Source: a bacterium
GTDB taxonomy: Bacteria > Patescibacteriota > Gracilibacteria > JAHISY01
Reading direction: 5' to 3'
Assembly (NCBI GenBank): GCA_021779375.1
Contig: JAJYAT010000006.1
Span: forward strand, 1 to 33,514
DNA length: 33,514 bases
Under the pieces are notes generated by a model. It worked only from the letters and a program-made list of their open reading frames with translations. It did not search any database and was not told where the DNA came from. Positions 1-33,514 of this stretch are shown one piece after another. The position numbers and the translations under genes were made by a program. Position 1 is the first letter of the stretch; the number at the start of each line of letters is the position of its first letter.

Positions 1-89
1 GTAATCACAATGAAGCTGAGGTAAAGAAATATGTACAGAACCAACTTAAAACCCTCGATCGTGCTGAAGCACAGCTTCAGTTAATCTAA
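1..89 (+). CDS. C-terminal fragment of an unidentified protein
   Basis: The frame beginning at base 3 is open from the window edge and reads 28 codons to a TAA at 87-89. The visible tail is polar and helix-prone (it includes NHNEAEVKKYVQNQL and ends in AQLQLI). A strong hairpin follows 9 bases later, which supports a real gene end. The fragment is too short to assign a family. The gene starts upstream of the window. Confidence 0.55.
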   Translation, partial: NHNEAEVKKYVQNQLKTLDRAEAQLQLI

Positions 90-98
90 CTTGAAAAT

Positions 99-118
99 CT
101 CGGGGGCTTGCCCCCGAG
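99..118 (+). terminator. Intrinsic-terminator-like hairpin
   Basis: An 8-bp perfect GC-rich stem (CTCGGGGG / CCCCCGAG) with a CTTG loop sits just after the stop of the upstream gene. It is preceded by AAAAT and followed by TGATTT, so the U-tract is weak. It most likely ends transcription of the partial gene at 1-89. Confidence 0.6.
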
Positions 119-148
119 TGATTTAAATTTAGTTTAAGATTAGAAGTG

Positions 149-293
149 CTTCTTTTTGGAAAAAGAAGTAATGTCGGCAGGTACGCCGAATACCAAAATT
201 ACAAGCAACACACGCAATCGTAGAGATCTTCTAATAAAAAAGATCTATCCAATCCGGTTGCAATGAGAATCGCGATTCTCTGTGTTGCTTTTT
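149..293 (+). ncRNA. Candidate structured RNA upstream of rnpB (no known family)
   Basis: No credible gene covers this stretch, but it folds very well by eye. Hairpin 149-168 is an A/T stem. A 5-bp stem (168-172 with 198-202) encloses hairpin 174-189. A 10-bp perfect stem (203-212 with 281-290) closes a three-way junction. One arm of the junction is 214-220 with 255-261 (7 bp including one G-U), extended by 224-230 with 240-246. The other arm is 265-280, a 6-bp stem with a CGCG loop. The closing stem runs into TTTTT at 289-293, like an intrinsic terminator. It does not match 6S, tmRNA, SRP RNA or a tRNA as I know them. The strand is inferred from the terminal U-tract. The alternative is a complex 3' UTR or an intergenic repeat. 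Confidence 0.45.
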
Positions 294-319
294 GGTCTCT
301 GCCTTATTTTTTGCCGAAA

Positions 320-348
320 TTGACTTACCGACCATTTCCTCGTAAAAT
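320..348 (+). promoter_or_regulatory. Sigma70-type promoter of rnpB
   Basis: TTGACT at 320-325, a 17-base spacer, and TAAAAT at 343-348. The predicted start, 7 bases after the -10, is base 355, exactly the first base of helix P1 of RNase P RNA. This gives a local calibration of -10 to start distance for the other promoters in the window. Confidence 0.85.
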
Positions 349-354
349 TCGTCC

Positions 355-708
355 GGCTCAAGTAAACAAGGCAATCGCTCTTTGAATTTTCGAATTCGAG
401 GGAGGAAAGTCCGAGCAGCGCGTGTCAACGAGAGTCGCTAACGGCGACCGTCCGTGAGGATAGGGAAAGTGCCACAGAGACAATACTAACTCCGCCTTGG
501 CGGAGCCAAAGGTGAAAAGTCGGGCGATGTTCGAATTCTAGGATCGAGCTACGCCCTTCGCTCAATCGTGAGATTGAAGCGTGGTAAACCCTCTCGGCTG
601 CAAGGCGGGATTGGAAATACGGAATCGGGCGGACACGACCCCCGCGTTTCCCGCCGCATAGAAAAATGATTGCCCACGACAGAACTCGGCTTATCGTTTG
701 CTTGAGCC
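355..708 (+). ncRNA. rnpB: RNase P RNA (type A-like)
   Basis: This is the catalytic RNA that removes 5' leaders from tRNA precursors. The conserved regions appear in order: GAGGAAAGTCC (402-412), ACAGAGACAA (474-483), AAAGGTGAAA (508-517), GTAAACCC (584-591) and ACAGAACTCGGCTTA (679-693). Helix P1 pairs 355-367 with 696-708 (13 bp, one G-U). P2 pairs GGCAAT near 370-375 with ATTGCC near 669-674. The length of 354 nt is ordinary. The loop where the CCA-binding GGU motif of L15 normally lies reads GGAAATACGG (613-622) between GATT and AATC, with no GGU, although the tRNA-Trp in this window encodes CCA. The P1 strand at the 3' end also contains the -35 box of rpsU. Confidence 0.95.
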
Positions 709-726
709 AATTTTATTCGCTAAAAT
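698..726 (+). promoter_or_regulatory. Promoter of rpsU overlapping the 3' end of rnpB
   Basis: TTGCTT at 698-703, a 17-base spacer, and TAAAAT at 721-726. The -35 lies inside the 3' strand of RNase P helix P1 (696-708). The predicted start is about base 733, directly before the hairpin at 734-752. Confidence 0.7.
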
Positions 727-733
727 CCCGCCA

Positions 734-752
734 CCTTCGATCAAGTCGAAGG
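734..752 (+). promoter_or_regulatory. 5'-UTR hairpin of the rpsU transcript
   Basis: A 7-bp perfect stem (CCTTCGA / TCGAAGG) with loop TCAAG, placed at the very 5' end of the predicted rpsU mRNA and 17 bases before its ATG. There is no U-tract after it, so a leader element (stability or autoregulation by S21) is more likely than a terminator for rnpB. Confidence 0.5.
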
Positions 753-769
753 CAAGTTAATTTTCAAAA

Positions 770-976
770 ATGGCTTCCACCAAAGTTTTGCGCAAGAAAA
801 ATGAGAGCTCCGATCAATTGCTCACACGCTTCAATCGTCGTTCGACACGTTTCGTGAAGTTGTTGCGCAAAGCACGTTTTTTGACCGAAAGAGCGGGCGC
901 ACTGAAAAAACGCACGGCGGCGATTATTCGCGAAAAATACCGTGCAGAGCACGAGCGCAAAAAGCATTACGAATAG
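770..976 (+). CDS. rpsU: 30S ribosomal protein bS21
   Basis: This 68-aa, highly basic protein matches bS21. It has the N-terminal strand with KxNES (usually ENE), the helix L-x-R-F-x-R that binds near the 16S rRNA 3' end, and a lysine/arginine-rich C-terminal helix. In known ribosomes bS21 sits by the anti-Shine-Dalgarno region of the 30S platform and helps initiation. No SD sequence precedes the ATG, in line with most genes of this window. Its own promoter begins inside rnpB and its leader carries a hairpin. prmC starts 2 bases after the stop, so rpsU and prmC are probably cotranscribed. The family assignment is firm; leader regulation is inference. Confidence 0.9.
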   Translation: MASTKVLRKKNESSDQLLTRFNRRSTRFVKLLRKARFLTERAGALKKRTAAIIREKYRAEHERKKHYE

Positions 977-978
977 TC

Positions 979-1806
979 TTGCCGAAAGTTTCGGAAGTTC
1001 TCGCAGGCTCGCTGCTTGACCGATTGGATGCCGAGCTTTTTTTGGGTGAGGTTTTGAATTTCACACCGACGGAGCTTTTCGCACAGCCGGATTTTGCAAT
1101 TCCAGAAACTGCGCTCGCCCGTTTCCACGCATTCGAAAAATCTCGACTTACGGGCAAATCAGTCGCGGCAATTCTCGGTCGCAAAGAATTTTTTGGACTC
1201 GATTTTTTCGTCAATGAAAATGTCCTGATTCCCCGCCCCGAGACGGAATTACTCGTTGAAGAAATTCTGAAAATTGCGCCACGGAGTTTGCTTGATGTCG
1301 GGACAGGCTCGGGAGCAATTGCGATTTCCGTCAAAAAAAATCTGCCGCATTGTCACATTGTGGCGAATGATGTCTCCCCCGCTGCGCTCGCAGTTGCTCA
1401 AAAAAATTCTCAAAATTTGGGCGTGGAAATTGAATTTATCGAATCAGATTTACTCGAAAAAATTTCCGGTGAATTTGACTTAGTCGCGGCGAATTTGCCC
1501 TACGTTCCGGACGATTCTCACGAGCTTCAAAAATCGGTCGCGGACTTTGAGCCGCGGCTCGCGCTTTTTGGCGGCGCGGACGGAATGGATTTGCTGCGCT
1601 GCTTGCTGAGACAAATTTCCAAACTGGCGCAAAAACCCAAATTCGTGTTGCTCGAATTTGGCGGCGGCGTGCAGACTGAGATTTTGGAAAAATTCGCGCG
1701 GGAACTTTTTCCTGATTCCGAAATCACGATTTTGCTTGATCTCGCCGGAATCGCGCGGGTGCTGAAAATAACATGCAGCATGGAACATGAAGCACATAAC
1801 ACATAG
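979..1806 (+). CDS. prmC: Release-factor glutamine N5-methyltransferase
   Basis: This 275-aa class I SAM-dependent methyltransferase methylates the glutamine of the GGQ motif in peptide release factors. The N-terminal helical domain (about 1-90) is followed by the Rossmann domain, with the SAM loop DVGTGSGAIAI and the catalytic motif N172-L-P-Y175, a normal variant of NPPY. The start is TTG, 2 bases after the rpsU stop. The next gene but one element downstream is prfA, its substrate, a classic pairing. The natural end of the fold is about ARVLKI. The last eleven residues are encoded by an intergenic-type repeat (1771-1804) that has run into the gene. The assignment is secure; the N-terminal start is less so. 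Confidence 0.92.
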   Translation: MPKVSEVLAGSLLDRLDAELFLGEVLNFTPTELFAQPDFAIPETALARFHAFEKSRLTGKSVAAILGRKEFFGLDFFVNENVLIPRPETELLVEEILKIAPRSLLDVGTGSGAIAISVKKNLPHCHIVANDVSPAALAVAQKNSQNLGVEIEFIESDLLEKISGEFDLVAANLPYVPDDSHELQKSVADFEPRLALFGGADGMDLLRCLLRQISKLAQKPKFVLLEFGGGVQTEILEKFARELFPDSEITILLDLAGIARVLKITCSMEHEAHNT

Positions 1807-1870
1807 CATGGAACTTGTGCAGGGCTTTCAAAACTCCTACATGTTACGTGCTCCATTCTTCACGCTCCAT
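1771..1870. repeat. Short imperfect repeats at the prmC 3' end
   Basis: Forward units of the type ATGGAACATGAAGC and ACATAACACAT (1780-1804, repeated in part at 1807-1815) face an inverted, diverged set at 1839-1870 (ACATGTTACGTGCTCCAT and CACGCTCCAT). The GGAACATGAAGC core recurs at 31894-31926, also just past a gene end. This suggests a dispersed family of short gene-end repeats. No function is evident. Confidence 0.6.
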
Positions 1871-1903
1871 ATTCTTGAGCTATAAAGATTTCGTTTTACG
1901 AGT

Positions 1904-1963
1904 TAAAATCCTTACAATCCTTAAAGCTCTTTATTATCCTTATTACCTTTATTATCCTCCCTC
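1904..1963 (+). promoter_or_regulatory. Tandem CTTA-type leader of prfA
   Basis: TAAAAT at 1904-1909 could be a -10, although no good -35 is seen. The leader to the ATG is made of imperfect repeats of CCTTA/TTTATTATCC and ends in TATCCTCCCTC before the ATG. The leader of the aldolase gene (11552-11608, minus) has the same style and ends in AATCCTCCC before its ATG. Confidence 0.45.
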
Positions 1964-3025
1964 ATGATTGAAAAGGTTCGTAAACTTCTCGCTGAATTTC
2001 GTGGAATCGAAGAGCAACTGGCTTCGCCGGAAAATGTCGCGGATCAAAAAAAATTCCGTGAACTCTCGATTCGTTATTCTCAAATCAACCAGGATGTCGA
2101 GCTTTTGCGTGCTTTCGAGTCGGCTTGGCAAAACCGCGCCGAGGCGGAGGAAATTCTCCAGTCTGGCGACAAGGAGATGAAAGAAATTGCCGAAGAGCAG
2201 AAAATTTTGGCTGAAAAACAACTTGCAGAATTCGAGGCCAAACTCAAAATTGCGCTGTTGCCAAAAGACAAGAACGAAGGCAAAAGTGTGATTGTCGAAG
2301 TGCGCGCCGGGACCGGCGGCGAAGAGGCGGCGCTTTTCGCAGCGGAATTGACCCGCGCGTATTTCCGCTTTGCGGAAACAGAGAATCTCAGGACTGAAAT
2401 TATTTCGCGGTCAGAAGCGGAGGCGGGCGGAGTCAAAGAAATTGTTTTTCGTGTCGAGGGTTCCTGCGCTTACGCGAAATTTAAATTCGAAGCCGGGACA
2501 CACCGCGTCCAAAGAATTCCGGCGACTGAATCCAAAGGGCGCATTCACACTTCGGCGGTGACGGTCGCGGTGCTGCCGGAGGCGGAGGAAGTCGACGTCG
2601 AGATTCGTCCTGATGAATTACGCATCGATACTTTTTGTTCGAGCGGTCCAGGTGGACAATCGGTGAATACGACTTATTCTGCGATTCGTATCACGCATTT
2701 GCCGACTGGCTTGATCGTGTCGCAGCAGGACGAAAAGTCTCAAATCAAAAACAAGGCGAAAGCGATGCAAGTGTTGCGCAGTCGTCTGCTCGCGCGTTAC
2801 GAAGAAGAAGCGGCGCGTGAACGCGGCGAATTGCGCAGCGGTATGATTGGTTCGGGCGACCGTTCCGAAAAAATCCGCACTTACAATTTCCCGCAGGATC
2901 GGGTGACAGATCACCGCATCGGGCAAAATTTCTCGAATCTTCCGAAAATCATGGAAGGTCACTTAGCCGAAATTGTCGCACAGTTGGCTGAGGCTGAGCT
3001 GGCTGAAAAATTAAAAATCGAATAA
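1964..3025 (+). CDS. prfA: Peptide chain release factor 1
   Basis: This 353-aa class I release factor recognises UAA and UAG and triggers peptide release. It has the N-terminal helical domain (about 1-100) and the codon-recognition motif R-I-P-A-T (PxT type of RF1, not the SPF of RF2). The catalytic G230-G-Q232 lies in a loop GPGGQSVNTT. The C-terminal part carries the usual NLPKIMEGHL segment. The length is normal for RF1. PrmC, which methylates Q232, is encoded just upstream. The ATG is preceded by a pyrimidine-rich tandem-repeat leader instead of an SD. Confidence 0.96.
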   Translation: MIEKVRKLLAEFRGIEEQLASPENVADQKKFRELSIRYSQINQDVELLRAFESAWQNRAEAEEILQSGDKEMKEIAEEQKILAEKQLAEFEAKLKIALLPKDKNEGKSVIVEVRAGTGGEEAALFAAELTRAYFRFAETENLRTEIISRSEAEAGGVKEIVFRVEGSCAYAKFKFEAGTHRVQRIPATESKGRIHTSAVTVAVLPEAEEVDVEIRPDELRIDTFCSSGPGGQSVNTTYSAIRITHLPTGLIVSQQDEKSQIKNKAKAMQVLRSRLLARYEEEAARERGELRSGMIGSGDRSEKIRTYNFPQDRVTDHRIGQNFSNLPKIMEGHLAEIVAQLAEAELAEKLKIE

Positions 3026-3055
3026 AAGTCAATTTAAAATTTTAGGTTTTAAATT

Positions 3056-3061
3056 TAAAAT
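3056..3061 (+). promoter_or_regulatory. -10 element, probably giving a leaderless SLH mRNA
   Basis: TAAAAT at 3056-3061 leaves 7 bases to the ATG at 3069. By the rnpB calibration transcription would start on or beside the start codon. The -35 region (TTTAAA, 3033-3038) is weak. The surrounding 40 bases are a short imperfect repeat of TTTAAAATTT. Confidence 0.5.
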
Positions 3062-3068
3062 TGCCCCA

Positions 3069-4286
3069 ATGCCACGCAAATTTTTTCTCAAAGTTTTACT
3101 TACTCTGCTGTTCACCGTTTCCAGCGCGGCAGCACTCACCGACCCCGAGCCCAATCCTTTCGCGAGTCCTCTCGCCGGAGAAAAAGTTTTCACGGCGACA
3201 GTCACCGAAGCGAGTGCGGAAATTTTGTCAGTCAAAAATTCCGCTGGTACGACTTCCTCCGGACGGATGGAGGCCATCGCGAAATACCGCGACGGTGGCG
3301 GTCCGGCTGCGGCGGGCGAATTTTTTCCGGGCGACAATGTCCGAGTTTTGGTAAATGCGCAGAATGTCATTCTGGCGGCGCAAGATTCCAATTTGCTTTT
3401 GTGTGATCAAAATTTTTACGGCTGGGTGCGCGAGCCGACGGCGACCACCTTTACGCTCGAAACAGTCGAGGGTGAAAAATACACTGTTTTAATTGGCTCA
3501 AAAACTCAATTCCGCGACGAAAATTCCAAGATTCTTTTCGGCTACGCGCCGCGCGCGGACGATGTCGTCAAAATTCACGGTGTCGTGAATACGAACGTGC
3601 GCAAGATTTTCACTGAGACTTTTGGCGCTTATATTTCACTGCTTGATGAAAATGCGCTTGCGCCTTTTCTCGCGGCACTCGCAGAGAAGAAAGCCGCGGC
3701 TGCGGCAGAATTGGCGAAAAAATTAGCCGAGCAGGTTTTCGACGATGTCTCGCCCGACGCCGCATTTTTTTACGCCATCAATTTCATCGCCAATGAAAAA
3801 ATCGTGGTGGGCTACGCGGATGGCAATTTCAAACCGGGTGCCGAGATGAATCGCGCCGAATTCACCAAAATCCTGATTCAGACGCGCTTCGCAGATAAAC
3901 TCGCTAATTTTAAACTCGCCGAAAAATGTTTTCCGGATGTCGAGCTCACCGACTGGTTCGCACCTTTCGTCTGCTTCGCCAAAGCCAATGGCATCATCAG
4001 CGGTTATCCCGATGGCGAATTCAAGCCGGCGAATCCGGTCAATCTCGCCGAAGCAATTACGATTCTCGTCCAGTCTTTTGATTTTTCCGTTGAGAAAAAT
4101 TCCGCGACGGAGTGGTTCGCACCCTATCTGCAAAAAGCTCAGCAGCTCCAAATTTTGCCCACGGATTTCGCGGCGACGAATGCCAATCTGACGCGCGGGC
4201 AAATGGCCGAGCTCGTGATGCGCGCACTGAAATACACTCGCGGCGAACTCGTCGACTATCTCGAAAATCTGCCGAATGCCAATTAG
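3069..4286 (+). CDS. Secreted protein with three SLH domains
   Basis: This 405-aa protein starts with a signal peptide (basic PRK, hydrophobic FLKVLLTLLFTV, then SSAAA). An N-terminal beta-rich region (about 30-190) includes segments resembling small OB/DUF5666-type barrels; I cannot name it firmly. A short Ala/Lys helix (about 200-225) leads into three S-layer homology repeats at roughly 230-275, 290-340 and 350-395. The first two keep the V-G-Y-A-D-G-x-F-K-P / S-G-Y-P-D-G-x-F-K-P core, and the third is degenerate. SLH triplets anchor proteins to cell-wall polymers. The gene overlaps the following ATPase by 11 bases, so they are translationally coupled. Confidence 0.88.
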   Translation: MPRKFFLKVLLTLLFTVSSAAALTDPEPNPFASPLAGEKVFTATVTEASAEILSVKNSAGTTSSGRMEAIAKYRDGGGPAAAGEFFPGDNVRVLVNAQNVILAAQDSNLLLCDQNFYGWVREPTATTFTLETVEGEKYTVLIGSKTQFRDENSKILFGYAPRADDVVKIHGVVNTNVRKIFTETFGAYISLLDENALAPFLAALAEKKAAAAAELAKKLAEQVFDDVSPDAAFFYAINFIANEKIVVGYADGNFKPGAEMNRAEFTKILIQTRFADKLANFKLAEKCFPDVELTDWFAPFVCFAKANGIISGYPDGEFKPANPVNLAEAITILVQSFDFSVEKNSATEWFAPYLQKAQQLQILPTDFAATNANLTRGQMAELVMRALKYTRGELVDYLENLPNAN

Positions 4287-6900
4287 TTTCGCCAAGACGG
4301 GGCTCACGAGCGCCGCAGTTTTCGCGAGTCGCCAAAAATTTGGCGCAAATGTGCTTGTCGTCAAAAAGCCGGAAAGTTTGTGGCTGAAATTCGCGCGTCA
4401 ATTTTCCGATTTGCTCGTCATCGTTTTATTGGTGGCGGCCGGAATTTCCTTCGCTTTCGGCGAGACCGTCGATGCGCTCGTGATTTTTGGCATTGTCGTT
4501 TTGAATGCTGTGATTGGTTTTTTTCAGGAATTCAAAACGGAAAAAATGCTGGAAGCGCTGCAAAAATTGATCGCGCTCAAGTCGAAAGTTTTGCGCAACG
4601 ATAAAATTCAAGTCGTGCCGGCGAGCGAAATTGTCGTCGGTGATATTTTGATTCTCGAAGAAGGCGTCAAAGTCGCGGCGGATGCGCGCCTTTTCGCGAT
4701 CGATGAAATTCTCATGGATGAATCGATTTTGACCGGTGAGTCCGTCAGTGTCCACAAATTTCTCGACACCAAGAATTCGAATTTGGCACAGATTTTTTCC
4801 GGCACGACAGTCATGAGCGGCGGCGGTCGCGCGGTTGTCACCGCAGTCGGTACGGCGACCGAATTTGGCAAGATTGCTGAGCTTGCGACGACGACCCAGA
4901 AATCCGACTCGCCGCTCGCGAAGGAAATGCAAAGCATCGGGATTTTCGTCAGTAAGCTTGCGCTTGTCGTTTCAATGCTCCTCTTCATTTTCGGCTATTT
5001 TTTGCGCGGATATTCCTTCGTCGAGTCACTCCTTTTCGCGGTCGCTGTCGCGGTCGCGGTGGTGCCGGAGGGGCTGCCTGTCACGGTTACGACAGCTTTG
5101 GCACTGGGGATGCGGCGGCTGGCGGAAAAAAACGCGCTCGTTAAAGATTTGAAATCCGTCGAGACACTTGGTGCGACGACTGTTATTTGCTCCGACAAAA
5201 CCGGCACTTTGACGCGCAACGAAATGGTCGTGCGTCGCGGCTGGCTCGCCGGACACGGCGAATTCGAAGTGACCGGAAGCGGTTATAATCCGCAAAATGG
5301 TAAGGTTGAAATCGTGCGCAAAAACCTTGATGCCCAGAAGTTATTCTCGATTTTCGATGCGGTGAATGATGCTGAGCTTGAAAAAAAGGGTCGGGTGTGG
5401 CGAATTGTCGGCGATCCGACGGAAGCGGCTTTGAAAGTGGCGGCGCGTAAATTTGGCATTGCGCAGAAGTGGCGACGGACGCAAACCTTTCCTTTCGACT
5501 CGAATCGTAAATTAATGAGCACGATCGTTGGTTCGGAAATTCTCGTGAAAGGCGCGCCGGAAAAATTGCTCGCGCGTTGCACGCACTTTTTCGAAAATGG
5601 CAAAATCAAAAAACTTGATGCGAAGACGAAGAAGCGCGTACTCGCCCATGCCGAATTTTTCGCGGATGACGCGTTGCGCGTGCTCGGTGCGGCATTTCGT
5701 ACTGTGAAAAAAGGCGAAAAATTGACACCAGCGAAAGCCGAAGCAAATTTAGTTTTCGTCGGTTTGCTAGGTATGTATGATGCTCCGCGGCGCGAAGTGC
5801 GTGAGGCAGTCGAAGCGTGTCGACTTGCCGGTATTCGTATTACTATCGTGACGGGCGATTTCGGCGTGACGGCGCGGGCGATTGCGCGCGAACTCGGCAT
5901 TGCCGATGAAAAAACGCGCGTGCTGACGGGCGACGAATTACAAAAATTATCCGACCGCGAACTCGAGAAAATTCTTGCGAAAAAAGCGAACATCATTTTT
6001 GCGCGGGTGCAGCCGGCGGACAAATTGCGCATCGTCGAAATTTACAAAAAACTGGGTGAAGTCGTGGCGGTGACTGGTGATGGCGTGAATGATGCGCCCG
6101 CGCTCAAGCGCGCTGATATCGGTGTGGCGATGGGTCGCTGTGGTGCAGATGTCGCGAAAGAAGCCGCAAGTCTTATTTTGACGGACGATTCATTCGCGAC
6201 GATTGTCGATGCGATTTCCGAGGGACGGAGAATTTACGGAAATATGCAAAAATTCATCGCCTACATTTTCGCCTGCAATATCGGTGAGCTGGTCACCGTC
6301 ATAGCATCGATTCTCCTGGATCTGCCACTCTTGCTTACGGCAGTGCTCATCCTGCTGGTCGATCTGGGTACGGACTTGCTTCCGTCGCTCGCGCTCGGTA
6401 TCGATCCCGCTGATCCACTCGCGATGCGTGAGTCCCCGCGTGATCCGAATTCACGTATCTTGCGTGGTAAATTCGTTTTCCGCTTTTTCTGGATTGGAAT
6501 TTTGATCGGTCTTCTGGTGCTGGGCGGATATTTCGGCATGCTGCTCCACGAGGGTTGGCATTTCGGTGAAGCACTGACTGACAGTTCACCGGCGCACATT
6601 CGGGCGAGTTCGTTCGCTTTCGCTACGCTTGTGATTATCCAGCTCTTCAATCTTTTCAATTTTCGCTCGAAGACGCTCTCGGCTTTTTCCCGACACATCC
6701 AAAAAAATCTTTTCCTTTGGTTCGCGATTCTTGTTTCAATCGGACTCGTGCTGGTCGTCGTCGAATTCCCGCCGGTCCAAAAAATACTTGCGACAGCGCA
6801 TCTTTCGCTTGCCGAATGGTCGGCGGTCGTCGCACTCAGTGCCAGCATTTTATTTTTCGAGGAAATCCGTAAAATGTTCGCGCGGATTTTAAATCGCTAA
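4276..6900 (+). CDS. P2-type cation-transporting ATPase
   Basis: This 874-aa inner-membrane pump is complete. It has an N-terminal cation-ATPase domain, the actuator motif LTGES, the M4 motif PEGLP, the phosphorylation motif D307-K-T-G-T-L-T, the nucleotide-domain KGAPE motif, the hinge GDGVNDAPALK, and a six-helix C-terminal part. PEGLP and the M5 NIGE motif are those of Ca2+ pumps. M6 reads VDLGTDLLPSLALG, with aspartate where SERCA has the Ca2+-binding asparagine (VNLVTD); this resembles the DLGTD of Na+/K+ ATPases. Ca2+ is the default guess, but Na+/K+ transport cannot be excluded. The gene overlaps the SLH gene and ends 3 bases before the transglycosylase gene, giving a three-gene operon. 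Confidence 0.93.
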   Translation: MPISFAKTGLTSAAVFASRQKFGANVLVVKKPESLWLKFARQFSDLLVIVLLVAAGISFAFGETVDALVIFGIVVLNAVIGFFQEFKTEKMLEALQKLIALKSKVLRNDKIQVVPASEIVVGDILILEEGVKVAADARLFAIDEILMDESILTGESVSVHKFLDTKNSNLAQIFSGTTVMSGGGRAVVTAVGTATEFGKIAELATTTQKSDSPLAKEMQSIGIFVSKLALVVSMLLFIFGYFLRGYSFVESLLFAVAVAVAVVPEGLPVTVTTALALGMRRLAEKNALVKDLKSVETLGATTVICSDKTGTLTRNEMVVRRGWLAGHGEFEVTGSGYNPQNGKVEIVRKNLDAQKLFSIFDAVNDAELEKKGRVWRIVGDPTEAALKVAARKFGIAQKWRRTQTFPFDSNRKLMSTIVGSEILVKGAPEKLLARCTHFFENGKIKKLDAKTKKRVLAHAEFFADDALRVLGAAFRTVKKGEKLTPAKAEANLVFVGLLGMYDAPRREVREAVEACRLAGIRITIVTGDFGVTARAIARELGIADEKTRVLTGDELQKLSDRELEKILAKKANIIFARVQPADKLRIVEIYKKLGEVVAVTGDGVNDAPALKRADIGVAMGRCGADVAKEAASLILTDDSFATIVDAISEGRRIYGNMQKFIAYIFACNIGELVTVIASILLDLPLLLTAVLILLVDLGTDLLPSLALGIDPADPLAMRESPRDPNSRILRGKFVFRFFWIGILIGLLVLGGYFGMLLHEGWHFGEALTDSSPAHIRASSFAFATLVIIQLFNLFNFRSKTLSAFSRHIQKNLFLWFAILVSIGLVLVVVEFPPVQKILATAHLSLAEWSAVVALSASILFFEEIRKMFARILNR

Positions 6901-6903
6901 AAA

Positions 6904-7815
6904 TTGAAATTTCATCCAACCCTACTCGCCCGCCGTTCCTATTTTTCGTTCATTTTTTGGGGTGTAATTTTGCTGGCAATATTTTTGTTTTTCAAAATCG
7001 TGCTGGGAGGTGGTGAGAAGATTCTGCTCTCGCGTACCAATTTGTTGAAAGTTGATTGGCCGACTGATCTGGAATTTTGTGGCGAGAAGGTGCCGCTCGA
7101 TGATTTTTATGTCCGGGAATCTTGGGAAAAAGAATTTCTCGTCACGCTCGCGAGCGATTACCAAAATATTCTGTACCTCAAGCGTGCGCCGAAATATTTT
7201 CCAGCCATCGAGAGCGAGCTCAAGAAACGCGGACTACCGGACGATTTGAAATATCTGGCGGTCGCGGAATCCGCTTTGCGTGAGGATGTCGCGAGCTCGG
7301 CGGGTGCGGTCGGACTGTGGCAATTCGTTCCCGCGACAGCGGAGAAATACGGCTTGCGCGTGGACGACGCGATTGACGAGCGCAATAATTTCGAAAAATC
7401 GACTCCCGCGGCGCTCGACTATTTGGAATTTTTACACGAGAAATTCGGCTCGTGGACGCTCGCAGCGGCGGCTTACAATTCCGGCGAAAACGGTCTGGCG
7501 CGGCGCATCGACGAGCAGCTCGTCGACGATTACTACGATTTGTATTTGAACGACGAAACCTCGCGCTATCTTTTCCGTATTCTCGCAGTCAAGGAAATCA
7601 TGCGCGATCCCGAAAAATACGGCTACGAGCTGGATGATGGTGATTATTTCGCTTGGCCGAAATTCGAAGTCCAGACGGTCGTCGGTCCGGTCGCTGATCT
7701 CGCTCAGTTCGCGAGTGAAAATGCGACGACACTGCGCGCGATCAAAGAGCTCAATCCGTGGATTGTGAGTAATTCCCTGCCGAGCGGAAGCTTCGATGTG
7801 AAGATTGCGCGCTAA
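6904..7815 (+). CDS. Membrane-bound lytic transglycosylase, MltD-like
   Basis: This 303-aa protein cleaves peptidoglycan glycan strands. It has an N-terminal membrane anchor (about 12-34), an SLT domain (about 95-215) and a short C-terminal segment resembling a decayed LysM unit (about 262-303). The catalytic glutamate is E122 in VAESAL, followed by the family motifs AGAVGLWQFVPATA and AAYNSGE. The start is TTG, 3 bases after the ATPase stop; no in-frame ATG gives the anchor. Likely roles are wall remodelling or opening the wall for surface structures. Confidence 0.9.
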   Translation: MKFHPTLLARRSYFSFIFWGVILLAIFLFFKIVLGGGEKILLSRTNLLKVDWPTDLEFCGEKVPLDDFYVRESWEKEFLVTLASDYQNILYLKRAPKYFPAIESELKKRGLPDDLKYLAVAESALREDVASSAGAVGLWQFVPATAEKYGLRVDDAIDERNNFEKSTPAALDYLEFLHEKFGSWTLAAAAYNSGENGLARRIDEQLVDDYYDLYLNDETSRYLFRILAVKEIMRDPEKYGYELDDGDYFAWPKFEVQTVVGPVADLAQFASENATTLRAIKELNPWIVSNSLPSGSFDVKIAR

Positions 7816-7821
7816 TTATTT

Positions 7822-7850
7822 TTGCAAATAAATAAAATATCGACTATTAT
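7822..7850 (+). promoter_or_regulatory. Promoter of the 90-aa orphan gene
   Basis: TTGCAA at 7822-7827, a 17-base spacer, and TATTAT at 7845-7850. The predicted start near 7857 leaves a leader of about 17 bases to the ATG at 7874. Confidence 0.55.
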
Positions 7851-7873
7851 TCAGTCTTCTTTAATTTTTATAA

Positions 7874-8146
7874 ATGGAAAAATTTTATGTTGTAGGAGTT
7901 GGCGCGGTCGTGATTGAAGAAATTCTTGGAAAACAACCATTTATCGAGGTGAAAGATAAATCTGATCGTTTGACTTTGGTCGAAGCTGCTAAGAATTTTA
8001 TAACTGTGCCTGGTTTGCGCAAAAGAGTGAAGCTTCTCCTTTCTGGTGGGAGATCAGTTCCAATTAGTGAACTTTCCAGAGAAGAAATAAAAAAAATCGA
8101 AGCAGCTTTTATTGAGGTTGCCAAGAAAATGGAATGTGAGTCTTAA
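7874..8146 (+). CDS. Hypothetical 90-aa protein
   Basis: I do not recognise this protein. It begins MEKFYVVGVGAVVIEE, looks like a mixed alpha/beta domain and ends in an acidic/basic helix (SREEIKKIEAAFIEVAKKM). There is no signal peptide, membrane segment or cysteine motif. Codon use is more A/T-rich than in the flanking genes. It has its own promoter and converges on mscS with only 6 bases between stops. The clean frame, promoter and ATG suggest a real gene, possibly acquired recently. Confidence 0.6.
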   Translation: MEKFYVVGVGAVVIEEILGKQPFIEVKDKSDRLTLVEAAKNFITVPGLRKRVKLLLSGGRSVPISELSREEIKKIEAAFIEVAKKMECES

Positions 8147-8152
8147 AATCAA

Positions 8153-9250
8153 CTACTTCGCTAAGAAAATCGTCTGAGTCGGGAAAGCCATCTCGATTTT
8201 TTCCTTCTCAAAAGCATCCATCAAAGCGAGATTGATGGATTGTTGGATGTCCATGTAGTCGTTGTATTCGCGGCTTTTCACGAAATAAACGACTTCGAAA
8301 TTCAAGCTGAAATCGCCGAATGCTTTGAAATGGATTCGTTCCACTTCGGTCAATTTTTCGCTCGTGATAATTTTGTCGACGATTTTGGGAATCTTTTTCA
8401 GCTTCTCGGTCGGTGTCGCATAGGTCACGCCGAAGGCGAAGCTCACGCGGCGCTTCTTCATACGTTTGAAATTTTTGATGCGCGCCGAGGTGAGTTCAGC
8501 ATTCGAGACTACCAATTCCTCACCCTGCAAAGTCGTGATGCGTGTGGTTTTCAGCCCGATTTTTTTGACTGTGCCGCTGTCTGTCCCGAGGACGATATGG
8601 TCGCCGATTTGAAAGGGTTTGTCGAAATAAATCGCGAAGCTTGAAAAAAGATCACCCAAGACATTTTGCAGGGCGAAGGCGACGGCGACGCCGCCAATAC
8701 CTAAACTCGTGACCAGCGTCGAGACTTCGAAGCCGAGATTTTGCAAAATAACCAGTGTGCCAATCAGCCAAAGTGCGATATTCAAAATAATTTTGACACC
8801 GTGCAGAGCAGTTTCGTTTTCTTCGTTTTTCATCAGTGTCTTCTCCATCATGTAACCGAGGAATTTCTGCAGGAAAAGAATGCCGCGGTACATCACAAAA
8901 ATCAGGAAAATTCCTTTCAAAATGCTCGCAGCAGTTTTATTTTCCAGATTGGCTGCCAGCGGATAAAAAGCGATGAACGCCGCGACAATTTGGTAAAAAT
9001 GAGTCGGAATGTCGTCTAAAAATTCGACTAAGGTGATGTACAAATTGCTTTGAGTTTTTTTACCAAGCTTCTTCAGATTATTGACGATGTGCCGGCGGAA
9101 AAAGCGAAAAAGCAACAGTAAAACCGCGAATGCGCCCAGAGCGAGCAGCCACTGCAGCGCGGGAATTTTGAAAATCAAGAACTTATTCAAGATCTTGATA
9201 GAGGGCTGCAAAGACTGAATCAAGGACTGCAAAGATGTGAGTGCATTCAT
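8153..9250 (-). CDS. Mechanosensitive channel of the MscS family
   Basis: This 365-aa inner-membrane channel releases solutes on hypo-osmotic shock. It has several N-terminal membrane helices, then the pore-lining helix and beta domain with the family signature GGVAVAFALQNVLGDLFSS followed by PFQIGDHIVLG, and a C-terminal alpha/beta vestibule domain. The frame is open further upstream to a TTG at 9283, but that TTG lies in the TGCTAAAAT promoter element. The ATG at 9250 (MNALTSLQS) is therefore chosen, giving a leader of about 17 bases. It is divergent from the DUF4015 gene. Confidence 0.9.
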   Translation of the reverse strand: MNALTSLQSLIQSLQPSIKILNKFLIFKIPALQWLLALGAFAVLLLLFRFFRRHIVNNLKKLGKKTQSNLYITLVEFLDDIPTHFYQIVAAFIAFYPLAANLENKTAASILKGIFLIFVMYRGILFLQKFLGYMMEKTLMKNEENETALHGVKIILNIALWLIGTLVILQNLGFEVSTLVTSLGIGGVAVAFALQNVLGDLFSSFAIYFDKPFQIGDHIVLGTDSGTVKKIGLKTTRITTLQGEELVVSNAELTSARIKNFKRMKKRRVSFAFGVTYATPTEKLKKIPKIVDKIITSEKLTEVERIHFKAFGDFSLNFEVVYFVKSREYNDYMDIQQSINLALMDAFEKEKIEMAFPTQTIFLAK

Positions 9251-9273
9251 TTTTTGATTTTTAACTTTCGGGA

Positions 9274-9282
9274 ATTTTAGCA
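9274..9282 (-). promoter_or_regulatory. Extended -10 promoter of mscS
   Basis: On the minus strand TGC precedes TAAAAT (9279-9274), an extended -10. The -35 is poor. The predicted start is near 9267. This element decides the start codon of mscS, because the upstream TTG of the open frame falls inside it. Confidence 0.55.
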
Positions 9283-9311
9283 AATCTCGGAATTGTTAAA
9301 TTAAGATAGAT

Positions 9312-9341
9312 TTGACTTTATATCAAGTAAGTGTTTAAAAT
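9312..9341 (+). promoter_or_regulatory. Promoter of the DUF4015 gene, leaderless
   Basis: TTGACT at 9312-9317, an 18-base spacer, and TAAAAT at 9336-9341. Six bases separate the -10 from the ATG at 9348, the same distance as from the rnpB -10 to the rnpB 5' end. The mRNA should start on the ATG. Confidence 0.75.
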
Positions 9342-9347
9342 GCGCAA

Positions 9348-10625
9348 ATGCAAGATCAGCGAGAAACTTTACTCGAAGTCAGTTTCGTGCGGCGCATGCG
9401 CCGGTCATTCAAAATTTTTACTTTCGCGCTTTTTTTCTCGTTGCTCGCCAGTATCTTGGCGGGTGGAAATATCTTTTTCGAGTACACGCTGGCGGTGGAA
9501 AATGGACAAGCGGAGGATGTTTTTTCTACTCCCTCGCCCGCGATTTACGACGGCGTCTATGCTGCTTTTCAAGACGAAGCGGAGCGTGGAGTCGAGCGAC
9601 TTGTGCTTGATTCAGCGCCTGAAATCGAGCTCATGCCTGATCCAATCGCGCGCCGTGAACCGGAGCAAAAAATTGGCGTCTATATCCACATGAACAACAT
9701 CGCGAACAAAACTTTTCTAGCGGATGAAATTAAAGAGCTGGGCAAGATTCAGAATGCGGCGATTGTCTTCGATGTGAAAGGCAGTTTCGTTTATTTCGAT
9801 TCCAATTCAGCAATTGCCAAAAAATACGGTTTGAAAAAACCGCTTTACGATTTGCCCGCTATCGTCACTCAGCTGGAATCAGCCGGGATTTACACGATCG
9901 CGCGCGTGATTGCCGTCAAAGATCCGGAGTTCGCTTTCAAAAATCCGCAGGTTTGGCTGAAAAATCCGTGGACGAATGTGCCGGTGCCGGAATGGGTCGA
10001 TCCAGCGAATGCTGAAGTTTTGGAATATAACCGGCAGGTCATTTCCGAGATTGTCGCAGCGGGAGTCGATGAAATCAATCTCGACTTCGTCCGTTATCCT
10101 GACAAATTCACGAGTGCGTGGCTTGGAATTTCCGGCGAGGAAAAAACGAAAAATATTTTAAATTTTGTGAAAATGGCGCGTGAGGCGATTGATGCGCAAA
10201 AAATTAATGCCGTTTTGAGTGTCGATACTTTCGCGGTGCTGCCCTGGGATGATGGCGCGACCGAAGCCGCACTTGGTCAGGACATGCGTCAATTGGGCGA
10301 GCTGGCGGACATCATCGCACCGATGCTTTACCCGGCGACTTTCTCACGTGATAATCCGAAATATTATTCAGAAGGCATGAGCTTCGAATACTCGACGGTT
10401 TATCTCACGCTGCGAAAATACCAGGAAGCTCTTGGCGAAAATGCCAATAAATTACGTCCCTGGATTCAGGGTTATTACAATTCCGAGAAAGAAATCGCTG
10501 AGCAAATCAAAGGTGTTTTTGACGCCGGAGTTTGCGGCTTCACGGTCTGGGATATCCAAAACGACTACACCGAAGTCTACAAAATTCTCGGTGCAATCGA
10601 ACGTCCGGCGAATTGCCGCGACTAA
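9348..10625 (+). CDS. Putative glycoside hydrolase (DUF4015 family)
   Basis: This 425-aa protein has an N-terminal signal anchor (about 20-45) and a TIM-barrel-like GH13-related domain known as DUF4015 (about 105-420). Characteristic segments are the barrel strand AAIVFDVKG, the motif DEINLDFVRYP near the middle, and PMLYPATF followed by RPWIQGYY late in the domain. The substrate is unknown; an envelope polysaccharide is likely because the protein is exported. The ATG at 9348 is supported by its leaderless promoter. It converges on the aldolase gene with a 4-base overlap of the stops. Confidence 0.85.
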   Translation: MQDQRETLLEVSFVRRMRRSFKIFTFALFFSLLASILAGGNIFFEYTLAVENGQAEDVFSTPSPAIYDGVYAAFQDEAERGVERLVLDSAPEIELMPDPIARREPEQKIGVYIHMNNIANKTFLADEIKELGKIQNAAIVFDVKGSFVYFDSNSAIAKKYGLKKPLYDLPAIVTQLESAGIYTIARVIAVKDPEFAFKNPQVWLKNPWTNVPVPEWVDPANAEVLEYNRQVISEIVAAGVDEINLDFVRYPDKFTSAWLGISGEEKTKNILNFVKMAREAIDAQKINAVLSVDTFAVLPWDDGATEAALGQDMRQLGELADIIAPMLYPATFSRDNPKYYSEGMSFEYSTVYLTLRKYQEALGENANKLRPWIQGYYNSEKEIAEQIKGVFDAGVCGFTVWDIQNDYTEVYKILGAIERPANCRD

Positions 10626-11551
10626 ATTTTTCCTGCTGAGCCGAGAATGTCAATCTTGTGCTCGACCATCTTTTGCACCGCATCTCGCGCTGCGCCGAGG
10701 AATTTGCGTACGTCGAAATTCTCCGGAAATTCAGCCAAATTTTTACGGACGGCAGCGGTCATGCCGAGGCGGATGTCGGTGTCGATATTTACTTTGGCGA
10801 CGCCGCATTGCGTGGCTTCGGTGATGGCTGCTTCTGGCACGCCCTGAGAATTCTCGACTTTGCCGCCGAAAGAATTAATTTCCGTGACGAAATTTTGGAG
10901 CACTGAGCTCGCGCCGTGCAGCACGAGTGGGATTTTGACTGCTTCAGCAATTTTGCGGCAGCGCTCGAAATCCAATTTTGGCTCGATTCCCAGTGGAAAT
11001 TTATACGCGCCGTGGCTCGTCCCAATCGCGACTGCGAGCGAATCGACACCGGTTTTCGCGACGAATTCAGCAGCTTGCGCCGGATCAGTGTATTTCCCCT
11101 CACCTCTCGCGACGACGACGTCATCCTCCATGCCTTCCAATTTTCCAAGCTCACCTTCGATGACGACGCCTTTGGCGTGGGCGTAGTCCACAACTTTTTT
11201 GGTTAGAGCGATGTTTTCCGCAAATTCAAATTTTGAGCCGTCGATCATCACGCTGGTGAAACCGTGGTCGATACACTCTTTGCAGATTTCGAAATCTTCG
11301 CCGTGGTCGAGGTGAAAGACGATTGGGATTTCCGAATAAATATCCGCCGCGCCTTCCATCAATTTTCGCAAAAAAATCGCGCCGGCATATTTCCGCGCGC
11401 CAGCTGAAACCTGCAAAATCACGGGCGATTTCTTCGCGCGGCAACCCTCCATGATTCCCTGGATGATTTCGAGATTGTTCACATTGAACGCACCGATGGC
11501 GAATTTCTCGGCGAGCGCTTTTTGGAAAATTTGAGTTGAGGTAGTAAGCAT
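10622..11551 (-). CDS. fba: Class II fructose-bisphosphate aldolase
   Basis: This 309-aa zinc enzyme interconverts fructose-1,6-bisphosphate with DHAP and glyceraldehyde-3-phosphate. The zinc/active-site segment is F-H80-L-D82-H83-G, followed by the conserved VIEGELG, AIGTSHGAYK (second zinc histidine), LVLHGASS and the phosphate-binding N-I-D-T-D. The length is typical of the compact class II type. It belongs to the minimal glycolysis usual in CPR bacteria. The ATG is preceded by a tandem TTAAGT/CTTA repeat leader with no SD. Confidence 0.94.
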   Translation of the reverse strand: MLTTSTQIFQKALAEKFAIGAFNVNNLEIIQGIMEGCRAKKSPVILQVSAGARKYAGAIFLRKLMEGAADIYSEIPIVFHLDHGEDFEICKECIDHGFTSVMIDGSKFEFAENIALTKKVVDYAHAKGVVIEGELGKLEGMEDDVVVARGEGKYTDPAQAAEFVAKTGVDSLAVAIGTSHGAYKFPLGIEPKLDFERCRKIAEAVKIPLVLHGASSVLQNFVTEINSFGGKVENSQGVPEAAITEATQCGVAKVNIDTDIRLGMTAAVRKNLAEFPENFDVRKFLGAARDAVQKMVEHKIDILGSAGKI

Positions 11552-11608
11552 GGGAGGATTAAGTTGGTAAGGATTAAGTTTTAAGTGTTAAGTATTAAGT
11601 ATTAAACC
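11552..11608 (-). repeat. Tandem TTAAGT-type leader of fba
   Basis: Seen on the plus strand as repeated GGATTAAG and TTAAGTG/TTAAGTA units. On the coding strand it reads as CTTAA-type units ending in CTTAATCCTCCC right before the ATG. It resembles the leader of prfA at 1904-1963. It contains CCTCC, the sequence of the anti-SD itself, which cannot pair with 16S rRNA. Confidence 0.55.
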
Positions 11609-11626
11609 ATAATGCATCGTTCTGAG

Positions 11627-11744
11627 CTTTATCTTTCCCGCCCTCACTGTCATTGCGAGCGACCGAAGGGGGCGACGCAATCTCAACCTTTTTTGTCTTT
11701 CCCGTCCCGATCAAGGTCGAGGATAAACTCCAGCGGGAATCCAG
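11627..11744. repeat. Composite intergenic repeat, copy 1, with a nested palindromic unit
   Basis: It begins CTTTATCTTTCCCGCC and ends GCGGGAATCCAG. It aligns by eye with 23368-23445: both have CTTTATCTT(T/C)CCGCC, TTCCCGT, AATAAACT or GATAAACT, and AATCCA in the same order. Copy 1 holds about 46 extra bases around a REP-like palindrome (11649-11684). A further decayed fragment of similar sequence (GATTCCCAATCGAG) lies near 11782-11809. The rest of the gap (11810-11959) is AT-rich with no credible gene. Confidence 0.6.
11649..11684. repeat. REP-like palindromic unit
   Basis: TGTCATTGCGAGCGACC, then GAAGG, then GGGCGACGCAATCTCA. ATTGCG (11652-11657) pairs with CGCAAT (11676-11681). The sequence has the look of the GTCATTGCGAG...CGCAATCT dispersed repeats seen in many bacteria. 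It interrupts the larger repeat at 11627-11744. Confidence 0.6.
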
Positions 11745-11959
11745 AATTTTAACTTTGAACTTAGAGCTGCCGCATGAACTACTAGATTCCCAATCGAGTG
11801 AAGATGACGAATTAAGTTCACTGATTTTTCGCAGTTTAGGTTTCAAACTACTAAGTTTCAAATTTAAAAAACCAAGTTTCGACCTGCGCTCAGCAAATTT
11901 TTTGCAGATTGAGGATCGTTGCGGTTTAGTCTTCAAAATTAAAAGTATAGAGCGAGACA

Positions 11960-11989
11960 GTTAACCCACGAGATATCTCGTGGGTTAAC
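11960..11989. promoter_or_regulatory. Perfect 30-bp palindrome upstream of the AEC transporter
   Basis: The two 15-base halves (GTTAACCCACGAGAT and its exact complement) meet without a spacer. The element ends 16 bases before the -10 of the transporter gene and so covers its -35 region. There is no U-tract after it. An operator site or a cruciform/hairpin element is likelier than a terminator. Confidence 0.65.
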
Positions 11990-12002
11990 GAGATTAACTA
12001 GG

Positions 12003-12011
12003 TGTTAAAAT
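12003..12011 (+). promoter_or_regulatory. Extended -10 promoter of the AEC transporter
   Basis: TGT followed by TAAAAT (12006-12011), the same nonamer TGTTAAAAT found before galU and rsmH. The predicted start near 12018 leaves a leader of about 16 bases. The -35 window is occupied by the palindrome. Confidence 0.55.
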
Positions 12012-12033
12012 TATTTAGCAAAACTTTTTCCGA

Positions 12034-12939
12034 ATGCCAATTCTCTTCACGCTCGGTACGCTCGCGCTCGTCATTTTTCTGGGCTGGTTTGCTCGTTATT
12101 TGAAAATTCTTTCCAGCGCACACACGCGCGGCATGAGCTCGTACATTTATTATTTTGCGCTCCCCGCGCTTTTTTTCGAGCAAATTACGCGTACTGATCT
12201 CACGACGATTGATTCGAAGATTATCATCGGCTCAATCGCGCCGATCTTGGCACTCGTCGCATTGCTGCTCCTTTTGCATCTTGTGAAAATTCTTTCGAAG
12301 GAAAATTTTGTGTTGCTCGCGCTCGCGATTGTTTTCGGCTCAAATGCTTTTTTTGGCATTACTTTCTTCCAGGCTTTCGCCGGAGCTGCCGGATTGAAAT
12401 TCGCGGTCATTTCCTCGTCGGTGCTCGGTCCGGTCGGCATCGCGCTCACGATTTATCTTTTCGAATATGCGACGGCGCACGGCAAGGCTTGGTGTTTTTG
12501 CGGCAAAATTCTGCGTAATCCGCTCATCATCTCAATTCTTGCCGGTGTGGTTTTTTCCATTTTGAAAATTCCACTTACGCCGATTCTCGATGCGGCGGCG
12601 ATGCTCGGTCAGACTGCCGGACCGCTCGCGATTTTCGCGCTTGGCGCTTTTATCTTCGAAAATTTCTCACTCACGGAATTCAAAAAATCTCTGCCTTTCT
12701 CGATTTTTCGCTTGCTCGCGCTCCCCGCTGCCACATTTTTGCTTTTGAATTTTTGGCTCAAACCGACCGGTAATTTGAACGAATTTTTACTTTTGCAGTC
12801 GGGCATCCCGGCGGCGATTTCGCTCTCAGTTTTCGCAGAACGCTACAATTTTCGAGTTGCGACGATTTCGAATTTCGTCGTCGGGACTTCGCTCGGCAGC
12901 TTCGTGATTATCGGAATCGCGTATTTCCTCGTCAATTGA
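12034..12939 (+). CDS. AEC-family transporter (auxin efflux carrier/Mem_trans)
   Basis: This 301-aa membrane protein has about ten hydrophobic helices in the two-fold pattern of the family. It shows family-like features such as the first-helix GWFARYLKILS, YYFALPALFFEQI in helix 2, and the later LLLQSGIPAAISLSVFAERY followed by a glycine/serine-rich final helix. Bacterial AEC carriers export or import organic acids such as malate or lactate. The 2-hydroxyacid dehydrogenase nearby (13053-14006, converging) makes lactate export attractive, but this is inference. Its TGA stop is also part of the tRNA-Trp promoter. Confidence 0.85.
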   Translation: MPILFTLGTLALVIFLGWFARYLKILSSAHTRGMSSYIYYFALPALFFEQITRTDLTTIDSKIIIGSIAPILALVALLLLLHLVKILSKENFVLLALAIVFGSNAFFGITFFQAFAGAAGLKFAVISSSVLGPVGIALTIYLFEYATAHGKAWCFCGKILRNPLIISILAGVVFSILKIPLTPILDAAAMLGQTAGPLAIFALGAFIFENFSLTEFKKSLPFSIFRLLALPAATFLLLNFWLKPTGNLNEFLLLQSGIPAAISLSVFAERYNFRVATISNFVVGTSLGSFVIIGIAYFLVN

Positions 12940-12945
12940 TAAAAT
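12937..12945 (+). promoter_or_regulatory. Extended -10 promoter of tRNA-Trp
   Basis: TGATAAAAT: the TGA stop codon of the AEC gene supplies the TGn of an extended -10, followed by TAAAAT (12940-12945). The predicted start near 12952 lies 9 bases before the mature tRNA. Confidence 0.5.
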
Positions 12946-12960
12946 CCCGCTCACGCAACT

Positions 12961-13036
12961 AGGCCCATAGTGTCAGTGGTTAGCACGCCGGTCTCCAAAA
13001 CCGGAAGCGAGGGTTCAAATCCTTCTGGGCCTGCCA
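12961..13036 (+). tRNA. tRNA-Trp (CCA)
   Basis: The acceptor stem AGGCCCA (12961-12967) pairs with TGGGCCT (13026-13032), then discriminator G and an encoded CCA (13034-13036). The anticodon arm is CCGGT-CTCCAAA-ACCGG with anticodon CCA. The T arm is GAGGG-TTCAAAT-CCTTC. It reads UGG. No second tRNA-Trp with anticodon UCA is seen, in line with UGA being a stop. Confidence 0.96.
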
Positions 13037-13052
13037 AATTCCCCAAAAATTT

Positions 13053-14006
13053 CTAATGTCCCACAATCTGGTGCGTGATTTTTTTGTGTTTCAAAAATTC
13101 GTCGATTGAACGGAAACCCTCGGCGTACATTTTGTCCGTCGTCTGGTCGGTGTAAAAAGCGACGTGCGGTGTGATGATTACGTGTGGCAAGTGGAGCAGT
13201 TCGCGGTCTTCGCGCAGATTATCTTCGTGCTCGACGACATCGAGGGCGACGCGGCAGAATTTCCCTTTTTTAATGGCTTTCACCAGTGCGGGCGTGTCGA
13301 TGAGTTTGCCGCGCGCGGTATTGATCAGCACGACGCCAGTCTTCATTTGGGCGATTGTTTTCGCATTGATGAAATGCTCGGTCGTAGGAAAGAGCGGTAG
13401 GTGCAGTGAAATAATATCAGCATTTTTCAGTAAAAAATTGAGCGAGGTGTAGCGAAAGTTTTTTAATTTTTTGAGTTCGGGATTTTTGAATTTGTCGAAG
13501 CCGAGGACTTTCATCAAAAAACCATCGCTCGCGATGCGGCACACTTGCGCGCCGATGCGCCCCGTTCCAATTACGCCAATAGTTCTATTTTTCAGCGCCA
13601 TGCCGCGCAGACCTTCCCACGAAAAATTATCGTGCGCGGTGCGCTCCTCGCCCTCGAGGACATTGCGGCAGCTCGAAAGCAGCAACGCGAAAACATGTTC
13701 GGCGATAGCGTGCGAGCCGTAATCTGGCACGAAGGCCGCCGGAATTTTGCGCTCGGCGAGATATTTCAGATCGAGGTGATCGTAGCCCGCGGTGCGCGTG
13801 ACGACCAATTTCAAATTGGGTAGTGCCTTTAAATTCGCCGCAGAAAAATCGGAATGCACCATGCCGCACAAAATTTCTGCGTCACCGCATTTCGCCAGAA
13901 TTTTCTTGCCAAAAGGCTCAGTGAAAATTTTCGCTTGTGGATATTTCCGGCGAACCAATTTGGTGTCGATTTTCTCGACTTCAAAGAAATAAATTTTGGG
14001 CTGCAA
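13053..14006 (-). CDS. D-isomer-specific 2-hydroxyacid dehydrogenase (D-lactate dehydrogenase-like)
   Basis: This 317-aa NAD-dependent enzyme reduces 2-keto acids such as pyruvate. It has the NAD-binding G-V-I-G-T-G-R-I-G (about 148-156), the segment HLPLFPTTEHFIN, the catalytic arginine in INTARGKLID, the VALDVVEHE glutamate region and the catalytic histidine in ITPHVAFYT. HLPL...T-E-H and the length fit the fermentative D-lactate dehydrogenase branch. The start is TTG at 14006, 9 bases after the stop of the PKD gene, so it may be cotranscribed with the pilus cluster. Fermentation to lactate is common in CPR bacteria. Confidence 0.87.
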   Translation of the reverse strand: MQPKIYFFEVEKIDTKLVRRKYPQAKIFTEPFGKKILAKCGDAEILCGMVHSDFSAANLKALPNLKLVVTRTAGYDHLDLKYLAERKIPAAFVPDYGSHAIAEHVFALLLSSCRNVLEGEERTAHDNFSWEGLRGMALKNRTIGVIGTGRIGAQVCRIASDGFLMKVLGFDKFKNPELKKLKNFRYTSLNFLLKNADIISLHLPLFPTTEHFINAKTIAQMKTGVVLINTARGKLIDTPALVKAIKKGKFCRVALDVVEHEDNLREDRELLHLPHVIITPHVAFYTDQTTDKMYAEGFRSIDEFLKHKKITHQIVGH

Positions 14007-14015
14007 TTTTAGAAA

Positions 14016-16193
14016 TTAATTAGCGGTGACGATTTTGCTCGTCTGGGAAACATTGCCGAATGGATCATAAATGCGCAAGATGACTTCGTATTTTCCGGCT
14101 TTCTCGAAAACGTGTGTGGGTTTGACGTCTGTGCCTGTCGTGCCATCGCCGAAATCCCACGCGATTTTATTGAAGTTGCCGCTCGAGGCGCTGGCGTCGA
14201 AAGAAATTGCGAGTGGCGCCGGACCATTCACGCGCGACAGCGTGAAATCTGCGGCGAGCGAAGCGTTCGAAGCGACCACTTTCAAAGTGTCGGAATACTT
14301 CTTGCCATCGTCGGTGTGGAGCGTGAGCGTGACAGGATATTCGCCGACGATGCCGAAGATGTGCGAAGTCTGGGCGCGGTCGTAAATGAAAGTCTCGCTT
14401 TTGCTATTCTCCGAGTCAAAGTTCCATTCATAAGAAATAATTTTCTTACCAGTCGGGACGCGCGAGCCGGACGCGTCAAAATTAATCGTCAGCGGCGCAG
14501 GACCAGAGAGTCGGTCGGCGCCGAAATTAACAATGGCTTTTTCCTCTGCGACATCGACCAGGACAGTCGCGCGCGACTCATTGTTGTCAGCGTCGGTGAC
14601 GCGCAGCGTTGTTTCGTATTTTTTCGAATTCAAAAACTCGTGCTCGACCGTGCTGCCCTCTTCGTCCCAGAGTCCGTCGCCATCGAAATCCCATTCGTAT
14701 TTCACGATGTTGTCGTCCGGGTCGGTCGATTTCGTCCCGTCAAATTCGACTGTGAGTGGAGCTGGTCCGCTGACTGTTTTACTCGTACCGGTCGCTGCCG
14801 GGGTCGTGGTGATGACAGCTTTCGGACTAAAGCTCTTGTCATTTACCGTGATTTCATTGGTCACTGTGCTGGTTTGTCCATTCGCGAAAGTCACGACCAG
14901 CGAGACGGGATAATTTCCGGCTTTTTCGAAAGTGTATTTCGCACGTTGTCCCCACAGAGTCGCGAGTCCGTCGCCAATCTGCCACTCGTATTTTTCAATC
15001 TTGGAATTTTGCAAAGTATTTTTCTCATAGTTCGCGAAAAGGCTAACGGCTAGTGGTGCGTAACCGCTCTGCGGAGTCGCCTCGATCCAGATACTGGCGT
15101 CGACTTGATCTACCGGTTCGCGCACGGTAATCGTCTTTTTGAATGTTTTGGTTTCGTGCGTGCCACTATCATTCAAATCTTCCGATGTGACAGTGAGACT
15201 GACGACATGTTCACCGATTTTGTCGAAAGTCCACTCGGCTGTGCCGTAGGTCGAACCTTCGCGATCCGGGCGACCGTCGCCATTCAGATCCCAGCTGAAG
15301 TTGGTAATTTTCGCACCGTCGGGATCTTTGATCGTGTTGGAACCGAGCTTGACTGTCAGAGGTACGATGCCCGACTCTTTATCAGCTGTGATTTCCCCGT
15401 AAATTTCTTGCTTGGCGATGGAAACCTCTTGCTGATATTCGCGCGTCTCGATGGGTCCGCCTGCTTTGGGCTGTAATTTGATTACCAGTTTGACTTCATA
15501 AACTCCATTATTTTTGCCGCGATCCTGGAAATAAATTTTATTTTTGATTCCAGTCGCATCGACTCCCCCATCACTTTCCTTGTCCCATTCGTAGCTCACG
15601 ATGTCGTAAGTTTTTGCAAACTTGGAAGTGATTCTTTCGGCGGAAAATTCAATCTGAATCGGTGAAGTTAGATTGAGCGTATCAGCCGGATTCGTCACGA
15701 TTTCGACTGGCAGATCCGGCTCTTTGATTTCGAATTGACTGAAATAACCGTAGACCAGTGACCAGAGCACTACGACGACGATGAAAATCCCCAGGCTCAA
15801 GAGTGAGCGTTTGGTGGCGCGTGATTTGCCCACTTTGTCATCCGGTCCTGCGAGAAATCTGCGTGAGACCCCGAAAATTAAGACGATCAAACTGATCAGC
15901 GCAATCGCGCCAAACAGGAAATTCACCATACCAATCGACCAGTTTTTGAGGCTGGATGGATTGAGTCCGAGACTCGTAATCGTATTTTCGTCGGCACTCA
16001 GACCGAAGGCCATCGCGAGTAGCAGAATCAAGAAAACCGATAAAAAGATAAAGAGACAACCTAGCGTCATCTTTTGGGCGTTCATCGGTTTATTGGCTGG
16101 AGCTTTCGGCGCAGCTTCTCCGCTCGAGCCGAAATTATCCTCACGGTGCAGCGGGGCGATTTCATCGAAGTCGGCAAGATTTTGGTTTTCCAT
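14016..16193 (-). CDS. Membrane protein with tandem PKD/Ig-like domains
   Basis: This 725-aa protein has a short acidic cytoplasmic N-terminus, three membrane helices (about 42-64, 88-108 and 131-151) and a long extracellular part. The exterior holds about six PKD/Ig-like domains: a degenerate one (about 160-265), then about 268-365, 370-455, 460-560, 560-650 and 650-725. Typical PKD cores are GPAPLTVEFDGTKS, YEWDFDGDG and WDFGDGTTG, each with an H-x-F or Y-x-F strand and an aromatic-P-V-x-L. Such domains mediate surface protein contacts. It is the fifth gene after the 44-aa peptide in the pilus cluster and starts 9 bases after the 183-aa pilin, so a structural or adhesive role in the same apparatus is likely. 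Confidence 0.9.
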   Translation of the reverse strand: MENQNLADFDEIAPLHREDNFGSSGEAAPKAPANKPMNAQKMTLGCLFIFLSVFLILLLAMAFGLSADENTITSLGLNPSSLKNWSIGMVNFLFGAIALISLIVLIFGVSRRFLAGPDDKVGKSRATKRSLLSLGIFIVVVVLWSLVYGYFSQFEIKEPDLPVEIVTNPADTLNLTSPIQIEFSAERITSKFAKTYDIVSYEWDKESDGGVDATGIKNKIYFQDRGKNNGVYEVKLVIKLQPKAGGPIETREYQQEVSIAKQEIYGEITADKESGIVPLTVKLGSNTIKDPDGAKITNFSWDLNGDGRPDREGSTYGTAEWTFDKIGEHVVSLTVTSEDLNDSGTHETKTFKKTITVREPVDQVDASIWIEATPQSGYAPLAVSLFANYEKNTLQNSKIEKYEWQIGDGLATLWGQRAKYTFEKAGNYPVSLVVTFANGQTSTVTNEITVNDKSFSPKAVITTTPAATGTSKTVSGPAPLTVEFDGTKSTDPDDNIVKYEWDFDGDGLWDEEGSTVEHEFLNSKKYETTLRVTDADNNESRATVLVDVAEEKAIVNFGADRLSGPAPLTINFDASGSRVPTGKKIISYEWNFDSENSKSETFIYDRAQTSHIFGIVGEYPVTLTLHTDDGKKYSDTLKVVASNASLAADFTLSRVNGPAPLAISFDASASSGNFNKIAWDFGDGTTGTDVKPTHVFEKAGKYEVILRIYDPFGNVSQTSKIVTAN

Positions 16194-16202
16194 TTTTGAA
16201 GA

Positions 16203-16754
16203 TTAAGAGTCTTTACCTGTTGGTCCTGTGGTAATGAGAGTATTGACCAGGGCGTAAGCTATCATGATTACGATAATTCCGACGACTACCCAGACAATAA
16301 TGTTTTTGGCTTTTTTAGCTTGTTCATCATTGCCCATCGAGGTGACATAAAGAAAGCCAGCATAAATCACGAAGATCATCGCGATAAGTGCGAGGAAGCT
16401 GAGGAAAAAATTGGTCCACTTGAGGATGGCTCCGCGGAAAGTGGTTGTGCCATTTATGCCAGTAATGACGATACCGGCGTAGGCATCCGGATCAGGAGCG
16501 ACGAGACAATCACTGCCGCCGCAGCCAGGCTGTTTCGCGACTCCGCCGCCTGTGCTGAAATTAAATCCGCCGGTCGAGATGTCGATGCCGACTCCGCCCA
16601 GGACGCCGTCGAGCATTCCACCGAGATTCAAATCAAATTTGGCCATGAGGTTTTGACCTGCCATCCTGCCAAAGATTGCCGTGCCGACGATGAATATGCC
16701 GAGCACGATGCCGATGATGAATTTTCGATCGAGAAGTATTTTTTTGAATTTCAT
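16203..16754 (-). CDS. T4SS pilin-like protein, single module
   Basis: This 183-aa protein has an N-terminal hydrophobic segment (about 11-30), a glycine-rich linker with two cysteines (CGGSDC) and a C-terminal pilin-like module (about 110-175). The module is helix, short charged loop (GNDEQAKKAKN), helix ending in AYALVNTL. This two-helix pattern is that of VirB2/TrbC-like pilins and of the T4SS_pilin family common in CPR genomes. It shares most of the loop and second helix with the 621-aa neighbour. It lies between that gene (8 bases away) and the PKD gene, in one operon. Confidence 0.85.
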   Translation of the reverse strand: MKFKKILLDRKFIIGIVLGIFIVGTAIFGRMAGQNLMAKFDLNLGGMLDGVLGGVGIDISTGGFNFSTGGGVAKQPGCGGSDCLVAPDPDAYAGIVITGINGTTTFRGAILKWTNFFLSFLALIAMIFVIYAGFLYVTSMGNDEQAKKAKNIIVWVVVGIIVIMIAYALVNTLITTGPTGKDS

Positions 16755-16762
16755 TTTAATTT

Positions 16763-18628
16763 TTAATTGCTGTAGCCGACATCGATTCCGCCGATGCTGA
16801 CATCGACATTTGTACCACCGCCCCCGCCGCTACCGCCGTCATTGCTGAGGAGCAGTGTGCTGACGATAGCGTAGGCCGAGAAAATAACGATGATACCAAT
16901 CACAACCCAGATAATAATATTTTTGGCTTTTTTGGTTTGATCTTCGTTGCCAGCGGCAGTGAGATAGAGGAAGCCAGCGTAGACGAGTGCGGCAATCGCG
17001 ATCACGCCGACGAAAGGCAAAGTGAAATTCGTCCAGCCGGTGATCGAGCCGATGGCGCTGTCATAAGTATTGCCCTTGTAATTCGAGGCAAACGCAGTCA
17101 GTCCTTTGGCTGAGCCGACGCCGTCGAAGACTGTGCCGGAAGAACTGGCTGAACTCGCAGCGTCGGTCGAGATTCCGAGCGCACCGGCAATCGCTTTGAC
17201 TCCGGCGCCAAGCGCACCAGTCGCTCCGCCGATGAATCCGCCCACAACCTCGAGTGGTGCGGAAATGACTGACCCGAGGACACCGCCCGTGAATTTAGCT
17301 CCGCTCACAGCTCCATTTTTCGCGGTGGTGGCTCCGCTCGAGATAGTGTCCCAAAGTCCAGCTTTCAAATAGCGGGCTTCGATGTCATTCATGACTGCGC
17401 TGAGTTTCGGACTGAAGTCTGCTTGTTCGTCTGCGGCTTTCAGTTCTTCGATTTGTTTTTGCAATGGTTCGATTTGCGCTTGCGCCTGGATAGTTCGTTT
17501 GGAGGTTTCATCCTGCAGATTCAAAATGAACTTTTGATAAGTCTCTTTTTGGAGCACCCAGGTGATGACTTGGCTCTGGCATTTATTGGCGTCTTTATTC
17601 GCTTTCATGCAGTTTTCCAGCGCAGCCGTCTCAGTCTGGAAATCTGCGCGCTGGCTGGTTTCTTCCGCCTCGATTGCTTTCAGTTCTTCCTGCGAAAAAA
17701 CATTGTCAGCGATATTTTGGATTTGAGCTTGGAGTGCGGCAATCTGTTCGGCGTTTGATGCTGCCGTATTTTTGCGACTGATGAGTGCGCGGATTGCGGC
17801 GACGCCTTTCGTGACGACGTCTTGTTGGTTTTGCGGCAAGCCTGGAATTTTCGCCTCAATTTTCTGCAGATTGGACTCGATTTCATCCAGGCTGACTTTT
17901 CCCTCGGTGACGTCACTGATCGCTTTTGCGAGATCGCGAATGACTGTGGTGTCATCGCCCAGACCGACAATTTTGCGGATATTCGCGATACTGGTCGTGA
18001 CGATTTCGCGATCAGAGAGCGAGAGATAAGGAGTGCGTTCCTCCATCTTATTGAGCTGCTCGAGGATGACCATCGCTTCCGGTTCGGTTTTCAGGTTTGT
18101 GCGAATGGTGGCGACATATCCCATGATATCTTTCGCGAATCTGCCGTCATCATCGACGACAGCCTCTTCGATTTTTTGCAGCTCAGTTTCGATTGCACCG
18201 AGCTGATTTACGAGGAGTGACGGTTCGATTTCTTTTTGAATTGTTTCGACTTCGACTGCGATTGAAGCTTTCGGAAACAGCGATTGATTTTCGCGTTCGC
18301 GTAGGATGATTTCTCCACTCAGACGTTGTAAATCATTCCGTAAATTCTTGAGCGCTGTGAGTCGGGAGTCGAGATTTTCAGGGCAATTTGCGCTTTCCAA
18401 GTACTGATCGTAGGCACCGCCATCTTCTTTGCCGATTGCTTTGAAATAAGTCTCGCGTGCGGATTTGACCTTATCGACTTCGACTTGAATTTTCGAAAGT
18501 GTACTGATCGTAGCTGGCGAATTGGCAGCAAGCGCGTGGTTATTGCCAAAAATTAAAGCCGCCAGGATGGTGCATCCGATGACAGATAGTAGTTTTTTAT
18601 TAGTACGAAATTTATTTTTGGATGGCAT
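16763..18628 (-). CDS. Secreted coiled-coil protein with C-terminal T4SS pilin module
   Basis: This 621-aa protein starts with a signal peptide (MPSKNKFRTNKK, hydrophobic LLSVIGCTILAALIF, then ALA-ANSP). Residues about 40-395 are helical with long heptad-like stretches and four cysteines. A glycine/alanine-rich zipper-like stretch (about 420-500) follows, then one pilin-like module (about 530-595) with the loop GNEDQTKKAKN and the ending SAYAIVSTLL. The tail is glycine-rich and includes NVDVSI. The ATG at 18628 lies 4 bases after the stop of the 419-aa gene; an upstream ATG at 18667 would overlap that gene and spoil the signal peptide. It may be an adhesive or spacer-bearing minor pilin. I know no such fusion by name. 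Confidence 0.82.
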   Translation of the reverse strand: MPSKNKFRTNKKLLSVIGCTILAALIFGNNHALAANSPATISTLSKIQVEVDKVKSARETYFKAIGKEDGGAYDQYLESANCPENLDSRLTALKNLRNDLQRLSGEIILRERENQSLFPKASIAVEVETIQKEIEPSLLVNQLGAIETELQKIEEAVVDDDGRFAKDIMGYVATIRTNLKTEPEAMVILEQLNKMEERTPYLSLSDREIVTTSIANIRKIVGLGDDTTVIRDLAKAISDVTEGKVSLDEIESNLQKIEAKIPGLPQNQQDVVTKGVAAIRALISRKNTAASNAEQIAALQAQIQNIADNVFSQEELKAIEAEETSQRADFQTETAALENCMKANKDANKCQSQVITWVLQKETYQKFILNLQDETSKRTIQAQAQIEPLQKQIEELKAADEQADFSPKLSAVMNDIEARYLKAGLWDTISSGATTAKNGAVSGAKFTGGVLGSVISAPLEVVGGFIGGATGALGAGVKAIAGALGISTDAASSASSSGTVFDGVGSAKGLTAFASNYKGNTYDSAIGSITGWTNFTLPFVGVIAIAALVYAGFLYLTAAGNEDQTKKAKNIIIWVVIGIIVIFSAYAIVSTLLLSNDGGSGGGGGTNVDVSIGGIDVGYSN

Positions 18629-18632
18629 GTTT

Positions 18633-19892
18633 TTAGAAAGTATTGCGAATTGAGCTCCAAATCCCAAAGATTATTTCAGCTTGCGCCCGCTTCACCGCGG
18701 AAGCTGCGGCGGCGGCTGCGTCAGCGATGGCTTTTTCGGCGGCCGCTTTTTCGGCGGCAGCGTGCATCGCGGCGGCATCCAGTTCGGCTTGCAGGCTCGC
18801 TTGCAGCTGGGCCTTGCGAGCATTCAAGTCCTTGAGGGCAAGTTCGTAAAGTAATTTTTGGGTCGTGGAGGTGGCGATTTTCGTCACCAAAACATTCTTT
18901 TTATTGTGTATTTCTTGATTACACCAACCGAGTCCTTCATTTTCTTTTATATTTTTTGCATCAGTGTGACCAATCTCCAGCGCGACGATGTCGTTCTCGA
19001 GCACTTTGAGTGTGTCGTGGATATCGATTTGCAGTTTGCCGAGCTCGACGATGGCGGCGATGATTTTCTCCTGCGAATCCTTCTCGTTTTGCAGATATTT
19101 CTGGCAGACACTTTCGTCGTTCGCTTTGACGCAATTGGTGTGGTCTTCTTTGTTCTTCGCGACGCGATCACGATTTTTGAAAATGTCTTGCATGAGTTTT
19201 TTCACATAAATCACAGCCGACTCATGCGTGCCTTTTGCCGTGACGAGTGAATATTGATTTTCGACACTCGCGCGCATACCGAAAAGTAGCGTGACCTTTT
19301 GAAATTCTTTTTGGCACATACGAGCACTATTCAGCTCGGCTTCGGCTGCTTGGCAGTTAGATTCATTTGTACAAAAAAATACTTTATCCTCTTTTTTGCT
19401 GAAGTCCGCTGTGAATTCTTCCAGCGAGCGTTCGTAAGTTGTTTTGAGCGTCGTGAGGTCTTTTTCGAGCTGCCAAATTTGATTCTCATTGGCATAGACT
19501 TGATCCTGTGCTGCGCAAGTCCCCTCTCCGCAAAAATTCAGATTTTCAATCAGCTCAGGAAATTCACGCGAGAGATCGGACATCTGCGCGGTTAGCTTGT
19601 CGAAATTCGCGTTGATTTCCGTCGCAGCGCAAATTGGATTTGCCACATCTGCAGTGCTGTCGAGAATATCGTCACGTAATTTTGCTCCAGTCACAAAAAC
19701 TCCGCTCGCGAGTAGTCCGAATACGAGTAAACCCGCGGTCGTGCGTGTGAGTTTGCGGCGAAATTGCCGAAACGTGCGGGCGTTGCGCGGGTTTTTGTTG
19801 GCAATCCGGCGGACAGTGAATCGTACCGCCGGACGCGAACGTCGAAGTTTGTTGTTTGTTTTCGGGGGCATTTTGGCTAAAGAATTAACCAT
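18633..19892 (-). CDS. Coiled-coil membrane protein with RRIANKNPR N-terminal motif
   Basis: This 419-aa protein has a basic N-terminus with the motif F25-T-V-R-R-I-A-N-K-N-P-R36, one membrane helix (about 50-70) and a long helical, heptad-rich exterior (about 80-380) with about eight cysteines. It ends in an alanine-rich helix (about 370-405). It has no pilin module. The motif recurs in the 44-aa and 552-aa proteins of this cluster. A GGAGGT lies 2 bases before the ATG at 19892, too close for a good SD; the internal ATG seven codons later is an alternative start. It is probably a periplasmic or outer structural rod of the apparatus. Confidence 0.75.
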   Translation of the reverse strand: MVNSLAKMPPKTNNKLRRSRPAVRFTVRRIANKNPRNARTFRQFRRKLTRTTAGLLVFGLLASGVFVTGAKLRDDILDSTADVANPICAATEINANFDKLTAQMSDLSREFPELIENLNFCGEGTCAAQDQVYANENQIWQLEKDLTTLKTTYERSLEEFTADFSKKEDKVFFCTNESNCQAAEAELNSARMCQKEFQKVTLLFGMRASVENQYSLVTAKGTHESAVIYVKKLMQDIFKNRDRVAKNKEDHTNCVKANDESVCQKYLQNEKDSQEKIIAAIVELGKLQIDIHDTLKVLENDIVALEIGHTDAKNIKENEGLGWCNQEIHNKKNVLVTKIATSTTQKLLYELALKDLNARKAQLQASLQAELDAAAMHAAAEKAAAEKAIADAAAAAASAVKRAQAEIIFGIWSSIRNTF

Positions 19893-19900
19893 GCACCTCC

Positions 19901-19917
19901 CGTTTTAAATTAAAACG
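19901..19917. terminator. A/T-rich hairpin between the 44-aa and 419-aa genes
   Basis: CGTTTTA-AAT-TAAAACG, a 7-bp perfect stem covering the stop codon of the 44-aa gene. On the minus strand it could attenuate transcription into the 419-aa gene or stabilise the small upstream transcript. Confidence 0.4.
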
Positions 19918-20044
19918 AGAAGATGCGAGCAAGCACGCTGCCTGCGCGGTGCGCACGGAACTGGCGCGGATTGGCGTTGCGGATTGCACGAACCGAGAAG
20001 TGAGCGCGTTTTGTGACGGTGCGAACAGTTTTTGTTTTGAGCAT
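19910..20044 (-). CDS. 44-aa basic peptide sharing the pilus-cluster N-terminal motif
   Basis: It starts at ATG 20044 and ends at TAA 19910-19912. The sequence begins MLKTKTVRTVTKRAHFSVR and carries F16-S-V-R-A-I-R-N-A-N-P-R27, the same pattern as F-T-V-R-R-I-A-N-K-N-P-R in the 419-aa protein and F-T-I-R-R-I-A-N-R-N-P-R in the 552-aa protein. It ends in VLARIFSF where the others enter a membrane helix. About 30% of residues are Arg or Lys. It has its own extended -10 promoter and a structured leader. The motif match in the same cluster is the main reason to accept so short a frame. It may be an adaptor, decoy or regulator of motif-dependent targeting. Confidence 0.6.
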   Translation of the reverse strand: MLKTKTVRTVTKRAHFSVRAIRNANPRQFRAHRAGSVLARIFSF

Positions 20045-20065
20045 GTTATGGGGGTTAATTTTTTT

Positions 20066-20113
20066 GATTTAAATTTTTTGTTCCCCGCTTGCGTGAGGAC
20101 AAGTTTTTAAATC
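20066..20113 (-). promoter_or_regulatory. Structured 5' leader of the 44-aa gene
   Basis: GATTTAAA and TTTAAATC (20106-20113 and 20066-20073) form an 8-bp perfect stem at the predicted 5' end of the transcript. It encloses a bulged inner stem TTGT-CCTC / GGGG-AACAA. About 21 bases separate the structure from the ATG. The whole 124-bp gap between the 552-aa and 44-aa genes is taken up by this leader and its promoter. Confidence 0.45.
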
Positions 20114-20118
20114 TGGTC

Positions 20119-20147
20119 ATTCTAGCATTTCTACTCTTTCTAATCAA
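20119..20147 (-). promoter_or_regulatory. Internal promoter of the pilus cluster
   Basis: On the minus strand TTGATT (20147-20142), a 17-base spacer ending in TGC, and TAGAAT (20124-20119). This matches the architecture of the promoters at 23251-23223 and 29316-29344. It should drive the 44-aa, 419-aa, 621-aa, 183-aa and PKD genes. Confidence 0.65.
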
Positions 20148-20168
20148 ACAAAGTTGCTTGACTGAATA

Positions 20169-21827
20169 TCAAATTGATACTCCGACACTTGTTCCGGATC
20201 CGCCTTCGGAATCCACATTTGTGATTGTGTGTACGATTGCGTAAGCCGAGACAGACAGCACTACACCGATTACGGCACTTACTATAATTTTCTTAGCCTT
20301 GCCGGCGAGGTCGTCATTACCAAAATTCGCGATCCACATAATTCCGGCGACGACGATGGAAATTACCGAGAAGATACCGACAAAACTGGCGATGAAATTG
20401 GTCACGCCCGAGAGCATATTCACGCCATTCAAAGCCGCGACGCTACTTTGTCCGGTCTTCGGATCGACGATGAAGAAAAATTGCGTGACGACCATATTCG
20501 AGAGCATGACGATGACGAGACCGGCGATACTCCAAAGCAAAGTTGTCTTGTGTTTTTTAATAATCTCCTCATTGCCCATCGAGGCGATGATAGCCGTACC
20601 CGAGTAGACCATGAAGAAGACCGCGACCGCGCCCACGAAGGTTTCGAAAAAGCGCACGATGCCGATAATCTGATTCGTCCCGACTAGTCCGAGTCGTGCC
20701 GCCGTACGGCAGGCACTGATTCGCGCTGTCAGCTCGACAGTCGTGATGCCGTAATTTCTCGCGAGTCCAGTCGAGCCGCCCATGGTGGAGACCGTCTCTG
20801 CCACGTTTTCGATTTTTGCCAGACCGCTCATGATGCCACTAAACGACGAGAAGCTGTCCTTCAGACTGCCGAGCGAAGAAATACTGTCGACCACGCCGCC
20901 GAGCGACGAGTTGTTATTGAGAGTGTCTTTTTTCACATAATTCATGAATTCTACGCAAATCGGGTCTGCGGCGCCGGAGGTACTATCCGGATAAATGAAA
21001 GTAAAGATCATCGTGTCGAGCAGCAAAACAGTGACGAAGGCTGTCAGGATATGCATTAGGTATTTTTTCTCCTTTTCGATTTTTTCTTCGCTGCCGCCGG
21101 CTGTCACCATCTGCACGCCCGCGAAAACAATAAACAAAATCGCCGCCGAACCGATGAGTGTTTTGAGGTAGCTGAAAATAATGCGCGCGTTCGCTCTGAA
21201 ATACAGGGCGATATTGTCGAAGATTGCTGGTGTCGCGGTGGCATTGCCGGCTGCGTCCACCGTGACCAAGCTCTGGTGGGGATCATAGCCGCCGCCCTCG
21301 AAGAAGGTGACAATGACTGAGTCGATTGCAAAAATCAAAACAAGCGCGACGATGCTCCAGATTAAATTTTGTTTACCTTTTTTGATGCTCTCCTCGCTTT
21401 GCGCTAGGACGATTTGGGTTGCGGAGATAACCATGAACAGTACGGCTCCACTACCCGCGATGTATTTGAAATAATCTTTGACGTTGTAAAGAACGGCATT
21501 GATTGTCGCACCCATCCCGGTATCTGCGAATTCACCGCCTTGATTCGTCAGGCTTGGGTTACTCGCGTCACCGCTAAATCCAGTAATGTCCTCGAATCCG
21601 GGACCGAGCACTGAGGCATCGGCTGCGAGTAGCTGTGAATTGAAATTTGTGCTGACGAAATTGCTTTCGAAAAAAAATAAACTCGCAACGCCGGCGACAG
21701 CCAGAAAAACCACGACCGCCAAGCGCCAAATTTTTTGGCACGAAGCGCGGTAAAGGCGCGGCAAACGCGGATTGCGATTCGCGATGCGGCGAATCGTAAA
21801 GAGCGACTGCTTTTTTTTGGTGGTCAT
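20169..21827 (-). CDS. Four-module T4SS pilin-like polyprotein
   Basis: This 552-aa membrane protein has the motif F10-T-I-R-R-I-A-N-R-N-P-R21, a signal-anchor helix (about 33-53) and the segment QLLAADAS, which may be a cleavage site. Four repeats of the pilin pattern follow: helix, short charged loop, helix. The loops are QSEESIKKGK (about 140-150), GGSEEKIEKEKK (about 243-254), GNEEIIKKHK (about 415-425) and GNDDLAGKAKK (about 503-513). The last module ends in SAYAIVHT, as in single-module pilins. A cysteine-containing 100-residue insert separates modules 2 and 3. The C-terminus is SVGVSI. It starts 2 bases after the stop of the 456-aa gene. VirB6-like channel function is an alternative. 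Confidence 0.82.
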   Translation of the reverse strand: MTTKKKQSLFTIRRIANRNPRLPRLYRASCQKIWRLAVVVFLAVAGVASLFFFESNFVSTNFNSQLLAADASVLGPGFEDITGFSGDASNPSLTNQGGEFADTGMGATINAVLYNVKDYFKYIAGSGAVLFMVISATQIVLAQSEESIKKGKQNLIWSIVALVLIFAIDSVIVTFFEGGGYDPHQSLVTVDAAGNATATPAIFDNIALYFRANARIIFSYLKTLIGSAAILFIVFAGVQMVTAGGSEEKIEKEKKYLMHILTAFVTVLLLDTMIFTFIYPDSTSGAADPICVEFMNYVKKDTLNNNSSLGGVVDSISSLGSLKDSFSSFSGIMSGLAKIENVAETVSTMGGSTGLARNYGITTVELTARISACRTAARLGLVGTNQIIGIVRFFETFVGAVAVFFMVYSGTAIIASMGNEEIIKKHKTTLLWSIAGLVIVMLSNMVVTQFFFIVDPKTGQSSVAALNGVNMLSGVTNFIASFVGIFSVISIVVAGIMWIANFGNDDLAGKAKKIIVSAVIGVVLSVSAYAIVHTITNVDSEGGSGTSVGVSI

Positions 21828-21829
21828 TT

Positions 21830-23200
21830 TTAAATTGAAACTGAAATACTAGTTGATTGTTCGCCGCTAGTGAGAACAGTGTTGACGAGCGCGTAGGCTG
21901 AGATAGTGACGACGAGACCGAGACAGGCAGCCAGCAAAATCTTTTTGCCTTTTTCGGCCTGCTCCGGATTCGTGAAGGCTGTCGAGATGTAGAGCGCGCC
22001 GACGATGAGCGCGAGCACAGCGAGCGCAGAGCTGAAAGTCAAAATGAAATTGGTGAATCCGCCGAGCTGCTGCGAAAAACTGCCGATGGCAGTCATGGAA
22101 TTAAAAATAATTTTGCCGCCACGATCTGGCATGAAGATATTCACGAAAGTCTCAGCGATCAAAACCGTCGAGAGACCCATGAAAATCCAAGTAATCATTT
22201 TGCGCTGGCGCGTGATGATTTCTTCGTTGCCGCCAGCGGCGACCATTTTGAATCCAGACAGGAAAAGCATGAGCACGGCAGTTGCCCCGATGAAGGTTTG
22301 GAAATACTTCACATAATTCAAGACCACGATGCGTGCCTGCGATTGTCCGGATTGCAAAATCGCCTGCAATTGATTGACTGCCAGTGTTCCACCGCTGATC
22401 TGCGTTTCGACGGTATCAGTCGGCGCAAAAACTTTGTCGACCAAAACTGCGCTGGCACCGACGATGAACAGCGCGATGGCTCCCCACGCAATTGTCTTGC
22501 GCGCATTTTTGACAGTCTCTTCGCTGCCGACACCACCTACCATTTGAAAAACAGCTACGCCCATCGTGATGAGCGCGACTCCGCCGAGAATATACTCGAT
22601 GAGGTGTGCGGCGGAACGTAGAGTGAAGCCGACGATTTTGGCGGACAAGAACACGGTATCGGGATTGGTGAGCAGGTCGATTTTGTCGCTGCGCAAAAGT
22701 ATAAATGCGTCTGAAAGCGGCTTGGCGATTGCCAAAATCATGAAGCCGACAAAAGCCCACAGCATACGCTCACTGAATTTTTTCGAGGCATCCTGTTTGT
22801 CGCCGGCAGTCAAAAAATTAATGACGTATAAGCTGAGAAAGATTCCGAAGACGCCAGCCATGACGTAATCCATAATACTTAAAATCCTTTTAATTAGGCT
22901 GTCTTTAAAAAGGTTGTTGATCAGCGCCTGGTTGCTTGTCCACGCATTAGTGTTCAGAGTAAGCATGCTGCTCGGTGCGTCCGTGGGATCAAGCATGAGT
23001 GAGGCATTGGCCGCGAGTAGTTCCCCGCTGACTGTTTTGTCATTCAGTAAAAAAGCTTTCAGTTGCGCACTGCCTTCACTGAGATTCGCGAAAACAAAAC
23101 CGCCAATGACAAAGACCAGTGTGAGCGCGAAAAGTGTTTCTTGGAAATGGTGCAGATTTCGCGAGAAGAATCGGTGAATTTTGCTTTTTATTTTGCCCAA
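21830..23200 (-). CDS. Four-module T4SS pilin-like polyprotein, first gene of the operon
   Basis: This 456-aa protein has a basic N-terminus without the RRIAN motif, a signal-anchor helix (about 20-40) and LLAANAS (about 64-70). Four pilin-like modules follow, with loops DKQDASKKF, GSEETVKNARK, GNEEIITRQRK and TNPEQAEKGKK between paired helices. The last ends SAYALVNTVL and the C-terminus is SISVSI, parallel to the 552-aa neighbour. The start is TTG at 23200; no in-frame ATG lies before the first helix, and a strong promoter ends 23 bases upstream. It may encode a fixed multi-subunit pilus segment or an inner-membrane base. Confidence 0.82.
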   Translation of the reverse strand: MGKIKSKIHRFFSRNLHHFQETLFALTLVFVIGGFVFANLSEGSAQLKAFLLNDKTVSGELLAANASLMLDPTDAPSSMLTLNTNAWTSNQALINNLFKDSLIKRILSIMDYVMAGVFGIFLSLYVINFLTAGDKQDASKKFSERMLWAFVGFMILAIAKPLSDAFILLRSDKIDLLTNPDTVFLSAKIVGFTLRSAAHLIEYILGGVALITMGVAVFQMVGGVGSEETVKNARKTIAWGAIALFIVGASAVLVDKVFAPTDTVETQISGGTLAVNQLQAILQSGQSQARIVVLNYVKYFQTFIGATAVLMLFLSGFKMVAAGGNEEIITRQRKMITWIFMGLSTVLIAETFVNIFMPDRGGKIIFNSMTAIGSFSQQLGGFTNFILTFSSALAVLALIVGALYISTAFTNPEQAEKGKKILLAACLGLVVTISAYALVNTVLTSGEQSTSISVSI

Positions 23201-23222
23201 TTTTTAGTTTTTAAATCTTCTC

Positions 23223-23251
23223 ATTATAGCAAAAAACTACCATTTTTTCAA
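23223..23251 (-). promoter_or_regulatory. Main promoter of the pilin operon
   Basis: On the minus strand TTGAAA (23251-23246), a 17-base spacer ending in TGC, and TATAAT (23228-23223). The ATPase gene at 29363 has the same TTGAAA-17-TATAAT with TGC. The predicted start near 23216 leaves a 16-base leader without an SD. Confidence 0.8.
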
Positions 23252-23296
23252 TGTCTCGTAACGCGGAATTTTTTTATCTGTCTCATTTTTAACCAC

Positions 23297-23344
23297 GGTC
23301 ATTAGGTTCGGAGGGTCATTGGTCACTGGGTTCGGAGAGTCGTT
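23297..23344. repeat. Two tandem 24-bp repeats
   Basis: GGTCATTAGGTTCGGAGGG plus TCATT is followed directly by GGTCACTGGGTTCGGAGAG plus TCGTT; 20 of 24 positions agree. It lies upstream of the pilin promoter, in a 400-bp gap with no gene. Confidence 0.7.
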
Positions 23345-23367
23345 AAGTCGTGATTTATTGTTTTGGA

Positions 23368-23445
23368 CTTTATCTTTTCCGCCCCTCCTCTTTGTTATTC
23401 CCGTATCCAATCAATGTTGTGAATAAACTTTGGCGAAAAATCCAA
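23368..23445. repeat. Composite intergenic repeat, copy 2
   Basis: It aligns with 11627-11744 but lacks the REP-like palindrome, so TGTTATT continues directly into CCCGT. It is more decayed towards its right end. It occupies part of the 23252-23605 gene-free stretch. Confidence 0.5.
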
Positions 23446-23448
23446 ACG

Positions 23449-23522
23449 CTGGAAATTTCAGGACTTGCGGTAGAAACGCCCCGATGGGCGTTTCTAATGG
23501 AAATTGTTTCGTGAATTTCCAG
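23449..23522. terminator. Nested hairpins downstream of the sigma4-HARE gene
   Basis: CTGGAAATT (23449-23457) and AATTTCCAG (23514-23522) enclose an 11-bp perfect hairpin at 23471-23496 (stem TAGAAACGCCC, loop CGAT). On the minus strand it lies 84-157 bases after the regulator stop and could end that transcript, but there is no clear U-tract. The stretch 23523-23605 shows nothing else. Confidence 0.4.
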
Positions 23523-23605
23523 TTTGAAAATTCTAAAATTTTCGCAGCTCAAAATTGAATTAGTTTTGGGCTTCGAGCGTTTAGGTATTTCGCGCTGCTG
23601 CGAAA

Positions 23606-24709
<1,104 letters not shown>

Positions 24710-24718
24710 TTTTGGAAA

Positions 24719-24733
24719 GTTAAATTTTTTAAC
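24719..24733. promoter_or_regulatory. Inverted repeat at the transcription start of the sigma4-HARE gene
   Basis: GTTAAA-TTT-TTTAAC, a perfect 6-3-6 inverted repeat just past the predicted start (near 24734) of the minus-strand promoter and 10 bases before the ATG. It is placed like an operator or a leader hairpin. Confidence 0.45.
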
Positions 24734-24740
24734 GGGAGAG

Positions 24741-24769
24741 ATATTAAGCCGGGTTGCACTAATCGTCAA
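24741..24769 (-). promoter_or_regulatory. Promoter of the sigma4-HARE gene
   Basis: On the minus strand TTGACG (24769-24764), 17 bases, TAATAT (24746-24741). It is close to consensus. Its presence rules out the TTG at 24769 as a start codon. Confidence 0.8.
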
Positions 24770-24802
24770 ACCACTTCCCGAAGCTAAATCCTGATTATTT
24801 TC

Positions 24803-24822
24803 ACAAAAGAATTATATTTTGT
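24803..24822. promoter_or_regulatory. Inverted repeat in the galU/regulator divergent gap
   Basis: ACAAAA, eight bases, TTTTGT. It lies between two divergent genes, 35-55 bases upstream of the regulator promoter. A binding site is possible but unproven. Confidence 0.3.
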
Positions 24823-24862
24823 CAAATACCCTCTGAAACATTTTTTTGCTCGTCTCAAGGTT

Positions 24863-24871
24863 TGTTAAAAT
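24863..24871 (+). promoter_or_regulatory. Extended -10 of galU, leaderless
   Basis: TGTTAAAAT with TAAAAT at 24866-24871. Seven bases separate it from the ATG at 24879, so transcription should begin on the start codon. The -35 is poor. Confidence 0.6.
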
Positions 24872-24878
24872 TCCTGCG

Positions 24879-25706
24879 ATGACCAAAATTCGCACCGCCA
24901 TTCTGCCTGTCGCTGGCTTCGGTACGCGCTTCCTCCCCGCTTCCAAAGCTGTCCCGAAAGAGCTTTTGCCAATCGTCGATCGCCCGCTGCTGCAGATCAT
25001 CGTCGAGGAAATCGTTGCTGCCGGTATTGAAAAAATCGTCTTAGTGGTGAGTGAAGGTAAAGAAGCCATCAGGAATCATTTCTCGTCCTCGCCGGCACTC
25101 GAAGAAAAATTAGCGAAAAAAGGCGATGCCAAACTCCTGGCGGAAATTCAAAAAATTTCTCAGCTCGCAGAATTCTCGTTTGTCACGCAGCACGAAATGC
25201 TCGGTGACGGGCACGCGATTTTGCAGGCGCGCGAGCAAATTTCCGACGAAAATTTCCTCGTGATTTTTGGTGACGATCTCATTTTCGGCGAGCCGACGAA
25301 GCAACTCATCACGGCTTTCGAATCGAAAAATTCTGCGATTGTCGGACTCCAAAAAGTGCCGCTCAGCGACGTCCACAAATTCGGCATCGTCGCGCTCGAC
25401 CAGCATTCCGCGATTCAAAAATTCGTCGAAAAACCCGCGCCGCTTGACGCGCCGAGCGAGCTGGCAATCGTCGGGAAATACGTCGTGCCGCACAAAATTT
25501 TCGACATCCTCGCGCAAAATCCGGGCGCGAGCGGCGAGATCCGACTGATTGACGCGCTCACAATTTTGCAAAAAACCGAGCCAATTTTCGGTGAGATTTT
25601 GGCGGGGCAGCGTTTCGACTGCGGGCAAAAAGAAGGCTGGTTGGCGGCGAATATTTTTGCCCTGCGTCAGGATGCCGAAATTGCGAAAATCCTCGAGGAG
25701 AACTAA
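24879..25706 (+). CDS. galU: UTP-glucose-1-phosphate uridylyltransferase
   Basis: This 275-aa enzyme makes UDP-glucose for envelope polysaccharides. The nucleotide-binding start PVAGFGTRFLPASKAVPKE, followed by LLPIVDRPLLQ, is diagnostic. Later motifs include the metal/nucleotide VIFGDDLI, FVEKPAP, and YVVPHKIFDIL with GEIRLIDAL. The frame extends upstream to a TTG at 24846, but the ATG at 24879 begins right at the GalU fold and sits 7 bases after a -10, so it is preferred. The TPR gene follows 14 bases later. Confidence 0.94.
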   Translation: MTKIRTAILPVAGFGTRFLPASKAVPKELLPIVDRPLLQIIVEEIVAAGIEKIVLVVSEGKEAIRNHFSSSPALEEKLAKKGDAKLLAEIQKISQLAEFSFVTQHEMLGDGHAILQAREQISDENFLVIFGDDLIFGEPTKQLITAFESKNSAIVGLQKVPLSDVHKFGIVALDQHSAIQKFVEKPAPLDAPSELAIVGKYVVPHKIFDILAQNPGASGEIRLIDALTILQKTEPIFGEILAGQRFDCGQKEGWLAANIFALRQDAEIAKILEEN

Positions 25707-25720
25707 AATCCCGCGAGTTT

Positions 25721-26320
25721 ATGGATGACGACAAAATTGACGAACTTCTCGACCGAGCCGACGAGCTCAAATTCAACGAGCAGTATGAGGACGCGATCAA
25801 AATTTGCGAGGAGATTCTCGCCGACGCGCCCGACTGCGTCGAAGCTTACGAAGAAATCGGTGACAATTTCATTTCGCTGAATCGACTCGAAAAAGCTGAG
25901 AAGGCTTTGCGCAAAGCGATTGAGCTTGATCCGAAATCCGCGAATGCGTGCTATCTGCTCGGCTTTCTTTTTTCCTGCCGACGTGACTGGGAGGAGTCGC
26001 TGCGTTTTCTCGAGCGGGCGGACGAATTCAAACCGAATCATCCTGAGATTCTCCGCTGCCTCGGCTGGGGACTCGCGATGGCGGGCAGTCCTGACAAGGG
26101 CATCATTTTGCTCGAACGCGCGCGCGCTCTCTCGCCCGACGACACCTATATTTTGACTGACCTCGGTGTCTGTTATTTGAATGCCAAAAATATCGACAAG
26201 GCCCTGCCGATTTTCCGCCGCGTTTTGGAAATCGATCCTGACAATGTGAAGGCACGCGACTGTCTCGTCATCGTCGAAGAGTACGCGGACAAAGCGAAAA
26301 ATTTTAAACGCAAAACTTAA
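25721..26320 (+). CDS. Tetratricopeptide repeat protein
   Basis: This 199-aa acidic, soluble protein is made of about five TPR units (about 8-40, 41-73, 75-108, 109-142 and 143-176). The spacing is 34 residues and the units have the usual A...Y...G..L / A...Y.. A.......P pattern. It has no signal peptide or membrane helix and ends in a basic tail (KAKNFKRKT). TPR domains scaffold protein complexes; no specific partner is evident. It starts 14 bases after galU and is likely cotranscribed. It is followed by 96 bases of AT-rich imperfect repeats (26321-26416) with no gene or clear promoter. Confidence 0.85.
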   Translation: MDDDKIDELLDRADELKFNEQYEDAIKICEEILADAPDCVEAYEEIGDNFISLNRLEKAEKALRKAIELDPKSANACYLLGFLFSCRRDWEESLRFLERADEFKPNHPEILRCLGWGLAMAGSPDKGIILLERARALSPDDTYILTDLGVCYLNAKNIDKALPIFRRVLEIDPDNVKARDCLVIVEEYADKAKNFKRKT

Positions 26321-26416
26321 ATTAATTTTCAAGTTTCGGATTTTCGAAATAATTTTCAATTTTTGAAAATTAGAATTTGTTTGAAAGTTTGTGAATTAGT
26401 AAGTTGAAAATTTTTG

Positions 26417-27025
26417 ATGAAAATTATCAAAATCACTTCCGTAAATTTTGAACAAGCGATTGTCGAAGCCATCAAAATTTTCGATCGTGGCGGAATCGTC
26501 GCGCATCCGACGGACACGGTCTGGGGTTTGGCGGCTGATTCGGAGAATCCCAAGGCACTTGCCAAAATTCATTTTCTAAAAAAATCCAATCCGGCGAAGC
26601 CGCTACTCCTGAATTTGCCGTCGAAAGCTTATTTGAATCGCCTCGGGGCGAAGCTGTGCCAGGCGCATTTGCTGACGAAAAAATTCTGGCCGGGCAATCT
26701 GAGCCTGCTCGTGTGTTCCAAAAAAAATCCAGCTGAGAAAATCGGCGTGCGACTCCCCGACCACGCGATTTCGCGTGCGCTCGCGCGCAAATTCGGTGCG
26801 CCACTTGTCACGACTTCGGCGAATCTTACCGGCAAAAAAGTCGCGCGTGATGCGGCGGCAGTGGCGCGAATTTTTCCTACGATTGATCTGATTCTCGACG
26901 ACGGTTCACTTTCTAGAAATCTCGCCTCGACACTGGTCGACGTTTCGGCAGGAGAAATTCAGCTCGTGCGCGCTGGTGCGCTCGACTTCAAAAAAATTTT
27001 ACAAACGCAATCGCGCCAGTCGTAA
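26417..27025 (+). CDS. tsaC: L-threonylcarbamoyladenylate synthase
   Basis: This 202-aa YrdC/Sua5-domain enzyme makes threonylcarbamoyl-AMP from threonine, bicarbonate and ATP, the first step of tRNA t6A37 modification. It has the fold start FDRGGIVAHPTDTVWGLAAD, then KKSNPAKPLLL (KR-x-K-P-type motif), FWPGNLSLLV, the arginine of GVRLPDH and TTSANLTGK. It lacks the extra C-terminal domain of Sua5. ATG 26417 is preferred to a TTG one codon earlier. It converges on the next gene with a 38-bp overlap of coding ends. Confidence 0.93.
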   Translation: MKIIKITSVNFEQAIVEAIKIFDRGGIVAHPTDTVWGLAADSENPKALAKIHFLKKSNPAKPLLLNLPSKAYLNRLGAKLCQAHLLTKKFWPGNLSLLVCSKKNPAEKIGVRLPDHAISRALARKFGAPLVTTSANLTGKKVARDAAAVARIFPTIDLILDDGSLSRNLASTLVDVSAGEIQLVRAGALDFKKILQTQSRQS

Positions 27026-27458
27026 ATCCCGCCACCAAAATTCCCGAGATCAGGACTCCGAGCGAAATCAGGAAAATCGCCCATTTTTTCTCGACGCCGA
27101 AAAGCCACGCGAGCAGTACGCCTGTCCATGCGCCCGAGCCGGGCAGTGGGATGGCGACGAAGGTGGCGAGAAAAACCTTCTCGAAGCGGACGAAATTTTT
27201 GGAATGTTTCGCACGCGTTTTGGCGAAGATTTTTTGCAAAATGCGATCTGCCCACGGCCAGTATTTTTCAGCGAACCAATTGACGAACGGAAGCAAATAA
27301 ATCAGCAAAACCGAAACGAAGATATTTCCCGCGACTGAGAAGAAAAGCGCTTCAGCAAGTGAAAGCTGCCCGATCGTGAGCGCCCACGGTAGCGCGCCGC
27401 GCAGCTCGAAAATCGGCGTCATGGCAAAGAGAAACGTCGTGATTTGGGGTGGCAGCAT
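26988..27458 (-). CDS. Putative small multi-drug export family membrane protein (COG2426-like)
   Basis: This 156-aa protein has about four to five hydrophobic helices. It shows the family features FELRGALPWAL near the N-terminus and the mid-protein AIPLPGSGAWTGVL. Proteins of this family are annotated as small multidrug exporters, but transport has little experimental support. Its last 38 bases overlap the 3' end of tsaC on the other strand. Confidence 0.8.
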   Translation of the reverse strand: MLPPQITTFLFAMTPIFELRGALPWALTIGQLSLAEALFFSVAGNIFVSVLLIYLLPFVNWFAEKYWPWADRILQKIFAKTRAKHSKNFVRFEKVFLATFVAIPLPGSGAWTGVLLAWLFGVEKKWAIFLISLGVLISGILVAGFTTGAIAFVKFF

Positions 27459-27505
27459 TGCCGGATTTTAGCAGAGAAAATTAATGTAAATTCGTGAACT
27501 GCGAT

Positions 27506-27533
27506 TTGACAAAAGGATTTTTAAAGGTAAAAT
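27506..27533 (+). promoter_or_regulatory. Promoter of the zinc-ribbon gene, leaderless
   Basis: TTGACA (27506-27511), 16 bases, TAAAAT (27528-27533). It has the only perfect -35 box I found in the window. Seven bases separate the -10 from the ATG at 27541, so the mRNA should start on the ATG. Confidence 0.8.
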
Positions 27534-27540
27534 ACGCGAC

Positions 27541-28101
27541 ATGAATTTTCCGTCGCAATTGTCGGACAGAGGTGATGATTTGCTAGATGTTGTCTTAGGA
27601 GAGGTTGGGTTGCCTGAGGAGAAGCAGACAATAGCAACGAATCCGTCGTATTTGCCAGTCAAATTAACTGACTCACCGTTATCGTTATCACCGAAGAAGT
27701 TTTATGATGTAACCAAAAAAGCCGTTGAAGACAGTATCATTAATGAATTTCGTCAGAGACCTATCTTGGCTGCGATGATCGTTAATCAGAATTCCAAATT
27801 TTTAGATGGGGATGCTGATTTTCGCGAGCGTGTGCTTGATGCAGTGAAAGAAACCCTTGGGGTAAAAATCCCAAGCGGTCCGATTCCAATTTGCATGCAC
27901 TGTAGGCAAATTCGGGATTCAGCTGATAGCGATGATAAAGATCAGCAAAACTGGAAACCAATAATAGGAAATTCAATCTTAAATTATTTTGAGATTCGAT
28001 TTTCGCATGGACTTTGCCCTTGTTGTTATGAAAAACATTATTCAGAATTTTTACCGACCGTTGTTCCAGGAACAACCCCAGGGTCAGAGAATAAGGATTA
28101 A
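27541..28101 (+). CDS. Standalone zinc-ribbon-like protein of the CxxC...FSHGxCPxC type
   Basis: This 186-aa protein is soluble. Residues about 120-172 read ICMHCRQIRDS, then a 15-residue acidic insert, NWKPIIGNSI, and FSHGLCPCCYEKHY. This matches the C-terminal element C-x-x-C-K-x-I-R-D...W...E...FSHG-x-CP-x-C found at the ends of many bacterial response regulators and PAS kinases. The C-x-x-C and C-P-x-C pairs could bind a metal. Here it has no receiver or PAS domain; the N-terminal 115 residues are unrecognised. Codon use is more A/T-rich than in neighbours, suggesting transfer or a different expression class. It has a strong leaderless promoter. Confidence 0.72.
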   Translation: MNFPSQLSDRGDDLLDVVLGEVGLPEEKQTIATNPSYLPVKLTDSPLSLSPKKFYDVTKKAVEDSIINEFRQRPILAAMIVNQNSKFLDGDADFRERVLDAVKETLGVKIPSGPIPICMHCRQIRDSADSDDKDQQNWKPIIGNSILNYFEIRFSHGLCPCCYEKHYSEFLPTVVPGTTPGSENKD

Positions 28102-28107
28102 TTTGAG

Positions 28108-28116
28108 TGTTAAAAT
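28108..28116 (+). promoter_or_regulatory. Extended -10 of rsmH, leaderless
   Basis: TGTTAAAAT with TAAAAT at 28111-28116. Six bases separate it from the GTG at 28123. No -35 is visible. Confidence 0.55.
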
Positions 28117-28122
28117 TTCGGC

Positions 28123-28968
28123 GTGAATTTTCACGCGCCTGTCCTCCCCACCGAAACACTCGAATTGCTTGCACCGCACGGTGGCGAGCTTTTTGTCGAT
28201 GGCACGCTCGGACTTGGCGGGCACGCGAAATTAATTCTCCAAAAAATTTCACCCAAAGGTAAGCTGATTGGTTTGGACGCGGACGAGCGCAATTTGCAGT
28301 TGGCACGCGAGAATTTGGCGGATTTTCCGAATGTCGAGCTGATCCATTCCAATTTTCGCGAGCTCAATAAAATCGCCGCGCTGAATTCGCTCGATGGAAT
28401 TTTGCTCGATCTCGGTGTTTCGTCGCCGCATTTCGACGATCCGGCGCGCGGTTTTTCTTTCAAAAAAAATGGACCGCTCGATTTGCGCTTCGATCAGAGT
28501 CAGCCGCTCACGGCGGCGGTTATTTTGAACAGCTTTCCAGAAGCTCAGATTGCTGACATTTTGCGGAATTTTGGCGAGATTGGAATTTCCCGGAAAATCG
28601 CGCACCAGATCTGCGTGGCGCGTCGACAGCAAAAATTTCAAACGACTGCCGACTTGGTCGCGCTGGTCGAAGTGAAAAGCTTGTTGCCGCAAATTTTTCA
28701 GGCTTTGCGCATCGCGGTCAATGACGAATTGGGTGCGCTAGAAAACACTTTAAATTCTGCGCCAAAACTTCTAAAATCAGGCGGGCGAATTGCGGTGATT
28801 TCATTTCATTCGCTGGAAGATCGGCTTGTCAAAAATTTCTTCCGGGAACAAAAAAAGGCTGGCATACTCGAAATTCTGACGAAAAAGCCAATCGTGCCTT
28901 CCCTAGCTGAAGTTCAGGAAAATCCGCGTTCGCGTTCCGCTAAGCTACGCGTTGCACTTAAAATCTAA
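28123..28968 (+). CDS. rsmH: 16S rRNA (cytosine-1402-N4)-methyltransferase
   Basis: This 281-aa enzyme (formerly MraW) methylates C1402 of 16S rRNA. It has the N-terminal HAPVL, the SAM motif VDGTLGLGGHAKLIL, LIGLDADERNL, LLDLGVSSPHFDDPARGFSF, the DLRFD segment and the C-terminal ISFHSLEDRLVKNFF. The start is GTG, placed by the leaderless -10. It is usually the second gene of the dcw division cluster. Here only an FtsL-like gene follows, with no base between stop and ATG. Confidence 0.95.
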   Translation: MNFHAPVLPTETLELLAPHGGELFVDGTLGLGGHAKLILQKISPKGKLIGLDADERNLQLARENLADFPNVELIHSNFRELNKIAALNSLDGILLDLGVSSPHFDDPARGFSFKKNGPLDLRFDQSQPLTAAVILNSFPEAQIADILRNFGEIGISRKIAHQICVARRQQKFQTTADLVALVEVKSLLPQIFQALRIAVNDELGALENTLNSAPKLLKSGGRIAVISFHSLEDRLVKNFFREQKKAGILEILTKKPIVPSLAEVQENPRSRSAKLRVALKI

Positions 28969-29319
28969 ATGAACCTAATTCTCTCAAATTCGCGCGAAGC
29001 TCGTCCCGGCATCCGGCGACGCACGCTGTCGAACCGCGTCGAAGTTGGCACGTTCTCACTGATGGTCGTCTCGGTGCTGCTCGCGCTGGCAGTTTCGCTG
29101 ATTTACCTCGCGCATGCGAATCGTACGGCGACGCGCGGCTACATTCTCAAAAAACTGGAGATTGAGAAGAATGACTTGCGCACGCAGTCGGAGATTTGGG
29201 AACAAAAAGTCAGCGAGGCGAAATCACTGAGCGCGATCGAGGCATCCGGAGTTTTATCGAAAATGGTCGACGTCGAAAAGCCGATTTATCTCCAAGCCAA
29301 AGCGGTCGCGGCTGATTGA
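28969..29319 (+). CDS. ftsL: FtsL-like division protein
   Basis: This 116-aa bitopic protein has a short basic cytoplasmic part, one membrane helix (about 28-50) and a helical, heptad-bearing exterior (about 55-95). That is the layout of FtsL/DivIC. Sequence is poorly conserved in this family. The call rests on topology and on the position directly after rsmH, where ftsL lies in most bacteria. FtsL joins FtsB/DivIC and FtsQ at the septum. The stop is TGA, which overlaps the -35 of the ATPase promoter. Confidence 0.7.
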   Translation: MNLILSNSREARPGIRRRTLSNRVEVGTFSLMVVSVLLALAVSLIYLAHANRTATRGYILKKLEIEKNDLRTQSEIWEQKVSEAKSLSAIEASGVLSKMVDVEKPIYLQAKAVAAD

Positions 29320-29344
29320 AAAAAATCTAATTTTATGCTATAAT
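29316..29344 (+). promoter_or_regulatory. Promoter of the T4SS ATPase gene
   Basis: TTGAAA (29316-29321), a 17-base spacer ending in TGC, TATAAT (29339-29344). It matches the pilin operon promoter in -35, spacer length and extended -10. The predicted start near 29351 leaves a 12-base A-rich leader without an SD. Confidence 0.82.
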
Positions 29345-29362
29345 TTAAAACAAAAAAACTGA

Positions 29363-31882
29363 ATGACTGCTTCCACATTTTTTAATTTCGTGATTTTTTA
29401 CGGCGGACTCGCCGCTGCGGCATTCATCGCGCTTTGGTTTATTTCGCTTATTCTGACGCGCTGGATGAATTTTCGCCGCTCGCTGGAGCTGGTTTTTCTG
29501 CGAGTCTTGATTCCCAAAAAAGATTCGAAAGACGATCAGGGTCATGATTCCGAGCACGAGCAATTTGGCAGTAGCAAGGAATTCCGCAAAATTACCGGAA
29601 TCATGGTGCATTTTCTCGAAAACATGCAGACACTTTTTTCGCGGAAATTGCGCAATCGCTTCATCGGTCAAAACTTTTTTTCGCTCGAATACGCGATGCT
29701 TGACGGCGAGCTCAATTTTTTCGTCGTCGTGCCGCACTCGGTGCGCGAGTTGATTGAAAAGCAAATCACTGGTTTTTACAAAGATGCGGTGATTGACCAA
29801 GTCCCCGATTACAATATTTTCAAGCAGGGCAACAAAAGTGCCGGAACCTATTTGATTCTCAATAAGTCTTACGCCGAGCCGCTGCTCACTTTCCAGAAGC
29901 TCGAAAGCGAGACGATCAATCCAATCATTAATGCCTTTTCGAAAATTACACTTGAAGAAGGTGCGGCCTTCCAGCTCATGCTGCGCCCGGTGCGGGCGGG
30001 CTGGCGTCAAAAATGTCGCAAGCTGGCAGATGAGCTTTTCACGCGTAAAAAACGAGGCTTCAATATTCCATTCATCGGCGGGCTCTTTAATTTCATCGCT
30101 GTCATCGTGCGCGGTCCGGATCATCTCATGGGCGGCAAAGACGATGGGATCAAAGCGCAGGTGACACAAAACGTCCAAGACATGGTCAAACTCATCGCCG
30201 ACAAATCCGAGCATGTCGGTTTCGATGCAATCATTCGCATCGTCGCGAGTGCACCGAGTCTGCCGCGCGTGAAGTCGATTCTGCGCTCGATTCGCGCCAG
30301 CTGTGAGCAATTCAACGCGCCGTCCCACAATTCGCTTTATTACACCGAGTACCACTCGAATCGAAAAATCATCGAATCATTTATCTTCCGCAATTTCAAA
30401 CGTGGCGCAATCGCGTGGTGGAAGATTCTCAAGCGCGGTGAAACGGCGATGATTCTCGGTGCGGAAGAAATCGCGTCGATTTATCATTTTCCAGACATTC
30501 GCTACAATCCCAGCACAATCGTGAAGTGGCAGGATTTCAAAGTCGAGCCGGCACCGCAAAACATTCCGAAAGAAGGACTGCTGCTCGGTCATAACACTTA
30601 CCGTGCCACGAAAAAAGATATTCGCATCCAGCGTGACGATCGCCGCCGCCATTTCTATGTGATTGGAAAATCCGGTACGGGTAAATCGACTTTGCTTGAG
30701 ACGATGATTCGGCAGGATTTGCAAAATGGCGAAGGCGTTTGTGTCGTCGATCCGCACGGCGATCTCGTCGAAGCGGTGCTGCCCTACATTCCCCGCTCGC
30801 GTGCGGACGATGTGATTTATTTCAATCCGGGCGATCTCGAGCGACCGATGGGTCTCAATATTCTCGAAGGCAAAACGCCGGACGAGCGCGAATTCATGTC
30901 GCAGGAAGCACTCTCGATTTTTATCAAAATGTTCGGTGAGGAAGTCATGGGTCCGCGTCTGCAGCACTATTTCCGCAACGGCTGTCTCACGCTGATGGAG
31001 GACGAAGAAGAGGGCGCGACGCTGATTGACCTCACGCGGCTTTTCACCGACGACGCGTGGCAAAGATACAAAGTCAGCAAAGTGAAGAACCCAATCGTGC
31101 GTTCATTTTGGACGAAGGAAATGGCGGCTTCGGGCGCGCGCGAAAAGCAAGAAATCATTCCGTACTTCAATTCCAAATTCGGTCCTTTCATCACCAATGG
31201 CTTGATTCGCAATGTCATCGGACAGACGCGTTCGGCGTTCAATATTCGCGAGGCGATGGATCAGGGAAAAATCATTCTCTGTAATCTCTCGAAAGGTAAG
31301 ACGGGCGAGCTGAATTCCCAGCTGCTCGGTTCCATCCTAGTCGCCAAAATCCAGCAAGCGGCGATGTCGCGCGTCGATACGCCGGAGAAGGAGCGCCGCG
31401 ATTTTTATCTCTATGTCGATGAGTTCCAAAATTTCGTCACGGATTCATTCGCCTCGATTCTCTCCGAAGCGCGTAAATACCGCCTGAATTTGATCGTCGC
31501 GCATCAGTACATTTCGCAAATCACCAAGTCGCAGGGTGGCGGCAAAGGCAAACATGAGGACACTGAGATTCGCGATGCTGTCTTCGGTAACGTCGGCTCG
31601 ATGCTCTGCTTCAAAATCGGCGCGGCGGATGCCGAGACGATGGCGAAAGAATTCGCACCGGTTTTTAGCCAGCAGGACTTGATCAATATCGCGAATTACA
31701 AAGCCTGCATCAAGCTCAACATCAATAACGCGACGAGCCGTGGCTTTACGCTCGAGACGATTTACGATCCGACTGGTCGTGATGACGAAGCAGCGGAGGC
31801 AATTCGCCAACTTTCCAGATTGAAATTCGGACGCGACCGCGAATTTGTCGAGACGGAGATCTTCAAGCGGATTACGACTTAG
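29363..31882 (+). CDS. VirB4/TraG-like type IV secretion ATPase
   Basis: This 839-aa protein has an N-terminal membrane helix (about 5-33), a long mixed domain (about 60-400) and a RecA-like motor. Walker A is GKSGTGKS (435-442), followed by VVDPHGDLV. Walker B is Y-L-Y-V-D686-E-F-Q-N-F, and the late segment LIVAHQYISQI is typical of conjugative-transfer ATPases. NCBI annotates such CPR proteins as T4SS conjugative DNA transfer family. It probably energises the pilus or secretion system encoded at 14016-23200, given the matching promoters; physical linkage is 6 kb away. It stands alone between ftsL and a ComEC-like gene, and the association with DNA uptake is inference. Confidence 0.88.
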   Translation: MTASTFFNFVIFYGGLAAAAFIALWFISLILTRWMNFRRSLELVFLRVLIPKKDSKDDQGHDSEHEQFGSSKEFRKITGIMVHFLENMQTLFSRKLRNRFIGQNFFSLEYAMLDGELNFFVVVPHSVRELIEKQITGFYKDAVIDQVPDYNIFKQGNKSAGTYLILNKSYAEPLLTFQKLESETINPIINAFSKITLEEGAAFQLMLRPVRAGWRQKCRKLADELFTRKKRGFNIPFIGGLFNFIAVIVRGPDHLMGGKDDGIKAQVTQNVQDMVKLIADKSEHVGFDAIIRIVASAPSLPRVKSILRSIRASCEQFNAPSHNSLYYTEYHSNRKIIESFIFRNFKRGAIAWWKILKRGETAMILGAEEIASIYHFPDIRYNPSTIVKWQDFKVEPAPQNIPKEGLLLGHNTYRATKKDIRIQRDDRRRHFYVIGKSGTGKSTLLETMIRQDLQNGEGVCVVDPHGDLVEAVLPYIPRSRADDVIYFNPGDLERPMGLNILEGKTPDEREFMSQEALSIFIKMFGEEVMGPRLQHYFRNGCLTLMEDEEEGATLIDLTRLFTDDAWQRYKVSKVKNPIVRSFWTKEMAASGAREKQEIIPYFNSKFGPFITNGLIRNVIGQTRSAFNIREAMDQGKIILCNLSKGKTGELNSQLLGSILVAKIQQAAMSRVDTPEKERRDFYLYVDEFQNFVTDSFASILSEARKYRLNLIVAHQYISQITKSQGGGKGKHEDTEIRDAVFGNVGSMLCFKIGAADAETMAKEFAPVFSQQDLINIANYKACIKLNINNATSRGFTLETIYDPTGRDDEAAEAIRQLSRLKFGRDREFVETEIFKRITT

Positions 31883-31886
31883 TCAT

Positions 31887-31926
31887 GGAACCTGGAACAT
31901 GAAGCTTGGAACCTGGAACATGAAGC
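31887..31926. repeat. Two tandem 21-bp repeats at convergent gene ends
   Basis: GGAACCTGGAACATGAAGC followed by TT, then the same 19 bases again. It shares GGAACATGAAGC with the prmC-end repeat (1771-1870). It fills most of the gap between the ATPase stop and the convergent metallo-beta-lactamase gene. Confidence 0.75.
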
Positions 31927-31949
31927 AGATTAAATACCCAGTGTTTCCC

Positions 31950-32798
31950 TTAGTTTTCCAATTTCCATTTCGTGCCGTCGCTCGTGAAATGGATTGAGCC
32001 GATTTTCGAAGTTTCCAAGATTTCGGCATTCGGCAATTTCGCTAAAACTTCAGGACTCGGATGACCGAAAGTGTTGTCTGCGCTGGCTGAGACGATGGCG
32101 ATTGCTGGATTCACAGCTGCGAGAAATTCCGCCGAGCTGGAATTTCGCGAGCCGTGGTGACCGAGCTTCAAAATCTGAGCGTGTAAGTCGGGCGTATTTT
32201 GGAGTAGTAATTTTTCCGAAGCGAGGTCGAGGTCGCCCGTCATGACTGCCGCTGTCTCGCCGAAAATTAACCGCGCCGCGATCGAGGTCGTGTTTGTGTC
32301 TTCGATATATTTTCCCGCCAAAATTTCTTCCGGCCACAAAATATCGAGTCGTACTCCCCCACCAAGCTCGAGATCGGTCGTCGCGTTGCCGAGAACAACC
32401 GGAATCTTTTGCCGTGTGATTTCGCGCAAAATCGCCGTGTACCAATCGGTCTCGTGCTGCACGCCAGTTAGCATAATTCGCTTGATTTTGTAGCGTTTCA
32501 GCAGCTCCACCATGCCGGCGATGTGGTCGGTGTCGGGATGCGTGAGGATCGCGAGATCGATTCCGCGTTCCCAAAAATTTAGCTCGGCGGCGAGTGGCGC
32601 GAGGATTGCACCAGCCGGTCCGGCGTCGATCAGAATTTTTTCATTCGTCGGTGTGCGAATCAGAATCGCGTCGCCCTGACCGACATCGAGGAAAGTCAGT
32701 TCGAGCGTGCCGCTTGAGGCATGCGCAAAAGCAAAAAGGAAAATGGCAGCGATAGCCACGGAAATTGCGCAGAAATTTCGGACAAAATTTTTCAGCAC
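31950..32798 (-). CDS. Secreted ComEC-like metallo-beta-lactamase-fold hydrolase
   Basis: This 282-aa protein has a signal peptide (VRNFCAISVAIAAIFLFAFAHAS). The beta-lactamase domain matches the C-terminal domain of ComEC/Rec2: LTFLDVGQGDAILI, ILIDAGP, the metal motif H-P-D-T-D-H, MTGDLD, LKLGHHGSRNSSS and AIVSASADNTFGHPSPEVL. There is no competence membrane channel. Related domains cleave DNA or phosphodiesters; a role in degrading the non-transported strand during DNA uptake is possible. The start is GTG, 9 bases after the transglycosylase gene, so the two form an operon. Confidence 0.88.
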   Translation of the reverse strand: MLKNFVRNFCAISVAIAAIFLFAFAHASSGTLELTFLDVGQGDAILIRTPTNEKILIDAGPAGAILAPLAAELNFWERGIDLAILTHPDTDHIAGMVELLKRYKIKRIMLTGVQHETDWYTAILREITRQKIPVVLGNATTDLELGGGVRLDILWPEEILAGKYIEDTNTTSIAARLIFGETAAVMTGDLDLASEKLLLQNTPDLHAQILKLGHHGSRNSSSAEFLAAVNPAIAIVSASADNTFGHPSPEVLAKLPNAEILETSKIGSIHFTSDGTKWKLEN

Positions 32799-32807
32799 CC
32801 TTTTATT

Positions 32808-33470
32808 TTAGCTGTTCAATCTGATGTCTGCTTCGGCTTCTAGGAACTTCCTGAGATAATCGGCGGCACCTTTTGGGAGTTTGCCCGTACGAAGATATTT
32901 TTGGAGCGCACCTTCACCGCAATTATAAGCAATTAAAGCTTTTTTCTTGCTGCCGTATTTTTTAATCAAATACTTAAAGTGCTCTATTCCGCCACGAATA
33001 TTCTGTCTCGCATCAAGTGGATTTTCGACGCCCAATTCTTCAGCCTTATCTGGCATTAGTTGCATCACGCCTTTTGCGCCTTTCCCGGATAAGGCATCTG
33101 GGTCAAATCCAGATTCTGTTTTCCCGAGAGCTAAAGCAAGGTCTTCGTCAAATCCCACCTTGTTGCTTTCTTCAACAACGATATCTCGGATTTCCCATTC
33201 GCTGAGCGGAGGCGGAACGACTTTAGTTTTAGGTCTGAATGGTTTTTTTCTTCCTGGTCTTAAAACGTGCGGGGTTTTTAAAATCTGTGGATGTTCGTTT
33301 TCAGCAAAAATAGCCTCTATTTTGTCTCGAATATATTGCGTTGGCGACGGTGGTTGCTCTAGCGCGGCTGGAGTCGCGTGAGTAGGAAGCGATTGTTTTA
33401 GTGTGGCTGGTGCGATGGATGTGAGTGCCAGAAGCACCGCTGCAACAGCAGGGCGTGCTGCAGCGCGCAA
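32808..33470 (-). CDS. Secreted lytic transglycosylase (SLT domain)
   Basis: At least 220 aa. It has an Ala-rich hydrophobic N-terminus (signal peptide), a proline/lysine-rich linker (about 60-90) and an SLT domain (about 95-215). The catalytic glutamate is E119 in GKTESGFDP, followed by GAKGVMQLMP and AYNCGEGAL. The TTG at 33470 is the first start in the window, but the frame stays open to the window edge, so the true start may lie further upstream. It probably opens the wall locally, which suits a neighbouring uptake or secretion machine. Base use is more A/T-rich than in the ATPase. Confidence 0.85.
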   Translation of the reverse strand: MRAAARPAVAAVLLALTSIAPATLKQSLPTHATPAALEQPPSPTQYIRDKIEAIFAENEHPQILKTPHVLRPGRKKPFRPKTKVVPPPLSEWEIRDIVVEESNKVGFDEDLALALGKTESGFDPDALSGKGAKGVMQLMPDKAEELGVENPLDARQNIRGGIEHFKYLIKKYGSKKKALIAYNCGEGALQKYLRTGKLPKGAADYLRKFLEAEADIRLNS

Positions 33471-33514
33471 CTTTTCGTACGTGCAGACACACGGCGCGCG
33501 GACACACGGGGAAA

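Follow-up and report, generated by a model that had tools for sequence, protein, structure and literature searches.

Matched pairs of tandemly fused T4SS-pilin modules in a compact operon of Gracilibacteria

The operon and its pilin modules

The window (the whole 33,514-nucleotide stretch analysed, from an ultrasmall bacterium of the class Gracilibacteria) carries a compact string of minus-strand genes at 14016-23200, in the order gene A, gene B, a 44-aa reading frame, and genes for proteins of 419, 621, 183 and 725 aa. Neighbours overlap or sit at most 10 bases apart, except for about 280 bases between gene B and the 419-aa gene, a gap that contains the 44-aa frame. Gene A (21830-23200, 456 aa) encodes an N-terminal signal-anchor-like helix followed by four modules of the type IV secretion system (T4SS) pilin family (22709-22897, 22436-22624, 22133-22315 and 21875-22075, placed by a whole-genome scan), and its orthologues are known. 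Gene B (20169-21827, 552 aa) begins two bases past the end of gene A and encodes an N-terminal FTIRRIANRNPR motif, a hydrophobic segment and again four modules, located by the same scan at 21312-21512, 21009-21179, 20484-20660 and 20226-20417. Related N-terminal motifs recur in the 44-aa frame (19910-20044; IRNANPR), which the N-terminus of gene B matches weakly at 19937-20020 (E 0.08), and in the 419-aa protein (18633-19892; RRIANKNPR), which is predicted to be helical and has neither a pilin module nor a confident Pfam match. The 621-aa protein (16763-18628) combines a signal-peptide-like start and a long helical region with one canonical module near the C-terminus (16853-17035, from the genome scan), and the 183-aa protein (16203-16754) is a single-module pilin-like protein whose module (16236-16448) is 52% identical to that of the 621-aa protein. 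The operon is completed by its last gene (14016-16193), outside the 16203-23200 interval of the sequence-only reading, which encodes a 725-aa protein with hydrophobic segments at its N-terminus and five or more PKD domains. On the same strand, 22 bases upstream of gene A, lies the best of seven promoter-like sites in the region as judged by consensus match (TTGAAA-17-TATAAT, 23223-23251; 11 of 12 positions, with TG ahead of the second hexamer). Outside the operon, on the plus strand, the nearest T4SS-type ATPase gene found encodes a coupling-protein-like protein (29363-31882; TrwB_AAD_bind, 38.8 bits).

Against the Pfam family T4SS_pilin (PF18895, curated cut-off 26.6 bits), the 552-aa protein scored 88.2 bits (E 4e-25) and the 456-aa protein 74.7 bits (E 6e-21), each over four stretches, with one C-terminal module in the 621-aa protein (38.8 bits) and one module in the 183-aa protein (39.3 bits). 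The earlier count from the letters alone, ten units in four genes distributed as one, one, four and four, thus proved exact, and the genome scan located another nine modules, spread over four other contigs. The same family is matched at E ≤ 0.01 by every homologue tested, 27 for the 552-aa protein and 24 for the 456-aa protein, and these E-values together with the conservation in homologues exclude chance as the source of the modules. Each module is a helical hairpin with a conserved loop of the form G-[NSDE]-[ED]-E...K-K. Identity between modules of one protein is only 11-35%, which marks them as old, diverged and position-specific units and not as near-identical repeats; homology is nevertheless clear when a single-module profile is aligned with the last module of the fused proteins (hhalign E 2.4e-26).

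The identification of the units as tandemly fused T4SS-pilin modules, also proposed from the sequence alone, is borne out by PF18895 and further by TrbC/VirB2 (PF04956), which many homologues of the fused proteins match (10 of 27 and 11 of 24, together 21 of 51, at E ≤ 0.01; best E 5.5e-9). Among the window's own proteins, the 621- and 183-aa proteins reach E 9e-5 and 0.006 with this profile, below its cut-off, and the 456- and 552-aa proteins have no match to it. No solved structure is related by sequence to either the tandem or the single-module profile, and a fold search with the low-confidence model of the 552-aa protein returned nothing (best E 0.3), so that the name pilin rests on the profile matches. 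Searches of PHROGs and of plasmids gave no match. The NCBIfam model CPR_pilus_PamR, for whose label we found no paper, matched weakly, and to the PKD domains.

Distribution and position specificity of the matched pair

A protein search found matches in 56 of 60 relatives, the four without a match all belonging to family f10, and a profile derived from the modules was used to read the locus in 56 genomes of the class. Equal numbers of modules in two adjacent, co-oriented genes were found in 50 of the 56, so the same fusions do occur in related genomes, where the sequence-only reading had proposed looking for them, and the pair is no oddity of one genome. Its description of modules fused four at a time holds for the window, as a local version of a wider pattern: the class-wide form is a pair of three-module genes (45 of 56, in three of which a gene touches the edge of the locus), and four with four is confined to the five genomes, from two genera, of the window's own family. 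Two further genomes show three modules with two because one module falls below threshold or is missing, and in the remaining four the pair was not seen (family f13 twice, one fragmentary locus and one contig end). In f13 the corresponding modules sit in separate one- and two-module genes, so fusion is dispensable. Some class members are recoded, and in these TGA has to be read as an amino acid and apparent splits as continuous chains. One genome, G015, appeared to offer a natural fission (1+2 and 1+2), a candidate we rejected: its genome is recoded, the apparent breaks are TGA codons that are translated, and the chains are continuous.

Across a phylum-wide sample, 279 of 287 genomes have a match, and among the matches listed from outside the class most cover one module only. 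The usual form elsewhere in the phylum is an array of single-module genes, with two- or four-module fusions occurring sporadically: one two-module gene lies within arrays of single genes at six loci (L063, L068, L069, L072, L073 and L074), and at L091 one gene of four modules stands among single ones.

Modules are recognisable by their place in the chain. When hidden Markov models were built with one family left out at a time, 223 of 270 modules were placed in the correct gene and position, and nearest neighbours in other families shared gene and position in 61% of cases versus 14% in within-genome shuffles (maximum 21%). Mean identity to free single pilins is 33-34% for the C-terminal modules of A and B versus 16-25% at the other positions, which become progressively unlike single pilins while the C-terminal modules stay closest. 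The window's family passed from three modules to four by gaining one of middle type in A and another in B, while class identity is retained by the modules at the two ends of A and by the final two of B. This lockstep amounts to one evolutionary transition, and the matching of module numbers between A and B is therefore suggestive of a rule and not proof of one. Among the mechanisms considered from the sequence alone, the position-specific sequences favour a chain that fixes the order of its subunits.

Topology, secretion-system genes and alternative readings

Full-length orthologues mostly start with ordinary signal peptides (for example ...AFAQ), lysine and arginine make up 15.5% of the hairpin loops versus 6.7% of the linkers, and the linkers carry a net charge of -1.7. 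Together, the signal peptides, lysine-rich loops and acidic linkers lead to a predicted topology in which the hairpin loops lie inside and all linkers between modules outside. AlphaFold gave four helical hairpins in each chain at low overall confidence (pTM 0.41 and 0.49; pLDDT mostly 60-85 in the modules of B and lower in A), at which the packing is unreadable and pairing of A with B draws no structural support. Features of the TrbC/VirB2 type are thus present as N-terminal signal sequences, helical hairpins in the AlphaFold models and a charged loop, with the topology being a predicted one.

Four alternatives to our preferred reading, set out in the final section, were weighed; they overlap in part, and the likelihoods that we attach to them need not add up to certainty. 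The A-B pair could be the repeating unit of a covalently linked pilus, in which each chain provides three or four consecutive protomers and the linkers lie on the filament's outer surface. Every module matches the T4SS pilin profile, many chains match TrbC/VirB2, and the predicted outside position of the linkers is where known pilus structures would lead one to expect them in a VirB2-type pilus. We nevertheless regard a linked pilus as unlikely, given the distance of the N-terminal and middle modules from free pilins and the presence in the same operon of canonical single-module pilins, which by themselves could build any filament.

The sequence-only reading had set one outcome against itself, namely placement of the two long proteins in VirB6/TrbL (PF04610) with no significant internal repeat. 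This outcome did not occur: the profile has no match in the window proteins, in the 51 homologues or in the whole genome, and VirB6/TrbL identity of A and B was accordingly rejected. A VirB6-like role is a separate matter: A and B might form a polytopic inner-membrane T4SS channel, recruited from pilins since VirB6 is missing. TrbL matches were found in 8 of 60 class genomes and none in the other 52, one survey reports VirB6 as absent in Gracilibacteria (PMC12102498), and A and B together have six to eight transmembrane hairpins. Against this, the eight genomes with a TrbL match include all six sampled members of family f9, which carries the 3+3 pair as well, so that A and B are no simple stand-in for VirB6. 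In the three f9 loci read, moreover, the TrbL gene lies directly beside pilin genes of its own, one with two modules and two with a single module. None of the 51 homologues matches TrbL, and the pair in this genome is unlinked to VirB4. A channel of this kind therefore seems unlikely, though a VirB6-related role may apply to A and B in lineages without VirB6.

The genome does contain other T4SS-type genes: a VirB4-like gene at C4:27936-29399 (127 bits, short of the model's cut-off), a PrgI gene at C4:109402 (43 bits) and two coupling-protein-like ATPases on contig C6. The operon adjoins neither VirB4 nor PrgI, and since both lie on another contig, its dependence on a T4SS is putative. In four tested genomes of other families, one protein of about 1490-1670 aa joins a pilin module close to its N-terminus to several PKD domains, and a module and PKD domains occur in one protein of 1500-1670 aa in most other families with a long enough locus; this union in one chain ties the modules to exposed stalks. 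The abundance of PKD domains in the operon and its relatives, the location of T4SS core genes elsewhere and the lack of a structural match for the low-confidence model would all fit an alternative with no part in a T4SS: a generic scaffold of membrane hairpins, a pilin by descent only, to which PKD surface proteins are anchored. Such a scaffold appears decidedly unlikely, considering that the genome has VirB4-, PrgI- and coupling-protein-like genes and that related fused pilins adjoin VirB6 in f9 and occur within the single-pilin arrays of other lineages.

AxA-type motifs occur in 50% of linkers and 51% of shuffled ones, hence with no excess of signal-peptidase sites, and are enriched in the N-terminal regions (98% versus 73% shuffled). 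Cutting into single pilins, one of the fates first suggested for the chains, is disfavoured by this result and by the position specificity of the modules, and from their sequences both chains are probably uncut. That A and B are polyproteins, cleaved within their outside linkers to release single pilins for separate assembly, is thus highly improbable. Such linkers would be within reach of signal peptidase, and f13 suggests that separate modules can work, but the motif is no commoner in linkers than in shuffled ones, many linkers are short, with a median of 21 aa separating profile matches, and the rest of the phylum simply has separate genes. Two cysteines of B conserved in the family, C291 and C373, also bracket its single long variable linker, the one joining modules 2 and 3, and could hold the halves together.

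Proposed model and known systems

The reading that we tentatively prefer, at somewhat less than even confidence, is that A and B are uncut concatemers that determine the order and size of a complex in the membrane, the outer part of which consists of the single-module and PKD proteins. It is favoured by the fixed and equal module numbers, the position-specific modules, the predicted outside linkers and the lack of cutting signals. Under this model A and B would remain uncut, each a chain of helical hairpins of the T4SS-pilin type that is inserted through an N-terminal signal peptide or signal anchor. Each hairpin would span the membrane twice, its Gly-Asn-Glu-Glu...Lys-Lys loop on the inner side and all linkers on the outer. 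Module by module, A would partner B in a hetero-oligomer, and the covalent chain would dictate both its order and its size, a principle that can be likened to the concatenated c-subunits of V-type ATPases. At the membrane, this complex may form the base of a surface apparatus or its initiating layer, and the single-module pilins, module-PKD and PKD proteins of the operon would dock on it to carry an exposed, probably adhesive, stalk. A multi-helix membrane base, the third possibility raised from the sequence alone, comes close to this reading. A broader version, which we consider doubtful, would make the pair the core of a class-wide, pilin-derived hetero-oligomeric surface machine of T4SS descent and of a hitherto undescribed type, fixed by concatenated chains of equal module number, whose PKD stalks contact a host cell.

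Should covalent linkage fix order and number, the size and arrangement of the assembly would be definite, and a single A-B unit could be purified or modelled. A further consequence would be that pilin modules, like proteolipid c-subunits, are able to give rise to a concatenated membrane complex. In V-type and some archaeal ATPases, the hairpins of these subunits are duplicated or multiplied within one chain, fixing the size of a membrane ring; they have no homology to A or B, and the likeness is one of principle only.

Other known systems are nearer in sequence or in kind. VirB6/TrbL shares with A and B the character of a polytopic T4SS membrane protein and differs in that A and B are built of repeated pilin hairpins and coexist with true TrbL matches in one family. 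The Mbov_0395-type pilin-like conjugal transfer protein of mycoplasma ICEs (NF045849) is matched by single-hairpin modules up to about its cut-off (40 bits), but is a single-module protein within a mobile element. With TrbC/VirB2 the fused proteins, about 40% of which match it weakly to clearly, have in common a signal peptide, two helices and a charged loop predicted to lie inside; TrbC/VirB2 has one hairpin per chain, and any pilus of the system described here would be hypothetical.

Closest are the single-module pilin arrays of the same phylum, which are widespread there and share the PF18895 module and several diverged copies per locus. Arrays of 2-11 separate pilin genes have been described in Patescibacteria (PMC12102498), one is essential in a cultured Saccharibacterium (PMC10633639), and a review from 2025 discusses the arrays of the phylum (PMC12857230). 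In the published surveys genes were counted, and the passages on arrays report no modules within a gene (PMC12102498; PMC10633639); surveys that count pilin genes and not modules are corrected by the present count. The sequence-only reading's statement that no such system had been described stands for fusion within a gene, of which we found no description in the open-access literature (subscription papers and preprints lay outside the search), but arrays of separate genes are already described. Whereas the known arrays place one module in each protein, here the modules are fused into two proteins in matched, fixed number and with position-specific sequences, and it is this fused, position-locked pair that appears to be new beside the separate pilin-gene arrays of the phylum.

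Linker cysteines and a shared N-terminal motif

In the 552-aa protein of four fused pilin modules, one linker (window 20957-20709, minus strand) is flanked by Cys291 and Cys373, one at each end; both are kept across the family, linker length is highly variable, and a disulphide between them is possible. We also found that the N-termini of this protein (21827-21750, minus strand) and of the 419-aa protein of the same operon (19823-19719, minus strand) have in common the motif [IV]R-x-I-x-N-x-NPR, placed upstream of the first hydrophobic segment; this motif might be a sorting signal. It also accounts for much of a free 44-aa frame lying between the two genes (20020-19937, minus strand), and a weaker match occurs on contig C12 of this genome (G000).

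Other pilin loci and neighbouring ATPases

Contig C12 carries a single-module pilin gene adjoining 989- and 911-aa proteins, both without Pfam families (L012 3665-10364), possibly a further pilin-linked surface system. On the pilin operon's own contig (C6), two distinct coupling-protein-like ATPases are encoded no more than about 13 kb apart (window 29363-31882; G000:C6:42194-44830).

Fused pilins in related genomes

In some class members (L094 of genome G015, L114, L117 and L119), TGA encodes an amino acid, and standard-code annotation breaks up their fused pilins. In family f9 of the class, a pilin gene with two modules and a pair of single-module genes come immediately after a TrbL/VirB6 gene (L137 7460-11087; L138 8539-12381; L141 7654-11993); these TrbL-adjoining genes are a second, separate fused-pilin locus.
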